From Nitrospirota bacterium (GTDB lineage: Bacteria > Nitrospirota > Nitrospiria > Nitrospirales > Nitrospiraceae): a DNA stretch of 64,000 nucleotides. How positions within the stretch are numbered: position 1 is the first letter of the stretch; each line of letters begins with the position of its first letter. The position numbers and the translations under genes were made by a program. Below, in pieces: positions 1-64,000 of the stretch. The notes below the pieces were generated by a model. That model was not told the DNA's origin. It made no database searches and saw only the letters and a list, made by a program, of their open reading frames with translations. The DNA lies in the NCBI GenBank assembly GCA_040757595.1, contig JBFLWP010000010.1, positions 62,001 to 126,000 of the forward strand, given 5' to 3'.

Positions 1-423
1 TATCATCGGGCCGTCCGGATCATCCGCAACGACGGACAGGTGGAATCCTACGGGGATGCGGTGGGGTTCTGTCTGAAGGCGGACCAGGGGTACCTGCAGA
101 CCGTGCACAAGGATCGGGTCCGGCCATCGGGGGCCACGATCTATCACTACGGCTGGGTCAAGCCCCCGCGAGTCCTGCTGGAGAAATTCCGCTACCAGAT
201 TGCCCGGCACCATGGGGAGAACCCCGGGCCGGAGCAGGCTCGGATGCTCGCCCAGGAGGCCTACGAGTTCGAGGAGTACGACATCATGAAGACCTTCACC
301 GGGTCCCACCCAGCCGTCATGGCGGAGCGCGTCGGCCGACATCCGGTCCTCAAGCCCGGGCGGAACCGGTGGCTGGAGCCGGCTTTCTACCGGGCCGTCC
401 TCCGGAGGGGATTTCGAGGATAA
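1..423 (+). CDS. Glycosyltransferase family 2 protein, 3' part (5' end outside window)
   Basis: The frame is open from base 1, so the gene begins upstream and only the last ~140 codons are present. Visible motifs are VRIIRND near the left edge and IYHYGWVKPP, which I recognise from the C-terminal part of a group of GT-A (family 2) glycosyltransferases in polysaccharide loci. The catalytic N-terminal half lies outside the window, so donor and acceptor cannot be judged. It is followed by another family 2 glycosyltransferase on the same strand, separated by an inverted repeat (430-519). Confidence 0.7.
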   Translation, partial: YHRAVRIIRNDGQVESYGDAVGFCLKADQGYLQTVHKDRVRPSGATIYHYGWVKPPRVLLEKFRYQIARHHGENPGPEQARMLAQEAYEFEEYDIMKTFTGSHPAVMAERVGRHPVLKPGRNRWLEPAFYRAVLRRGFRG

Positions 424-429
424 GGATAT

Positions 430-519
430 GGTCGGTGGCCGGTGGCTGGTGAAAGATGGGAGAAGTGGAACTGCGGGCCTGTTCTCACCGACCACTGCCC
501 CCTGACCACAGACCACTGT
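430..519. repeat. Gene-boundary inverted repeat, GGTGGCC-type units
   Basis: The left arm contains several degenerate GTCGGTGGCCGGTGG units (430-451). The right arm contains complementary ACCACTG/GACCAC units (484-519). It lies between two glycosyltransferase genes and fills nearly all of the intergenic space. Confidence 0.65.
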
Positions 520-524
520 TTCTC

Positions 525-1301
525 ATGACGATCGCGGCGGTTGTGATCACCAAGGACGAGGAGCGGAACATCGCCGGCTGCCTGGAGTCCCTCCGGTGGG
601 CCGACGAAATCGTCGTGGTGGACGCCGAAAGCCTCGACCGGACGGTCGAGATCGCCAAGGCCTACACGGACAGGGTCTTCGTGAGGCCCTGGCCCGGCTA
701 CGGGCCGCAGAAGAATTTCGGCATGGATCAGACGCAGGCGGACTGGATTCTGATCGTGGACGCGGACGAGCGGATCACGGACCCGCTCCGCGAGGAGATT
801 CAAACGGTGCTTCGGAACGGGCCGCCGCCGGATCTCGCCGGGTTCGAGATTCCACGGCGAAACTTTTTTTACGGACGATGGATCGAGCACGGAGGGATTT
901 ATCCGGACTACCAGCTCCGCCTGATTCGGCGATCGGCGGGCCGGTACGACGATGTGCTCCTGCACGAACGGTTGCAGCTCAACGGACGCACCGATCGTTT
1001 GGTCCATCCGATGGATCACCACAGCATGCCCAGCATCCGGGACCACGTGAGGAAGATGAGGCGGTACACCACCCTGGGGGCGGAGGAAAAGCTGAAGGGA
1101 CGGTCCCGCGTGACGGCTCTGGAGCTGGCCGGCCATCACCTGGGAACGATCGTGAAGACCTACGTGATCCGCGGCGGGTACCGCGACGGTCTGCATGGAA
1201 TCATCGTTGCCCTGTTTGCGGGCATGCACACCTTCGTCAAATACGCCAAGGCGTATGAGATGTTACAGGCGCGGGGCACGAGGCGCGAGGCAAGGGGCTA
1301 A
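525..1301 (+). CDS. Family 2 glycosyltransferase (LPS core WaaE/KdtX-like)
   Basis: A 258-residue GT-A glycosyltransferase. It starts with MTIAAVVITKDEERNIAGCL, has the DAESLDRT nucleotide-binding segment, and carries the metal-binding DADE motif (DADERITDPL). The compact length and the FYGRWIEHGGIYPDYQLRL segment resemble WaaE/KdtX beta-1,4-glucosyltransferases of LPS core. The ATG at 525 is preferred because the frame extension upstream is encoded by an inverted repeat and has no family similarity. The last ~9 codons come from a GGCGCGAGGCA-type repeat arm (1269-1300), so the natural C terminus may have been altered. Confidence 0.85.
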   Translation: MTIAAVVITKDEERNIAGCLESLRWADEIVVVDAESLDRTVEIAKAYTDRVFVRPWPGYGPQKNFGMDQTQADWILIVDADERITDPLREEIQTVLRNGPPPDLAGFEIPRRNFFYGRWIEHGGIYPDYQLRLIRRSAGRYDDVLLHERLQLNGRTDRLVHPMDHHSMPSIRDHVRKMRRYTTLGAEEKLKGRSRVTALELAGHHLGTIVKTYVIRGGYRDGLHGIIVALFAGMHTFVKYAKAYEMLQARGTRREARG

Positions 1302-1306
1302 CGTCT

Positions 1307-2422
1307 GTGCGGATCGGGATTGATGCGGGGCCCATTCTGGGAGATCGGGGGGGGGTCGGGTGGCACACCTATCATCTGTTGAAGGCCCTGCTGGATCTCA
1401 AGGAAGACGTGGAATGGGTCTGTTACCTGCCACCTGGGGCGCACAACCGGGACGACGGGGCACTCGCCGAACTCGGTGCGGGAGGAGAGTCTCGTCTGCG
1501 ATGGGTCGAAGCGGGAAGGCCGACGATGCGCTGGAGGGGGCGCCTGGACCGACTCGACCTCTACCACGGGCCCAACTTCAAGATGCGGACGACCGGGCGG
1601 TACGGCGGGGTCGTCACCGTTCATGATCTGTGGTTGGATCGGTATCCCCAATATTCCACTAAGTTCTTTGGCCAGCGGGCTTCGTTCTACCGGACGAGGC
1701 GGACGGCGCACCGAGCCCGCCGCGTGATCACGGTTTCCGACTATTCGGCCAGGGACATTGAGTCGCTCTATGGGCTTTCGCGCGACCGGATCGTCGTGAT
1801 CCCGAACGGCGTCTCCGACGATTTCCGGCCATCGGCTGGAGCCACCGATCTGGCCGGTCTCCGCTCGCGCTTCTCGATTCCGACCGAACGGTTCCTTCTC
1901 TTCGTCGGGGGGGCGGATCCGCGGAAGAACCACCGTGCTCTCCTCAAGGCGTATGCGCTTCGAGCCGATCGCCTTTCCGGGCACTGTCTGGTCCTGGTCG
2001 GGGACGTGACGCACCGGTTCGGCGATCTCCGGGAGACTGCCAGGACGTTAGGGGTTGAGCGCCGAACGGTCTGCACCGGCCGACTGCCGCTCCAGGACCT
2101 GCGACTGCTGTATTCCTGCGCCGAAGCCTTCGTGTTTCCCTCGATCTACGAGGGGTTCGGGATGCCGGTCTTGGAGGCCATGGCCTGCGGCGCGCCCGTT
2201 ATCACGGCCAACCGCACCTCGCTGCCGGAGGTGGCGGGCGATGCAGCAATCCTGGTGGATCCGGAGGACGCCGGTCAGTTGGGTGAGGCGATCGTGCAGG
2301 TCGTGGAAGACCCGGCCCTGCGGGCTTCTTTGAAAGCCAAGGGATTCGACCGGGTCAAACAGTTTACCTGGGAGCGGACCGCGCGGCGGACGCTGGCGCT
2401 CTATCAGGAACTCTGCTCTTAG
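1307..2422 (+). CDS. Family 4 glycosyltransferase (GT-B)
   Basis: A 371-residue GT-B enzyme with GTG start. The N-terminal Rossmann half begins [28 protein letters not shown] and [12 protein letters not shown] mark the linker region, and [11 protein letters not shown] begins the donor-binding half. The signature [19 protein letters not shown] contains the E-x7-E pair typical of retaining GT4 enzymes. Paralogous to the enzyme at 14346-15437. It probably adds a sugar to a lipid-linked glycan in the cytoplasm; specificity is not readable. Confidence 0.9.
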
Positions 2423-2426
2423 AACA

Positions 2427-2530
2427 GTGATGAGCGAAGGGCGACGAGTGATGGGTCGGAATGTCGGAATAGGGACGCTGTATCAATCCCTTTTCACCCA
2501 CCACCCACCACCCATCACCCATCACCCATT
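2427..2530. repeat. Gene-boundary inverted repeat, GTGATGGG-type units
   Basis: The left arm has GTGATGAGCG, GACGAGTGATGGGTC units. The right arm has a run of CACCCACCACCCAT and CATCACCCATCA units up to 2530. It immediately precedes the conserved heptosyltransferase domain and is in frame with it. Confidence 0.7.
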
Positions 2531-3779
2531 TAAGAACATCCTGGTCGTCAAGCTCCGCTACGTCGGCGACGTGCTGCTGGCGACGCCGGTGCTGCGGGTT
2601 CTGCGGGAGCGATTCCCGGGCGTGTCTCTCACGGTGGCGGTCAATCCCGGGACCGATGCCGTGCTGATGCGGAACCAGGACGTGAACGAGGTGCTGGTGG
2701 TGGAGCGCGGGCCTCTGGCCAGCCAATGGCGGTTCCTGCGGGAACTCCGTGCGCGCCGCTTCGATTGCGTGGTGGATCTCTCCGATGGAGATCGGTCCGC
2801 GATCCTGGCACGTCTGAGCGGGGCTCCGGTCAGGATCGGATTCAACGAGGAGCGCCGGTGGCGCGGGCTGCTCTACACGACGATCGTCAGAGTCGGCGGA
2901 GGGGTGGCCCACCGGATCGAGCATGACCTCGAGGCCCTCCGTCCGCTGGGCATCGAGCCGGGAACCGGCTGGCCCGTGCTGCGGACATCGCCGCAGGACG
3001 ACGAGCAGGCAGAGCGGCTGCTCAGGGAGGCTGGAGCGAACCTGGCGGCGGGCCGGCGATTGGTCATGTTCCAGCCCGGTGCTCGCTACTGGTTCAAGGC
3101 CTGGCCGGTCGAACGATTCGCCGAATTGGCGGACCGGCTGGCCGATTCGTTCGGCTGCACGGTCCTGATCGGCGGGGATCAGCGGGAGCAGGCCGTCGCC
3201 GATTCGATCAGGAAGCAGGCCCGCTCGGGTCCCGTCGTGCTGGCCGGCCGCACGACGCTCCTCCAACTCGCGTCCGTCCTGAAACGGTGCGCGCTCTTCG
3301 TGGGGAACGACAACGGCCCCATGCACATGGCGGCGGCCCTCGGGGTGCCGGTGGTGGCGCTGTTCGGCCCGTCCAACCCGGACGAGTGGGGCCCGCGCAG
3401 CAGGACAGTCCGGGTCCTGCATAAGGGGCTGGATTGCCGCCGCTGCTTCCATCCGACCTGTTTCCGGGGAGAAGAAAGCTGCATGAAGCTGATCTCGGTA
3501 GATGAAGTGTTCGCCGCCGCGACCAAACTGCTGGGTCAGAGCTCGACGTTCGAGGTTCGAGATGAGGCGCCTGAGTCGCGTGAGGCTCGACGGGGAGCTG
3601 AACCTCGAATGTCGAACCTCACCCGCAACCTTCTTCTGTGCGGTGAATTGACGGCTCTGTGCCTGGAGCTGCGGAGGGCCGTCCTGAGGCGGACCCATGC
3701 GGAGCAGGATGTCGAGAAAACGCTGATGGCGGAGATCCGACTCTCCAAGGAACAAGCGTGGCGCCGGAACCCTTCCTGA
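2427..3779 (+). CDS. Family 9 glycosyltransferase (heptosyltransferase/WaaF-like), reading through repeats into a downstream small ORF
   Basis: Residues from about 36 onward match ADP-heptose:LPS heptosyltransferases: KNILVVKLRYVGDVLLATP at the N terminus, MFQPGARYWFKAWPVERF, and GNDNGPMHMAAALGVPVVA-type donor-site motif. Two oddities stand out. The first ~35 codons are a translated inverted repeat (2427-2530), with no ATG/GTG/TTG immediately before the true domain start. The domain ends near residue 372, but no stop follows: another inverted repeat (3548-3621) is translated in frame and leads into ~44 residues resembling a separate small protein (see 3648-3779). Confidence 0.8.
   Translation: MMSEGRRVMGRNVGIGTLYQSLFTHHPPPITHHPFKNILVVKLRYVGDVLLATPVLRVLRERFPGVSLTVAVNPGTDAVLMRNQDVNEVLVVERGPLASQWRFLRELRARRFDCVVDLSDGDRSAILARLSGAPVRIGFNEERRWRGLLYTTIVRVGGGVAHRIEHDLEALRPLGIEPGTGWPVLRTSPQDDEQAERLLREAGANLAAGRRLVMFQPGARYWFKAWPVERFAELADRLADSFGCTVLIGGDQREQAVADSIRKQARSGPVVLAGRTTLLQLASVLKRCALFVGNDNGPMHMAAALGVPVVALFGPSNPDEWGPRSRTVRVLHKGLDCRRCFHPTCFRGEESCMKLISVDEVFAAATKLLGQSSTFEVRDEAPESREARRGAEPRMSNLTRNLLLCGELTALCLELRRAVLRRTHAEQDVEKTLMAEIRLSKEQAWRRNPS
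3548..3621. repeat. Inverted repeat inside the heptosyltransferase frame, GTTCGAGGTTCGA-type units
   Basis: Arm GTTCGAGGTTCGAG starts at 3548. The complementary arm, with AACCTCGAATGTCGAACCTC, runs to 3621. Same architecture as the other gene-boundary repeats, but no stop codon lies in it in the upstream gene's frame. Confidence 0.65.
3648..3779 (+). CDS. Small hypothetical protein upstream of nucleotidyltransferase (possible antitoxin-like partner)
   Basis: A 43-residue segment from a TTG at 3648 reads as a compact charged helical protein (LELRRAVLRR, VEKTLMAEIRLSKEQAW). It is in the same frame as the preceding heptosyltransferase, and no stop separates them. It overlaps the start of the nucleotidyltransferase by 22 nt, as expected for a translationally coupled two-gene module. 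No Shine-Dalgarno is evident for the TTG, so independent translation is uncertain. I do not recognise the family. Confidence 0.4.
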   Translation: MTALCLELRRAVLRRTHAEQDVEKTLMAEIRLSKEQAWRRNPS

Positions 3780-4297
3780 TCACGACCCTCAAGGAGGTGG
3801 TCCGGGCGCTGAACGAATGGAGGACGGATTATGCCCTGGCTGGGGGACTGGCCTACAGCGCCCTGGTTGAACCCCGCGCGACCACCGATGTGGATGTGCT
3901 GATCTTACTGGAAGCCACGAACTCGGATCAGATCGCCCGGTTGTTCTCCGGCGTGTTCGATTCCGTGGTCCCCCATCAGGCTCCGATGCTGTTCAAGGGG
4001 GGCTCGATCTGGCGGGTCATCGGAATCAAGGATGAGAGAGAAGTAATCGTGGATCTGCTCCTTGCGCATTCAGCGTTCCACCGGCAGGCACTGGCAAGAA
4101 AACGGACCGTGGATTTCGAGGGACTGGCACTGCCGATCGTGACACTTGAGGACCTGATTCTTCTCAAGGCCATGGCCGGCCGCCTTCAAGATCTGGCCGA
4201 TATCGAGCGCATTTGCCAGCGGCCGGATTTGCAGGTTGACTGGTCCTATGTGGAGGTCTGGCGTGATAAGCTGGGCCTACCGGCGATTCGTCCATGA
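3758..4297 (+). CDS. Nucleotidyltransferase-fold protein (AbiEii/MNT-like)
   Basis: A 179-residue protein with GTG start at 3758, preceded by AAGGA at a good distance. The segment YALAGGLAYSALVEPRATTD followed by VDVLI matches the GG-x-A/DxD nucleotidyltransferase core seen in AbiEii/MNT and related minimal nucleotidyltransferases. The C-terminal LEDLILLKAMAGRLQDLADI is typical of the same group, which often transfers nucleotides to RNA or to a partner protein. It sits between glycosyltransferases, overlapping a small upstream ORF and, by ATGA, the next glycosyltransferase. It may be a small TA-like cargo. Confidence 0.7.
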   Translation: MAPEPFLITTLKEVVRALNEWRTDYALAGGLAYSALVEPRATTDVDVLILLEATNSDQIARLFSGVFDSVVPHQAPMLFKGGSIWRVIGIKDEREVIVDLLLAHSAFHRQALARKRTVDFEGLALPIVTLEDLILLKAMAGRLQDLADIERICQRPDLQVDWSYVEVWRDKLGLPAIRP

Positions 4298-5196
4298 CCA
4301 GATCCTCGCCACTCGTCAGCGTCGTGATCCCCGTCTTTAACGGGGCGCCGTTCGTGGCCAAGGCGGTGGCCAGCGTGCGGGCGCAAAGCGTCAAGGACGT
4401 AGAGATCATCGTGGTGGACGACGGATCGACCGACGGCACGCAGGACGTCTTGGAAGAGCTGGCGCGGGCGTCAGGGATCACTTGGTTTCAACAGGATCAC
4501 GGAGGCCCGGCCCGGTCCAGGAACAGGGGAATCGCCGCAGCTTGCGGGGAGTTGGTCGCCTTGTTGGACTGTGACGATGTCTGGCTTCCGGACAAGCTGG
4601 AAGCCCAACTCGCGATCATGCGGGAGCGGGCCAACGTGGGCGTGGTGCATACGGACTACGAAGTCGTGGGGCAGGACGGGAGGGTGGAGGAGCGGGTCAG
4701 GGCCAGGCACAGCCCCGAACCGCTCGTCCGGGCCTTCGTCGGCGGCCATACGGCGCTGCCCTCGACCCTGTTGATTCGCCGGGGCGTTCTGGAAAAGGTC
4801 GGCTCGTTGAATCCAGACCTCTATGGGTCGGAGGATTCGGACTTGACCATCCGGCTCTACGCCGCCACGGGCTTCGAGTGCGTAGACCGGGTGCTCGTCA
4901 GGAAGCTCCAGCGGGGGCACGGCTATCGGGACATGGCGTTCGACGAGGCGACGCATCGGGAAAGGGTGCTGGCCAGCCGGGAGCGGTTTCTGGAGGGGCT
5001 GGAGCGGATGCAACCCATGACAGATGAGCGGCGTGCCGCGCTGAACCGTGAATGGGCCAACTATTACCTGGTCCGCGGCAACTTTGCCGAGCGGTTGGGA
5101 CACCGGGCCGCCGCGCGCCGCTTCTACCGGGAAGCCGTCCGCAAGGCGCCGTTCCGCCTGCGCAGCTATACCCGCTGGCTGCGGACATTCGCCTGA
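4294..5196 (+). CDS. Family 2 glycosyltransferase
   Basis: A 300-residue GT-A enzyme: VSVVIPVFNGAPFVAKAV at the N terminus, IIVVDDGSTDGT (nucleotide binding), ARSRNRGIAAACGE, then LLDCDDVWLPDKLE carrying the DxD metal site. The C-terminal ~80 residues form a helical TPR-like tail (RLGHRAAARRFYREAVRK), shared with the other family 2 enzymes at 9610, 10513 and 12434; these are probably paralogues. ATGA overlap with the nucleotidyltransferase and TGATG overlap with the methyltransferase indicate co-translation. Confidence 0.9.
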   Translation: MTRSSPLVSVVIPVFNGAPFVAKAVASVRAQSVKDVEIIVVDDGSTDGTQDVLEELARASGITWFQQDHGGPARSRNRGIAAACGELVALLDCDDVWLPDKLEAQLAIMRERANVGVVHTDYEVVGQDGRVEERVRARHSPEPLVRAFVGGHTALPSTLLIRRGVLEKVGSLNPDLYGSEDSDLTIRLYAATGFECVDRVLVRKLQRGHGYRDMAFDEATHRERVLASRERFLEGLERMQPMTDERRAALNREWANYYLVRGNFAERLGHRAAARRFYREAVRKAPFRLRSYTRWLRTFA

Positions 5197-5687
5197 TGGG
5201 GGCGGTCCTGGACATCGGCTGCGGCGCGTACAAGCAGCCGGGAACGATCGGTGTCGACCGACGGCGGTTGCCAGGCGTGAACGTCGTCTGCGATTTCGAG
5301 CGTGGGCTGCCGTTCCGCGACGGGAGCGTCGAGGCCGCCTATTCGATCCATTCGATCGAGCACATGCGGGACCTGACCACGTTTATGGAAGAGCTGTATC
5401 GGGTGTGCACACCGGGAGCGAAAGTCTACATCAGGACCCCGTATTACGCCTCCCGCAAGGCGTTCGTTGATCCCACTCACGTCCGGTTCATGACCGAAGA
5501 GAGCTTCGAGTACTTCAAATCTCCCAATTATTACGGTCTCAAGACCAATTTTCGTACGGTGTCCATTTCCTACAACATGCGCAAGCCGTTCAAGTTTCTG
5601 CCCGCCTACCTTCAGAAACGATGCCGCCGATATCTTTGGAACGTCTGCGAAGAGATGACCGTGGTGCTCGAGGCGGTCAAGCCGTGA
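5196..5687 (+). CDS. Class I SAM-dependent methyltransferase (short)
   Basis: A 163-residue methyltransferase starting MGAVLDIGCGAYKQPG, where DIGCG is the SAM-binding motif I. SIHSIEHMRDL and the ELYRVCTPGAKVYIRTP strand follow the usual order of Methyltransf_11 enzymes. The ATG at 5196 shares its A with the preceding stop. The protein begins almost at motif I and so lacks the usual N-terminal cap. Likely methylates a sugar or lipid intermediate of the local glycan; the substrate is unknown. Confidence 0.8.
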   Translation: MGAVLDIGCGAYKQPGTIGVDRRRLPGVNVVCDFERGLPFRDGSVEAAYSIHSIEHMRDLTTFMEELYRVCTPGAKVYIRTPYYASRKAFVDPTHVRFMTEESFEYFKSPNYYGLKTNFRTVSISYNMRKPFKFLPAYLQKRCRRYLWNVCEEMTVVLEAVKP

Positions 5688-5697
5688 GCGCTGCGGG

Positions 5698-7578
5698 GTG
5701 AGAAGGACTCGCGCTTTGCAGGCAGAAGTCGAAGTGCCCCCACGCTGTCCGCGCAGTCTGTTGGTCGGCACGTACTTTCTCTATCTCGGGTTGACCAGCT
5801 CGGCCAGCGTTCCGCTCTTCGGCAATGTCGACTGGCTGCACGAGGGCGAGCGGCTCGGGACTGCGGAGATCCTTCTACATGGCGGACTCCCGTTTCGCGA
5901 CGTGTATCTTCCCCACGGTCTCTTGCCGGAGGTGATTCGTCCGCTGGTTGCATTCTGGCTATTCGGTGAGTCCCTCGCCGCTGATCGCCTGGTAGGGGTG
6001 TTCCTAGCTCCCTTGGCCTATGTCGCATGTGCCTTCTACGTGTGGAAGCTGTTCCCATCTCGAGGCTGGCGCATCGCCGCCCTCCTGGCGGTTGCCCTGT
6101 ATCCGGTCCAACTTATTCCTCGCCACATTCTGGTGTTTCTGACCTTGGGATTTCTGGCTGCTTGGACCTATGCACGCAGACCACGTGATCTTGTGTTGGC
6201 GGGTACGATGGTTGGTTTGTCCACTGTCGGAAGCACGCTGGACCAGGTCGCGTTCCTGTTCGCGACCACTCTGGCGTTCACAGTCTACTGGATCGTAGAG
6301 CAGTTCATTCTCAGCCGTATGCCGTTTTCCAACGGTTCCCCGCAACCAGTCTCTATCATGTCTTTAGTCCACCAAATCTGTCCATTGGTCATCGGGATGT
6401 GGCTGGGCCTGGTCCCGTTCCTGGGGTATCTTGTGTGGACAGGAACAGGACTCGCGTTCCTGAACGATTATGCGACCAGAGTCTTGACAGACGCTGTGGT
6501 CAAACACGATCCGTTTCCGGAACCGACACTGATGAATATCACCTGGTACGCGGTGCCAACCTTCTACGGCTTGGCGATCTTCATGATCTTGGTCCGCGTG
6601 TTTAGATTTGGGGATTGCCATTGGGCTCCTGTGGTTCCTACACTCCTCTTTGGAGCCTTCTCGTTTTCATATGTCCTGCGCGGATGTTGTCCCTCCTATG
6701 GCAAGCTAGCCGTAGTGTCTTTCCCAGTGGTCGTGCTCCTTGTCTATCTGCTGTACGTCATCCAGGATAAACGTCGAAGTTCTCCTGCCTTGTCCGTACG
6801 TGAGAGGCTTTCTCGCCTTGATGCCGTGGTGCTGGTCTGCACCGGTCTTCTTGCCGCGTTAGTGCTCCTTCATGCGCTGGTCAGAGATTGGAATCCCAAG
6901 CAGATTGCTCCTCGATTTGTCTTTCCTTTGGCGTCTGTCGCGATACTTGCCGGTGCCGGATCAGTAAGGGCCGGCCGGTTTCGGTCCCGCATATGGCAGG
7001 ATCGCATTCTCGTTTCGAGCGCACTTGCATCGGTTATCGTAGCCACGTGGTTCTACAACGACGCGAAGCCACAGGTGTTAACCGCCCAAATCCAAAAGCC
7101 GAAGCTGGTGAAACAAATTGGCCAATTGGTAGGATGGATAGCTGCGAGTGGGGGACGATTGACGAGGGATTCTCCTCCCTATGTCCGTGATGAGGTTCTG
7201 GACTATCTGAAGTCGGCGTCCCAAAATGGCAGGGATGTCATCGTCTTGGCGACTGGCTCAGGCCTGTATTATTTTCTAGCGGACGTAAATCCACCGAACC
7301 GCTTTCCGGAGATCTACCATGCAATGGCGGATGGACCGGCGCAGGAGGTCGTTGAGGCTGCCGATCGGCTGCGCGTTGAGTTCCTGATAGCCTGTGGAGA
7401 CCGTGGCCAGGCGGTTACAGGCTGGCCAATCAATCCGCAGCTCGCACGGTTTATTGCAGAGAAATATACCGATAGCGGGCGACGGTTGAGCAGCCAACGG
7501 CTGGGCGATGGATGCCCGTTCTCAGTTTGGGTGCATCGTGATGGGGCGCGTGACTCGCCGGCCGAGGAGCGGACGTAG
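5698..7578 (+). CDS. Polytopic membrane protein, GT-C or polymerase-like
   Basis: A 626-residue protein with about ten to twelve hydrophobic segments (for example residues 18-35, 82-115, 120-160, 210-245, 280-345, 370-400). A conserved-looking extracytoplasmic loop near the N terminus, DWLHEGERLGTAEILLHGG, is followed by a C-terminal soluble domain of ~170 residues. The layout resembles GT-C lipid-linked-sugar transferases (ArnT/PMT type, an acidic residue in the first loop) or O-unit polymerases. G+C is visibly lower than in the flanks. GTG start at 5698. Family not recognised with certainty; it is the only candidate Wzy/GT-C protein here. Confidence 0.55.
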   Translation: MRRTRALQAEVEVPPRCPRSLLVGTYFLYLGLTSSASVPLFGNVDWLHEGERLGTAEILLHGGLPFRDVYLPHGLLPEVIRPLVAFWLFGESLAADRLVGVFLAPLAYVACAFYVWKLFPSRGWRIAALLAVALYPVQLIPRHILVFLTLGFLAAWTYARRPRDLVLAGTMVGLSTVGSTLDQVAFLFATTLAFTVYWIVEQFILSRMPFSNGSPQPVSIMSLVHQICPLVIGMWLGLVPFLGYLVWTGTGLAFLNDYATRVLTDAVVKHDPFPEPTLMNITWYAVPTFYGLAIFMILVRVFRFGDCHWAPVVPTLLFGAFSFSYVLRGCCPSYGKLAVVSFPVVVLLVYLLYVIQDKRRSSPALSVRERLSRLDAVVLVCTGLLAALVLLHALVRDWNPKQIAPRFVFPLASVAILAGAGSVRAGRFRSRIWQDRILVSSALASVIVATWFYNDAKPQVLTAQIQKPKLVKQIGQLVGWIAASGGRLTRDSPPYVRDEVLDYLKSASQNGRDVIVLATGSGLYYFLADVNPPNRFPEIYHAMADGPAQEVVEAADRLRVEFLIACGDRGQAVTGWPINPQLARFIAEKYTDSGRRLSSQRLGDGCPFSVWVHRDGARDSPAEERT

Positions 7579-7783
7579 AAGAAGCCGGGTAGGGGGCGGT
7601 ACGCGCAAGCTTAGATTTTGGATTTTGGATGTGTTATCTTGGCTTCGTTCCCGTCATGGCAATCGGACAGTTTGAACGGGTCGGCCATCCTTCATCCTCG
7701 CCTTGCTGGCGGTTTCTTGCCTCTGTGTTCCGAGCCCTGCCGATCTTGGTCCAGCCGGTTGGTGAGAGGGCGGTAATCCACCG
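7579..7783. other. Intergenic region with ATTTTGGATTTTGG tandem unit
   Basis: A 205-bp gap between the membrane protein and the methyltransferase-cupin fusion. It contains a short tandem TTTTGGATTTTGGAT (about 7616-7630). No gene, tRNA or clear promoter is seen. It probably carries the promoter of the downstream gene, but no good -35/-10 pair could be identified. Confidence 0.4.
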
Positions 7784-9589
7784 ATGAACGAACAGGTGCG
7801 TCGCGTCGCGGCATGCCGGGTGTGCGGCCAGAATGACTGGCTTGAGGTCCTCTCGCTCGGGCTTATGCCGTTGGCCAACAACTATCTCGAGCCGGCCCCT
7901 TCCTACGAACACGAGCCCCGCTTCCCGCTCGAGGTCATTGCGTGCCGGTGCTGCTGGCTCGTCAGCCTCCGCCACGTCGTGAATCCCGAGGTGCTCTATC
8001 GCCACTACGTGTACATCTCGTCCGATTCCAAGATGATCGTCCGGCACATGCACCAGCTCGCGGCCCTGACGATTCAGCGGTTCGAGCTGTCGGCCGGGAG
8101 CCTGGTGGTGGAGTTGGGCAGCAACATCGGGACCCAGTTGGAGGTGTTTAGAGACGCAGGCATGCGGGTGCTGGGGATTGACCCGGCCAGGAACCTGGCT
8201 GAGATCGCCAATCGCAAGGGTATTGAGACGCTGCCGGAGTTCTTCGACGCCGGACTGGCTGCCCGCACGGCCCAGCGATACGGCCATCCCAAGGTGATCT
8301 TGGGGCGGCACGTGTTCGCCCATATCGACGACCTGCAGGACGTGCTCAATGGGGTGAAGGCATCGCTGGATCGGACCGGCGTCTTCGCCGTCGAGGTGCC
8401 GTACCTGCTCGACCTGGTCGAGTCCAACCAATTCGACACGATCTACCACGAGCACCTGTCCTACTTTTCGGTCGGGACGCTCGTGCGGCTCTTGGATCGG
8501 CACGGGCTGCGCGTGGTGGACGTGGAGCGGTTCCCGGTCCATGGGGGCTCCATCGTGGTGTTCGGCGCGTTGGCAGATTCCGGCAGGCGGACCAGTCCGT
8601 CGGTCGCTGCTCTGCTCGATCTGGAGGGTCGGAGCGGGCTGACCGAGGAGGGCTACTACCGGCGGTTTGCCGAGCGGGTCGAGCGGACGCGACAGATGCT
8701 GACGCAGCTCGTGCGGCGTCTTTCGAGAGAAGGCAAGCGTGTCGCCGGGTACGGCGCGCCGGCCAAGGGGAACACCCTGCTGAATGCCTGCGGCTTGGAC
8801 AACCGGGAAATCGAATATGTCAGCGACACCACTGAGTTCAAGCAGGGCTTGGTCCTGCCGGGGACCCACATTCCAGTCAAGCCCCCGGCCCATGCGAGGC
8901 AGCACCCGCCCGATTACTTTCTCCTGTTGGCCTGGAACTATGCCAAGGAAATCATCGGGCGGGAACAGGAATATATCCAAGCCGGCGGTAAATTTATCGT
9001 TCCCATTCCGGAGCCTCTCGTCGTCTCGGCTGATTCGCTCGTGGACGGGCGGTTCATTGTCCCAGTGCAACCGGAGGGCGGCGGGCAACTCTGGGCCATG
9101 GACCAAAAGGGCATGGTTCAGTTCAACGAGGGCGAGATCCAGGGCGTGGTCTTCAAGCCGTTGACGGTTCACCAGGATGCGCGGGGTGGGCTGGCGGAAC
9201 TGTTCAGGTCCGACGAGCTGTCGGCTGAATTCCGCCCTCAAATGGCGACCGTCTCCTGGACCGAGCCACAGACAGTCAGAGGTCCCCACGAGCACCTGGA
9301 TCAGAGCAACTTTCTCGTGTTTTTAGGGCCGCAGCTCTTCCAGGTGACCCTGTGGGACAATCGCGAGGCCTCTCCCACCTACCGGCATAGCCTTCGGCGT
9401 GTCGTGGGCGGAGACCAGCCGATCTCGGTTCTGGTGCCGGCAGGGGTCGTGCACGCGTTCCGGAATCTCGGCCAAGAGCGTGGACTGTCGCTGAACTTCC
9501 CCAACCGGCTCTTCCGGGGAGAGCAGCGCCAGGCCGGCGATCACGCGATCAGGTACGAGCAGGACCGGACCAGCCCGTTCAAGGTGTGA
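7784..9589 (+). CDS. Sugar C-methyltransferase fused to an RmlC-like (dTDP-4-keto-rhamnose 3,5-epimerase family) cupin
   Basis: A 601-residue bifunctional-looking protein. Residues 11-57 form a zinc finger (C11xxC14, C54xxC57) as in TylC3/NovU-type sugar C-methyltransferases. Residues ~95-270 are the SAM domain (VVELGSNIGTQLEVF), and ~275-415 the Methyltransf_14-like C domain (VAGYGAPAKGNTLLN). From ~455 to 601 it continues as an RmlC-type cupin: DARGGLAELF, VRGPHEH (His502, His504), WDNREASPTY and VPAGVVHAFRNLG. RmlC enzymes epimerise C3/C5 of dTDP-4-keto sugars. No separate rmlC is present although rmlA, B and D are, so the cupin may fill that step or a branch toward a C-methylated deoxysugar. 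Confidence 0.85.
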   Translation: MNEQVRRVAACRVCGQNDWLEVLSLGLMPLANNYLEPAPSYEHEPRFPLEVIACRCCWLVSLRHVVNPEVLYRHYVYISSDSKMIVRHMHQLAALTIQRFELSAGSLVVELGSNIGTQLEVFRDAGMRVLGIDPARNLAEIANRKGIETLPEFFDAGLAARTAQRYGHPKVILGRHVFAHIDDLQDVLNGVKASLDRTGVFAVEVPYLLDLVESNQFDTIYHEHLSYFSVGTLVRLLDRHGLRVVDVERFPVHGGSIVVFGALADSGRRTSPSVAALLDLEGRSGLTEEGYYRRFAERVERTRQMLTQLVRRLSREGKRVAGYGAPAKGNTLLNACGLDNREIEYVSDTTEFKQGLVLPGTHIPVKPPAHARQHPPDYFLLLAWNYAKEIIGREQEYIQAGGKFIVPIPEPLVVSADSLVDGRFIVPVQPEGGGQLWAMDQKGMVQFNEGEIQGVVFKPLTVHQDARGGLAELFRSDELSAEFRPQMATVSWTEPQTVRGPHEHLDQSNFLVFLGPQLFQVTLWDNREASPTYRHSLRRVVGGDQPISVLVPAGVVHAFRNLGQERGLSLNFPNRLFRGEQRQAGDHAIRYEQDRTSPFKV

Positions 9590-9609
9590 CAGGGGAGATG
9601 CCGGAGCCC

Positions 9610-10509
9610 ATGCCGAAAGTCAGCGTGGTGGTCCCCGTCTATAACGGCGAACGGTACCTCCGGGAAGCGCTCGACAGTGTCTTCGCCCAGACCTTTCGCG
9701 ACTATGAGGTCGTGTGCGTGGACGATGGGTCCAAGGACGGCTCGCTGGATATCCTACAGAGTTACGGCACCAAGGTGACGGTCCTGCGACAGGTGAATCA
9801 GGGCGCCTGTGCGGCTCGCAATGCGGGAGTCCAGGCGACTTCCGCACCCTACGTGGCGTTTCTGGATCAGGACGATCGCTGGTATCCGCACAAGCTGGAG
9901 CAGCAGGTCGCGGTACTCGAGACCGAGCCGGACGTGGTGTTGGTGCTGTGCAACTCGGACCGGATGGACGAACACGGACGGCGGATCCAGGTCGGGGCGG
10001 CGTTGGCCGAGCGGGTAACCAGAAGGCGCTCGCCGTTGGGGCGGTTGATCGACGAGGATCAGTTGCTCTCTTCCGCCATGCTTGTGCGCCGGGAGGCTCT
10101 GGTGCGAGCCGGACTGTACGACCCGGAGCTGCGCGGGTTCGAGGACTTCGACCTCAGCGCGAGGCTCCGACAGCAGGGGCGCTTCGAGTTCCTGGAACAG
10201 CCGGGCATGTGCTACCGGGTGCATGCGGCGAGCCTGAGCCATGCTGCGGGGGGGGCCGTGGTGCGCAGCCGCGAGCGGTTCCTCCTCAAGATGCGGACCC
10301 TCTACGCCGGGGATCGTGAGCGGCAGCGGCTCATCCGGACGATGCTGGCCGAATGCTATTCGGACTGGGGGCTGCGCGAGGTCGGGGCCGGGAACCGAGC
10401 CGAAGGCCGCCGGCTGCTGCTGCGTTCGATCAGTGAGAATCCGATCAAGTTCCGCACCTATTCCCGGTTGATCCGATCCCTCCTGCCAACTGGATCGGTG
10501 AGGGGCTAG
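9610..10509 (+). CDS. Family 2 glycosyltransferase
   Basis: A GT-A enzyme of ~299 residues: KVSVVVPVYNGERYLREALD, VVCVDDGSKDGS, ARNAGVQAT, and LDQDDRWYPHKLE with the DxD-equivalent. The C-terminal helical tail (GNRAEGRRLLLRSI) is shared with its paralogues nearby. An AGGGGAG motif at 9591-9597 favours the ATG at 9610; a GTG at 9586 overlapping the previous stop and an ATG at 9598 are alternatives. Part of the local glycan assembly line. Confidence 0.88.
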   Translation: MPKVSVVVPVYNGERYLREALDSVFAQTFRDYEVVCVDDGSKDGSLDILQSYGTKVTVLRQVNQGACAARNAGVQATSAPYVAFLDQDDRWYPHKLEQQVAVLETEPDVVLVLCNSDRMDEHGRRIQVGAALAERVTRRRSPLGRLIDEDQLLSSAMLVRREALVRAGLYDPELRGFEDFDLSARLRQQGRFEFLEQPGMCYRVHAASLSHAAGGAVVRSRERFLLKMRTLYAGDRERQRLIRTMLAECYSDWGLREVGAGNRAEGRRLLLRSISENPIKFRTYSRLIRSLLPTGSVRG

Positions 10510-10512
10510 GGG

Positions 10513-11400
10513 GTGGAGCATCCGGTTTCGGTCAGCGTGGTCATTCCTCTCTACAACGCGGCGGAGGTCGTCGCCGAGACCATCCATAGCGTGCTGGCCC
10601 AGACCTGGACCGACCGAGAAATCCTGGTGATTGACGACGGGTCCACCGATGGCTCGGCTGACGTGGTCCGGACGTTCGGCGACCAAGTCCGTTATTATCG
10701 CTTCGAGAATGCCGGGGTCGCCAAGTCGCGCAACCGGGGGATTGCCCTGTCTCGCGGGAAGTACATTGCGCTGCTGGACCATGACGACCTCTGGGACCCG
10801 ACGAAGCTCGAGAAGCAGGTCAAGGTGTTGGAGGCTCGGCCAGAGGTCGGGCTCGTCTATACGGGTATCGTGCACCTCGAACGAGACGGACGGCCGAGGA
10901 GCAAGTTCCCAACGGGGCCGTCCAGCCGTTTCTACCAATTGTTCGTCAAGGGCTTCGGCCCGACGCCTTCGGCGGCCATGCTCCGACGATCGCTCATCGA
11001 CCTGGCCGGCGGGTTCGATGAGCGCTTTGGCTCGGCCGGGCTGGACGACCACGAGTTCTGGCCGAGGATCGCCCAGCACTGCGAGATCGTGCTGATCGAT
11101 GAGCCGTTGACCTATCATCGCCATCGGGAGATCAAGCCGCCCCAGATTGAGCTGAACCATCGTCTTCTGCTGAACGAGGCGTTGATGGAGCGCTTCGGCC
11201 GAGATCCGGCCAAGCGCCGGTATCTGCTGGAGGAGCGGGCGGCGTCCCTGGCGGATCTGGGCAAGTGGCGGCTGAGCCAGGGGGATCTGGCTGGCGGGCG
11301 GGGCTATCTGAAAGAGGCGCTGGGACTCTCGGTCGGGGAGGCGTGGAACGTGAAGATGGCCTGGCGTGCGCTCAGCCGGCTCGTCCGCTCCTACCTGTGA
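10513..11400 (+). CDS. Family 2 glycosyltransferase
   Basis: A 295-residue GT-A enzyme with GTG start three bases after the preceding stop, indicating an operon. Motifs: VSVVIPLYNAAEVVAETIHS, ILVIDDGSTDGSADV, KSRNRGIALSRGKYIALLDH with DDLWDPTKLE following. The C terminus has the same TPR-like LAGGRGYLKEAL element as the enzymes at 4294 and 9610, suggesting tandem duplication and divergence within this locus. Confidence 0.9.
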   Translation: MEHPVSVSVVIPLYNAAEVVAETIHSVLAQTWTDREILVIDDGSTDGSADVVRTFGDQVRYYRFENAGVAKSRNRGIALSRGKYIALLDHDDLWDPTKLEKQVKVLEARPEVGLVYTGIVHLERDGRPRSKFPTGPSSRFYQLFVKGFGPTPSAAMLRRSLIDLAGGFDERFGSAGLDDHEFWPRIAQHCEIVLIDEPLTYHRHREIKPPQIELNHRLLLNEALMERFGRDPAKRRYLLEERAASLADLGKWRLSQGDLAGGRGYLKEALGLSVGEAWNVKMAWRALSRLVRSYL

Positions 11401-11453
11401 GCGGACCTTGATGCGGGCGGATGACAAACGGTTCGTGACTGAGTGGAGCGGCG

Positions 11454-12452
11454 GTGGAAGGCGTCGTCTGTGAGTTGTGCGGAGCCGATCAGGCGTCGGT
11501 CGCCTTCCGCCAGAAGGACCTTCTTCACCGGGTTTCCGACGAGGAGTTCACGGTCGTCCGTTGCGGGCAATGTGGATTTCTCTACCTTAATCCTCGCCCC
11601 ACCGAGTCGGAGATCAGTCGCTATTATCCCTCCCAGTATTTCGGGCAGCCGTCGCCTCCGAGGCCGTTCAGCCGTGTGAAGCGATGGATCATGGAGGATT
11701 TCTACGGCTACCCTTCGATCGACCCTGGAGGACCGCACTGGCTCCGCAAGCTGATGCTCTGGCCGGAAATGGCCAGGCGGACCATCACCGGTCGCGGTCT
11801 CTTGCCCTGGGTCGGTCAGGGCCGCCTGCTCGACGTCGGTTGCGGACACGGCGTCAACGCGGCCATGCTCGCGCAGCAGGGCTGGCAGGTCTCCGGGCTC
11901 GATCTGGGGCCGGAGATCGTCGAACAGGCCCGGACGTTGCTCGGGGATCGGGTCCAAGTGGGCGATCTGCTGACCGTGAGGTATCCGGACCGGTCGTTCG
12001 ACCTGGTGTTGATGAGCCATTCGCTGGAGCACATGTACCACCTGGATCGGGTCCTCGCTGAGGCGAAGCGGATTTTGGACGATCGAGGGTTGTTGGTCAT
12101 TGCGGTGCCGAACGCGGACAGTCTGGAGGCCAGGCTGTTCGGCCGATGGTGGGTCAATTGGGATCCGCCCAGGCACCTCTACCACTTTACGAAGCGGACG
12201 TTGACGCGGCTGCTGGAGCATGCTGGGTTCTCGGTGACACGGATCAGAACCGGCGTCACCCCGGCGCACTTCATGTCCAGCCTGGAGCGGGCCTGGACTC
12301 ACGGGTTTCGCCGCGGACTCCCGGGGAAACGCCTGATCGAACGGTTCCTCGTGCGGCCGCTCTGTCTGGCGATCGGGAACGCGGGCTACGGGACGGAGTT
12401 GATCGTGCACGCGGCGAAGGCGAGGGCAACCGGTCAGCCGACCGCCAGGTAG
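11454..12452 (+). CDS. Class I SAM-dependent methyltransferase with N-terminal zinc-binding segment
   Basis: A 332-residue protein. Residues 6-44 contain CELCG and CGQCGFLYLNPRP, a zinc-knuckle common in polysaccharide-locus methyltransferases. Motif I is LLDVGCGHGVNAAML, motif II SGLDLG, and motif IV LMSHSLEHMYHLD, followed by the DPPRHLYHFTKRTL segment typical of Methyltransf_23 proteins. GTG start. Its 3' end overlaps the convergent glycosyltransferase at 12434 by 19 bp. Probable substrate is a sugar or polyprenyl-linked glycan; not determined. Confidence 0.85.
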   Translation: MEGVVCELCGADQASVAFRQKDLLHRVSDEEFTVVRCGQCGFLYLNPRPTESEISRYYPSQYFGQPSPPRPFSRVKRWIMEDFYGYPSIDPGGPHWLRKLMLWPEMARRTITGRGLLPWVGQGRLLDVGCGHGVNAAMLAQQGWQVSGLDLGPEIVEQARTLLGDRVQVGDLLTVRYPDRSFDLVLMSHSLEHMYHLDRVLAEAKRILDDRGLLVIAVPNADSLEARLFGRWWVNWDPPRHLYHFTKRTLTRLLEHAGFSVTRIRTGVTPAHFMSSLERAWTHGFRRGLPGKRLIERFLVRPLCLAIGNAGYGTELIVHAAKARATGQPTAR

Positions 12453-13315
12453 GTGCGCAGCAACCGGAGCAGCGCTTTCCGGTTGAGCGGGCGGTAGCGC
12501 AATGCCTGCCGGAAGGCCCGGCGAGCTTCTTGGGTTCTGCCTCCGGCCACGTGATATTTGCCCAGGTCTCCGTAGTAATGAGACCAATCGGAGCGGAGCG
12601 CCCGGGCCAGCTCCGTGCCGGGCGGACAGGCGTCCGCGTACTTCTCCAGAAACCGTCGGCGGGCCAGGAGCGCCCGCTCGGAGGGGATGTCCCGCGAGAC
12701 GTTACGGGTATACAGACGATGGCGGTACAGGGGTTTGGGCAGGTGCAGAATGCGAAATTGCCGGCTCAGGCGGATGGCCAGGTCGATGTCCTCCCAGATG
12801 AAGAGGGTTTCGTCATAGCCGCCCACCGCGTCGAAGCAGGTCCTGCGAAAGAGCGAGCCGGCGGTGGCCACGTCATGGCCGCCCCGCAACAATTGGGTGA
12901 TGCTGAAGGTGTGTTTCATGGCGGCGTCGTACTCGAGGATCTCGTTGCGCTCGCTGACCTGGTAGCCGTCGCAGTGCACGAGGGCCGCGTCGGGTTCCGC
13001 CTGCAGCACCCGGAACGTTTCCTCGAGCAGGGAGGGCTCCCAGAGATCGTCCTGGTCCAGGAACGCGAGGAACTCGCCCTTTGCGGCGCGGGCGCCCTCG
13101 TTGCGGGCGGCCGCCTGTCCGCCGTTCTCGGCCCGCCGGATGTAGCGGACCTGCGGGAACTTCAGGACGAGACGCCCCGTCTCGTCCGTCGAGGCGTCGT
13201 CCACGACGACAAGCTCGCGGTCCCGAAACGTCTGCGCCAGGACACTGCCGATCGCCTGATCTAGGAAGCGCGAGACGCCGTTGTAAGCTGGAATGATGAC
13301 GCTGACGAGTGGCAC
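12434..13315 (-). CDS. Family 2 glycosyltransferase
   Basis: A ~293-residue GT-A enzyme on the minus strand: VPLVSVIIPAYNGVSRFLDQ, LVVVDDASTDETG, and FLAFLDQDDLWEPSLLE with the DxD-type motif. The same helical tail as its plus-strand paralogues is present (GRTQEARRAFRQALRYRP). A GTG at 13315 is preferred as start; the longer open frame runs into a hairpin element (13344-13438) that does not look like protein. It is the only gene of the polysaccharide locus on this strand. Confidence 0.85.
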   Translation of the reverse strand: MPLVSVIIPAYNGVSRFLDQAIGSVLAQTFRDRELVVVDDASTDETGRLVLKFPQVRYIRRAENGGQAAARNEGARAAKGEFLAFLDQDDLWEPSLLEETFRVLQAEPDAALVHCDGYQVSERNEILEYDAAMKHTFSITQLLRGGHDVATAGSLFRRTCFDAVGGYDETLFIWEDIDLAIRLSRQFRILHLPKPLYRHRLYTRNVSRDIPSERALLARRRFLEKYADACPPGTELARALRSDWSHYYGDLGKYHVAGGRTQEARRAFRQALRYRPLNRKALLRLLRTYLAVG

Positions 13316-13533
13316 GGTCGATTTACGAAACCTGCCAAGAATGCCCCGCTCGGAAGAGCGGGGATGAATGGCAGCCCGTGGCGTAGCGGAGGAGAGAGAG
13401 TCCTCCTGGTTTAAAAAGCCCTGCCCGGAAGGGCAGGGTTCTTTACTCGAAAATTCCGACCAGCATCTTATCAAAAACCGATGGGAATGGGCAGAGGGAG
13501 ATTGTAGCGCGGTTGAACGGGTGGGAGGACGTT
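13316..13533. other. Divergent intergenic region with two GGAA-loop hairpins (PATE/IS200-like remnant?)
   Basis: Between divergent genes. A perfect 8-bp stem closes a GGAA loop at 13344-13363 (CCCCGCTC/GAGCGGGG). A second 8-bp stem with the same loop is at 13419-13438 (CCCTGCCC/GGGCAGGG). Between them is a weaker GGAGGA/TCCTCC stem (13388-13406). Paired palindromes spaced ~75 bp apart, near text resembling IS200/IS605-type ends, suggest a non-autonomous or decayed element. No transposase is present. The region must also hold promoters for both flanking genes. Confidence 0.5.
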
Positions 13534-14286
13534 GTGGAATTTGATCGAGTGCATCCTAGCCATAAGGGGCCCAACACGGTCTACCTGACACGCGTCCAAG
13601 TCGCGGAGTTGATCAAACAGGCAGGCCACCGCCATGTTCTGGACCTGCCATGCGGCACCGGAGCCTTGACGCAACTCCTTCTCGACAGAGGGATCGACGT
13701 GACCCCGGCAGACCTGAATCCCGATGGGTTTATGATTACCGGTCGCTCCTGCGTCAGGGCCGATCTCAACGCTTCGCTGCCGTTCGAATCGGCCCAGTTC
13801 GACGCGATGGCCTGTATCGAAGGCATCGAGCATATCGAGAATCCCCATCTCCTGGCCCGCGAGGCGAACCGTGTGTTGCGTCCCGGCGGTCGTCTGTACG
13901 TCACAACTCCGAACGTGCTCTCGATCCGGTCTCGGCTCAGCTATCTGCTGCGTGGATATCCGGAGCAGTTCCATTACATGATCGAAGTCGATCCTGCAAC
14001 AGGAAAGGAGCAGCCGATTGCCCACATCAATCCGATCGGGTTCCTGGAGCTGCGCTATACACTCAACCGTTGGGGATTTCGAGTTGACCTGGTGAAAACG
14101 AACCAATATAACAAGCGAGAATCGCCACTTTACAGGCTGTTGCGTTTGTTGCTTCTGACAAGGGGAAAACGTTCGGCCGCTTCGCATGTGAAGATAGCTG
14201 AAGTCAGGCGGACGCTCCTGTCGGATGAGGTGTTGTTTGGCGAAGGGCTGATTGTCGGGGCTACGAAGGTCCTAGGAGGTGAGTGA
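13534..14286 (+). CDS. Class I SAM-dependent methyltransferase
   Basis: About 250 residues. Motif I is VLDLPCGTGALTQLLLDRG, motif IV FDAMACIEGIEHIENPHLL, then RVLRPGGRLYVTTPN as in Methyltransf_11 enzymes. A GGGAGG at 13523-13528 places the start at GTG 13534; an in-frame TTG at 13513 is the alternative. It lies directly upstream of a GT4 enzyme and overlaps that gene's upstream frame. Likely modifies a polysaccharide precursor. Confidence 0.82.
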   Translation: MEFDRVHPSHKGPNTVYLTRVQVAELIKQAGHRHVLDLPCGTGALTQLLLDRGIDVTPADLNPDGFMITGRSCVRADLNASLPFESAQFDAMACIEGIEHIENPHLLAREANRVLRPGGRLYVTTPNVLSIRSRLSYLLRGYPEQFHYMIEVDPATGKEQPIAHINPIGFLELRYTLNRWGFRVDLVKTNQYNKRESPLYRLLRLLLLTRGKRSAASHVKIAEVRRTLLSDEVLFGEGLIVGATKVLGGE

Positions 14287-14345
14287 GGAAGGGAGAACGG
14301 GGGGCTAGCCTCAATGACTTGGGTTGGCAAATCCGGCGAGGGGAG

Positions 14346-15437
14346 ATGAAAATTGTCATTTCCGCATGGCATCTGCGTGATTTCAACGTTGGCCTGGGCC
14401 GATACAGCCGCGGGCTGATCGAGGCCCTGGGGCGGGCCGATCATGAGAACCGGTACGAGATTCTCATGCCGGACGGCTCCTGCCAGTTTCCGGCCCGAGC
14501 CAACATGGCCTACCGCGTGATCCGCTTTCCCCTGTTCAAGCGGCGATTCTGGGAGCAGATGGCACCACTGTTGGCCGGACCCTACGACTTGCTGCACCTG
14601 CCCTACGATTCCTGTATCGCCTGGAAGCGTGGGAAGCTGGTGGTGACCATTCATGACGTCAAGCCGCTGTTGTTCGGAAGCCTGCAGAAGCGGCGCAATC
14701 CGGGCGGGCTGATCGAGGACCTGCTGGTGGGGGACCGGTGGAAGCGAATTGACCACGTCCTGACTGATTCGGACTGTTCGAAACGGGATATCAGCGAGAA
14801 GCTGGGGGTGCCGGGAGATCGGATCACCGTGATCTATCCGGGTGTCAACTTGGAGCGCTTCCGACCGCTTCCACCCGATCGGTCCGGAGAGGCTGGCCGG
14901 CCGTTCGTGCTCTGCGTGGCCGGAGCTGATCCGACCAAAAATGTAGAGACCCTGATTGAGGCCTTCATCCGTTTCCCCAGATCCCTTCGGGATGCCTACG
15001 ACCTGATCCTGGTGGGGGACTTCCGGAGGCGGCCGGCGCTGCGCGAGTTGGTCGTCCGGACCGGGATCGAGAAACAGGCGGTGTTTACGGGGGTTGTGAA
15101 CGACGACCGGTTGATCGATCTGTATCAGCGGGCCACCCTGTTTGTCTTCCCGTCCCGTTATGAAGGGTTCGGATTGCCGGTCCTGGAAGCCATGGCTTGC
15201 GGCTGCCCGGTCGTGAGCTCCAATGCCGCGTCGCTTCCCGAAGTAACCGGAGAGGCGGCGATTCTCGTTGACCCGTCCGATGTGGAGGGGTTTGCGCGGC
15301 ACATGCAGCGGGTCTTGGAGGACCAGCCCCTTCGTCGGAGCCTGCGTGAGCGGGGGCTGCGGCAGGCGGCACAGTTCACGTGGGACCGGACGGCGCGCGA
15401 GACGGTGGCGGTGTACAGGAAAGTAGTGCAAGGTTAA
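14346..15437 (+). CDS. Family 4 glycosyltransferase (GT-B)
   Basis: A 363-residue GT-B enzyme. ATG 14346 follows GAGGGGAG. The acceptor half starts MKIVISAWHLRDFNVGLGRY. The donor half has CVAGADPTKNVETLIEAF, and the [20 protein letters not shown] loop carries the conserved E-x7-E of GT4. Close in layout to the enzyme at 1307-2422. Its stop codon lies in the first units of an inverted repeat (15431-15540). Confidence 0.9.
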   Translation: MKIVISAWHLRDFNVGLGRYSRGLIEALGRADHENRYEILMPDGSCQFPARANMAYRVIRFPLFKRRFWEQMAPLLAGPYDLLHLPYDSCIAWKRGKLVVTIHDVKPLLFGSLQKRRNPGGLIEDLLVGDRWKRIDHVLTDSDCSKRDISEKLGVPGDRITVIYPGVNLERFRPLPPDRSGEAGRPFVLCVAGADPTKNVETLIEAFIRFPRSLRDAYDLILVGDFRRRPALRELVVRTGIEKQAVFTGVVNDDRLIDLYQRATLFVFPSRYEGFGLPVLEAMACGCPVVSSNAASLPEVTGEAAILVDPSDVEGFARHMQRVLEDQPLRRSLRERGLRQAAQFTWDRTARETVAVYRKVVQG

Positions 15438-15540
15438 GGCTAAGGTTGAGGTTGGGGCAGGGCCGCAGATGAACGGAATTGCTATTTGTGATTTGGCCCG
15501 TCCGAGTGCTATAAATCCTCAACCTCGACCTCAACCTTAA
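15431..15540. repeat. Gene-boundary inverted repeat, AAGGTTGAGG-type units
   Basis: The left arm is a run of AAGGTTAAGG, CTAAGGTTGAGG units. The right arm (about 15516-15540) is CCTCAACCTCGACCTCAACC. The ~70-bp central segment contains no gene. Confidence 0.7.
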
Positions 15541-15553
15541 CTGGCTAGCAGCC

Positions 15554-16558
15554 ATGCGCATCCTGATCACCGGCGGGGCGGGATTTCTAGGGAGCCACCT
15601 GTGCGATCTCCTGATCGGCTTGGGACACCAGGTTGTCTGCATGGACAATTTCAGCACCGGTCGTCCCGAGAACATCGCCCACCTGGTCGGGCACGAACGG
15701 TTCAGCTTCGTGAAGTACAACGTCTGCGACTATCTCCACGTGGACGGGCCGCTGGACGGCGTGATGCATTTTGCGTCCCCGGCCAGTCCGCAGGACTATC
15801 TGGAGATGCCGATTGCCACGCTCAAGGTCGGCGCATTGGGGACGCACAAGGCTCTTGGGCTGGCCAAGGCGAAAGGGGCGCGCTTCCTGCTCGCCAGCAC
15901 GTCGGAAGTCTACGGAGATCCGCTGGTGAACCCCCAACCGGAGACCTATTGGGGCAACGTCAATCCGATCAGCCCTCGGGGGGTCTATGACGAGGCCAAG
16001 CGGTTTGCCGAGGCGATGACGATGGCGTACCACCGCTATCACGGGCTGGACACGCGCATCGTCCGCATCTTCAATACCTTCGGGCCTCGGATGAGACCCA
16101 ATGACGGCCGGGTGGTCTCGAACTTCATCGTCCAAGCCCTGCAAGGCAGGCCGCTCACGGTCTTCGGAGGGGGGGCACAGACCCGAAGTTTTTGCTATGT
16201 GGACGACTTGATCCGCGGGATCGCCGCTCTCCTGCTGGCCGAGTCGGACAAAAGCGTGGCGGAGCGGACCGATCGGGCCTGGTTTCTTTCCAGACCGACC
16301 GAGTCCGGCCAGGCGAGCGTGCATGATCCGGTGAACTTCGGAAATCCCCGCGAGCTGACCGTGCTGGAAATCGCCCGGCTCGTTCTCAAGCTGACCGGCT
16401 CACGGAGTGCGGTAGAGCACAAGCCCCTTCCCGTCGATGACCCGAAGGTGCGGCGTCCCGATATTGCGAGGGCGAAAGCTCTGCTTGGCTGGGAGCCAAC
16501 CGTCGAACTGGAAGATGGCTTGCTGAAGACGATCGAATACTTCCGCAAGTCTCTCTGA
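15554..16558 (+). CDS. UDP-glucuronate decarboxylase-like NAD-dependent sugar epimerase/dehydratase
   Basis: A 334-residue extended SDR. NAD-binding GGAGFLG is at residues 7-13; catalytic YxxxK occurs as YDEAK in [31 protein letters not shown] and [15 protein letters not shown] are strongly characteristic of UXS (UDP-xylose synthase, UDP-GlcA to UDP-xylose + CO2). Compared with UXS, about 25-30 extra residues occur after the [12 protein letters not shown] segment and before the [10 protein letters not shown] motif. It feeds a pentose or uronic-derived sugar to the glycosyltransferases upstream. Confidence 0.82.
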
Positions 16559-16561
16559 CCT

Positions 16562-16600
16562 TAAGGGCTGATAGCTGAAAGCTCATAGCTGAGGGCTACT
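16562..16600. repeat. Gene-boundary short repeat, TAGCTGA-type units
   Basis: AGGGCTGATAGCTGAAAGC followed by TCATAGCTGAGGGCT: degenerate TAGCTGA/AGCT units forming a compact palindromic stretch between the UXS-like gene and rmlA. It includes the likely RBS region of rmlA. Confidence 0.5.
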
Positions 16601-16602
16601 GT

Positions 16603-17337
16603 ATGAAAGGCATCGTGCTGGCGGGCGGCCTCGGAACCCGCTTGTATCCGCTGACGAAGGTGACGAACAAGCACTTGCTCCCGGTCTACGACCGGCCCAT
16701 GATCTATTATCCGATTCAGACCCTGGTGAACGCCGGAATCCGCGAGATCCTGCTGGTCACCGGTGGGAACGGGGCCGGCGATTTCCTCAGGCTGCTGGGC
16801 AACGGGAGAGAGTTCGGTCTTCAGCACGTGGACTATACGTATCAGGAAGGCGAGGGCGGGATCGCCGATGCCCTCCGCTTGGCGGAGCATTTTGCAGATC
16901 GGGGGCCCATCTGCGTCGTCCTTGGGGATAACATTATCGAGCGCAATATCGTGCGTGCGGCCGAAGCGTTCAGGAATCAAAAGGCTGGCGCCAAGATCCT
17001 GCTCAAGGAAGTGAAAGATCCCCAGCGCTTCGGCGTGCCGGTGTTGGAGGGAAACCGCGTGGTCAAGATCGAGGAGAAGCCGGCCACGCCTCAATCCCCC
17101 TATGCGGTGACGGGAATCTACTTCTACGACGCCCGCGTGTTCGAGATCATCAAGACGTTGAAGCCGTCTGCCCGCGGGGAACTGGAGATCACGGACGTGA
17201 ACAACGCTTACATCGAGACCGGACAGCTCACCTGGGACGTGCTGGACGGGTGGTGGACGGACGCCGGCACGATCGAGTCGTTACTGCTGGCGAATCAGCT
17301 CGTTTCGCAGACCGGTGCCAACAAGATGGAGCCATGA
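16603..17337 (+). CDS. rmlA: Glucose-1-phosphate thymidylyltransferase (short form)
   Basis: A 244-residue sugar-nucleotidyltransferase that makes dTDP-glucose from dTTP and glucose-1-phosphate, first step of dTDP-deoxysugar synthesis. The N terminus MKGIVLAGGLGTRLYPLT has the G-x-GTRL-x-P signature; KHLLPVYDRPMIYYP, VVLGDN, and the VVKIEEKP lysine segment follow. It is shorter than the ~290-residue E. coli form but like the short RmlA of many bacteria and archaea. ATGA overlap with rmlB supports co-translation. Confidence 0.9.
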   Translation: MKGIVLAGGLGTRLYPLTKVTNKHLLPVYDRPMIYYPIQTLVNAGIREILLVTGGNGAGDFLRLLGNGREFGLQHVDYTYQEGEGGIADALRLAEHFADRGPICVVLGDNIIERNIVRAAEAFRNQKAGAKILLKEVKDPQRFGVPVLEGNRVVKIEEKPATPQSPYAVTGIYFYDARVFEIIKTLKPSARGELEITDVNNAYIETGQLTWDVLDGWWTDAGTIESLLLANQLVSQTGANKMEP

Positions 17338-18365
17338 TCGTGAAAGTCCTGGTGACAGGCGGCGCGGGGTTCATCGGCTCTCATCTGGTCCGGAGGCTCC
17401 TGGCCGAGCGGGAAACCCACGTGGTCAACGTTGATGCGCTCCGGTACTCCGGTAACTTGGAGAACCTGGCCAATGTCCAGAGCGATCCGCGGTACCTCTT
17501 CGTCCGCGCGGACATCTGCGACGCCAAGGCGATCGAAAAGATCTTCAAGGAACACCGGTTCGAAGCGGTCATCAATTGCGCCGCGGAAACCCACGTGGAC
17601 CGGTCCATCTTGGAGCCGGGCAGTTTCGCCAGGACCGACGTCGTCGGCACGGGAGTGCTGCTGGAGGAAGCGCGAAAAGCTGAGGTGACGCGATTTGTTC
17701 AAGTCAGCACGGATGAAGTCTATGGGAGCGTGGAATCCGGCTCCTCGGGAGAGGATGATCGGCTCGATCCGCGAAGCCCCTATTCGGCCAGCAAGGCCGG
17801 CGGAGATCTGCTGGTCCGAAGCTATTGGACGACGTATCGCTTCCCCGTTCTGATCACCCGCGGGAGCAATACCTACGGCCCGAACCAGTACCCGGAGAAA
17901 TTCATCCCTCTGTTCATCACGAACGCCATTGATGAGCAGCCTCTTCCGCTCTACGGAGACGGGCGATACCGGCGGGACTGGCTGTCGGTCTTCGACCATT
18001 GCGACGGGATTCTCCACGTCTTGCGGCACGGCGAGCCCGGCTGTATCTATAACATCGGGGGCGGGAACGAGCGCGAAAACATCGCCGTGGCCGAAGCGAT
18101 TCTGACGTGCCTGGGCAAGCCGCGGTCGCTGATCCGTCACGTCCAGGATCGTCCCGGGCACGATCGGCGCTATGCGGTAGATTGCGCCAAGCTGCGTGCA
18201 CTGGGATGGACTCCGAGGGTTCCATTCGAGGACGGGCTGCGGGCGACGGTGGACTGGTACAGGAAGAACCAGGAGTGGTGGAGGAAAATCAAATCGGGAG
18301 AGTTCCGGCGGTATTACGAGCGGCTGTATGGCCAACGGCTCAAGGCGGCGGAATGCGCATCCTGA
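17334..18365 (+). CDS. rmlB: dTDP-glucose 4,6-dehydratase
   Basis: A 343-residue extended SDR. VLVTGGAGFIGSHLVRRLL binds NAD. Further signatures are ETHVDRSI, the STDEVYGS active-site segment with adjacent Asp-Glu, SPYSASKAGGDLLV (YxxxK), and TRGSNTYGPNQYPEKFIPL. It converts dTDP-glucose to dTDP-4-keto-6-deoxyglucose. The ATG at 17334 overlaps the rmlA stop; the 3' end overlaps rmlD by 13 bp. Length is normal for the family. Confidence 0.95.
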   Translation: MIVKVLVTGGAGFIGSHLVRRLLAERETHVVNVDALRYSGNLENLANVQSDPRYLFVRADICDAKAIEKIFKEHRFEAVINCAAETHVDRSILEPGSFARTDVVGTGVLLEEARKAEVTRFVQVSTDEVYGSVESGSSGEDDRLDPRSPYSASKAGGDLLVRSYWTTYRFPVLITRGSNTYGPNQYPEKFIPLFITNAIDEQPLPLYGDGRYRRDWLSVFDHCDGILHVLRHGEPGCIYNIGGGNERENIAVAEAILTCLGKPRSLIRHVQDRPGHDRRYAVDCAKLRALGWTPRVPFEDGLRATVDWYRKNQEWWRKIKSGEFRRYYERLYGQRLKAAECAS

Positions 18366-19210
18366 TTACCGGAGCCGACGGGCAGCTCGGATGCGAACTG
18401 CAGCGGGTGCTGGCGGGACACCAGTTGGCGCTCGGCATCTGGCCGGAGTTCGATCTGCTTGAGGATGGAGTGGAGCGATGTATCCTCGACGCGAAGCCGG
18501 ACGTCGTCATCCATGCCGCGGCCTACACCGACGTCGAGCGGGCGGAGCGCGAGCCTGGTCTCGCCATGGCCGTCAATGGTGAAGGGACCGGACGGGTGGC
18601 CAGAGCGGTGGGCAAAGTCGGAGGGAGGCTGGTCTACGTTTCGACTGACTATGTCTTCGACGGCCGCAAGCGAGAACCGTACGTTGAGACGGACCAGCCC
18701 AATCCCATCAATGCCTACGGACGTTCCAAGCTCGAGGGTGAGCGGCAGGCGCTCGCCCATTGTTCCAACGTCGTCGTGGTACGGACTGCCTGGCTGTATG
18801 GGACCACCGGCAAGAATTTTGTCAAAACCATCATGCAGTTGGCCGAACATGAACCGGAGCTGCGCGTCGTAGCGGATCAGCGGGGCTCCCCCACGCACGC
18901 AGGCGACCTGGCCCAAGCCGTCGCCTGTCTATTGGCAACGGACATCCGCGGGGTCACCCATGCGACCGGCTCCGGTGACTGTACGTGGCACGAGTTCGCC
19001 ACCGCAATCATTTCCTTGATGGGTTCTTCAGTGCCTGTGAAGCCCATCACAACAGCGGAGGCGAAGCGCGAGGCAGTTCGGCCGCCCTATACCGTATTGG
19101 CCAACCGGGTCTTGGCAAAGGCCGGAATTACGCTCCCTCACTGGCGGGACGCCTTGACGAGGTTCATGGCTGAATTTCGGGCAGGCGCGGCGAAAGGAGA
19201 ACGAGGGTGA
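18353..19210 (+). CDS. rmlD: dTDP-4-dehydrorhamnose reductase
   Basis: A 285-residue SDR: MRILITGADGQLGCELQRVL at the N terminus, HAAAYTDVERAE, VYVSTDYVFDG, PINAYGRSKLEGE (YxxxK) and RTAWLYG, all RmlD hallmarks. It reduces dTDP-4-keto-L-rhamnose to dTDP-L-rhamnose. It overlaps rmlB at the 5' end and gmd at the 3' end. The 3,5-epimerase normally acting before it has no stand-alone gene here; the cupin domain at about 9146-9589 is the nearest candidate. Confidence 0.93.
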   Translation: MRILITGADGQLGCELQRVLAGHQLALGIWPEFDLLEDGVERCILDAKPDVVIHAAAYTDVERAEREPGLAMAVNGEGTGRVARAVGKVGGRLVYVSTDYVFDGRKREPYVETDQPNPINAYGRSKLEGERQALAHCSNVVVVRTAWLYGTTGKNFVKTIMQLAEHEPELRVVADQRGSPTHAGDLAQAVACLLATDIRGVTHATGSGDCTWHEFATAIISLMGSSVPVKPITTAEAKREAVRPPYTVLANRVLAKAGITLPHWRDALTRFMAEFRAGAAKGERG

Positions 19211-20193
19211 AGCGGGCGCTCATCACCGGCATTACCGGGCAGGACGGCTCCTATCTGGCCGAGCTCTTGCTGGACAAAGGATACGAGGTCCATGGAATCG
19301 TCCGGCGGGTGGCGATCGAGGACCCGGAGCACCGCCTCTGGCGCATTCTGCACCTGAAAGATCGCATCCATCTGCACGCCGCTTCGCTCGAAAGCCTTCC
19401 GAGCATCTATAGGGTATTCCAGACGGTGAAGCCGGACGAGTGCTACCACCTAGCAGCCCAGAGTTTTGTGACCTATTCGTTTGAGGATGAGTTTTCCACG
19501 CTCAATGCCAACGTCAACGGCACGCACTACGTGCTGGCTGCTCTGCGCGACTGTACGCCCGGTTGTCGGTTCTACTTCGCGGCATCGAGTGAGATGTTCG
19601 GCAAGGTTGCGCAAGTCCCTCAGAACGAGCAGACTCCATTTCATCCACGTTCCGCCTACGGCATTTCGAAAGTGGCTGGCTTCCACCTGACCAGAAACTA
19701 CCGCGAGGCCTATGGTATCAAAGCCGCCTGCGGCATTCTTTACAACCACGAGTCACCACGCCGGGGCTTCGAGTTCGTAACCAGGAAAATCTCCTCTCAG
19801 GCAGCGAAGATCAAGCTGGGGCTGGCCAAGGAAGTGCGGCTGGGGAACCTGGAGGCTCGCCGAGACTGGGGACATGCGCGTGAGTATGTCCGGGCGATGT
19901 GGCTGATGCTGCAACAGGATGAGCCGGAGGATTATGTCATTGCGACGGGCGAAGAACACTCCGTTCGCGAGTTCGCCGACGCGGCTTTTTCGCATGTAGG
20001 CCTCGACTACCGCCGGTATGTGGCTGTGGATCCGCAGCTCTTCCGACCCGCTGAAGTGGAGTCCCTCTTGGGCGATGCAACCAAAGCTAAGCGCGGACTC
20101 GGTTGGTCTCATGCGGTGTCCTTCAAGGACTTGGTGCGGGAGATGGTCGAATCCGACTTGAAAACGCTCACCGATGCCCGGTTTGGACGGTAG
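19207..20193 (+). CDS. gmd: GDP-mannose 4,6-dehydratase
   Basis: A 328-residue SDR with GTG start overlapping the rmlD stop. GITGQDGSYLAELLLDKGYE is the Gmd-type NAD site; AASSEMFGK, HPRSAYGISKVAG (YxxxK), ILYNHESPRRG and RDWGHAREYVRAMW are all Gmd signatures. It produces GDP-4-keto-6-deoxymannose, precursor of GDP-fucose, GDP-rhamnose or GDP-perosamine. No reductase or aminotransferase partner is adjacent, so the end product is not known. manC and manB downstream supply GDP-mannose. Confidence 0.92.
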   Translation: MKRALITGITGQDGSYLAELLLDKGYEVHGIVRRVAIEDPEHRLWRILHLKDRIHLHAASLESLPSIYRVFQTVKPDECYHLAAQSFVTYSFEDEFSTLNANVNGTHYVLAALRDCTPGCRFYFAASSEMFGKVAQVPQNEQTPFHPRSAYGISKVAGFHLTRNYREAYGIKAACGILYNHESPRRGFEFVTRKISSQAAKIKLGLAKEVRLGNLEARRDWGHAREYVRAMWLMLQQDEPEDYVIATGEEHSVREFADAAFSHVGLDYRRYVAVDPQLFRPAEVESLLGDATKAKRGLGWSHAVSFKDLVREMVESDLKTLTDARFGR

Positions 20194-20287
20194 GGGATGG
20201 GCTTGGCGCTCACTTTCAACTTGCACTCCCATTTTTTGGTGTTGTGCAATGTTTCCTTAATCACACCGTAGCGAGAGAGAGTCAATA

Positions 20288-20833
20288 ATGCCGCGTTCAC
20301 AACCCGCCCGACGGGCCCACGCCGATCTTCGGACCCTGAGGCAAGTGCGCCTAGTGGCTATGGATGTGGACGGTGTGCTGACCGATGCCGGGATGTACTA
20401 TTCGGAGTCGGGGGACGAGTGGAAGAAATTCAACACCCGGGACGGTATGGGGATCAAGCTCCTGCAACGAGCCGGCCTGCTCACCGCGCTGATCACCCAG
20501 GAACAAACGAAGCTCGTCGCCAGGCGTGCGGAGAAACTGGCCATTCCGGAAGTGCGTCAGGGGGTAACCGACAAGCTGGCGGAGCTAAGGGCGTTGGCGG
20601 CCCGGTATGGGATGGATCTCCAGGAGGTCGCGTACATCGGCGACGACGTGAACGATTTGGAAGCGCTCCAAGCCGCGGGATTTTCGGCCGCGCCTGCCGA
20701 TGCGGTGCCGCCGATCCGCAAAGTGGTCAGGTACGTGTGCAAGAGCAGAAGTGGCGAGGGGGCGGTCCGTGAAGTGGCCGATTTGATCCTCGAAGCCCAG
20801 GCCTCGGGGCAGGGGGCTCGGGGCAAGAGGTAG
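20288..20833 (+). CDS. KdsC-like HAD phosphatase (3-deoxy-D-manno-octulosonate 8-phosphate phosphatase family)
   Basis: A 181-residue C0-type HAD hydrolase lacking a cap domain. Motif I is MDVDGVLTD, FNTRDGMGI follows, and motif IV is YIGDDVNDLEAL. KdsC dephosphorylates KDO-8-phosphate for LPS; related enzymes act on nonulosonate or mannoheptose phosphates. The last ~10 residues are encoded by the left arm of the inverted repeat at 20801-20911 and are probably not functional. The 94-bp gap before the gene has no strong promoter. Confidence 0.85.
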   Translation: MPRSQPARRAHADLRTLRQVRLVAMDVDGVLTDAGMYYSESGDEWKKFNTRDGMGIKLLQRAGLLTALITQEQTKLVARRAEKLAIPEVRQGVTDKLAELRALAARYGMDLQEVAYIGDDVNDLEALQAAGFSAAPADAVPPIRKVVRYVCKSRSGEGAVREVADLILEAQASGQGARGKR

Positions 20834-20911
20834 GAGACCTCGGTTGAATCTGGTGAGACGAAGAAAGGAACCGGTTGGTCACCACGCGCCCCGCGCCTCG
20901 GGCCTCTCGCC
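20801..20911. repeat. Gene-boundary inverted repeat, CTCGGGGCA-type units
   Basis: The left arm (20801-20831) encodes the C terminus of the KdsC-like protein with GCCTCGGGGCAGGGGGCTCG units. The right arm (20884-20911), CGCGCCCCGCGCCTCGGGCC and on, lies inside the N-terminal codons of manC. Confidence 0.7.
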
Positions 20912-22382
20912 GCATCTCTACGCGGTCATTCTCGCCGGTGGGAGCGGGACGCGCTTCTGGCCGCTGAGTCGCCAGCTCTACCCCAAGCAATTGCTGCGGA
21001 TCATGGGGGAGGAGACCCTCATCCAGCAAACCGTGCGCCGGGTGCTTCGCTGCGTTCCAGCCGATCGGGTGTTGATCTCCACCACCCCCACCCAGGCCGA
21101 CTCGATCCGGTTCCAGCTGAGCGAGTGGAAGGAGGAGCTGCAGCAGAACTTGGTCATCGAGCCGGAGGCCAGAAACACCGCTCCGGCAATCGCTCTGGCG
21201 GCGACGGAGCTGCTCCAGCGAGATCCGGACGCGGTCATGCTGGTGCTCCCGGCCGACCACATCATTCACGGGGATAGGAAGTTTCAAGCAGCCGTGGCGC
21301 TTGCGTTGAAGCTTGCAGGGCAGGAGCGGCTGGTCACATTTGGTGTCAGGCCGATCAGGCCGGAGACCGGGTACGGCTACATCCAGCCGAACCGGCGTCT
21401 TTGTCTCGGGCGCCGGCGGGGCTTGAGCGGCTATGCGGTCGCCCGGTTTGTCGAGAAGCCGGACTCGTCCCAGGCCGAACGATATTTCAAGTCAGGGAGC
21501 TATTACTGGAACAGCGGCATCTTCGTCTGGCGGGCTGCCACCATTCTGGAAGAAGTGAAGCGTCACCAACCGGCCCTGGCTCGGACGATGCGGAAGGTCG
21601 GGGCGCTCTTGAAGACTGGGAACGGTTCTTCCTCCCTGTCCCGCGTGTATCATGGGCTGGATGCGGTGTCGATCGATCATGGGGTCATGGAGCAGTCCTC
21701 CCGTGCAGCCGTGATCCCGGTTGACTTCCTCTGGTCCGATGTCGGCAACTGGAGCAGCCTGGAGGAGGTTGCGCCGCACGATGAAGTGGGTAATGTGGTC
21801 AGCGGCAACGTGGTGGACCTAGAAAGCCGGAGATCGATCCTCTATGCCGACCGCCGCCTGGTGGCCACGATCGGCCTTTCAGACATGGTCGTGGTGGACA
21901 CGCCGGACGCCACGCTCGTCTGCCCGAAGGTCCGCGCGCAGGATGTGAAGAAGATCGTCGAGATTCTCAAGAAGCGCGGTGCGCCGGAGCATCTGGAGCA
22001 CCGAACCGTGTTCAGGCCCTGGGGGACCTACACCGTGTTGGAAGAAGGACCTGGGTACAAGGTAAAGCGAGTGACAGTGAATCCCGGCGGACGACTCTCC
22101 TTGCAACTCCATCACCGGCGGAGCGAACATTGGGTGGTCATCGCCGGGACGGCACGGGTGACGTGCGGGAGGCGGGTCTTCGATCTCCGGATCGGCCAGA
22201 GCACCGGGATTCCCAAGGAAACCCCGCACCGTCTGGAAAACCCCGGCACCGAGCCTCTCCATATCATCGAGGTCCAGAACGGTCCCTATCTCGGGGAGGA
22301 CGACATCGTGCGGTTTCAGGATGACTACGGGCGAAGCGCAGCTTCGCCAGGCGCGAGGTCCGAGGCGCGAGGCAAGAGGTAA
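20844..22382 (+). CDS. manC: Mannose-1-phosphate guanylyltransferase / mannose-6-phosphate isomerase
   Basis: A 512-residue type II PMI-GMP. Residues ~27-330 are the nucleotidyltransferase (VILAGGSGTRFWPLSRQLYP, FVEKPD, YYWNSGIFVWRA). Residues ~385-490 are the isomerase cupin (RPWGTYTVLEEGPGYKVKRV, then the LSLQLHHRRSEHW metal site). It interconverts fructose-6-P/mannose-6-P and forms GDP-mannose. TTG 20844 has AGGAG seven bases upstream. Residues ~13-22 and the last ~14 residues are encoded by repeat arms, so both ends look repeat-modified. Confidence 0.93.
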   Translation: MNLVRRRKEPVGHHAPRASGLSPHLYAVILAGGSGTRFWPLSRQLYPKQLLRIMGEETLIQQTVRRVLRCVPADRVLISTTPTQADSIRFQLSEWKEELQQNLVIEPEARNTAPAIALAATELLQRDPDAVMLVLPADHIIHGDRKFQAAVALALKLAGQERLVTFGVRPIRPETGYGYIQPNRRLCLGRRRGLSGYAVARFVEKPDSSQAERYFKSGSYYWNSGIFVWRAATILEEVKRHQPALARTMRKVGALLKTGNGSSSLSRVYHGLDAVSIDHGVMEQSSRAAVIPVDFLWSDVGNWSSLEEVAPHDEVGNVVSGNVVDLESRRSILYADRRLVATIGLSDMVVVDTPDATLVCPKVRAQDVKKIVEILKKRGAPEHLEHRTVFRPWGTYTVLEEGPGYKVKRVTVNPGGRLSLQLHHRRSEHWVVIAGTARVTCGRRVFDLRIGQSTGIPKETPHRLENPGTEPLHIIEVQNGPYLGEDDIVRFQDDYGRSAASPGARSEARGKR

Positions 22383-22448
22383 GGAAATATGAAAGAATCG
22401 GTCGTACGAGGAGTTCACCCCTCGCCCCTTGCCCCGTGCCTCTCGCCA
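22331..22448. repeat. Gene-boundary inverted repeat, GGCGCGAGG-type units plus small hairpin
   Basis: A perfect 7-bp stem GCGAAGC/GCTTCGC (22331-22347) precedes an arm of GGCGCGAGGTCCGAGGCGCG units (to 22380). The complementary CCTCGCCCCTTGCCCCG arm ends near 22448. It spans the 3' end of manC and the leader of manB. Confidence 0.7.
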
Positions 22449-22464
22449 GAGATTGGTGAGTGAA

Positions 22465-23865
22465 ATGGCGCTTTTTCGCGAATATGACATACGCGGCATC
22501 GTCGGCCAGGAGTTGACCGAGGACATCGCCGAACGGATCGGGCTGGCCTTCGCAACCATGGCGGGCGAACAGGGCGTCAAGACCGTCAGCCTGGGACGGG
22601 ACGGTCGGGCCAGCTCGCCGGCCCTTCGGGACAGACTCGTCAAAGGGCTGACCGCCGGGGGCCTGCACGTGCTGGATATCGGGGTCTGTCCGACGCCCGT
22701 GTTGTATTTTTCCCTGTTCCAACTGCCGGTGGACGGCGGGGTCATGATCACGGGCAGCCACAATGCGTCCGAGTACAACGGCTTCAAGCTCTGCATCGGC
22801 AAGGAGGCCCTGCACGGAGAAGAGATCCAGCAGTTGCGGCGGGTCGTGGAAGCCGGGCGGTTCTCCAGCGGGGCCGGCACGGTCTCGATCCGCCCGCTCA
22901 TTCCGGACTACCTGGCCTATTTGAAGAAGAGCTTCGCTTCAGTCAAGGCCGACCGACTGCACGTCGTGATCGACTGCGGAAACGGAGCGGCCGCTCTGGT
23001 CGCCAAGGAGGCGATGGAGCAGCTGGGCTGCCGCGTGACCGGGCTCTACTGCACCCTCGATGGCCGGTTTCCGAACCATCACCCGGACCCCACGGTCGTC
23101 AACAACCTGCTAGACCTCATTGCCACCGTGAAGCGAACCGGGGCGGACGTCGGCATCGGCTACGACGGGGACGGAGACCGCATCGGCGCGGTGGATGAGA
23201 AGGGCAACATCCTCTGGGGGGACCGTCTGATGGTGATCTACTCCCGGGATATTCTGGCGTCCCGACCGGGAAGCACGATCATCTCGGAGGTGAAGGCCTC
23301 GCAAAGCCTGTACGATGACATCCAACGGCACGGGGGCCGGCCGATCATGTGGAAGACGGGGCATTCCCTCATCAAGGCCAAGCTCAAGGCCGAGACCGCG
23401 GTGCTGGCCGGTGAGATGTCCGGGCACATGTTTTTTGCGGATCGGTACTTCGGCTACGACGACGCCATCTATGCCTCTTGCCGTCTGGTTGAGATTCTGG
23501 CAAAGGCCAACAGGCCGCTCTCTTCGCTCGTGGCCGACCTGCCCGCCACGTCCGTCACTCCCGAGATTCGCGTGGACTGTCCCGACCACCTCAAGTTCGA
23601 CCTGGTCAAGCTGGTCCAGGCTCGTCTGCTGGAATATGCGAAGTCCGGAGGCGCGCCTCCTGGGCCGGAGTTGGCCATTCGCGACGTGGTCACGATCGAC
23701 GGCATCCGGGCGATCTTCCAGGACGGCTGGGGCTTGATCCGGGCTTCCAACACCCAGCCGGCCCTCGTGCTGCGGTTCGAAGCCACGTCGCCCGAGCGTT
23801 TGGTCGCGATCCGGGGCTTGATCGAGTCGGAATTGGACCGGGCCCGGCGCCAATTGGGCGCCTGA
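22465..23865 (+). CDS. manB: Phosphomannomutase/phosphoglucomutase
   Basis: A 466-residue alpha-D-phosphohexomutase. The phosphoserine loop is TGSHNASEYNGFK, the metal loop DGDGDR, the sugar-recognition loop GEMSGHMFF and the phosphate-binding loop RASNTQP, all in the usual order. It interconverts mannose-6-P and mannose-1-P (and perhaps glucose phosphates), feeding ManC and Gmd. Start ATG 22465 (MALFREYDIRGIVG) is chosen over an in-frame start inside the repeat. Confidence 0.94.
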   Translation: MALFREYDIRGIVGQELTEDIAERIGLAFATMAGEQGVKTVSLGRDGRASSPALRDRLVKGLTAGGLHVLDIGVCPTPVLYFSLFQLPVDGGVMITGSHNASEYNGFKLCIGKEALHGEEIQQLRRVVEAGRFSSGAGTVSIRPLIPDYLAYLKKSFASVKADRLHVVIDCGNGAAALVAKEAMEQLGCRVTGLYCTLDGRFPNHHPDPTVVNNLLDLIATVKRTGADVGIGYDGDGDRIGAVDEKGNILWGDRLMVIYSRDILASRPGSTIISEVKASQSLYDDIQRHGGRPIMWKTGHSLIKAKLKAETAVLAGEMSGHMFFADRYFGYDDAIYASCRLVEILAKANRPLSSLVADLPATSVTPEIRVDCPDHLKFDLVKLVQARLLEYAKSGGAPPGPELAIRDVVTIDGIRAIFQDGWGLIRASNTQPALVLRFEATSPERLVAIRGLIESELDRARRQLGA

Positions 23866-23867
23866 GC

Positions 23868-24662
23868 GTGCCGGGCCGTCTTGCCTTCTTCGGCTTTTGC
23901 GTCGGCAGCCTCCTCGCTTGCCTGCTCGGACCATTTGCCCACGCCCAGTCCTCATCGGCTCCCTCCATCTCGACCGACCGGCCCTTCGCGCCCGGCGAGC
24001 GGTTCGTCTATACGATCGACTGGTTCGCCATTCGGGCCGGGAACGCCGTGCTGGAGCTGGCGGAGTCGCCGCCCCTCAACGGTCGCCCGGTCTTCCGCAT
24101 CCTGACGGCAGCCACGTCGAGCCCTCTGATCTCGAAGTTCTACCCGGTGGACAATCGCGTGGAGTCCCTCGTGGACATGGACACGCTGCTCCCCGAGCGG
24201 ATGGTCTTCCGGAGGAGAGAGGGCAGGCGCAAGAACGACTTTGACGTGACCTTCCACCGGGCCGAGGGGACCGTGACCTCGATCAAGGACGGAGCGGCCG
24301 ACACGCTGCCGGTCCCGCTGGGCATCCACGATGCGATCTCCTGCCTCTATTACGTCCGCAGCCAGCCCTCGCTGGTACCGGGGTCCTCCATCCTGCTCCA
24401 CGTCCACCACGACAAGAAAAACTACAAGCTGGAAGTGCAGGTCGAGGGAATCGAGACGGTGACAGGGCCGTGGGGGACCGTGGAGACGGTCCGGGTGCTG
24501 GCCATCATGCCGTTTCAGGGCATCTTCCTGAACGAGGGGAACATCCGGGTCTGGCTGACCAACGACACGCGGCGGGTGCCGGTCATGATGAAGGCCAAGG
24601 TGATCATCGGGTCCGTCGTGGCCAAGCTGGCCGAGGGGTTCCGGGTCCCGCCTGCGCCCTGA
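23868..24662 (+). CDS. Exported DUF3108 protein
   Basis: A 264-residue protein with a Sec signal peptide (hydrophobic residues 5-22, cleavage after AHA at about 26). The mature part begins with PFAPGERFVYTIDWFAIRAG and contains SKFYPVDNRVESLVD and KVIIGSVVAKL, the pattern I associate with DUF3108, a beta-rich periplasmic domain of unknown function. GTG start three bases after manB. It probably closes the polysaccharide operon. Confidence 0.75.
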   Translation: MPGRLAFFGFCVGSLLACLLGPFAHAQSSSAPSISTDRPFAPGERFVYTIDWFAIRAGNAVLELAESPPLNGRPVFRILTAATSSPLISKFYPVDNRVESLVDMDTLLPERMVFRRREGRRKNDFDVTFHRAEGTVTSIKDGAADTLPVPLGIHDAISCLYYVRSQPSLVPGSSILLHVHHDKKNYKLEVQVEGIETVTGPWGTVETVRVLAIMPFQGIFLNEGNIRVWLTNDTRRVPVMMKAKVIIGSVVAKLAEGFRVPPAP

Positions 24663-24682
24663 TCCCCCGAAGCAGAGAGTCG

Positions 24683-24711
24683 TTGCCCGCCCCTCGCGAA
24701 ACCGATATAAT
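24683..24711 (+). promoter_or_regulatory. Sigma-70-type promoter for fbp
   Basis: TTGCCC (24683-24688), a 17-bp spacer, and a consensus TATAAT (24706-24711). It lies 44 bp upstream of the fbp start codon, with no other gene between. Confidence 0.7.
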
Positions 24712-24754
24712 TTCGCTGCCCCGGCACGGGGCTTCACCAGGCGGGAGGAGTCCA

Positions 24755-25765
24755 GTGAGGCCGTTTCCCACTACGCTGACGCGACATATCCTGCAGCACC
24801 AGGCGGCCCATCCCGGGGCCACCGGGGAGTTTTCTGCGCTCATGGCTCAAGTCGGCCTGGTCGGGAAGATGATCGCGTCCGATCTGCGCCGGGCCGGCCT
24901 CATTCACATCCTGGGTACGACCGGCCAGACGAACGTCCAGGGAGAGGTCGTCAAGAAGCTGGACGAAATCGCCAACGAGACGTTCGTCAAGGTCTTCCAA
25001 TACAGCGGGCTGGTCTGCGCCCTGGCGTCGGAGGAAATGGAAAAGCCCGTCCGGCTGCCGGAGAACTGGCCGCACGGCAAGTACATGCTCCTGTTCGATC
25101 CGCTCGACGGCTCGTCCAACACCGACGTCAACATGCCTTTGGGCAGCATCTTCTCCGTCCTGCGGTATGACGGGGGACCCGAGCTGCCGGCGGACTCGGA
25201 GCTGGTCAGGCAGGGGACCGAGCAGGTGGCCGCCGGCTACCTCATGTTCGGCTCGAGCACGATGCTGGTCTATACGGCGGGGCACGGGGTGCACGGCTTT
25301 ACGCTGGATCCGGGGGTGGGGGAGTACCTGCTCTCCCACGAGGACGTCAAGATCCCCAGAAAGGGGAAGGTTTACGCGGCCAACGAGGGCAACTATCACA
25401 AGTGGCCGGTCGGGACCCGCCGGTATTTCGACTATCTCAAGGCCCAGGACAAGGGAACGGGGCGGCCGTACAGCGGGCGCTATTCCGGCTGCCTGGTTGC
25501 GGACGTTCACCGCATGCTGCTCGGGGGAGGGATCTATCTCTATCCCGGCGAGACGGACAAGCCGGAAGGGAAGCTGCGGCTTTTGTATGAAGCGAGCCCG
25601 CTCGCCCTGGTGGTCGAGCAGGCCGGCGGGAGGGCCAGCACGGGGATGCAGCCGGTCCTGCAGGTCAAGCCGACTGCGCTGCACCAGCGGGTCCCGCTCG
25701 TGATCGGCAGCTCGGAAGACGTCCAGGTGGCGGAGGACTTCATACAGGAACGGCGGACATCGTAA
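24755..25765 (+). CDS. fbp: Class I fructose-1,6-bisphosphatase
   Basis: A 336-residue enzyme hydrolysing fructose-1,6-bisphosphate to fructose-6-phosphate (gluconeogenesis). Seen: SALMAQVGLVGKMIASDLRR, the metal site segment LFDPLDGSSNTDVN, GTGRPYSGRYSGCLVADVHR, and LRLLYEASPLALVVEQAGG. GTG 24755 follows GGGAGGAG; the longer open frame upstream overlaps the DUF3108 gene in another frame and is not credible. It has its own strong promoter and pairs with the downstream aldolase. Confidence 0.95.
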   Translation: MRPFPTTLTRHILQHQAAHPGATGEFSALMAQVGLVGKMIASDLRRAGLIHILGTTGQTNVQGEVVKKLDEIANETFVKVFQYSGLVCALASEEMEKPVRLPENWPHGKYMLLFDPLDGSSNTDVNMPLGSIFSVLRYDGGPELPADSELVRQGTEQVAAGYLMFGSSTMLVYTAGHGVHGFTLDPGVGEYLLSHEDVKIPRKGKVYAANEGNYHKWPVGTRRYFDYLKAQDKGTGRPYSGRYSGCLVADVHRMLLGGGIYLYPGETDKPEGKLRLLYEASPLALVVEQAGGRASTGMQPVLQVKPTALHQRVPLVIGSSEDVQVAEDFIQERRTS

Positions 25766-25792
25766 GGGGTCGTGACGGACGGGAGGTTGATG

Positions 25793-26716
25793 ATGAACGA
25801 GCGTATCCGAGAGATCCTGAGCTGGTATCAGAGCGACAATGCGGGCACGCGCACCAATCTCGCCCGCATCCTGCTGCACGGCAAGCTGGGCGGAACCGGG
25901 CGTCTGGTGATCCTCCCGGTCGATCAGGGCTTCGAGCACGGGCCGGCACGGAGCTTCGCGCCGAATCCGCCGGGGTACAGCCCCCTCTACCACTTCGAGC
26001 TGGCCATCGAAGCGGGCTGCAACGCCTATGCGGCGCCGCTGGGGTTTCTGGAGGCCGGCGCGGCGCAGTTCGCCGGCTCGATTCCGCTGATCCTCAAGCT
26101 CAACAACCACGACGTGCTGCACGAGGACAAGGACCCACTCCCGTCCGTGACCGGCAGCGTGCGCGACGCGCTGCGGCTGGGCTGCTCGGCCGTCGGGTTC
26201 ACGATCTACCCCGGGTCGGCCCACTGTACCGCGATGTATCAGCAGCTCCGCGAGATCGCGGAGGAGGCCAAGGCGAACGGGCTGGCGGTGGTGGTCTGGT
26301 CCTACCCGCGCGGGTCCGCGCTGAGCAAGGAGGGGGAGACGGCGATCGACGTCGTCGCGTACGCCGCGCAGATCGCCGCGCAGCTCGGGGCCCACCTCAT
26401 CAAGGTGAAGCTGCCCGCCGCGCACCTGGAGCAGGCGGCGGCCAAGAAGGTCTACGAGGCGGAACAGATCCCGATCAAGACCCTGCCCGAGCGGGTGCGG
26501 CACGTGGTGCAGAGCGCCTTCGCCGGCCGCCGGATCGTGATCTTCTCCGGCGGCGCGAAGAGCGAGGACAAGAACGTCTTCGAGGAGGCCCGGGCCATCC
26601 GGGACGGGGGCGGATTCGGCTCGATCATCGGGCGCAATTCGTTCCAGCGGCCCAAGGCGGAAGCGATCAAGTTCCTCCAGACGGTCATGGGCATTTACGC
26701 GGGAGAGATTCCCTAA
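25793..26716 (+). CDS. fbaB: Class I fructose-bisphosphate aldolase (DhnA/FbaB family)
   Basis: About 307 residues, a Schiff-base aldolase of the archaeal/DhnA type. RLVILPVDQGFEHGPARSF near the N terminus, VWSYPRG, the lysine strand HLIKVKLP and IVIFSGGAKSED are family features. Reversible cleavage of fructose-1,6-bisphosphate, here likely gluconeogenic because fbp is immediately upstream. GGGAGG at 25781-25786 supports ATG 25793 (an ATG at 25790 is equally possible). Confidence 0.92.
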   Translation: MNERIREILSWYQSDNAGTRTNLARILLHGKLGGTGRLVILPVDQGFEHGPARSFAPNPPGYSPLYHFELAIEAGCNAYAAPLGFLEAGAAQFAGSIPLILKLNNHDVLHEDKDPLPSVTGSVRDALRLGCSAVGFTIYPGSAHCTAMYQQLREIAEEAKANGLAVVVWSYPRGSALSKEGETAIDVVAYAAQIAAQLGAHLIKVKLPAAHLEQAAAKKVYEAEQIPIKTLPERVRHVVQSAFAGRRIVIFSGGAKSEDKNVFEEARAIRDGGGFGSIIGRNSFQRPKAEAIKFLQTVMGIYAGEIP

Positions 26717-26769
26717 CCGCGAGTTATCGCGCTACCAGCCATTCGCCATCAGCTTCGAGAGTAACTTTC

Positions 26770-28308
26770 GTGACCGATCGTGAGCCGCCCAGGTTGGAAG
26801 CCCGCCGTGTTCCGCGTCTCCTTGCCGGCGCTCTGCTGATCGGCGTCGGGATCCTGGTCGGTCTCGTGGTGGCGTCGGACCTCGGCTGGCTGCCCTTCGG
26901 CCACGCCGTACCGGAGCCAACGGCCCAGCCAGCCGCGCCGGTCGTCCCGTCTGGCCCTGCATCTCCGCTCGCCGACCGCAACTTCGTCCAGATCGCCAAG
27001 ACGGTCACGCCGGCCGTGGTGAACATCTTCACGTCCCGCATCGGCAAGGCCCCGGAGGGACCGCACGGCATGCCGTTCGATGATCCCTTCTTCCGCCGCT
27101 TCTTCGGGGAGGAGTTTTTCCGGCGGTTCGAGGCCCCGCGGGAGCGAAAGGAGCGCAGCCTGGGATCCGGGGTGATCGTGGACCCGAACGGCGTGATCAT
27201 CACGAACAACCACGTCGTCAGCAAGGCGGACGAGATCAAGGTGTACCTGTCGGACAAGCGGGAGTTCAAGGCCAAGCTGGTCGGCACGGACTCCAAGACC
27301 GACCTGGCCGTGCTCAAGATCGAAGCCGAGGGGCTGCACACGATCCCCTGGTCCGACTCGGACAGACTGGAGGTGGGGGAGTTCGTCCTTGCCGTGGGCA
27401 ATCCGTTCGGGCTCACGCAGACCGTGACGATGGGCATCGTGAGCGCGGTGGGCCGGGCCAGCATGGGGATTGCGGAGTACGAGGATTTCATCCAGACCGA
27501 CGCGGCGATCAATCCCGGCAATTCAGGCGGCGCCCTCGTGAACACGAGGGGCGAGCTGGTCGGGATCAACACGGCCATCTTCAGCCAGAGCGGCGGCAAC
27601 ATGGGGATCGGGTTCGCGGTCCCCAGCAACATGGCCCGCTCGATCATGGAACAGCTCGTCAAGAGCGGCAAGGTCGTGCGGGGATGGCTCGGCGTGTCGA
27701 TCCAGGAGCTCTCGCCCGAACTGGCGGCACAGTTCGGGCTGGCCGAGTCGAAGGGCGTGCTCGTGAGCGACGTGCTGGACAGCAGCCCGGCCAGGCGGGC
27801 CGGTCTTGCGCGCGGCGACGTGATCGTCGAATACGACGGGAAGCCGGTGGAGAACCCCACCCAGCTCAGAAACGCGGTGGCCCAGACGCCGGTCGGCAAG
27901 AAGGTCCTGCTCCGGTACGTCCGCGACAAGAGCACCCGCTCGCTCGAAGTGACGATCGCGGAGCAGCCCAGGGCGGTCGCCCAGGCCGGAAGCGAGGAGG
28001 GGGGACCCACCGTCGCCCCGGCCGGTCTGCTCTCCGACCTGGAAGTGAGGGAACTGACGGGGGACCTGGCCAGCCGGTTGGGACTGAGGGGCGGCGAGCG
28101 GGGCGTGGTCATCGCGCGGGTCCGGCCGGGGAGCGCGGCCGAGGAGGCCGGCTTGAGGGAAGGCGACGTGATCCTGGAGATCAACCGACAAACGGTCTCG
28201 ACCCTGCAGGCTTACGAGCGGGTGGCGTCCAAGATCGGCAAGGACGAGGCCGCGCTGCTCCTGATCAAGCGACAGGGACGGACCAGTTACATCACGCTGA
28301 AGCCATAA
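26770..28308 (+). CDS. degP: Periplasmic Do-like serine protease (DegP/HtrA)
   Basis: A 512-residue HtrA protease. The N-terminal hydrophobic segment (residues ~17-36) is a signal anchor or peptide. Trypsin fold: TNNHVV (His), TDLAVLK (Asp) and NPGNSGGALVN (Ser). Two PDZ domains follow (~295-390, GWLGVSIQEL; ~415-505, LREGDVILEINRQ). It degrades or chaperones misfolded envelope proteins. GTG start. No clear sigma-E-type promoter was seen upstream. Confidence 0.93.
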   Translation: MTDREPPRLEARRVPRLLAGALLIGVGILVGLVVASDLGWLPFGHAVPEPTAQPAAPVVPSGPASPLADRNFVQIAKTVTPAVVNIFTSRIGKAPEGPHGMPFDDPFFRRFFGEEFFRRFEAPRERKERSLGSGVIVDPNGVIITNNHVVSKADEIKVYLSDKREFKAKLVGTDSKTDLAVLKIEAEGLHTIPWSDSDRLEVGEFVLAVGNPFGLTQTVTMGIVSAVGRASMGIAEYEDFIQTDAAINPGNSGGALVNTRGELVGINTAIFSQSGGNMGIGFAVPSNMARSIMEQLVKSGKVVRGWLGVSIQELSPELAAQFGLAESKGVLVSDVLDSSPARRAGLARGDVIVEYDGKPVENPTQLRNAVAQTPVGKKVLLRYVRDKSTRSLEVTIAEQPRAVAQAGSEEGGPTVAPAGLLSDLEVRELTGDLASRLGLRGGERGVVIARVRPGSAAEEAGLREGDVILEINRQTVSTLQAYERVASKIGKDEAALLLIKRQGRTSYITLKP

Positions 28309-28331
28309 ACTCTGTCTTTTGGACAAGCCGG

Positions 28332-28340
28332 TGCTATAAT
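28332..28340 (+). promoter_or_regulatory. Extended -10 promoter for the PIN-TRAM gene
   Basis: TGCTATAAT (28332-28340), a consensus extended -10 element. No -35 at normal spacing. AAAGGGGG at 28353-28360 is the likely RBS for the start at 28370. Confidence 0.6.
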
Positions 28341-28369
28341 GGCCGGCAGCCGAAAGGGGGTGACGATAT

Positions 28370-29401
28370 ATGGTGCGAAGATTTGCGTTCGTGTTCCTGA
28401 GCGCCCTCGCCGGATCGGCCCTCTTCGTGCGCGGGGAGCAGGAGGCGACGAGCGCCGTCCTGGCCCTCGGGTTTGGGATCGGCGCGCTGACCGGCGGGTT
28501 CGTCCTGGCGGCGGAGTATCTGCTCCAGAAGGCCTCGTTCGGGATCGTGGTGGGCGGGACCGGCGGGTTGGCGATCGGCTTGGTGTTGACCGGCCTGGTC
28601 GAGTGGGTCGGGAGCATCGTCTTCGACGTGGAGACCTTCCTGTTCCACATCGGAGGCCTCTTGTTTCTCCTCGGCCTGCCCTATCTCGGGCTCGTGCTGG
28701 GGGCCAAGTTCGGGCTGGAAAAGATCCCGGGGTCGGTCAAGCATCCGGAGCACGCGGTGTTGGCCAGCAATAATAAGATCCTTGATACCAGCGTGATCAT
28801 CGACGGGCGCGTGGCCGATCTGTGCGAGACCGGATTCCTGGAAGGCACGTTCCTGGTCCCGCAGTTCATCCTGCACGAGTTGCAGCACATCGCCGATTCG
28901 TCGGATTCTCTCAAGCGGGCGCGGGGCCGGCGGGGGTTGGACATCCTGAACAAGGTCCAGAAGATGGTGGACGTGGACGTGCGCATCGTGGACGACGACT
29001 TCCCGAACGTGAAGGACGTGGATTCCAAGATCGTGCTCTTGGCCAAGAAGGTGGGCGCCAAGGTCATCACGAACGACCTTAACCTGAACAAGGTGGCGGA
29101 GCTCCAGGGCGTCCGGGTTCTGAACATCAACGAGCTCTGCAACGCGCTGCGGCCGGTGGTCCTGCCGGGTGAGACGATCCGGGTGTTCGTCCTGAAGGAA
29201 GGCAAGGAAGCCGGGCAGGGCGTGGCCTATCTGGACGACGGGACCATGATCGTCGTGGACAACGCCAAGCGCTGTATCGGCCGGAACGTGGACGTGGTGG
29301 TGACCAGCGTCTTGCAGACGACGGCGGGACGGATGATCTTTACGCGTCTCAAGGAAGAGAACGAGCGGGAGAAGGAGGAGCTGCAGGTCGCGCGTGGCTA
29401 A
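28370..29401 (+). CDS. Membrane-anchored PIN-TRAM domain protein (YacL-like)
   Basis: 343 residues. Four hydrophobic segments in residues ~1-115 are followed by a PIN nuclease domain ([50 protein letters not shown], with the acidic cluster) and a C-terminal TRAM-like domain (~265-330). This is the YacL/PilT-N family usually found just before ispD and ispF, as here. Presumed RNase; the substrate is unknown. Its 3' end overlaps ispD by 8 bp. Confidence 0.88.
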
Positions 29402-30107
29402 TCGGACTGTCGCCCTCGTGCCGGCCGCCGGACGCGGGCTTCGCATGGGGGGCGCCACCCCCAAGCAGTTTCTCAGGTTGGGAGGTCTGCCGGTTCTCGT
29501 CCATTCCCTCCGGGCGCTCGAAGCGGCGGAGGACGTCGTCGGCATCATCCTTGCGGTCCCGGAGGCGGAGCGGGAGTTCTGCCTCCGGGAGATCGTCACC
29601 CCCCATCGCTTCACCAAAATCAGGCAAGTCGTGGCGGGCGGGGCGGAGCGCCAGGATTCGGTGCGCCACGGGCTCGAGGCGGTGGAAGGCGACGCGGAAT
29701 TCGTGCTGGTGCACGACGCGGTGCGGCCCTTCGTGACCGTGGAGCAGATCCGGCTGGTCATCGAGGCGGCCGCCAAGCACGGGGCGGCGGTGGTGGCGAT
29801 CCCGATGCGGGACACGGTCAAGCGGGTCGGACCGGACGGGCTGGTTCAAGGGACCGTGGAGCGGGGGCACCTGTGGCTGGCGCAGACCCCGCAGGCGTTC
29901 CGGCTGGAGCTCTTCCGGGAGGCCCACAGGAAGGCCCTCGCCGAGGGGATTCGCGGCACGGACGACACCCAGTTGGTCGAGCGGCTGGGGCACCCGGTTG
30001 CGATCGTGGAAGGGAGCGGGGAGAATATCAAGATCACGAGACCCGAGGATCTGGCGATCGGCGAGGCGATCCTTGCGGCCAGGAAGAACGTGAAGCGTGA
30101 AGCGTGA
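29394..30107 (+). CDS. ispD: 2-C-methyl-D-erythritol 4-phosphate cytidylyltransferase
   Basis: A 237-residue MEP-pathway enzyme forming CDP-methylerythritol. [20 protein letters not shown] is the CTP-binding loop; [15 protein letters not shown] and [10 protein letters not shown] are IspD signatures, and LAQTPQAFR follows. The GTG start overlaps the PIN-TRAM gene. The last codons (VKREA) are encoded by a perfect triple CGTGAAG heptamer, and the gene overlaps the ispF leader. Confidence 0.94.
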
Positions 30108-30111
30108 AGCG
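30089..30111. repeat. Three perfect tandem CGTGAAG heptamers
   Basis: CGTGAAG at 30089-30095, 30096-30102 and 30103-30109, followed by CG. They cover the ispD stop and the ispF leader. The same unit occurs in degenerate form in the inverted repeats near glmU, gatC and gatA, but here there is only one arm. Confidence 0.75.
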
Positions 30112-30126
30112 CACGGAAGGGACATG

Positions 30127-30603
30127 ATGCGAGTCGGACTCGGTTATGACATCCACCCGCTGGGCGACGGACGCAAGCTGATCCTCGGCGGGGTCGAGAT
30201 CCCCCATACCCAGGGCCTCGTCGGCCATTCGGACGCGGACGCGCTGGTGCACGCGGTCTGCGACGCACTGCTCGGGGCCATGGGGGAGGGAGACCTGGGC
30301 AAGCGGTATCCCAGCTCCGATCCCCGGTACAAGGACATCTCCAGTCTGCTCCTGCTGGAGGAGGTGACCCAGTTGCTGGGGCAGAAGGGTTATCGGCTGG
30401 TCAACCTGGATACGGTCATTGTGGCCCAGGCGCCGCGCCTCAGCCCCTATCTGCCCGTCATGCAGGCCCGGCTCGCCGAGGTGCTCAAGGTCGAACGGGA
30501 CCTGGTCAACGTCAAGGTGAAGAGCGGCGAGGGGCTGGATGACCCGCTGGGGCGCGAAGAGGCGATTGCCACGCAGGCGGTGTGCTTGATCGAGCGCGCC
30601 TGA
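30127..30603 (+). CDS. ispF: 2-C-methyl-D-erythritol 2,4-cyclodiphosphate synthase
   Basis: 158 residues. MRVGLGYDIHPLGDG starts with the zinc ligands Asp and His; GHSDADALVHAVCDALLGA and GDLGKRYPSSDP are family signatures. It acts two steps after IspD in isoprenoid synthesis. ATG 30127 (or 30124) is preferred because of GGAAGGGA just upstream; the in-frame ATG at 30097 lies in the heptamer repeat. Confidence 0.95.
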   Translation: MRVGLGYDIHPLGDGRKLILGGVEIPHTQGLVGHSDADALVHAVCDALLGAMGEGDLGKRYPSSDPRYKDISSLLLLEEVTQLLGQKGYRLVNLDTVIVAQAPRLSPYLPVMQARLAEVLKVERDLVNVKVKSGEGLDDPLGREEAIATQAVCLIERA

Positions 30604-30606
30604 CTT

Positions 30607-30660
30607 GGCAGGTAGCGAACAGCCAGTAGCTAGTAGCTGGTTCGCTATTCGCTGCCGGCT
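30607..30660. repeat. Gene-boundary inverted repeat, TAGCGAACAGCC-type units
   Basis: The left arm has GGCAGGTAGCGAACAGCC and AGTAGCTAG. The right arm is TAGCTGGTTCGCTATTCGC with TGCC. The same unit family recurs at 41498-41559. Confidence 0.7.
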
Positions 30661-30681
30661 ATTTTCGAAGCAGCTTGATCC

Positions 30682-31332
30682 ATGTTCAAGGCGATCAAAC
30701 AGGACCTGCAAGCCGTCTTCGACCGGGACCCGGCCGCGACCAGCAAGCTGGAGGTGGTGCTGACCTATGCCGGCTTCCACGCCCTGCTGGCCTACCGTAT
30801 CTCGCATCGCCTCTGGAAGATGGGGGTGCCGGTCCTGCCGCGCGTGATCTCGCACGTCGCACGGTGGCTGACGGGCATCGAAATCCACCCCGCCGCGACG
30901 ATCGGCACCGGGTTCTTTATTGACCACGGCATGGGCGTGGTCATCGGCGAGACGGCTGAAATCGGCGACTTCGTCACGCTCTTTCAGGGCGTGACGTTGG
31001 GAGGGACCGGAAAAGAGCACGGCAAGCGTCACCCGACGCTCGGCAACCACGTCGTCGTGGGGGCCGGGGCCAAGATCCTGGGCGGCATCAGGATCGGCGA
31101 CAACGTGAAGGTCGGGGCTAACTCGGTCGTGCTGAAGTCCGTGCCCGCCAACTCGACCGTGATCGGCGTGCCCGCGCGGATCATCAAGACGGAAGGGGAG
31201 CGGGTCCCCGAGGCCACGATGGACCACATCAACATCCCCGACCCCATCGCCGACCGCTTCGAAGCCCTCGAGCGCGAGCTGATCGAGCTCCGAAAGAAGC
31301 TCGAGAACCAGAGCCAGCCGAAAGGTTCCTGA
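30682..31332 (+). CDS. cysE: Serine O-acetyltransferase
   Basis: A 216-residue EpsC-type short CysE. The N-terminal helical part is followed by the left-handed beta-helix ([51 protein letters not shown]). His in IDHGMG and KRHP are the usual active-site positions. It makes O-acetylserine for cysteine synthesis. The C-terminal helical tail ends [15 protein letters not shown]. Confidence 0.93.
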
Positions 31333-31859
31333 TCGGCTCCCTCGCCCCACCGTACCTCCCGGATTGATCAAGACTCGGCTGACGAGGGGGCGGGCAGCCG
31401 GGTACCCGTTGCTCTTCGATTGCAATGGGTGATGCGGACATGATGCGTTGAGCAGCCACGGCGACTCCCCACCGTACTGTTGGCCGGTCGCCTCATCGGA
31501 ACAGCAGAACGGCGCCCGGTACCCTCTCGGCTCTCCGATCTCTCGTTTCTACCATGCCGTCCGCCTCCGTGCCCTGCCGGCTCACCATCTCGCCGGCGTG
31601 CGCAAGCGTGACGCTCCTTATTCGTCGCGTCGCGCACTCCCTTCCAGCCGAGAACATAAACAGTGGAACGGGGATCGGTCGCTCGTGGGCCGATCCCCGT
31701 TCTTGTCGCGGCGAAGCCACCGCTCCTCCAGCGAAGTCCGCTCTGAGCTCCGCCTCACCTGCTTGCACTGTGACGGAGTGAGCTAGAGTAGGCAGGAGTG
31801 AGGTGATGTTGAGCACAAAATGGGCGCAGTAGACCTACGCGCTTGTGCCGTCGTTCCGC
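31333..31859. other. 527-bp region with no recognised gene
   Basis: Between cysE and the convergent CHAT gene. Short open frames on both strands are arginine-rich and have no RBS or family similarity. CACCGTAC occurs twice (about 31349 and 31471). A perfect 12-bp stem is present at 31667-31701. The region may contain a decayed gene or a structured RNA, but I recognise none. Confidence 0.4.
31667..31701. terminator. Strong hairpin, possible bidirectional terminator
   Basis: AACGGGGATCGG (31667-31678) pairs perfectly with CCGATCCCCGTT (31690-31701), 11-nt loop. No long T tract follows on either strand (CTT on plus), so classification as an intrinsic terminator is tentative. It lies between convergent transcription units. 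Confidence 0.4.
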
Positions 31860-34800
31860 TCATTGCCAGTCGCCGGAGAGCACCCAGGCGGCCCATTCGA
31901 TGGGACGGCTGTCGCCGTTGAAACGCGCGCGGTTCTCGCGCATGAGGTCCAGTTGCGCTTGGCGCAGCACCGCCGCCTTGCCCAACGGTCTGCCGTCCTT
32001 TGCATCCCTCCAGAGGTAGCCGTAGAACTTTGTCATCAGCCGCACCGTAGGCTCATCCGGCACCTTCCACAGGCTCGTCAGAAGGCTCCGTGTTCCCGCC
32101 ATGCCAAATGCCCAACGAAGCCCTAGCAATTCTTGGCCTGTGTGCTGTACCCCCAGGCCCGTCTCGCAGGCAGAGAGCACGATTAGCTCGGTACCACGGA
32201 GGTCCAGGCCTGTTACCTCCAGCGCGGTGAGGATGCCGTCCTCCGCGCCGCTCGTCGCGCGGGCGCGCTGGTTGGCTCCGGCCAGCGCAATCCCAGAGAG
32301 CAAGAGAGGGTTCGTGCCAACCGGACCCCGTAGGTCCTCATCCAAACGCGCTGCTTGCACTACCACGCCGCGCTGATCCCGAGTTGAAGCCGGAGGTGTA
32401 CACGTATCCCCTGCAAAGTACCCATGTGTCGCCAGATGCACATACCGCTGGCCGGTGATCTTCTGCGCGAGCCACGGTTCGCTTGCGTCCTTACCTTCGG
32501 CCCGGCTGATCGCCGCACCCCTCAGTCGGTTGCTGGCCTCGCCGACAATGTTTTGCACTTCTTGAGCCGTTCCTGGCAGCGGAAGAAACTCCGCCGTCAC
32601 CTCCAGCCCGCAGCCGGCGCGGGGCAAGGCTCGGTGACCGTCTTTTTTGTCTGAGGGGCCTGCTACAGCCGCGCCATAATCGGGATTCCCCACCAGGAGA
32701 AGGGCACCCGCTGCCTCACGCCGTTCTGAACTTTCCTCTCTCATCAGGTGCAGTAGATCGCGGCCTGATGGAATCGTGACTAAGGGGTAGGCCTCCACGA
32801 GATACGTCTGCCCGTTCTCACCCGGCAACAACTGGAACGGGACGACGGCCAACGGACCGTCTGGCGCAATGTTCAGCATCGCGGCTCCAGGCAGCGCTTG
32901 GCGAACCGAAGGCGGCAATACGAGTGCCCCCAGTGCGCGGGCCTTCGCCAGGATTTCGCTTTCCGAGAGCAGTTCTTCCTTATCTCCGATTTTCCTCACT
33001 TGTGTGAGACTCTGTCTGAAGGTTTCAGCTGCCGCATCAATCGGCACCGCTGGCCCCAATTCGACACGCTGGACGTTGGGACATCGCCCACCGCGGAGTA
33101 TGAAGACAGTGTAGCTTGCTTCCCAGCGGCCCGGCTTATTTCCTTGCGCGGGGGTGTACCGGCTATACCGAACATAGTCCAGCAACACCGCGTCGCGGGG
33201 GAGAGCTTGACATACATCGGTTGCAATGGCACGTGCTTCTGCTTGTGCGGCCCGGAAGGCCGCACTCGTGCGGCTGAGTTCAGCCTCAACCTGTTCAAGC
33301 TCCTTTTCCAGCGCAACTACCCGCTCACGCTGTCCCTGCTCGCTGCGGAACGTGAGGCTAGTCATCTCCCGTACGAGCGACTCTCTCCGTTCCAGGAGCG
33401 GACGAACTTTTGGATCCGGGGCGCGGGTGAGTGCCGCCCGTTCTTCTGACAGGACCCGAAAGACCAGGTTCTTGCGTCGCAGCACCGCGGCATACATGGT
33501 GTCATTGGGTACAACTTGCGGCGGCATGGATGCGTAATTGTAGAACGTATCCTGAGAAGTCCGCAGGAATGCCAACTTCTGTCTCTCGGAAAGCCCGACT
33601 AGACTACGGGCCGTATGGATTTCAACGGCATGCATGGCACGCTCCAAAACCTCCGAAGCCTTGCCCGGTTCCCCTGTGTCCCAAAGTAACAACCCGAGGT
33701 TGTTCAGGACGCTGGCCACTTCCGGGTGAGTGGGCCCCAGTACTTCTTCCTTGATTCGTAGTGCTCGCTCATACGAGAGTCGAGCGTTAGCATAGTCTCC
33801 CGTGTCTTGGAGCAACCCCGCTAGCTGGTTCAAGTCAGTCGCTACCTCAGGGTGATTTAACCCCAATGCTTGCTCCCTGACCCGCAGGGCTCGTTCATAT
33901 AACTGAAGGGCCCCGGAACGGTTACCCATGGCGCCCACCACAAACGCCAAATTACTCAGACTCACGGCCACATCTGGATGATTGGGGCCAAGTGCCTGCT
34001 CTTTGATCCGTAGTGCGCGCTCATGTAGAGGCCGCACCAACGATAAGTCACCCGTCTTAATCAATGTCTCCGCCAGATTATTCAGACTTGACGCCACATC
34101 AGGATGCGCGGGCCCCAGAGCCTGCTCCCTGATCCGCAGCGCCCGCTCGTGCAACACCTTGGCACTAGCATAATCGCCTATATCATTGAGCAGCGCCGCT
34201 AGATTACTGAGGTCAGTCGCCACGTCGGGATGATTCGGACCTGAAGCCTTCTCGTCAATCAGCAGAGCGCGTTCCAATAGTGGCCGAGCCCGGCTGTAAT
34301 CGCCCATGCTCACGAGCACAGCCGCCAGGTTGTTCAGGCTCTTTGCCACGCTTGGGTGAACTGGGCCTAACACTTGCTCCCTAATCTGCAGCGCCCGCTC
34401 CAGCATCAACTGCGCCTCAGAATAATCACCCAACTTCTGCATCACTACGGCCAGGTTATTTAGACTATTGGCCACGTCTGGGTGTGTAGCTCCCAGTGCC
34501 CGTTCTCTGATCCGTAACGCCTCTTGGTGGAAGAGCCGAGCTTCCCCATAGTCTCCCATGTCACTGAGCACCACTGCTATATTACTCGCGCTTTGAGCTA
34601 CATCAGGATGCGTAGGCCCAAACGCCTGGACTCGGATCTTCAATGCCCGCTCATGTAAACGCTGCGCCTCGGCATAATTCCCTACCTTTCGAAATGCCTC
34701 AGCTAGGTTGTTCAAGGCTGTTGCTGCAGCAGGATGTTTCGGCCCGACCACTTGTTCGATTAAAGCCAAGGCCTCTTTCCCTATTCGAATAGACTGTAGA

Positions 34801-34958
34801 TATTCCCCCTTGTTGTACGATTCCCGCGCCTGCTGTGAGAGGCTAAGGGCTCTTTGGAGGAGAGCAACAGTTTGTTGGTCTTGCGCGTGGCCAGTAATCG
34901 GGCTAGCCACTAAAAGGAGCTGTAGGGTGAGCATCAGCAGAGTAAGTCTAACTTGCAT
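31860..34958 (-). CDS. Exported TPR-repeat CHAT domain protease
   Basis: 1032 residues. Sec signal peptide at residues 1-25 (LLMLTLQLLLVASPITGHA). Residues ~45-440 are nine or so 42-residue kinesin-light-chain-type TPRs (pattern LNNLA...GDY..A..L.ERAL.I.E..LGP.HP.VA). The C-terminal CHAT caspase-like domain (~700-1030) has catalytic His845 in YVHLATHGYF and Cys931 in VLSACETGLG. CHAT proteases cleave partner proteins; TPR-CHAT (Craspase-like) proteins sense partners through the repeats. The export signal is notable: it should work outside the cytoplasm. Minus strand, 192 bp downstream of the PD-(D/E)XK gene. Confidence 0.9.
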   Translation of the reverse strand: MQVRLTLLMLTLQLLLVASPITGHAQDQQTVALLQRALSLSQQARESYNKGEYLQSIRIGKEALALIEQVVGPKHPAAATALNNLAEAFRKVGNYAEAQRLHERALKIRVQAFGPTHPDVAQSASNIAVVLSDMGDYGEARLFHQEALRIRERALGATHPDVANSLNNLAVVMQKLGDYSEAQLMLERALQIREQVLGPVHPSVAKSLNNLAAVLVSMGDYSRARPLLERALLIDEKASGPNHPDVATDLSNLAALLNDIGDYASAKVLHERALRIREQALGPAHPDVASSLNNLAETLIKTGDLSLVRPLHERALRIKEQALGPNHPDVAVSLSNLAFVVGAMGNRSGALQLYERALRVREQALGLNHPEVATDLNQLAGLLQDTGDYANARLSYERALRIKEEVLGPTHPEVASVLNNLGLLLWDTGEPGKASEVLERAMHAVEIHTARSLVGLSERQKLAFLRTSQDTFYNYASMPPQVVPNDTMYAAVLRRKNLVFRVLSEERAALTRAPDPKVRPLLERRESLVREMTSLTFRSEQGQRERVVALEKELEQVEAELSRTSAAFRAAQAEARAIATDVCQALPRDAVLLDYVRYSRYTPAQGNKPGRWEASYTVFILRGGRCPNVQRVELGPAVPIDAAAETFRQSLTQVRKIGDKEELLSESEILAKARALGALVLPPSVRQALPGAAMLNIAPDGPLAVVPFQLLPGENGQTYLVEAYPLVTIPSGRDLLHLMREESSERREAAGALLLVGNPDYGAAVAGPSDKKDGHRALPRAGCGLEVTAEFLPLPGTAQEVQNIVGEASNRLRGAAISRAEGKDASEPWLAQKITGQRYVHLATHGYFAGDTCTPPASTRDQRGVVVQAARLDEDLRGPVGTNPLLLSGIALAGANQRARATSGAEDGILTALEVTGLDLRGTELIVLSACETGLGVQHTGQELLGLRWAFGMAGTRSLLTSLWKVPDEPTVRLMTKFYGYLWRDAKDGRPLGKAAVLRQAQLDLMRENRARFNGDSRPIEWAAWVLSGDWQ
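33640..34830. repeat. ~126-bp tandem coding repeats (TPR array)
   Basis: About nine direct repeats of 42 codons inside the CHAT gene, diverged at the DNA level but with recurring AATGCCCGCTC and CAGGATG blocks. Such arrays expand and contract by recombination. Confidence 0.7.
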
Positions 34959-35150
34959 GAGGTATTCTCAAAGGTGACAAAACTTACTTTAGCCTCCTTC
35001 GGAGAAGCGTTCAAGCAGGCTTCCGTTTACGGGTGTGGCACCGAATTTAGTAATATAATAAGATGGGCTTGGTTACGTGGTGTATCACGAGGAAGCCTAG
35101 CGCGCCGGGCGTTCTTCGAACCGCGCGGTGAAGTGGTGCCCTTGCTGCCA
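34959..35150. other. Intergenic region upstream of the CHAT gene
   Basis: 192 bp containing an A+T-rich tract on the minus strand (TTATTATATTACTAA, complement of about 35046-35060) that could serve as the CHAT gene's -10 region. No convincing -35, no gene. Confidence 0.35.
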
Positions 35151-36041
35151 TCAGTCTTGATAGATCCATTCCATGTAACTATTTTGTTTGTTCAGGGTGA
35201 ACTGGGCAACCGCTGGGAAGTCGTGACTTGGAATTTGCGAGTCCGGGTGTGCGAAGGGATTGTGATAAATGCGGAATATATATTTGCTTATGTCTTCCTG
35301 GATGAAGTTCCTGTTGTGTTTCCTTATGACAGGATAGACAATGTGTTTAAGCACGGCCACAGCGCCAAGTGATGTTCTTTGAGTCCGCTGAAACACGCCT
35401 CTCCTGTCAACAATTGCATGCCTAGGGTTATGTCCTCGACCCGTCATCAAATCCACAGAATATACAATTGCTGTTTTCCCGTACAGGACCTGGATTAACT
35501 CGCGATCAAATGAAGTTAGGCTTACATTCAATTCGTCAGCAAGAAGGATCAGAGTCGGGATTTGACGCTTAGGCAATTTCAGGTACCCTTCTTCAATGGC
35601 TTGCCGGATCCGGGCGTAGCTAGAAAATGCTCCTCCTTGCCTTTTCGGTTCCCACGGACTTTTGACTTCCAGGAAAATCTGCGTGCCTTGGGGAGATCGG
35701 ATCAGAAGGTCCCCTCTTTTGGTTGCATGACCTAATGGCTCAAGTTCATCGATGTGAAATCCGCATTCACTTTCAAAGAAATGAGCCACCATCAACTCAT
35801 TTAGCACGGACTTCACATGATAGAGATTTAGCTTTTTCAGAGGAATTTCCAATCGTCTCTGGTAGGTTTGTTCCTTGCCCCGTTTGATGGCGACCTTGAC
35901 CCACTTATCAATTTCATTTTGGAAGCACTTCTGTGATGATTTCCTGAGGTATATCCAGAGACCACTTAGGTCCCCTGTGCTGCGGCTGGTTAAGCTTTTA
36001 AACCAGCTCACACCCCCAAAGAATCGTTTGAACCACTTCAC
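35151..36041 (-). CDS. PD-(D/E)XK nuclease-like protein
   Basis: 296 residues; overall function not recognised. Residues ~82-130 contain NELMVAHFFE, then KRGDLLIRS (Asp111) and IFLEVKSPW (Glu125-x-Lys127): the helix-D-ExK arrangement of the PD-(D/E)XK nuclease fold. No helicase, methylase or specificity domain is attached or adjacent. Base composition is clearly more A+T-rich than the rest of the window, which suggests recent transfer. Same strand as the CHAT gene, upstream of it. Could be an orphan restriction or repair nuclease or an effector cleaved by the CHAT protease; the last is speculation. Confidence 0.6.
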   Translation of the reverse strand: MKWFKRFFGGVSWFKSLTSRSTGDLSGLWIYLRKSSQKCFQNEIDKWVKVAIKRGKEQTYQRRLEIPLKKLNLYHVKSVLNELMVAHFFESECGFHIDELEPLGHATKRGDLLIRSPQGTQIFLEVKSPWEPKRQGGAFSSYARIRQAIEEGYLKLPKRQIPTLILLADELNVSLTSFDRELIQVLYGKTAIVYSVDLMTGRGHNPRHAIVDRRGVFQRTQRTSLGAVAVLKHIVYPVIRKHNRNFIQEDISKYIFRIYHNPFAHPDSQIPSHDFPAVAQFTLNKQNSYMEWIYQD

Positions 36042-36452
36042 TGCTTACTCGTTCCTGAGGTCGACTCCACGCTTAAGGGCGCTCACGAGTATTAAGCACG
36101 GATGTCAGAATATTTTCTTTTTGAACTGCGTAGAAGAATACGCCGGCCGTCTTAAAAAGTCGATGGGAGATGATTGGGTGGCGGACGGTCTGGAGCGTAC
36201 TTCACCGGAGGACATGGGGAACCCACTGAGGCTCTGTCGAAAAGGAAAGCCGGAACTGACCAAGGCACCACGTCCTATAACCGTGGCCGCGGGAATTCCG
36301 AAAGGTGTTCCGTTCGGCAGTGCCCGGGAGGGTCATTCCGAGAGGTGCGGGGGCGGTAACGCCGGCGGAGCGGCGGTCTTGTGCATTGAGGGTTCTCTTC
36401 GAGAAATCGGTGGCTGGTTTGGGAAGAAGACGGATGTGAGCTTGGGGAGAAC
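36042..36452. other. 411-bp region with no recognised gene
   Basis: Between the nuclease-like gene and the DUF4926 gene. An open frame on the plus strand crosses it but is antisense to real genes at both ends and has no family similarity. It may be the scar of an insertion or a decayed cargo gene. Nothing definite is seen. Confidence 0.35.
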
Positions 36453-36689
36453 CTATGCCGATGCCGGCATGAATTCCCTGGCATGCAGAATCTCTTTACT
36501 GCTCATGGGCCTAATATCGGTCTGCTTGAGCGTCAAGAGGGCAACGGTTTTGCCCGCGGCTGTTACGAACTCGACCTCGAACGCTGTCCCATCGGCGTAG
36601 CAATGCACCACGGTCCCGATGTCGCCCTGCTTCAAACCAGACTCTCGAATATCACGCCTGAGAACCACTGTTTCCAATTCGGAGATCAT
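36453..36689 (-). CDS. DUF4926 domain protein (putative immunity/antitoxin)
   Basis: 78 residues: LETVVLRRDIRESGLKQGDI, GTVVHCYADGTAFEVEFV and TVALLTLKQTDIRP, which is the DUF4926 pattern (a small SH3-like beta barrel). This domain is repeatedly found next to DUF6883 proteins in what look like toxin-immunity or toxin-antitoxin pairs. Here it lies 16 bp downstream of the DUF6883 gene. Confidence 0.75.
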   Translation of the reverse strand: MISELETVVLRRDIRESGLKQGDIGTVVHCYADGTAFEVEFVTAAGKTVALLTLKQTDIRPMSSKEILHAREFMPASA

Positions 36690-36705
36690 AGGCCATTCCT
36701 CCGGT

Positions 36706-37041
36706 TCATTCCGCGGGATATGCAGTCACGAATCGCGGGCTTGTCTGACCGGTTTCGATAATCCAGACGGTTCGCAATTGTACGAGTCTTCCTGTCGGTG
36801 TTTGGAGTGATCCTTCGACGACATATTTCACGCCGTGAGGGGCCGATATGGCTTCCGTAACGTCTTCGGACTGCGCGATCTCAATCAGGCGTCGCTTGAG
36901 CATAGTCGGATTTTTCAGGTCGAAGCCAACGGCACGCAAGAAGCTCGCCTTTAATCTACCAACAGAATGGGTTTCGGATAGCAAATACTCTTCCAGTTTA
37001 GCAGGTGGAATGTAGGCTTCTTCCCGATTGGGAAGCTTCAC
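36706..37041 (-). CDS. DUF6883 domain protein (putative toxin partner)
   Basis: 111 residues: MKLPNREEAYIPPAKLEEYL, THSVGRLKASFLRAVGFD, then a beta-rich half (GVKYVVEGSLQTPTGRLVQL and RTVWIIETG). The layout fits DUF6883, a domain predicted to be a small toxin and often associated with DUF4926. First gene of the pair; promoter lies in 37042-37118. Activity is unproven. Confidence 0.7.
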   Translation of the reverse strand: MKLPNREEAYIPPAKLEEYLLSETHSVGRLKASFLRAVGFDLKNPTMLKRRLIEIAQSEDVTEAISAPHGVKYVVEGSLQTPTGRLVQLRTVWIIETGQTSPRFVTAYPAE

Positions 37042-37118
37042 GCCAAACTCTTACGAAAAGAACCACGCGTGGCTATGGAGATGGTAGCCTCTCACTAGAG
37101 GGATGTCAAACTGGGCTC

Positions 37119-37853
37119 TTAATAATCCACCCGCACCAGATAGAGCCCGTGCGCCGGGGCCGTGTAGCCGGCGGCCCGGCGGTCCCTGGCCTCCAGGACG
37201 TCCTTCATTGCCTGAGGCGGCCGCTTGCCCAGCCCGACCTCGACCAGCGTCCCCACGATCGCCCGCACCATCTGCTTGAGAAAGCGGTCCGCCTCGGCCT
37301 CGATCCTGATCGTCGGGAGTGCCTGAAGCAGCTCCAGACGGCGGAGGTCGCAGACCGGATTCTCCGTGTCGGTCGGGTGGCCCTGAAAGGAGGAGAAGTC
37401 GTGCCGCCCCAGCAGGGGCTTGGCCGCCTCCCGCATCGCGTCAAGGTCCAACCGTTTCCGAACGTGCCAGGTCCGGTGACGATCGAGGGCGGACCGCTCC
37501 GACTGGTTCAGGATGCGATATTCGTAGAGCTTGCCCGTGGCCGAGTAGCGGGCATGGAAGTCGTCCGGGGCTGCCTCGACCGAGCGGACGCTGATGTCCG
37601 CCGGCAGCAGGCCGTTCAATGCGTGGAGCCATTCCTCGGCCAAGAGGGGCTTGTCGGTTCGAAAGCTCGCCACCTGGCCGACCGCATGGGCCCCGGCATC
37701 GGTCCGGCCCGCTCCGATGACCGGAATGGTCGTCTGCGTGACCTGCTGAATGGCCGCTTCGAACGCGGCCTGGACGGTGGGCAGATCCGGCTGCCTCTGC
37801 CATCCGGCATACCCGGTCCCGTCGTACTCGATGGTGAGTTTGAAGACGGGCAT
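37119..37853 (-). CDS. truA: tRNA pseudouridine(38-40) synthase
   Basis: 244 residues. LTIEYDGTGYAGWQRQP at the N terminus, the catalytic Asp in GAGRTDAGAHAVGQ, FHARYSATGKLYEYRI, and the C-terminal FLKQMVRAIVGTLVEVG motif are all TruA. It modifies the tRNA anticodon stem-loop. Ends 77 bp before the DUF6883 gene on the same strand and marks the return to core genes. Confidence 0.95.
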   Translation of the reverse strand: MPVFKLTIEYDGTGYAGWQRQPDLPTVQAAFEAAIQQVTQTTIPVIGAGRTDAGAHAVGQVASFRTDKPLLAEEWLHALNGLLPADISVRSVEAAPDDFHARYSATGKLYEYRILNQSERSALDRHRTWHVRKRLDLDAMREAAKPLLGRHDFSSFQGHPTDTENPVCDLRRLELLQALPTIRIEAEADRFLKQMVRAIVGTLVEVGLGKRPPQAMKDVLEARDRRAAGYTAPAHGLYLVRVDY

Positions 37854-37870
37854 GACCGCAATGATGCGGG

Positions 37871-39184
37871 CTAACGTGAAGCGGTCTGAAGCGGGCGCAC
37901 GTAGGCCTGGACCCCCTGGAAGATCGCCTCGGCCATGCGGGTCAGGAACGTCCGGTTCCGCATCAGCCGCTCCTCGATGGGATTGGAGATGAAGGCGATC
38001 TCGGCCAGGATGCTGGGCATCGTCGTGAACCGGATGACGTAGAACGGCGCGGTCTTCACCCCGTGGTCCATCACGTCGTAGTGGTCGTCGAGGTGCGCCA
38101 CCATCGCCTGCTTGGTCGTCCAGGCGAGCTCCTGCGACTCCTCGATCTTTTTCGTCGTCAGCAGGTCGGCGACCAGATACTGCCAGCCCACGCCGGTTTC
38201 ATTGATCGGCGTGCCGTTTTCCCGCGCCGCCACTTCGAGTGCCCGGCGATCGCTGGCCTCGCCGAAATGGTACACCTCCAGTCCCTTGGTGGACCGGTGG
38301 GGGTGCGAGTTCACGTGGATCGAGACGAACAGGTCGGCCTCGTGGCTGTTGGCGAATTTGGCCCGGTCTCCCAGCTCCACGAACACGTCCCGGTCCCGCG
38401 TCATCAACACCCGTGTGCCGAGCCGTTCCCGGATCAGATCGCGCAAGACGAGCCCCACTTGCAGCGTGATGTCCTTTTCCTGGAGCCCGCTCCGCCCGAC
38501 GGCTCCCGGGTCCTTGCCGCCGTGTCCCGGATCAATGACGATGGTCTTGATCTCGTCCCTGGCCGGACGCTGGGCGGACTTGATGACGGGAGGAGGCGGG
38601 CTCGGCGCGGCTTGAGGGGCGTGAGGCTCCGCCGGCTTGGTGTCTGCGACGTCCGCCCTGCCATAGACGTCGAAGACCAGCCGGTCCGGCTTCGTCAAGG
38701 GCAGCAGCTTGTAATCGCTGATCGCCGCCAGGTTGAGCGAGACGGTGACGGAGCGGGGGTTCGGCTGCGCGATGGTGATCTCCTCCGGCAGAGCGTTCTT
38801 GGCCAATTTTGCCCTGGCGGCCTCGCCGAGCTGCGAATGCTGCAGCTCGATGATGACCCGATCCGGGTTTTTCAGACGGTTCTGGGTGAACGGGACGCTG
38901 CGTTGCAGGTCCAGCACGAGGCGCGTGTAGTCCGGATGGGCCTTGACGCGCACGTCCTTGACGAGGGTCGTGGCCGTGACCGGGGCCGATCCTTTTCTCC
39001 GCGGTTTCTTAGCCTTGCGGGCGGGTCCCTGAGTCGTGACCGGCGCCTTGGCACGGGCCAGAACCGGCCGGGTCGCCTCAGCCGTGTCGTAGAAGACGGG
39101 GGCCCAAGCAGCCAGGGTGGCCAGCAGGAGGATCGGCAGGCCCAGTCTCCTCGGTTGAGGCTGTGACGTCGGCATCGTGTCCAT
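37871..39184 (-). CDS. amiC: N-acetylmuramoyl-L-alanine amidase with AMIN domain
   Basis: 437 residues. N-terminal signal or anchor (residues ~12-32). Residues ~75-175 are an AMIN domain that targets septal peptidoglycan, followed by a Pro-rich linker and an Amidase_3 domain from ~213: VIDPGHGGKDPGA (His), LQEKD (Glu), FVSIHVNSHP (His) and ILAEIAFISNPIEE (Glu) form the zinc and catalytic set. It cleaves the amide bond in peptidoglycan during cell separation. ATG 39184 or 39175. Confidence 0.93.
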   Translation of the reverse strand: MDTMPTSQPQPRRLGLPILLLATLAAWAPVFYDTAEATRPVLARAKAPVTTQGPARKAKKPRRKGSAPVTATTLVKDVRVKAHPDYTRLVLDLQRSVPFTQNRLKNPDRVIIELQHSQLGEAARAKLAKNALPEEITIAQPNPRSVTVSLNLAAISDYKLLPLTKPDRLVFDVYGRADVADTKPAEPHAPQAAPSPPPPVIKSAQRPARDEIKTIVIDPGHGGKDPGAVGRSGLQEKDITLQVGLVLRDLIRERLGTRVLMTRDRDVFVELGDRAKFANSHEADLFVSIHVNSHPHRSTKGLEVYHFGEASDRRALEVAARENGTPINETGVGWQYLVADLLTTKKIEESQELAWTTKQAMVAHLDDHYDVMDHGVKTAPFYVIRFTTMPSILAEIAFISNPIEERLMRNRTFLTRMAEAIFQGVQAYVRPLQTASR

Positions 39185-39260
39185 GTGAGCGGGAAATCAA
39201 GTGAAAATGTTCCTCTATGTGGCCCGGATTGTCAATAGGTTCCTACTAAGGGGCGAGAAT

Positions 39261-39289
39261 TGACAGGGGGGAATCCCTCCAGTAGGCTG
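39261..39289 (+). promoter_or_regulatory. Promoter for the NYN gene, possibly giving a leaderless mRNA
   Basis: TTGACA (39261-39266), 17-bp spacer, TAGGCT (39284-39289). The expected start of transcription (about 39296) is next to the GTG at 39297, and no Shine-Dalgarno precedes that codon. Confidence 0.45.
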
Positions 39290-39296
39290 CCGGACC

Positions 39297-39827
39297 GTGG
39301 CGCTGCATCTCATCATCGACGGCTACAACCTCCTGGGCACGCGCGGGTTGGCTCGAGCCTTCTCCGGCTCGGACTCGGAGTTCGCCCGGGAGCAGCTCCT
39401 CCGGGACCTGTCTCTGTACCGCCAGCGCAGGGGCCATCCGATCACCCTCGTGTTCGACGGGTGGCAGCAGGGGATGGGCACGGAGCGCCGGGAGCATCGG
39501 GTCGGCGTCGAGGTCATCTATTCCCGCCGGGGGGAGCGGGCCGATCAGGTCGTGCAGCGGCTGGCGGAGGAGTTTGGGCACGACTGTGCCGTCGTCTCCT
39601 CGGACAGGGAAGTGGCGGACTTTGCCAGGGCCCGGGGAGCCTTTGTGATGAGCGCGCAGGAATTTGCGGCGAAACTGTGGGCGGCGCCGGCTCCGCGGCG
39701 GGCGATCATGGTCCCCAAGGACCTCGAAGCCGAGGAGTTGCCCCGGCGTACTCCCGACAAGAAGGGGAACCCCAGGAAGCTGCCCAAGGCCCTCCGCCGG
39801 CGAAACCGCCGGCTCAGGGGATTTTGA
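39297..39827 (+). CDS. NYN domain RNase (YacP/Rae1-like)
   Basis: 176 residues, GTG start. HLIIDGYNLLGTRG has the first catalytic Asp, ITLVFDGWQQG, ERADQVVQRLAEEFG and AVVSSDREVADFARARGAF carry the others: a YacP-type NYN domain. The C-terminal ~40 residues are very basic, as expected for RNA binding. B. subtilis Rae1/YacP cleaves mRNA in the ribosomal A site; function here is by analogy. Convergent 14-bp overlap with tatD. Confidence 0.85.
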   Translation: MALHLIIDGYNLLGTRGLARAFSGSDSEFAREQLLRDLSLYRQRRGHPITLVFDGWQQGMGTERREHRVGVEVIYSRRGERADQVVQRLAEEFGHDCAVVSSDREVADFARARGAFVMSAQEFAAKLWAAPAPRRAIMVPKDLEAEELPRRTPDKKGNPRKLPKALRRRNRRLRGF

Positions 39828-40584
39828 ACAGGCGTCGGGCATTCTGCGCGGTGATCCGGCCGATGTCCTCCTGGCTCCCTGCTCCCGTCACCTCCGCGAT
39901 CTTCTCGGCCACCAGCTTCACGTAAGCCGGCTCGTTGCGCTTGCCCCGGTGAGGGGCGGGCGTCAGATAGGGGCCGTCGGTCTCGATCAGGAGCCGGTCG
40001 AGCGGAACGGTCTTGGCGATCTCCCGCAACGTCGTCGCGTTCTGGAACGTGATGATGCCGGAAAAGGAGAGGCAGAAGCCAAGGTCCAGGGCGCCCTTGG
40101 CCAGCCACGCGTCGCCCGAAAAGCAGTGGAAGACGCCGCCCGCCGTGTCGCCGCGTTCCTCCCGAAGAATGGCGATCGTGTCCTCCTGCGCCTCGCGCGT
40201 GTGGATGACGAGCGGGAGCCCCAAATCGCGCGCCAGGCAGATCTGCTCGCGGAACCGTTCCCGCTGAAGCTTGGGCGGCGAATAGTTGTAGTGGTAGTCG
40301 AGGCCGATTTCGCCGTAGGCGACCACCTTCGGGTGTTGCGCCAGCCGGCGCAGCTCGTCGTACCATCCGTCGCCGATCAGCCGGACCTCGTGCGGATGGA
40401 CCCCGATCGTCGCATAGATGAACGGGTGCCGCTCCGCCAGCTCCACGGCGGCCCGGCTGGTCGCCAGGTCGCAGCCGATCGTGACAAAAACCTCGACGCC
40501 GGCTTCCCGGGCGCGGTCCAGCACCGCCTCCCGGTCGCCGTCGTACCGGCTGTCGTCGAGATGCACGTGGGTGTCGATCAGCAT
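39814..40584 (-). CDS. tatD: TatD family metal-dependent hydrolase
   Basis: 256 residues. MLIDTHVHLDDSRYDGDR has the HxH metal site; GVHPHEV, YGEIGLDYHY (Glu), LVIHTREA, FHCFSGD and IETDGPYLTPAPHRGKRNEP are TatD signatures. A 3'-5' DNase in DNA repair. The open frame extends far upstream of ATG 40584 without stops, an artefact of high G+C; GAGGAG precedes this ATG at proper distance. Confidence 0.95.
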   Translation of the reverse strand: MLIDTHVHLDDSRYDGDREAVLDRAREAGVEVFVTIGCDLATSRAAVELAERHPFIYATIGVHPHEVRLIGDGWYDELRRLAQHPKVVAYGEIGLDYHYNYSPPKLQRERFREQICLARDLGLPLVIHTREAQEDTIAILREERGDTAGGVFHCFSGDAWLAKGALDLGFCLSFSGIITFQNATTLREIAKTVPLDRLLIETDGPYLTPAPHRGKRNEPAYVKLVAEKIAEVTGAGSQEDIGRITAQNARRLFKIP

Positions 40585-40662
40585 GGCTGCGCTCCTCGGC
40601 GGCCGGAGCGAGCGCATCGTAACACAGGGCTTGCCGGCTTGAGAAGCTGGCGACGGACAGGG

Positions 40663-40692
40663 TTGACAGGCGCGCGCGCCCCATGTTACTAA
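40663..40692 (+). promoter_or_regulatory. Promoter of the Fur-family gene
   Basis: TTGACA (40663-40668) and an extended -10 TGTTACTAA (40684-40692), spacer 18. The predicted transcription start near 40699 falls in the centre of the palindrome at 40691-40709. Confidence 0.55.
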
Positions 40693-40709
40693 TGCAATCC
40701 GTTTGCATT
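40691..40709 (+). promoter_or_regulatory. Perfect 7-5-7 palindrome, candidate Fur/Zur-family operator
   Basis: AATGCAATCCGTTTGCATT: AATGCAA and TTGCATT separated by 5 bp. It overlaps the -10 edge and the presumed transcription start of the regulator gene, 23 bp before its start codon. TGCAA-N5-TTGCA is the kind of site bound by several Fur-superfamily proteins. Autorepression is inferred from position. Confidence 0.65.
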
Positions 40710-40731
40710 TTGTTTCCTGAGAGGGAGTGAA

Positions 40732-41145
40732 GTGAAAGGGTTGGTTGACGGGCTGCGGACCCAGGGAAAGCGGTTGACCCGCCCGCGCAGGGCCATTCTG
40801 GCCGTCCTGGAACGGTCCAAATATCCGCTCAGCGCGTCGGAGCTGCACGGCCGTCTCAAGAAAGAGGGCGTTGCCGCCGACCTGGTAACCGTCTACCGGA
40901 CCCTTGCGGTGCTCAAGGATGCAGGGCTGGTCTCTCAGGTCGAGCTCCAGGAGGGACAGTCGCGCTACGAAATCCTGCAAGGCCGGGAGCACCATCATCA
41001 CATCCGCTGCCGAGGTTGCGGACGGATCGTGGACTTGCTGCTGTGCCCGATCAAGAAACTGACGACTCTCGTGGAGCGGGAGACCCAGTTCCTGGTCGAA
41101 GGGCACTCCCTCGAGTTCTTCGGGGTCTGCCCCAAATGCCGATGA
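40732..41145 (+). CDS. fur: Fur family metalloregulator (Fur/Zur/PerR)
   Basis: 137 residues. Winged helix: RLTRPRRAILAVLERSKYPL, then SELHGRLKKEG and DLVTVYRTLAVLKDAGL, the Fur recognition helix. The metal site REHHHHIRCRGCGRIVDL contains the four-His run and CxxC, and a second CPKC closes the protein, so a structural zinc site is expected. Which metal is sensed cannot be told; the adjacent His-rich exported protein and TonB receptor favour zinc or iron. GTG start. Confidence 0.9.
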   Translation: MKGLVDGLRTQGKRLTRPRRAILAVLERSKYPLSASELHGRLKKEGVAADLVTVYRTLAVLKDAGLVSQVELQEGQSRYEILQGREHHHHIRCRGCGRIVDLLLCPIKKLTTLVERETQFLVEGHSLEFFGVCPKCR

Positions 41146-41486
41146 GACTGTCGGAGATGAGCGCCGGGCGTCACAGACTAAGATGGAACGTGGCTGGCGG
41201 GGTCTTAGCCCTGAGCCTGACCTCGATCCTCCTGGCGCTCGCCCCGTTCGCGGCCGCGCTCGCGGTTCACCACGAGCTGGCTGCGGCGGACCATGACGGC
41301 CATGAACATTCCGACACCGACCTCTGCCAGTGGGTCCAGCACCATACGACCGGCTCCCACCAGACCGACGTTCCGATCGTCGAAGCGCTCGTCGTGCCCC
41401 AGCCGCACGAATTGCTCCCGCTCTCGCAACCCATATCAACCGCTCTCTCGCTAGCGACCCCGTCCCGCGCCCCGCCCGTCCTCTGA
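41142..41486 (+). CDS. Small exported His-rich protein (DUF2946/CzcI-like)
   Basis: 114 residues from ATG 41142, which overlaps the regulator's stop. Signal peptide or single membrane segment at residues ~18-42 (VLALSLTSILLALAPFAAAL), then a metal-ligand-rich stretch (HHELAAADHDGHEHSD, CQWVQHHTTGSH). Small proteins like this accompany heavy-metal transport loci. Likely a periplasmic metal-binding or sensing accessory. An earlier in-frame start at 41016 would be inside the regulator gene. Confidence 0.6.
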   Translation: MRLSEMSAGRHRLRWNVAGGVLALSLTSILLALAPFAAALAVHHELAAADHDGHEHSDTDLCQWVQHHTTGSHQTDVPIVEALVVPQPHELLPLSQPISTALSLATPSRAPPVL

Positions 41487-41497
41487 TTCTCCGTCGT

Positions 41498-41559
41498 AAA
41501 TAGCGAACAGCCAACAGCGAGCAGCTCGGAGCCATGGGCTATTCGCGTCACGCTATTTT
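41498..41559. repeat. Gene-boundary inverted repeat, TAGCGAACAGCC-type units
   Basis: AAATAGCGAACAGCCAACAG on the left and GGGCTATTCGCGTCACGCTA on the right. Same unit family as 30607-30660, 11 kb away. It lies just before the receptor's RBS. Confidence 0.7.
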
Positions 41560-41569
41560 GGAGGGGAGG

Positions 41570-44002
41570 ATGAGAGGATCACAGCTATCCGTCCGACTGT
41601 TCATAGTCAGGATGGCCTTGGGGCTCGGCCTATGGTCCATGGGTGGACCCCACGTCACCTTGGCCCAGGTGCCCGTCGCTCCTGCCCATACGATCACGGG
41701 CGTGGTTCAAAATCAGGATCTGCGGCGCATTCCGCAGGTCATCGTCGAATTGCGCGATCAGGAGGGCTCGGTCGTGGCCGACACGGTCACGAACGATGCC
41801 GGCGAGTTCTCGATCGCCGCGCCGGCCGAGGGCACCTATTCGGTCAGCGCCGTCCAGGAAACCTACCGCAGCGAGTACATCATCCTGCGGATCGGGACCG
41901 AGAAGCCGGCACCCGTCACGTTGACCCTCTCGCTCACCCAGGAGATCGCGCTCGACATCGTGTCGCCCCTTCCGCCGATCCAGTACAAGGCTTCCAGCGA
42001 GACCTATTCGCTGAGCCGGAAGGAGATCGAGCAGTTGCCCAGGGGCAACAACAACGACGTGGACCAAGTCCTGGCCACGATCCCTGGGGCCGCGGTGAGC
42101 GCTCTCAAGCAGGTTCACATTCGTCAGGACCACGCCAATCTCCAATTTCGGATTGACGGCGTCCCGATTCCGGACACGGTCTCGACGACGTTCGCCGACG
42201 TGATCACGCCCAGAGCCTGGGAACGGGCAGACATCATTTTGGGCGGCATGGAAGCGCAATACGGGAACCGGACCGCCGCGCTCATTGACATCACGAGTAA
42301 GAGCGGGACGAAGCCGGGCTTTGGTTCGTTCCAGATGTTCGGGGGGGCGAACCAGACTGTCAATCCGTCGTTCGAGTATGGCGGGACCGTCGGGGAGAAG
42401 TTCCGCTACTACGTCCTGAACAGCTATACCTCGACGAACCGCGGCATCGACCCCCCGACGCTCGGCAGGTCCTGGTTCAACAACCAGAGCGAACGGAACC
42501 AGACCTATCTGCGCGGCGACTATCAGCACGACAATCGGAACAACTTTTCCTGGCTCTTCTTGAACTCGGTCGCCAAGTACCAAATTCCCACGATACCTGG
42601 CCAGACTGCCAACGCCACGACGCTCGCGCTGATCCAGGCGCAATATCCGGGGTTCACGCCGGCGTCCTCGCAGTACATCGGCGAGTTCCAGCGGGAGAAC
42701 AATCAGTACGGGCACATGGTCTGGCGCCACGACGTGAACGCCAGCCAGTTCTTCAGCCTGGCCGCCTATTTCCGCCAGACCCGCGCGACCTTCGTCACGG
42801 ACCCGTTGAATGTGCTGAGTTACGTCCGAGATGAAGCGGAGCCCTTTTCCGCCGGCAGCCAGGATCGAGAGGCCTACTCGGCCGGCGTGCGCTTGGACTA
42901 TACGAACCGGCTGAACAGCCAGCACTTGCTCAAGTACGGGTTCCAGATCGACCGGACCCAGGCGGTCAACAAGACGCGCCTCTTCGCCTTCGCGCGAGAC
43001 GGGATGGGCAATCCCACCGGACCGGTCATCGGGATCAACGGTGACCGCCGGTTGATCGGATGGCGTGAGGAGCTCTGGCTTCAGGATCAATACACCCCTA
43101 CCGAGAAATTGACCTTTAACGTCGGCCTACGGTATGACTACATCCAGGCGTTGACAGACTCCTGGCAGATCAGTCCCAGGGTCGGGGTCACCTACAAGGC
43201 GAACCAGGAGAACGTCTTCCACGCCTACTACGGCCGGCTCTTTACCCCCCCGAACCTGGAATCCGTGGCGTTTCTGGTGCCACGCACGGTTGGCACGACC
43301 GCGGAGCCGGAAAACCTGACCAACAATGCGCCGAAGCCGGAACGGGCGCATTATTTCGAGGCCGGGTGGTATCATGCGTTCGGCCAGTTGGCCACCTTGC
43401 AGATCGTGGGATACTACAAGCTGAACGAAAACATGTCGGATGCCGGCCAGTTCGGCACCACCCCGCTGCTGAACTACTTCGCGTTCAACTATGGATGGCA
43501 GCGGGGCGTTGACGGGATCCTGAAGGTCAACTTCACGGAGAACCTGACGGGACGGGCCAACCTGGCCTGGGGGCAATCCAAGGGGTACGGACTCCAGTCC
43601 GGTCATTTCCTCCTCGAACAGGGGGAGATCAACGACGTCAACAGGCCCGGCGGGGTCTTTACGGACCACATGCAGACGATCACGAGTTCGGCGCTCCTGA
43701 CCTATCGTTTTCTGGAGCGGAACACGGTCTCCGGCCAAATGCTTTATGGGTCGGGTCTTCGCACGGCGGTGCCGGGGGGACAGACGAACTCGACGCACAT
43801 GCCGACGTACACGATCTATAACGCGTCGTTCACCCACGAGATTCCCGTCGCCAAGACCCAGAAGTTCCTGTTGGGCTTTGACGTCATCAACCTGTTCGAT
43901 CAAGGGTACTTCTACAATTCTGGAGAGGGCAGTATCGGGCTGGGGGTCGCCCATGCCGGGATGCCCCGGTCGTTCTTCTTCCGCGGCCAGTGGTTCTTCT
44001 AG
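41570..44002 (+). CDS. TonB-dependent outer-membrane receptor
   Basis: 810 residues. Signal peptide ending ...VTLAQ (~residue 33). A CarboxypepD_reg-like Ig domain follows (ITGVVQNQDLRRIPQVIVEL), then a plug (~120-240; LPRGNNNDVDQVLATIPGAA, IRIDGVPI-like segment) and a beta-barrel ending in Phe (FFFRGQWFF). ATG 41570 follows GGAGGGGAGG. It imports a metal complex or other ligand; the upstream Fur-family regulator and His-rich protein suggest metal. The palindrome of 40691 is not repeated upstream of this gene, so control could be by read-through. Confidence 0.9.
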   Translation: MRGSQLSVRLFIVRMALGLGLWSMGGPHVTLAQVPVAPAHTITGVVQNQDLRRIPQVIVELRDQEGSVVADTVTNDAGEFSIAAPAEGTYSVSAVQETYRSEYIILRIGTEKPAPVTLTLSLTQEIALDIVSPLPPIQYKASSETYSLSRKEIEQLPRGNNNDVDQVLATIPGAAVSALKQVHIRQDHANLQFRIDGVPIPDTVSTTFADVITPRAWERADIILGGMEAQYGNRTAALIDITSKSGTKPGFGSFQMFGGANQTVNPSFEYGGTVGEKFRYYVLNSYTSTNRGIDPPTLGRSWFNNQSERNQTYLRGDYQHDNRNNFSWLFLNSVAKYQIPTIPGQTANATTLALIQAQYPGFTPASSQYIGEFQRENNQYGHMVWRHDVNASQFFSLAAYFRQTRATFVTDPLNVLSYVRDEAEPFSAGSQDREAYSAGVRLDYTNRLNSQHLLKYGFQIDRTQAVNKTRLFAFARDGMGNPTGPVIGINGDRRLIGWREELWLQDQYTPTEKLTFNVGLRYDYIQALTDSWQISPRVGVTYKANQENVFHAYYGRLFTPPNLESVAFLVPRTVGTTAEPENLTNNAPKPERAHYFEAGWYHAFGQLATLQIVGYYKLNENMSDAGQFGTTPLLNYFAFNYGWQRGVDGILKVNFTENLTGRANLAWGQSKGYGLQSGHFLLEQGEINDVNRPGGVFTDHMQTITSSALLTYRFLERNTVSGQMLYGSGLRTAVPGGQTNSTHMPTYTIYNASFTHEIPVAKTQKFLLGFDVINLFDQGYFYNSGEGSIGLGVAHAGMPRSFFFRGQWFF

Positions 44003-44015
44003 TGAGGGGAGGCGC

Positions 44016-44459
44016 ATGCGAAGACTGCTCGGATTCATACCGCTCATCGGCGTGATGGTGCTCTTGTGGCCGGCCTGCAGCGGTGCCGCACAGGGGGACG
44101 AGGCCACCCATCAGTCGGACCATGCGGCGGACGCTCCGGACGTCATCCTCCCGGACGTCCACGTCCACGGGGTCCCGCTGAACAGGGACCGGCAGTTGGG
44201 GCCGGTGGCCACCTACACGCCCTGGCCTGCCGTTCCGTCTTCGCTCGACGGCCAGCCCCTGGACGACTGGATGAAGGCCAGGATGCTGGTATCCAAGAAT
44301 GCGCAGGTGACGGTCGTCGTGCTGGAGCCGGCGAAGCACCGGGAGCTGACCATCGCCGGCCTCCAGGCGCTCAACCAGTGGCAGTTCGAGCCGCAATTGA
44401 AGGGAGACGAGCCGGTTGACGGGGAACTGACCGTGCGCATCCACTTTCGGACTCGATAA
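44016..44459 (+). CDS. TonB C-terminal-domain-like exported protein
   Basis: 147 residues with an N-terminal hydrophobic segment (LLGFIPLIGVMVLLWPACSG). The last ~60 residues end with LNQWQFEPQLKGDEP and GELTVRIHFRTR, the conserved end of TonB-family energy-transducer C-terminal domains. A His/Asp-rich stretch (DEATHQSDHAADAP, DVHVHGVPL) follows the signal. No ExbB/ExbD partner is nearby. Likely works with the receptor 14 bp upstream. Confidence 0.7.
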   Translation: MRRLLGFIPLIGVMVLLWPACSGAAQGDEATHQSDHAADAPDVILPDVHVHGVPLNRDRQLGPVATYTPWPAVPSSLDGQPLDDWMKARMLVSKNAQVTVVVLEPAKHRELTIAGLQALNQWQFEPQLKGDEPVDGELTVRIHFRTR

Positions 44460-44488
44460 CGGCGCGGGCCAAGGGCAGGGGGCTCACA

Positions 44489-45058
44489 CTGGACTGGGAT
44501 ACGACGTTCTTCCTGACGATCAACGGCTTGGCTGAGCGATCGGCCGGAGCGGACTGGATCATGCTGGCGCTCGGCTGGACCACAAGCCTGGCTGTGCCGG
44601 GCGCTCTGGCCTTCAGCTATTGGCTCTGGCTGAATCGCCGGGAGGCGCTGATCGGGGGCGTGACGCTGACCGTGCTGGTCGTGCTCGGGGACCTGCTCGG
44701 GGCCCAACTCAAGCATCTGGTCGGTCGCGTCCGGCCTTGCCACGTGCTGACCGGCATCCATCAACTGACCGGCTGTGGCGGGACCTTCAGTTTTCCTTCC
44801 AACCACGCGCTCAACGTCGCCACCGTCGCCGCGTTCTTCCAAGTCCTGTATCCGGCAACCGGGTGGGTGACCTGGCCGGTCGTGGTCCTGGCCGGGTTCT
44901 CGCGGGTCTACGTCGGAGCCCACTACGCGACTGACGTGCTGGGCGGCTGGCTCATCGGGGCCGCGCTGGGAGCGGGGGCGGCGCTCTGGCTGACCCGCTG
45001 GCCGGCCTTCCGACCGTTCCAGTCCGGGCTAACAGGATCGGGCCGGTCTCTACGGTAA
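44489..45058 (+). CDS. PAP2 family phosphatase
   Basis: About 189 residues, polytopic. The three acid-phosphatase motifs are present: KHLVGRVRP, FSFPSNHALN and SRVYVGAHYATDVLGG. Substrate is probably undecaprenyl pyrophosphate or a lipid phosphate. The family-typical N terminus LDWDTTFFLTINGLAERS begins upstream of the first standard start (TTG 44528). A CTG at 44489 with AGGGGG six bases ahead may be the true start. Convergent 9-bp overlap with the methyltransferase. Confidence 0.8.
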   Translation: MDWDTTFFLTINGLAERSAGADWIMLALGWTTSLAVPGALAFSYWLWLNRREALIGGVTLTVLVVLGDLLGAQLKHLVGRVRPCHVLTGIHQLTGCGGTFSFPSNHALNVATVAAFFQVLYPATGWVTWPVVVLAGFSRVYVGAHYATDVLGGWLIGAALGAGAALWLTRWPAFRPFQSGLTGSGRSLR

Positions 45059-45778
45059 CAGCTCGAATTCCAGGAAATATTGGCGGGGCAGGAAGGCGTG
45101 CTCGCGGACCAGACGGTAGCCGGCCTGGCCCATCTCCCGAACCACGGTCTCCCGCGGCACCAAGTGCTGTTTGGGAAAGCCCACGTCGCCCGACCGTTCG
45201 TCATGGTAGAAGTCGAGGATCGCGACTCTCCCGCCCTTCCTGAGCGCAGCTTTGACGTTGGCGAAATAAGCCGGCCGGCGGTCCAGGTGGTGATAGACGT
45301 TGCAGAGGAAGACCAGGTCCACGGACTCGGCCGGCAGCTTCGGGTCGTCCGGCCGGGCCAGGACGAACTCGGCCGAGTAGGGGACGTGCAGGTGGACAAG
45401 ACTGTCCTTGACGTAGGCGAGCATCTCCGGCTCGACGTCGATCGCATAGACCTTGCCGGTCTCGGTCACGGCCTCCACGAACCGGCGGGTGAAGTAGCCG
45501 GAGCCGGACCCCAGGTCGGCCACGGCCATCCCCGGCCTGAGCGCCAGCGCCTTGATGACCTGGGACGGCTTCTGGTCCTTGTCCCGCTCCGCACGGTCGA
45601 GGTGCTCCAGGTAGGCCTTGAGGTCTGAAGGGTTGCGATGACGCCCCTGACCCTCGTGCCCCTGGCCGTGCTGCGCGGTGGCGACGGAGATGGGTCCGCC
45701 GACCGCGGCCGTCAGCAGGAGCCCGATGGCCAGGATGAGCGGCGGGCCGGCGATCCGGCCTGGCAGGCGTCGGCTCAC
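45050..45778 (-). CDS. Exported class I SAM-dependent methyltransferase
   Basis: 242 residues with a Sec signal peptide (hydrophobic residues ~12-28, VATAQ cleavage site near 36) followed by a His/Gly-rich linker and a methyltransferase domain: VADLGSGSGYFTRRFVEA (motif I), YAIDVEPEML, LVFLCNVYHHLDRR and GGRVAILDFYHDER. SAM enzymes are normally cytosolic, so the export signal is unusual, although this exported family does occur in proteobacteria. GTGA overlap with ftsH implies co-translation. Confidence 0.8.
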   Translation of the reverse strand: MSRRLPGRIAGPPLILAIGLLLTAAVGGPISVATAQHGQGHEGQGRHRNPSDLKAYLEHLDRAERDKDQKPSQVIKALALRPGMAVADLGSGSGYFTRRFVEAVTETGKVYAIDVEPEMLAYVKDSLVHLHVPYSAEFVLARPDDPKLPAESVDLVFLCNVYHHLDRRPAYFANVKAALRKGGRVAILDFYHDERSGDVGFPKQHLVPRETVVREMGQAGYRLVREHAFLPRQYFLEFELLP

Positions 45779-47604
45779 GATCGGTCTCCCGTTGCCCTGG
45801 CGGCGGAGGCGGCCAGGATCGCCTTCAGCTCCTCGCCCGAGATGGTCTCCTTGCCGAGCAGCACCGTGGCCGCCTCCTTGAGGACGCGCTCCTGCCGGGA
45901 CAGCAGCGTCTTGACGCGCGCGTACTGCTCGTCGATGATCCGGCGCACTTCGCAGTCGATTTCGCGTGCCGTCTCCTCGCTGTAGTCGCCGGGACCTTCC
46001 GGCTGGCCGGTCTGGATGAAGAGAGGCTGGCGGTCCCGCTCGAAGCTGATCTGCCCTAGCTTGTCGCTCATGCCGTAGGCCTTCACCATGCTCTTGGCGA
46101 TGTCGGTCGCCTTGAGCAGGTCGTCCTGCGCGCCGGTCGAGACCTCCCGGTAGACGATCTCCTCCGCCACGCGCCCCCCCAGCAGCACGGCGATCTTGTT
46201 TTCCAGCTCCGACTTAGTCATCAGGAACCGGTCCTCGGTCGGGAGCTGGATCGTGTAGCCGAGCGCGGCGATCCCGCGCGGGATGATCGAGATCTTCTGC
46301 ACCGTGTCGGCGCCCGGGATGGAGAGGGCGACCATGGCGTGGCCGATCTCGTGGTGGGCGACCCGCTCCTTTTCCTTCGGGTTCAGGACCCGGTTCTTCT
46401 TCTCCAGCCCGGCGATGACCCGCTCGACCGCCTCCTGCAGCTCCGCCAGGCCGACTTGGTCCTTGCCGCGCCGCACCGCGAGCAGCGCCCCCTCGTTGAT
46501 CACGTTCGCCAGGTCGGCGCCGACGAAGCCCGGGGTGATGGCGGCAATGACCTCCAGATCGGCCTCGGAGGCCAGCGAGACTCCGCGTGCGTGCACCTTC
46601 AGGATCGCCAGCCGGCCGGCCTTGTCCGGCCGGTCCACGAGCACGTGCCGGTCGAACCGGCCGGCGCGGAGCAGGGCCGGATCCAGGATCTCCGGCCGGT
46701 TCGTGGCGGCCATGAGGATCACGCCGGCCCGCGGGTCGAACCCGTCCATCTCGACCAGCAGTTGGTTCAGGGTCTGTTCCCGCTCCTCGTGGGCCATGGG
46801 CCCGATGCCGCGGGCCTTGCCGAGCGCGTCCAGCTCGTCAATGAAGATGATGCAGGGGGCCTTCTCCTTGGCCTGAACGAACAGGTCGCGCACGCGCGCC
46901 GCGCCCACCCCGACGAACATCTCGACGAACTCGGACCCGCTGATCGAGAAGAACGGAACGCCCGCCTCGCCGGCCACGGCTCGGGCGAGCAGGGTCTTGC
47001 CCGTGCCGGGCGGGCCGACGAGGAGAATGCCTTTCGGGATCTTTCCTCCCAGCCGGCCGAACTTCTCGGGGGTCTTCAGGAACTCGATGACTTCCTGGAG
47101 CTCCTCCTTCGCCTCGTCCACGCCGGCCACGTCCGCGAAGCTGACCTTGACCTCCTTCTCCATGTAGATTTTGGCCTTGCTCCGGCCGACCGTCATGAAG
47201 CCGCCCTGGCCCTGGCCCATGCGGCGCAGGAGAAAGAGCCAGACGGCGAAGAACAGCGCGATCGGGACGATCCAGGACAGGATGTCACGGAGGAAGGTGC
47301 TCTCGACGACGCCGGTCACTTTGACGTGGCGGGCCTCCAGCTCCCGGATCAGGTCAGGATCCTCCACGCGCACCGTGTCGAAGACCCGGCCCTCCTTGGA
47401 GTCAGCCGGCTTCATACGGCCGTGGATGACGCTGCTCGAGACGGCGACCTCCTCGACCTTGTCCGCCGCGACCGCGGCCTTGAACTCGCTGTAGGGGATC
47501 TCGGTCGGGTTGAAATAGGGGGCCACGAAGATCTGGAAGAGCATCAGGGCCCAGAGGGCGATGAAGACGTACCAGATGGAGAACTGTTTCTGCTTGGGGT
47601 CCAT
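45775..47604 (-). CDS. ftsH: ATP-dependent zinc metalloprotease FtsH
   Basis: 609 residues. Two membrane segments (~10-28 and ~108-126) flank a periplasmic domain. AAA+ domain: GPPGTGKT (Walker A), [11 protein letters not shown] (Walker B), [20 protein letters not shown] (SRH). Protease zinc site is HHEIGHA, where HExxH has Ile rather than the usual Ala. It degrades membrane and regulatory proteins. ATG 47604 ([13 protein letters not shown]) is chosen; upstream frame is an inverted repeat. Unusually coupled to an exported methyltransferase downstream. Confidence 0.95.
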
Positions 47605-47616
47605 GGTTTTAAGAAA

Positions 47617-47700
47617 CGGTGACGCGTGACGAGTGACAAGCGCGGAGAATGATCCGGGCGGTCCTGGCCTCGTCACCTGTCACGTGTCACCCGTCACGGT
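47617..47700. repeat. Gene-boundary inverted repeat, GTGACGCGTGACGAG-type units
   Basis: ACGGTGACGCGTGACGAGTG on the left; CTCGTCACCTGTCACGTGTC with ACCCGTCACGGT on the right, ~30 bp between arms. It covers the ftsH leader and the last two codons of the exported protein gene. Confidence 0.75.
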
Positions 47701-48605
47701 TGACTGCGCGGCCTCAGCCGTTCCGAGAGCACTGGATAGGTCGCCTCGCCCATGCCGAAGTTGCCGGCGGCTCCGTCGGCTGCGATGACCCGGAGTTCGA
47801 CCCCGTTGGGAGCCTCAGCCGGCGTGGGCACGAAGAACGGGGCCTCGAAGCTGCTCCGCTCGCCCGAATAGAACATCTGCAGCCGCTCGACCACGCGCTC
47901 GCCGATCAGGACGTCGGCGTAGATCTGGACTTTGCGTGAGTCCCAGTCCCCGTGGGGGCGGAGCGGGGCTCCGGAGAGCGTGCGCACCGAGGCCCGCAGG
48001 GTCACGTCCTCCTTTGCAATCAGGGATTCGCCCGGCGCCGGGTGCTCGATCTGGACGATGAAGCCGTAGAGGTGCAGGACGACACCGTCGTTCGTCAGGT
48101 CCTGCCCGGGGATCAGCAGCACGGTCTTGCTGGCCCGCTGGATCGCGCCGGGAAAGGCCAGGGGCCCTTGCGCGGTGATCTCGACGAGGGTGGGCCGCTC
48201 CAGTTCAAGGGTCGCGCGGAAGGAGGCGGAAGGTCGAGAGGAATAGTGGGGCTCCTCCATGAGGCGCGGCGTCCGCATGATCTGGTTCTGGTCGCCGGTT
48301 TCCCCATGCTGGAGCCCGGAGGCCAGCAGACGGCCGGTGGCCACGTCGGTGATCGTCACGCGGGCGCCGCCCACCGCGTCGCCCAGGACCATCGCCCCGT
48401 GCGCCACCACGCGCACCATCACGTCCGTGGCAACGGGACCGGCAGTCGGCTCGGGAACCGGCGGGACGTTCGGGTGGTGGGGGCGGACCGGCTCGGCGGC
48501 CCAGGCGGGGATGGCGGAGCACAGCAGGAGCAGCCACGCAACGGACCAGACCGGCAACGCTGCAGCATCCCAAGCGATCATGTTCGCCGCTCGAGCGCGG
48601 GTCAT
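47694..48605 (-). CDS. Exported protein of unknown function
   Basis: 303 residues, starting with an ATGA overlap with metG (ATG 48605; ATG 48581 possible). Signal peptide with hydrophobic core VAWLLLLCSAIPAWAAEP. The mature part is beta-rich: a possible Ig-like or carboxypeptidase-regulatory-like segment (GGARVTITDVATGRLLASG) and a second beta domain near 195-295. No catalytic motif is seen. Family not recognised. Confidence 0.6.
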   Translation of the reverse strand: MTRARAANMIAWDAAALPVWSVAWLLLLCSAIPAWAAEPVRPHHPNVPPVPEPTAGPVATDVMVRVVAHGAMVLGDAVGGARVTITDVATGRLLASGLQHGETGDQNQIMRTPRLMEEPHYSSRPSASFRATLELERPTLVEITAQGPLAFPGAIQRASKTVLLIPGQDLTNDGVVLHLYGFIVQIEHPAPGESLIAKEDVTLRASVRTLSGAPLRPHGDWDSRKVQIYADVLIGERVVERLQMFYSGERSSFEAPFFVPTPAEAPNGVELRVIAADGAAGNFGMGEATYPVLSERLRPRSQP

Positions 48606-50560
48606 TTCACCTTCGTGCCCGGATCCACGTCTTCCAGGATCGTGACCAGGCCGGCGACCTCCTTGTCGCCCGCCGCCAGGACCATGCCCTGCGATTCCAC
48701 GCCCATCAATTTGGCGGGCTTGAGGTTGGCCACGATGACGATCGTCTTGCCGATGAGCGTGTCCGGCTCGTACCTCTTGCCGATGCCGGCCACGATCTGA
48801 CGCTGCTCCCCTCCCAGGTCCACCTGGAGCTTGAGCAGCTTCTCGGATTTGGGCACCCGCTCGGCGCTGAGCACCTTGGCCGCCTTGAGCTGAATTTTCT
48901 GGAATTCCTCGATCGTGATCTGGGCGGGAGCTTGACTGCTCGGAGCGGCCGTGCCCGGTTGCTGGATGGTTAGATTCTCACTCACGCGTACATCTCCTTG
49001 TGACTTGGTCGTGTCAATCCTTGGGAAGAGCGGGGCACCCTTGAGTATCTCCACGCCAGGGACAAGCGCATCCTTCTCAAGTTTCCTGCCTTTAAGACGA
49101 GGGTTCAGGCCCAGTTGTCGAGCCACCTCTACGGCTGTTTGCGGCATGAATGGGTAGAGGACTGGAACAAGAGACTCGATCGCCTGTGCCACACGATATA
49201 ACACGTTGTGCAGTCGGCCCCTGTCCTCCGCCTTTTTGGCCAGCACCCAGGGGGCCGTCTTGTCAATGTACTGGTCGCACCGCTGGATTAACTCCCAGAT
49301 CGCCTCAAGCGCCCGATTGAAGCGAAGGTCTCGTATGTCGCTCATCGCCAAAGCGGTTAATTCCCCAGTTTTCTTAGCCAATTGGGTGTCCAAGTCTCCT
49401 TGGATTGCGTTCGTCGAAGGCGGGACCTTGCCGTTGGCAAACCGCTCAATCATGGTGAGGGTACGGCTCAAGAGGTTGCCGAGACCGTCGGCCAGTTCGC
49501 TGTTGATGCGTCCGATCATGGCCCGACGCGAAAAATCTCCGTCCTGTCCGAACGGGATCTCGCGCATGAGAAAATATCGGAAGGCATCGGCGCCGAACTC
49601 ATCGATGATGACGTTCGGATCGACGACATTTCCACGGCTCTTGGACATCTTCTCGCCGTTCACGGTCCACCAGCCGTGGGCGAAGATGGTCTGGGGCAGC
49701 GGGAGTCCGAGCGCCATCAGCATCGTGGACCAGTAGACCGCGTGGGTGGTGAGGATGTCCTTCCCGACCAGATGGATCGTGGCGGGCCAGAAACGCGAGC
49801 CGTTCCCCTCCTTGACCAGGTACTCCAGCGCCGAAATGTAATTCACCAGGGCATCGAACCAGACGTAGGTCACGTAGTTTGGATCAAAGGGCAGTTCGAT
49901 GCCCCAGGACAGACGAGACTTAGGGCGCGAAATGGACAGATCTTCCAAGCGCCGCTTCTCAAGAAAGCTAAATACTTCGTTGAAGCGCGACGGTGGCCGG
50001 ATGAAGGCTGTCGGAGTCTCAGCCAATCCAGGGTGATCCTTCATATGGCGGAGAAGGTCATTCTGGAACTCGCTCATCCGGAAAAAGTAGTTGCGCTCGC
50101 TGAGTCGCTCAACCGGCCGCTTGCAGTCCGGGCAGAGCCCCTCGATCACGTCTTTTTCGGTCCAGAACCGCTCGTCGAACGTGCAATACCACCCGGTATA
50201 GTCAGCCTTGTAGATCAATCGCTTATCGAATAGTTCTTGAAGTTTACTCTGAACAACGGTCTTGTGCTGTCGGTCGGTCGTGCGGATGAACGCGTCGTAA
50301 GATATGTCTAGCCGTTTCCAGAGTTCCTTGAAGCGCAGCACCATGCCGTCGCAGTACAATTGCGGGTCAATGCCGGCCTTGGCCGCTGCCTGTTGCACCT
50401 TCTGCCCATGCTCGTCCACGCCTGTCAGAAAAAAGACCTCGGAGGTCGAGAACTGGCTATAGTAGCGCGCGAGCACGTCGGCCGCGATGGTCGTGTAGGC
50501 GTGGCCGATGTGCGGCACGTCGTTGACGTAGTAGATGGGCGTCGTGATGTATGTTCCCAT
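48602..50560 (-). CDS. metG: Methionyl-tRNA synthetase
   Basis: 652 residues, class Ia. PIYYVNDVPHIGHAYTTI carries the HIGH-type motif and WWTVNGEKMSKSRGNVVD the KMSKS loop. The zinc knuckle is partly lost: YCTFDERFWTE has one Cys where CxxC is expected, while LCPDC is intact. The C-terminal ~105 residues are the EMAP-II-like tRNA-binding domain (ITIEEFQKIQLKAAKVL, LMGVESQGMVLAAGD), which also dimerises the enzyme. Downstream of holB in the same operon. Confidence 0.95.
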   Translation of the reverse strand: MGTYITTPIYYVNDVPHIGHAYTTIAADVLARYYSQFSTSEVFFLTGVDEHGQKVQQAAAKAGIDPQLYCDGMVLRFKELWKRLDISYDAFIRTTDRQHKTVVQSKLQELFDKRLIYKADYTGWYCTFDERFWTEKDVIEGLCPDCKRPVERLSERNYFFRMSEFQNDLLRHMKDHPGLAETPTAFIRPPSRFNEVFSFLEKRRLEDLSISRPKSRLSWGIELPFDPNYVTYVWFDALVNYISALEYLVKEGNGSRFWPATIHLVGKDILTTHAVYWSTMLMALGLPLPQTIFAHGWWTVNGEKMSKSRGNVVDPNVIIDEFGADAFRYFLMREIPFGQDGDFSRRAMIGRINSELADGLGNLLSRTLTMIERFANGKVPPSTNAIQGDLDTQLAKKTGELTALAMSDIRDLRFNRALEAIWELIQRCDQYIDKTAPWVLAKKAEDRGRLHNVLYRVAQAIESLVPVLYPFMPQTAVEVARQLGLNPRLKGRKLEKDALVPGVEILKGAPLFPRIDTTKSQGDVRVSENLTIQQPGTAAPSSQAPAQITIEEFQKIQLKAAKVLSAERVPKSEKLLKLQVDLGGEQRQIVAGIGKRYEPDTLIGKTIVIVANLKPAKLMGVESQGMVLAAGDKEVAGLVTILEDVDPGTKVK

Positions 50561-50611
50561 AGCACGCTAAAGATAGCAGGTCACAGGCTGACAATACCAG
50601 GGGAACGGGAT

Positions 50612-51652
50612 CTACATCGAGTCTCGGGCCTCGTGCCCCGCGCCCGTTGTTACGACCGATTCCCGCAGGCGCAGGAGCACGTTCTCCAGCGCCATCTGCT
50701 GGTTCAGGTTGCGGTTCGCGTCGCGCTCGATCGCCTGCAGTTCCTCCAACAGGCTGACGAGCGGCTCAAGCCGGAGGGAGCGGGCCGTCTGTCGCAGCTC
50801 GGGGAGCCGGTCCAGGTTCAGCACCAGGTCTGGATCGGCGTCCACGTGGACCAACAGGAGGTCGCGGGCCCACCGGCCGACCCACTCCAGCGCCTCTTTG
50901 GCCCGATCGGCCTTGGAGAGGGTCTCGGCCGCGGTGAGCAGCGAACCGGCCGATCGCAAGGATTCGGGAGCCGCGAGACGGCAGAACTCGTCTCGTTGAG
51001 CCCGGATCGCGGCCAGGTCGGCTGTCAGAGCCTGTCCGATCCGGCCCTGCGTGGCCAAAGCCAGAAAGCGGGCGTCGTCGGGCGGGAGGGCCCGATGGGT
51101 GATCAGCGCGGCTTCGACCTGGGTGTGGGCCGGAGGGACGAAGCGGATGCGCTGGCACCGGGACCGGACCGTCGCCGGCAGCGCCGCGGGCCTGCTGCTG
51201 ACCAGGATGAACAGGCTGTGGGCGGTCGGCTCCTCCAACGTCTTGAGCAGGGCGTTGGCTGCGCCCTGCGTCATCCGGTCCGCCTCGTCGATCACGCAGA
51301 CCTTGAGCCGGCCGACCAGAGGCCGGTAGACGATCTGCGGCTCCAGCTCGCGAATCCGTTCGATCTTGATCTGGGGATTGGCCTGCTCCCGGTCCGGCTC
51401 GATCAGCAACAGGTCCGGGTGAGTGAAGCTCTCGGTCTGTCGGCAGGACCGGCAGGTCCCGCAAGCGTCCAGACCCTCGGGGCCGTACTCGGTCTCGCAG
51501 TTGACGGCCTGGGCGAACCGGACGGCGGCCAGCCGCTTGCCGATCCGGTCCTCCCCGTGGAAGAGGTAGGCGTGGGCCACCCGGTCGTGCCGGAGGGCGG
51601 CGCGCAGGATGGCCTTGGGTCGCTCGTGGCCGATGAGGTCGCGGAACGGCAT
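50612..51652 (-). CDS. holB: DNA polymerase III subunit delta'
   Basis: 346 residues. MPFRDLIGHERPKAIL starts the AAA+ domain; HAYLFHGEDRIGKRLAA is the degenerate Walker A (GExRIGK), a zinc module CGTCRSCRQ follows, and CVIDEADRMTQGAANALLKT and LEEP are the Walker B region of clamp-loader subunits. A longer frame reaches back into the MITE end at 51657-51676 but is not family sequence. It helps load the sliding clamp. Confidence 0.92.
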   Translation of the reverse strand: MPFRDLIGHERPKAILRAALRHDRVAHAYLFHGEDRIGKRLAAVRFAQAVNCETEYGPEGLDACGTCRSCRQTESFTHPDLLLIEPDREQANPQIKIERIRELEPQIVYRPLVGRLKVCVIDEADRMTQGAANALLKTLEEPTAHSLFILVSSRPAALPATVRSRCQRIRFVPPAHTQVEAALITHRALPPDDARFLALATQGRIGQALTADLAAIRAQRDEFCRLAAPESLRSAGSLLTAAETLSKADRAKEALEWVGRWARDLLLVHVDADPDLVLNLDRLPELRQTARSLRLEPLVSLLEELQAIERDANRNLNQQMALENVLLRLRESVVTTGAGHEARDSM

Positions 51653-51656
51653 GATT

Positions 51657-51866
51657 CCTAGCAGGCTGTTGAAAAACCGTTTTTCTACCTCAGCACACGG
51701 CACGTTATGAGACCGCGAATGCGGTCAGGGGACGCCACAGGATGTTCAAAAAGGCCGTCCAGCGCGGCCGCAGCCAGCGAGGAGGCGAGGCGTACTCTTT
51801 CCGGTACGTTGAGCCTCTGAGCGCTGCGAGAACAAAGCTGGCGGACTTTTTCAACATCCTGCTAGG
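51657..51866. mobile_element. MITE with 20-bp terminal inverted repeats (IS630-like?)
   Basis: Left end CCTAGCAGGCTGTTGAAAAA (51657-51676) matches the complement of the right end (51847-51866) in 19 of 20 positions. A third, internal copy of the end motif lies at 51738-51752 (CAGGATGTTCAAAAA), and the 51738-51862 segment is itself an imperfect palindrome at its ends. 210 bp, no open frame. CTAG at both ends would fit IS630-type TA duplication. It sits between tmk and holB, and its right end supplies the tmk stop codon. Confidence 0.75.
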
Positions 51867-52548
51867 AGAACTTGACGGCTGTGCGCCGCCTGGACAGGAG
51901 CGAGCGTACGATCACGCCGACCTTGTCCGCGATCTTGTCGGGAGCCGGGCGGCCGTCCAGCACGGTAATCCGGCGGGGTTCCTTCGCCGCCAATGACAGG
52001 AAGCCGCGGCGGACCCGCTCATGGAACCGCCTGGCCTCCCGATCCATCCGGTTCAGTTCGCCCTCCCGGCGGCGCCGGGCCAGCCCGGCGGGCACGGCGA
52101 TGTCGAAGAGCAGGGTCAGGTCGGGCGTCAGTCCCTTGGTCGCCACCCGATTCATGCGGCGCAGAGTCCGCAAATCCAGCCCGCGGCCGTACCCCTGATA
52201 GGCCAGGGTGGAATCGGAGAACCGGTCGCAGAGGACCACGGCACCCTGTCTGAGAGCCGGCTCGATCACGTGGGTCACGTGCTGCCGGCGGCAGGCGAGA
52301 ATCAAGAGCGCTTCGCATTCCGGCGTCATCGTTTCTGCAGCCGGTGCCTCGCCTGACGGATTCAGCAGGATCTCTCTGATGCGCTCGGCGAGGGGCGTGC
52401 CGCCCGGCTCACGGGTCTCGACGACCCGGTAGCCCCGTTCCCGGAGAAGCTTCGCCAGCCGATGGAGCTGGGTGGTCTTTCCGCTTCCCTCGATCCCCTC
52501 CACGGTGATCAGAATGCCTCGCTTCCGTCTCCTCTTGATGCCCATCAT
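51862..52548 (-). CDS. tmk: Thymidylate kinase
   Basis: 228 residues. ITVEGIEGSGKTTQ (P-loop), TREPGGTPLAERIREI, and CDRFSDSTLAYQGYGRG (DRF/Y motif) are all diagnostic. It phosphorylates dTMP to dTDP; that also feeds the dTTP used by RmlA. The stop codon TAG is read from the CTAG of the MITE end (51862-51864), so the final residues may differ from the ancestral protein. First gene of the operon that continues with holB and metG. Confidence 0.94.
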   Translation of the reverse strand: MMGIKRRRKRGILITVEGIEGSGKTTQLHRLAKLLRERGYRVVETREPGGTPLAERIREILLNPSGEAPAAETMTPECEALLILACRRQHVTHVIEPALRQGAVVLCDRFSDSTLAYQGYGRGLDLRTLRRMNRVATKGLTPDLTLLFDIAVPAGLARRRREGELNRMDREARRFHERVRRGFLSLAAKEPRRITVLDGRPAPDKIADKVGVIVRSLLSRRRTAVKFS

Positions 52549-52582
52549 CCTCTCTCAAAATCGGGTCGGCAGTAGGAGAGGC

Positions 52583-52611
52583 ATAGTAATCCAAGTCATT
52601 GAAATTCTCAA
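52583..52611 (-). promoter_or_regulatory. Promoter of the tmk-holB-metG operon
   Basis: On the minus strand TTGAGA (complement of 52606-52611), a 17-bp spacer and TACTAT (complement of 52583-52588). 35 bp upstream of tmk. Confidence 0.6.
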
Positions 52612-52619
52612 TAAAAGGC

Positions 52620-52649
52620 TTGCGGGCACCCGGTTGAAGCCTGTATGAT
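52620..52649 (+). promoter_or_regulatory. Promoter of the DUF502 gene
   Basis: TTGCGG (52620-52625), 18-bp spacer, TATGAT (52644-52649), 24 bp before the GTG at 52674. Divergent from the tmk promoter. Confidence 0.5.
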
Positions 52650-52673
52650 GAGCCCGCGAGGAGCGCCCGCCCG

Positions 52674-53341
52674 GTGAAAACACTCCGTGCCTCACTGAAA
52701 CGCTATTTCCTGACGGGCTTGCTCGTCATCACCCCCATTTGGGGGACGGTACTGATCCTCAAGACGCTGTTCGTCAGCGTGGACAACATCCTGGGGGACG
52801 CGCTGGCTCGGCTGGTCATCCCGGACTACTACGTGCCCGGGCTGGGTATCCTGACCCTCCTCCTGCTGATCTTCGCCACGGGGCTCCTGACCACCAACTT
52901 CATCGGCGGGCAGATCGTGAAGCGCTGGGAGGAGCTCCTCCACCGGGTGCCGGTCGTGCGGGGGATCTATGCGACGCTGAAATCCATGATGGACATCCTG
53001 TCCTTCAAGGAGAGGGGAAAATACAACCGGGTCGTCCTGATCCAGTTTCCCAAGAACGGGCACTACTGCTTCGCCTTCGTGACCGGCATGATGCCGGGTG
53101 AGGTGCAGGAGATCGCGCAGGAGCCGCTCCTGAACGTCTACGTGCCCACGTCTCCCAATCCCACCTCCGGGTATTTCCTGCTCGTGCCGGAGAAGGAGGT
53201 GGTTCCGCTGGACATGAGCGTGGACGAGGCGATGAAACTGATCGTCTCGGGCGGCCTGTATACGCCTCCGGCGTCCGTTTCGGCGCAGGATCGGCCGGCC
53301 GGGGCCGCGGCCGAGCGGGCCGGCGTGGAGGCGCCCATCGT

Positions 53342-53345
<4 letters not shown>
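52674..53345 (+). CDS. DUF502 membrane protein
   Basis: 223 residues. Two membrane segments (~12-35 and ~57-78), then a soluble domain with RVPVVRGIYATLKSMMDIL and FVPTSPNPTSGYF-like segment (VPTSPNPTSGYFLLVPE), the hallmarks of DUF502. Function is unknown; related to plant COV proteins. ATGA overlap with glmU suggests a cell-envelope role. GTG start. Confidence 0.85.
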
Positions 53346-54985
<1,640 letters not shown>

Positions 54986-54991
54986 AAGAAC

Positions 54992-56821
54992 ATGTGCGGG
55001 ATCATCGGATACGTCGGGCGTCGGCAGGCCGTGCCGATCCTGCTGGAGGGGCTGCGACGGCTGGAGTACCGGGGGTACGATTCAGCCGGCCTCGCGGTGC
55101 TGCAGAAGGGCCGGATCGAGGTGCGGCGCAGCGTGGGCAAGCTGGTCAATCTCGAGAAGGCCGTGGCCGCACAAGGATTGTCCGGCACGGTCGGAATCGG
55201 CCACACCCGCTGGGCCACGCACGGCAAGCCTTCCGAGCAGAACGCCCATCCGCACCGTTCCGGCGAATGCGTGCTGGTTCACAACGGTATCATCGAGAAC
55301 TACCTGCCTCTCAAGCAGCAGCTCCAGCAGGAGGGCTATCGCTTCGAGTCCGAGACCGACACGGAGGTGATCGCCCACCTGGTCAGCCGGCACATGAAAC
55401 GCGGGATGGGGCTTGCCGACGCCGTCCGCACCGCGGCTGGCGAGGTCAAAGGGAGCTACGCGATTGCGGTGATCTGCGAGAGCGAGCCGGACAAGCTGGT
55501 CGCCGCCCGCTCCGGCTGCCCGCTGGTGGTCGGCCGGACGAACGACGCGGTCCTGGTGGCCTCGGACGTGATGGCGATGCTGGAGCACACGAGGGACGTG
55601 ACCTATCTGGAGGAGGGCGACATCGCCGAGGCGACGGCCGGCGATGTCCGGATCACCGGCGCCGACGGCCGGCTCGTCGCGAGGCCCGTGACCCGGATCA
55701 CCTGGGACGCGGCGGCGGCGGAGAAGGGCGGGTACCGGCATTTCATGTTGAAGGAGATCCACGAGCAGCCCCAGGCGATCCGCGACACGATCCGGGGCCG
55801 CTACAGCTTCGAGACCGGGGAGGCGGACCTGCCGGACATCGGCCTGACCCGCGAGCAGTTCGCGGAGATCGGGCGGATCTGGATCGTGGCCTGCGGCACC
55901 TCCTGGCACGCGGGGCTCGTGGGCAAGTACCTGTTGGAAGAGTTGGTCCGGACGCCGGTCCAGGTGGACATCGGGTCGGAGTTCCGGTACCGCGATCCGC
56001 TCGTGCGCAAGGAGGATCTCTTCATCACGATCTCGCAGTCGGGCGAGACGGCCGACACCCTGGCCGCGGCGCGGGAAGCCAAGAGTAAGGGTGCGCGGGT
56101 GGTGTCGATCGTGAACGTCGTGGGGAGCACGCTGGCGCGCGAGTCGGACGGGGTGCTCTACACCCGTTGCGGGCCGGAGATCGGCGTGGCCTCGAGCAAG
56201 GCGTTCACCGCCCAGTTGGCGGCGCTCTATCTCCTGGCCCTCCACCTGGCCCGCGTGCGCGGGACGCTCAATGCCAACGACGGCCGGGTCTGGCTGGAGC
56301 GGTTCGTGGCGCTGCCGGCGCTGGTCGAGCAGATCCTGGAGCGGGAACCGGAGATCGCGGCCATCGCGAAGCGATTTTACACGAAGCAAAACTTCCTCTA
56401 CCTCGGACGGGGCATCAATTACCCGATCGCGTTGGAGGGGGCCTTGAAGCTGAAGGAGATTTCCTACATCCACGCCGAGGGGTACGCGGCCGGAGAGATG
56501 AAGCACGGTCCGATCGCGCTGATCGACGAGAACATGCCGGTCGTGGTCCTCGTGCCGCAGGACCGGCTGTACGAGAAGACGGTCAGCAACCTGATGGAAG
56601 TCAAGGCCCGCAACGCGCCGGTCATCGCGTTCGCGAGCGAGGGGGAACGGGAGCTGGGGAAAGTCGCGGACGTCATCTTCACGGTCCCGAACGTGCCGCC
56701 GCTGCTGACCCCCGTCCTCTTTACGGTCGCCTTGCAGTTGCTGGCCTACCACGTCGCCGTGCTGCGGGGAACGGACGTGGACCAGCCGAGGAACCTGGCG
56801 AAGAGCGTGACGGTAGAATAA
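54992..56821 (+). CDS. glmS: Glutamine-fructose-6-phosphate aminotransferase (isomerizing)
   Basis: 609 residues. MCGIIGYVGRR exposes the N-terminal nucleophile Cys; the glutaminase domain (HTRWATHGKPSEQNAHPHRS) is followed by two SIS sugar-isomerase domains (VACGTSWHAGLVGKYL, ISQSGETADTLAA, YAAGEMKHGPIALID). C terminus QPRNLAKSVTVE is standard. First committed step to UDP-GlcNAc. No glmS ribozyme was recognised upstream; the gap to glmU is six bases. Confidence 0.97.
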   Translation: MCGIIGYVGRRQAVPILLEGLRRLEYRGYDSAGLAVLQKGRIEVRRSVGKLVNLEKAVAAQGLSGTVGIGHTRWATHGKPSEQNAHPHRSGECVLVHNGIIENYLPLKQQLQQEGYRFESETDTEVIAHLVSRHMKRGMGLADAVRTAAGEVKGSYAIAVICESEPDKLVAARSGCPLVVGRTNDAVLVASDVMAMLEHTRDVTYLEEGDIAEATAGDVRITGADGRLVARPVTRITWDAAAAEKGGYRHFMLKEIHEQPQAIRDTIRGRYSFETGEADLPDIGLTREQFAEIGRIWIVACGTSWHAGLVGKYLLEELVRTPVQVDIGSEFRYRDPLVRKEDLFITISQSGETADTLAAAREAKSKGARVVSIVNVVGSTLARESDGVLYTRCGPEIGVASSKAFTAQLAALYLLALHLARVRGTLNANDGRVWLERFVALPALVEQILEREPEIAAIAKRFYTKQNFLYLGRGINYPIALEGALKLKEISYIHAEGYAAGEMKHGPIALIDENMPVVVLVPQDRLYEKTVSNLMEVKARNAPVIAFASEGERELGKVADVIFTVPNVPPLLTPVLFTVALQLLAYHVAVLRGTDVDQPRNLAKSVTVE

Positions 56822-56825
56822 AAAC

Positions 56826-56910
56826 CGTGAGAGGTGAGGCGTGAAACGTGAGACGGAAAGGGCAAGGCCTTTTTCTTGCCTCCTCGCGCCTTACGCGTGA
56901 CGCCTCGCGA
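56826..56910. repeat. Gene-boundary inverted repeat, GTGAAACGTGAGG-type units
   Basis: GTGAGAGGTGAGGCGTGAAA on the left; CGCCTTACGCGTGACGCCTC on the right. A GGCAAG/CTTGCC stem with a T-rich loop lies in the middle (about 56860-56879). Between glmS and gatC. Confidence 0.7.
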
Positions 56911-56918
56911 TTCTTGAG

Positions 56919-57218
56919 ATGCAAATCAGCAAGCAAGACGTTGAGCACGTGGCGAAGCTGGCCCGGTTGGACATCACCGAGGCCGAGAAGGAGGCTTTCA
57001 GCAGGCAGTTGAGCAGCATCCTGAGCTACGTCGAGAAGCTGAAGGCGATCGATACGGAGGGGACCGAGCCGACTGCCACGGTCTTGGAGCAGGTCAACGT
57101 GTTCCGCGAGGACGAGGTGCGTCCCTCTCCGTCCGTCGAGCGGGCCCTGGTCAACGCGCCCGAGTCGTTCGAGGGGCACTTTGTCGTGCCGAAGATCATC
57201 GAAGAACGCGAGAGGTGA
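56919..57218 (+). CDS. gatC: Asp-tRNA(Asn)/Glu-tRNA(Gln) amidotransferase subunit C
   Basis: 99 residues: ISKQDVEHVAKLARLDITEA and FSRQLSSILSYVEKL, then LVNAPESFEGHFVVPKII, all typical of GatC. It stabilises the GatA-GatB complex that converts mischarged Glu-tRNA(Gln) or Asp-tRNA(Asn). gatA and gatB follow at 57762 and 60065, separated by unrelated genes. Confidence 0.94.
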   Translation: MQISKQDVEHVAKLARLDITEAEKEAFSRQLSSILSYVEKLKAIDTEGTEPTATVLEQVNVFREDEVRPSPSVERALVNAPESFEGHFVVPKIIEERER

Positions 57219-57300
57219 AGGGTGATGCGTGAGGAGCTGGAACTCTTGACGGCCCATGACGCGATACACCCTTCGCCTGTCACCGATCACCCATCACGGA
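57214..57300. repeat. Gene-boundary inverted repeat, GTGATGCGTGAGG-type units
   Basis: GAGGTGAAGGGTGATGCGTG on the left; CGCCTGTCACCGATCACCCA on the right. It begins in the gatC stop codon and ends just before panD. Confidence 0.7.
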
Positions 57301-57308
57301 GTGTATAA

Positions 57309-57665
57309 ATGTTTCGACAAATGTTGCGGGCGAAAATTCACCGGGCGACCGTGACGGACGCCAACCTGGAATACGAAGGCAGCCTGACCGTGGACGAGGA
57401 TCTGCTGGACGCGGCCGGCATCCTGCCCTACGAACTGGTGATGATCTCGAACCTGAACAACGGGGAGCGGTTCACCACCTACGCGATGGCGGGCAAGCGG
57501 GGGGGCGGGGAAATCGTGCTGAACGGGCCGACGGCCCGCAAGGCCGTGGTGGGGGACAAGATCATCGTCTTCTGCTACGAGTTCTACAACGAGGACGAGG
57601 CCAAGCGGCACAAGCCCCGGATCATCCAGGTGGACGAGCGCAACCGGATCATCAACAAGGGGTGA
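57309..57665 (+). CDS. panD: Aspartate 1-decarboxylase
   Basis: 118 residues. The proenzyme cleavage site is Gly24-Ser25 (LEYEGSLTVDEDLL), which yields the pyruvoyl group; the rest (GERFTTYAMAGKRGGGEI, VGDKIIVFCYEF) matches PanD. Makes beta-alanine for pantothenate/CoA. Its position between gatC and gatA is unusual. The 3' end runs into the next inverted repeat. Confidence 0.95.
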   Translation: MFRQMLRAKIHRATVTDANLEYEGSLTVDEDLLDAAGILPYELVMISNLNNGERFTTYAMAGKRGGGEIVLNGPTARKAVVGDKIIVFCYEFYNEDEAKRHKPRIIQVDERNRIINKG

Positions 57666-57750
57666 TGGGTGATAGGTGACGGGTGAGGAAGTGGAGCGTC
57701 CGACAAACATTTCCCTGAACCGATCACCCGTCACCTGTCACCCGTCACGG
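57663..57750. repeat. Gene-boundary inverted repeat, GTGATGGGTGATAGG-type units
   Basis: GTGATGGGTGATAGGTGACG on the left, ATCACCCGTCACCTGTCACC on the right; ~37 bp between arms. It covers the panD stop codon. Confidence 0.75.
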
Positions 57751-57761
57751 TTTCATAGGCC

Positions 57762-59228
57762 ATGTCGCTTCACAAGCTGACGCTCCGCGAGCTCCAGGAC
57801 AGGTTCACCAAGGGGGAGGTCTCGGCCCGCGACATCGTCTGCGCCTACGGCCTGCGGATCAGGCAGACGGAGCCCAAGGTCCGGGCGTACATCACGCTGA
57901 CCCAGGATGCCGCCCTGGCTCAGGCCGAGGCGCTGGACCAGCGGCTCAAGGCCTGGCGCAAGACCGTGCCGATGATGGGCATGCCGCTTGCGGTCAAGGA
58001 CAACATCTGCACGGAGGGGGTTCGGACCACCTGCGCCTCGCGCATCCTGGGCGATTTCGTCCCCCCGTACGATGCAACCGTGATCGCGCGGCTGCGCGAG
58101 CGGGGCTACCTGCTCCTCGGCAAGACCAACCTGGACGAGTTCGCGATGGGCTCCTCGACGGAGAACTCGGCCTTCGGCCCCAGCCGCAACCCGTGGGGCT
58201 TGAGCCTGGTGCCTGGCGGGTCCAGCGGCGGGTCGGCCGCCGCGGTGGCCGCGGACGCATGTGTGGCGGCCCTGGGATCCGACACGGGCGGGTCCATCCG
58301 CCAGCCGGCCGCCTTCTGCGGGGTGGTCGGGCTCAAGCCGACCTACGGCCGCGTCTCGCGCTACGGGCTGGTCGCCTTCGCCTCTTCGCTGGATCAGATC
58401 GGGCCGATCACGAAGGAGGTGGCCGACGCGGCGATCCTGATGAACGTGCTCGCCGGGCACGATCCGATGGATGCCACCTCCGCCGACCTCCCGGTTCCCG
58501 ACTACACCAGGGCGTTGAAGAAGGAGGACTTGAAGAAGCTGAAGGTGGGCGTCCCGCGCGAATTTTTCACCGAGGGGCTGGACCCGGAGGTCGAGCGGGC
58601 GGTGATGGCGGCGGTGGAGGAGCTCAAGGCCCTCGGCGGGGAGGTTAAAGACATCAGCCTGCCCATGACGGACGCGGCGGTCGCGACCTACTATCTGATC
58701 GCCACGGCCGAAGCCAGCTCGAACCTGGCCCGCTACGACGGGGTGAGGTACGGCCTGCGATCCAAGCAGACCAGAACCCTGCTGGAGCTGTACACGAAGA
58801 CCAGGCAGGAGGGGTTCGGGCCGGAGGTGAAGCGGCGCATCATGCTGGGCACCTACGCCCTCAGCGCCGGCTACTACGACGCCTACTACGGAAAGGCCCA
58901 GGCGGTGCGCACCCTGATCCGGCGGGATTTCGAGGCGGCGTTCCGAGAGGTGGACCTGATCGTGACGCCGGTGACGCCGACCCCCGCCTTCAAGCTCGGG
59001 GAAAAAATCGAGGATCCGCTCCAGATGTACCTCTCGGACATCTACACGATCTCAGTGAACCTGGCTGGCAATCCGGCCATCTCGGTGCCCTGCGGGTTCA
59101 GCCAGGCCGGGCTCCCGATCGGTCTGCAGCTCATCGGGCGTCCGTTCGAGGAGGAGACGCTCCTGCGCGGGGCCCATGCGTACGAGCAGGCCACCAATTG
59201 GCATGCGAGGAGGCCGGCGATCCGGTAA
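57762..59228 (+). CDS. gatA: Asp-tRNA(Asn)/Glu-tRNA(Gln) amidotransferase subunit A
   Basis: 488 residues of the amidase signature family. Catalytic Lys in [11 protein letters not shown], the cis-Ser in [16 protein letters not shown], and the nucleophile Ser in [31 protein letters not shown] and [12 protein letters not shown] are GatA-typical. It releases ammonia from glutamine for GatB. Confidence 0.96.
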
Positions 59229-59230
59229 AG

Positions 59231-59330
59231 ACGTGAAACGTGAGAGGTGAAACGTGAACGGTCCGGAAACTAGGGCGATGGAGTGGCGCAGTTCCGTTGC
59301 GTCTCACGTTTTACGTCTTACGTCTCACGA
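59231..59330. repeat. Gene-boundary inverted repeat, ACGTGAAACGTGAGAGG-type units
   Basis: ACGTGAAACGTGAGAGGTGA and more on the left; GTCTCACGTTTTACGTCTTA and CGTCTCACGA on the right. ~35 bp between arms. Between gatA and the DUF948 gene. Confidence 0.75.
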
Positions 59331-59350
59331 GAGATGAGAGGGGGAGGCCT

Positions 59351-59758
59351 ATGGCATTCATCGAGATCGCGGTCCTCTTGATCGCCATCGCCTTTGCCGT
59401 GTTGGTCGGGTTTCTGGTTCCCGCGCTGATCGAGGTCAAGAAAACGGTGGCCGAGTCGCATCAATTGCTGGCGCGGATGAACGCCGATCTTCCGTCGCTG
59501 ATCAAGGAGATGCGGGAAACGACGGAGAACATGAACACGGTGGCCGGGATGGTGAAGGATGGGATGGCCCATGCGTCGGTGCTCCTGCACGCCGTCGGCG
59601 ACATCGGCGAAACGGTGCAGGAGGTCCACGACACCGTGCGCGGCCAGAGCGGGAGGCTGCTCGTGAACCTGGCCAGCGTCGTGGCCGGGTTCAAAGCGGC
59701 CTCGGCGGTGGTGAAAGAACGGATGCACAATGAAGGAGGGGAGTCCAATGGGGGATGA
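59351..59758 (+). CDS. DUF948 family membrane protein
   Basis: 135 residues. One N-terminal membrane helix (IEIAVLLIAIAFAVLVGFLV), then a long coiled-coil-like helical domain (VKKTVAESHQLLARM, MRETTENMNTVAG). This matches DUF948, whose members often precede YtxH genes. ATG 59351 follows GGGGAGG; the longer frame upstream is repeat-encoded. The 3' end overlaps the YtxH gene by 11 bp. Confidence 0.85.
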   Translation: MAFIEIAVLLIAIAFAVLVGFLVPALIEVKKTVAESHQLLARMNADLPSLIKEMRETTENMNTVAGMVKDGMAHASVLLHAVGDIGETVQEVHDTVRGQSGRLLVNLASVVAGFKAASAVVKERMHNEGGESNGG

Positions 59759-60064
59759 TCGGGGGTTTTCACCGGGGGCCGTGGGGCTGGCGTTCCTGAC
59801 CGGAGCGCTGGTGGGAGCGGCGGTCGCGCTCCTGTTCGCGCCGCAAGCGGGGCGCGAGACGCGGGAGCAGTTGCGGGGCTACGCCCGCCGGGCCGAGGAG
59901 AACCTGCAGGAGCTGGCCGGTCAGGCCGGCGAGGCGTTTGACCGGGCGGTGGACAAGGGCCGCGAGTTCGTCCAGCAGAAGAAGTCCGTCCTGACGGAAG
60001 CCTTCGAAGCGGGCCGCGAGGCCATGCGACGCGAGCGCGATCGGCTGAGCGGGGAAAAGCAGGC

Positions 60065-60068
<4 letters not shown>
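59748..60068 (+). CDS. YtxH domain protein
   Basis: 106 residues: [20 protein letters not shown] and [13 protein letters not shown] are the YtxH signature (a glycine-zipper-like membrane segment), followed by an amphipathic Glu/Arg-rich helix resembling apolipoprotein/LEA-type repeats. General-stress-associated family of unknown mechanism. AAGGAGGGG precedes ATG 59748. GTGA overlap with gatB. Confidence 0.85.
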
Positions 60069-61503
<1,435 letters not shown>

Positions 61504-61507
<4 letters not shown>

Positions 61508-62532
61508 GTGCCGCGCAGCTTGCCGTCGGCTTCGCCGTGCTCGCGATGGTGAACGGCGTCGCTGCCTGCGCGACCCAGCAGTTGAGCTTTACCGTGCTGG
61601 CGCCGGCCGAGGTGAATCTGAAAAGTCAGGGAGTGCGCTCCCTGGCCGTTTCGGACTTCACCGGGCCAGAGCAATCGGGGAGAAAAGTGGCCGAACTCTT
61701 TACCGCCGACCTTGCCCAAGGGAAGCACTTCAAGCTCGTTGAGCGAGAAAAACTGCTGGCGATGGAGAGGGAGCAAGCCCTGGGCATGATCGGGGTGGTT
61801 GATGAACGGATGGCGGCCAAGGCCGGGAAGCTTTTGGGGGTTGATGCGTTGGTCGTGGGGAACGTTTCGGCCTTTTCGGTGGAAGACAAGCCGTATACCA
61901 GGACGGTCATGAAGCAGAGGAGGACCGGACAGTATCGAACGGAATGCCGCGGGAACGATTGTTCCAAGGTCGAGATCACGGAAGAAGTGGCCGTTCAGGA
62001 GCAACATCACGTTCGCAACGGGACGGTCAGCATCGCCTATCGGGTCATCAAAGCTGAAACGGGGGAAGTGCTGGCTGGGCGGCAGGAGACGGGAAGCTAC
62101 CATTACGATTCCGGAGCCGGCTCCGGGAGAGAGCTTGGCCGGGAAGAGGTTCTGAGCACGTTGGCCCAGGAAGTGGTGGCCAAGTTGGCCGCCGACATCC
62201 AGCCGCACGCTGTCCAGGTCAATCGAGAATTTGAGAACGGCGGATGGCTCTTCGGCGATCCAGCCGTCAAACAGGGAATCGAGTATATCAGGGCAAACAG
62301 GCTGGACGACGGCATTCAGCACTGGGAAGCCGTGGTGAAGGAAAACCCCGTGAACGGCTCGGCCTGGTACAACCTTGGGCTTGCCTATGAGATGGCGGGG
62401 CATTTCGAGAAGGCGGAGAAGGCTTATCGGACCGCCGAGGGGATTGATCCGAAACCGAGGTACATCCAGGCTGTGTCAGATCTGCACAGGGAAGTCGAGC
62501 GGCGGAAGAAGCTGGAGGAGCAGACGAAGTGA
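61504..62532 (+). CDS. CsgG-like lipoprotein with C-terminal TPR
   Basis: 342 residues with ATGA overlap with gatB. Lipobox-like NGVAAC at residues 17-22. [38 protein letters not shown] and [20 protein letters not shown] follow the CsgG/curli-assembly fold found in many outer-membrane lipoproteins. Residues ~255-325 hold a TPR ([20 protein letters not shown]). No curli genes are present, so a secretion role is not implied. The two-Cys ECRGNDC loop is a distinctive insertion. Confidence 0.75.
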
Positions 62533-62589
62533 GTGAGGGGGCAGAGAAGCGAGCCGAACCCTCATGGGGCTGGCGCTGAGGAGTGCAAT

Positions 62590-62811
62590 ATGGCCGCCAC
62601 GCTATCGCGAATGACGAGGAACGAACTGAAGGAACTGATCGAAGCGACTGTTGAGCGGAAGCTTCGTGATCTGCTCGGAGACCCTGACGAAGGGCTGGCG
62701 CTGAAGAAGACGGTCCGAGAGAGGCTTCGGCGACAGAAGCGAGCCGTTGCTGCGGGCCAGCGTGGCGAATTGTTTACAGAGGTGGCCAGGCGTCTTGGCC
62801 TCGATTCGTGA
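62590..62811 (+). CDS. Antitoxin-like small protein
   Basis: 73 residues from ATG 62590 with GAGGAG upstream: MAATLSRMTRNELKELIEAT, VERKLRDLLGDPDEGLALKK, then a basic helical region. This pattern is common in small antitoxins that precede RelE/ParE toxins. A GTGA-type overlap with the toxin relic follows. The gene looks intact although its toxin is not. Confidence 0.65.
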   Translation: MAATLSRMTRNELKELIEATVERKLRDLLGDPDEGLALKKTVRERLRRQKRAVAAGQRGELFTEVARRLGLDS

Positions 62812-63070
62812 ACGCGTATGGCATCCGCATTCTGGACACGGCGACCAGCGAATTGGAGCGGCTGGATAAACCCGTCGCTCGGCGGATTGCGGAGCGGATT
62901 CGCTGGCTGGCCCAGAATCTCGACGCGAGCCAACCTGAGGCATTGACGAGCGACTGGGCCGGGTTGTTCAAGCTCCGTGTCGGCGATATCGCGTGCTGTA
63001 TGAAGTGCTCTAGAGGGAGCGCATAATCGTAGTTCACGTGATCGGTCATCGCCGAGAGATTTTACCGTAG
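62808..63070 (+). pseudogene. Decayed RelE/ParE-type toxin
   Basis: From GTG 62808: YGIRILDTATSELERLDKPV, RRIAERIRWLAQNLDA and LFKLRVGD are RelE-like. Just after RVGD, near 62987, one base is missing: the +1 frame resumes YRVLYEVL, then an in-frame TAG (63011-63013), then RERIIVVHVIGHRREILP and a stop at 63068-63070. The typical RVGDYRVLYEV...GHRREIY toxin core is thus split by a frameshift and a nonsense codon. The frame as it stands would end at 63026. Confidence 0.75.
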
Positions 63071-63131
63071 ACGCAGGCGACGGTAGCTGCTCCCAACGAA
63101 GTAGGAAAGTTCGAGTTTCTAGCTGGAGTGA

Positions 63132-64000
<869 letters not shown>

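Follow-up and report, generated by a model that had tools for sequence, protein, structure and literature searches.

A gene in a Nitrospirota genome joins, in a single polypeptide, a sugar C-methyltransferase and a cupin of a short RmlC type. Our preferred reading, to which we give a probability of roughly 0.45, is that both domains tailor an NDP-sugar: the protein would help to make a C-methyl-branched 6-deoxyhexose for a surface polysaccharide, the cupin epimerizing the methylated 4-keto sugar. The gene lies in a stretch of 64,000 nucleotides (the window; G000:C10:62001-126000) from a genome, G000, of 3.37 Mb in 36 contigs.

Domain architecture of the fusion gene

The fusion gene (7784..9589, plus strand) is a single ORF of 601 aa, which confirms the fusion first noticed from the letters alone. 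Its methyltransferase half (residues 1-415) contains three Pfam parts in the order PF08421, PF13489, and PF08484, all above their cut-offs: an N-terminal zinc-binding part (7814..7999, residues 11-72; 72.5 bits versus 31.3), a SAM-binding part (8042..8521, residues 87-246; 62.3 bits versus 27), and a C-terminal part (8534..9010, residues 251-409; 188.7 bits). A linker (9029..9133, residues 416-450) leads to the cupin (9134..9586, residues 451-601), in which PF00908 (dTDP_sugar_isom) matches residues 451-564 with 36.7 bits against a Pfam cut-off of 27. These matches support the earlier proposal in that both halves come from families acting on NDP-4-keto-6-deoxysugars. The linker has low confidence in the predicted model (pLDDT below 50 at residues 427-437 and 440-450). 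The next gene on the plus strand (9586..10509) encodes a family-2-like glycosyltransferase, a family judged by eye from the sequence. Its GTG start overlaps the stop codon of the fusion (GTGA), so the two genes are probably co-transcribed.

Conservation and rarity of the fusion

A second fusion, also of 601 aa, colinear and gapless with 73% identity, is present at locus L057 of Nitrospirota bacterium REEB37 (G218), in a neighborhood that has several genes in common with the window. Because this gapless homolog exists in another genome, the fusion is not a product of chance, assembly, or sequencing error. The two genomes are placed in one family, and the fusion is conserved across two genera. 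The PF00908 score of the second cupin is 34.3 bits, and linker residues 416-447 are 56% identical between the two proteins. By a simple NG86 count on this pair, both halves are under purifying selection, with dN/dS of ~0.08 for the cupin and ~0.10 for the methyltransferase; dS is near saturation, and these values are rough.

The fusion is real and rare. It was found in 2 of 175 genomes of the family, in 2 of 269 genomes of the class (no third was seen), and, with the cupin as query, in 2 of 395 sampled genomes of the phylum. Of 170 plasmid records that gave a match, not one covered 80% of the fusion protein at a single place. Among 396 Actinomycetota genomes there was no fusion, and the only match at E ≤ 1e-120 was the methyltransferase alone. 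A contig scan with just two short peptide patterns found the one other fusion; absence from that scan is weak evidence. The closest unfused relative of the methyltransferase (G455) is 68% identical, has 429 aa, and ends at its own stop codon with no cupin on the same frame, and a further genome (G456) holds the first 66 residues of an ortholog cut by a contig end. No paper on a methyltransferase-RmlC fusion was found in the open-licence PMC literature, as judged by titles and the beginnings of abstracts.

The methyltransferase half

The closest solved relative of the methyltransferase half is MtmC, the D-mycarose 3-C-methyltransferase of Streptomyces argillaceus (PDB 4rv9; E 9.4e-160; 55% identity and TMt 0.94 in Foldseek), which resembles the whole N-terminal domain; unlike the fusion, its solved chain (426 aa) has no cupin. 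KijD1 and TcaB9 follow. The TcaB9 residues named as mutants in PDB titles (Y76F, H181N, Y222F, E224Q, and H225N) correspond, once a chain offset of 2 read off the alignment is allowed for, to Y75, H180, Y221, E223, and H224, and all five are kept in the window protein and in L057. The PF13489 part contains the run Tyr221-His222-Glu223-His224. Cys11, Cys14, Cys54, and Cys57 in the PF08421 part, the zinc ligands of the family, are likewise all kept in L057. By these sequence features, the N-terminal half is a TylC3/MtmC-type sugar C-methyltransferase with predicted SAM-dependent activity.

Two neighborhoods of homologs bear on the product. A homolog with 56% identity sits in the C-1027 enediyne cluster, with a separate epimerase-family gene nearby; the methyltransferase of that cluster acts at C5, so that methylation at C5 rather than C3 is conceivable here as well. 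Another homolog adjoins an NDP-hexose 2,3-dehydratase gene. MtmC itself serves a 2,6-dideoxy sugar pathway. A protein query for the 2,3-dehydratase gave no match in either fusion genome (a control record matched), which makes a 6-deoxy rather than a 2,6-dideoxy sugar the probable product. For virenose, TylCIII-type methyltransferases have been proposed to act on 6-deoxy substrates, and the S. argillaceus homolog reportedly has ketoreductase activity (both in excerpts of PMC3539893). By analogy with the S. argillaceus enzyme, the methyltransferase of the fusion may also reduce the 4-keto group.

The fused cupin belongs to a family of short RmlC relatives

The first-pass annotation had called the C-terminal half an RmlC-like cupin. 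That description holds at the level of PF00908 and of the catalytic histidine, and fails at the level of canonical RmlC. His502, His504, and His557 are where they had been placed, and H502 aligns with the catalytic His of the RGLHYQ motif of RmlC. TIGR01221, the model for canonical RmlC, gives the fused cupin 16.8 to 20.3 bits against a cut-off of 155.75. RmlC also has a Lys and a Tyr with roles in the active site, and an Asp that partners the catalytic His. By alignment and by spacing to the RmlC of G000 itself, the Lys and Tyr positions are taken by N509 (or F510) and L570; the C-terminal strand, the place of the partner Asp, aligned only loosely with RmlC. EvaD, NovW, and ChmJ share the fold and the catalytic-His position with the fused cupin, as does canonical RmlC; these proteins differ from it in their length of ~180-200 aa and in having the Lys and Tyr that are absent from the short family.

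A tree of 49 rows pairs the fused cupins with each other at 100/100 and nests them in a 43-row clade of short cupins (99/99), apart from RmlC. We therefore assign the fused cupin to the short RmlC relatives (~155 aa) rather than to canonical RmlC. A model of the cupin alone (pLDDT 90, pTM 0.84) best matches 3ejk (Z 18.8, rmsd 2.1 over 145), followed by RmlC, EvaD, ChmJ, NovW, and GDP-heptose epimerases at Z of ~14.5-17, the first four of these at ~14.5-16. These sugar epimerases are matched over nearly the full length; a shared fold does not establish function.

The phylum sample holds 74 further genomes with unfused near relatives of ~155 aa, mostly 40-50% identical (E ≤ 1e-17). Loci were read in 19 of these genomes and show rmlA-cupin-rmlB-rmlD operons, with rmlB nearby in all, rmlA in 17, and rmlD in 18; in two loci (L039 and L042) a simple ORF caller had skipped the cupin, and its position was taken from the phylum search. 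When one such operon was compared with NCBIfam, long RmlA, RmlB, and RmlD scored above their cut-offs and the cupin below. Canonical RmlC above cut-off was absent from 35 and present in 7 of the 42 short-cupin genomes tested for it. Relatives carried on plasmids of Peribacillus and Haladaptatus likewise stand alongside rfbA/B/D-type genes. The position in rml operons, mostly with no canonical RmlC in the genome, argues that the short family very probably does the work of RmlC. SpsL of Bacillus is probably of the same type. Spore-surface rhamnose depends on SpsI, SpsJ, SpsK, and SpsL, according to an excerpt of PMC4191935.

The short cupin (for example, L048:7598-8065) thus very probably stands in for RmlC in rml operons across the phylum, and TIGR01221 misses it at its cut-off. 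Rhamnose pathways in Nitrospirota can consequently look incomplete in annotation, the rmlC equivalog model missing a widespread short replacement.

Residues changed in both fused cupins

The fused cupins share the HxH motif and H557 with the short cupins of Nitrospirota, Peribacillus, and Haladaptatus and differ from them at otherwise invariant positions. We compared them with 41 relatives, 19 from genomes and 22 from IMG/VR (16 of these 22 fused to RmlD). The 22 came from 30 IMG/VR loci and entered row set A4. Left aside were three loci that repeat the ORF pattern of L083 (L084-L086), one with a stop inside the match (L087), two near copies (L093 and L097), and two partial loci (L095 and L107). 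Set A6 holds 20 of the 22, without the near copies L092 and L101. Twenty-five positions are invariant among the 41. The window cupin keeps 19 of them and departs at six (Y489T, D509N, F511L, Y559F, D587H, and E588A); that of L057 keeps 20, with 559 unchanged and D587E in place of D587H. In a leave-one-out control, 38 of the 41 relatives departed at none of the invariant positions and 3 at one. Both fusions have thus lost Y489, D509, F511, D587, and E588, which all 41 relatives keep, and both retain H502, H504, Q507, H557, D465, R467, E472, R475, R499, N571, R590, and E592. These patterns suggest that the nucleotide-binding core is retained and the sugar side remodeled, the sugar-facing placement coming from alignment. 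Together with H557, the HxH(x)4D pattern that closes at D509 looks like a cupin metal site; the Asn present at 509 in both fusions would probably remove a carboxylate metal ligand.

With D509N and the loss of the Asp-Glu pair at 587-588 among the changes at six (window) or five (L057) of the 25 invariant positions, the fused cupin may not be an active epimerase. It is possible, if on the doubtful side, that the methyltransferase is the sole enzyme and that the cupin has degenerated as an epimerase but is maintained for binding nucleotide sugars, for oligomerization, or for stability. Besides the replaced residues, the existence of methyltransferases without a cupin (the 68% identical protein of G455 and MtmC as solved) fits such a history. 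However, purifying selection on the cupin is about as strong as on the methyltransferase, the HxH motif, Q507, H557, R467, E472, R499, N571, R590, and E592 are all kept, and the confident model matches sugar epimerases. Moreover, L057 has an Asp-Glu pair one residue earlier (Asp586-Glu587), so part of the change at 587-588 may be a shift in the alignment. Residue loss and a canonical rmlC elsewhere, which had been named as grounds for abandoning the epimerase idea, were both found; they dispose of its rhamnose half, discussed below. The Lys and Tyr of RmlC are missing from the short relatives too, and these nevertheless occupy the rmlC slot, so the epimerase role is not fully refuted.

A candidate pathway to a branched sugar

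The favored reading, an active two-domain tailoring enzyme, draws on genes 7 kb downstream of the fusion, all on the plus strand. They are an rmlA-like glucose-1-phosphate nucleotidyltransferase gene (16603..17337), rmlB for dTDP-glucose 4,6-dehydratase (~17328..18365; TIGR01181, 431 bits versus 365; start chosen in an ORF that opens at 17250), and rmlD for dTDP-4-dehydrorhamnose reductase (~18350..19210; TIGR01214, 298 bits versus 224; start chosen). The rmlA-like protein is short (244 aa) and scores below cut-off (TIGR01207, 254 bits versus 360.65), which leaves its sugar and nucleotide specificity uncertain.

The RmlA/RmlB-like pair would supply dTDP-4-keto-6-deoxyglucose. The N-terminal domain would form the C3 (less likely the C5) enolate, methylate it from SAM, and perhaps also reduce the 4-keto group, as its S. 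argillaceus homolog suggests. The cupin, on its flexible linker, would take the methylated 4-keto sugar and epimerize it at C5 and/or C3, a role that separate EvaD- or NovW-type proteins play for EvaC- or NovU-type methyltransferases. Nucleotide binding and the general base would fall to its conserved RmlC-like core (D465, R467, E472, R499, H502, and H557), and the changes that the two fusions share (at 489, 509, 511, 587, and 588) would accommodate the branched substrate. RmlD or the methyltransferase itself would finish the sugar, and rhamnose would be made separately through the canonical rmlC. That one polypeptide turns dTDP-4-keto-6-deoxyglucose into a branched deoxysugar by C-methylation, epimerization of the methylated ketone in a short RmlC cupin re-tuned for it, and possibly an MtmC-like 4-ketoreduction, making it a three-step branching enzyme, strikes us as rather unlikely. 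Were the cupin active, a single gene would cover two or three steps on the way to a branched sugar, which would be of use in the enzymatic synthesis of rare sugars, and its RmlC-type site would be one adapted to a methylated ketone.

Gene order elsewhere agrees with coupled steps. Antibiotic pathways pair a separate C-methyltransferase with an RmlC-like epimerase, as in EvaC/EvaD and NovU/NovW. Three further genomes of the family (L072, L073, and L076) have a TylC3-type methyltransferase gene in the same gene run as an RmlC-family gene, an adjacency that supports coupling of the two steps. The runs of G187 and G330 contain a glucose-1-phosphate cytidylyltransferase, the RmlC-family gene, and the methyltransferase. 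That of G330 also has a CDP-glucose 4,6-dehydratase above cut-off, whose counterpart in G187 is a 350-aa gene with no model match at the threshold used; the RmlC of G330, at 152.3 bits, is just below the cut-off of 155.75. Given this adjacency and the pairing in antibiotic pathways, the fusion fits the logic of coupled steps, and consecutive steps toward a branched deoxysugar, the reason suggested at the outset, still seem the likeliest explanation for it.

The third of these runs, that of G402 (L076:627-5454), reads rmlA-rmlC-rmlB-methyltransferase-rmlD and is a candidate pathway in which unfused proteins would build a branched sugar.

The nucleotide of the substrate

The evidence is compatible with either regiochemistry, C3 or C5, and with either dTDP or GDP as nucleotide. 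The window also has a GDP-mannose 4,6-dehydratase-like gene (19207..20193, plus strand; TIGR01472, 398 bits, just below the cut-off of 415), beside which genes for mannose-1-phosphate guanylyltransferase and phosphomannomutase were read by eye. The substrate could thus be GDP-4-keto-6-deoxymannose, converted to a GDP-activated branched sugar. The nearest methyltransferase homologs with known substrates use dTDP sugars, KijD1 and TcaB9 by their structure titles and MtmC as well; the short cupins, too, sit in dTDP-rhamnose operons. We therefore consider a GDP substrate improbable, even though a GDP route with a TylCIII-type methyltransferase is what has been proposed for virenose (PMC3539893, excerpt). 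Because the choice of nucleotide cuts across the other readings, the probabilities that we attach to the alternatives overlap.

Rhamnose is not the purpose of the fused cupin

The first-pass annotation had also pointed out that the locus has rmlA, rmlB, and rmlD but no rmlC, and had suggested that the fused cupin supplies the missing rhamnose step. The gene inventory is true of the window, with the rmlA-like gene below cut-off. A PF00908 search of the genome gave no second RmlC within the window; of its two matches, one is the fused cupin and the other lies on a different contig. The latter is a canonical rmlC (G000:C8:118973-119491, 241.5 bits with TIGR01221), and the other fusion genome has one as well (G218:C79:2732-3250, 227.6 bits). 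The rmlC of G000 has no other rml gene as a neighbor in the stretch read around it (L074), so that the window taken by itself seems to lack the step; the genome does not.

That the cupin is the dTDP-4-keto-rhamnose 3,5-epimerase of this genome has in its favor the neighboring rml genes and the replacement of rmlC by short relatives in rml operons. Those relatives, however, carry no fused methyltransferase in the loci read, whereas the fused cupin lies 7 kb from the rml genes, in a genome with a canonical rmlC, and has lost residues common to 41 aligned relatives. With canonical rmlC in both fusion genomes, this explanation is very unlikely. The fused cupin is not needed for rhamnose synthesis, and rhamnose is not its purpose.

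Least probable of all is that the cupin has moved to another 4-keto-sugar reaction, such as an FdtA/QdtA-type 3,4-ketoisomerization: two of four stand-alone relatives scanned exceed the PF05523 cut-off of 23 (26.4 and 25.7 bits) and QdtA/FdtD structures match the cupin model at Z 13-14, but the fused cupin itself scores just 11.5 bits and RmlC-type structures match better.

Other fusions of RmlC-type cupins

Cupins of this kind are joined to sugar enzymes in other settings. The C-terminal cupin of CapF (Cap5F) resembles the fused cupin by sequence in its HxH(x)4-carboxylate pattern and distal His, and it too is fused to a sugar enzyme; there the partner is a reductase domain, and the cupin acts on a UDP-amino sugar. 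In Prymnesium parvum an RmlC-type domain is, as here, fused to an enzyme of a neighboring step, the partner being the reductase RmlD rather than a C-methyltransferase, and that fusion was shown to make TDP- and UDP-rhamnose (PMC6556577, excerpt).

On IMG/VR viral contigs of up to 331,849 bases (L088-L106), proteins of 414-488 aa join a short RmlC cupin to an RmlD-like reductase (for example, L090:3956-5206 and L102:3959-5248). PF04321 was found in all three of the viral fusions tested for it, and most viral fusions adjoin an RmlB-like gene, an arrangement that suggests a compact NDP-rhamnose-type pathway.
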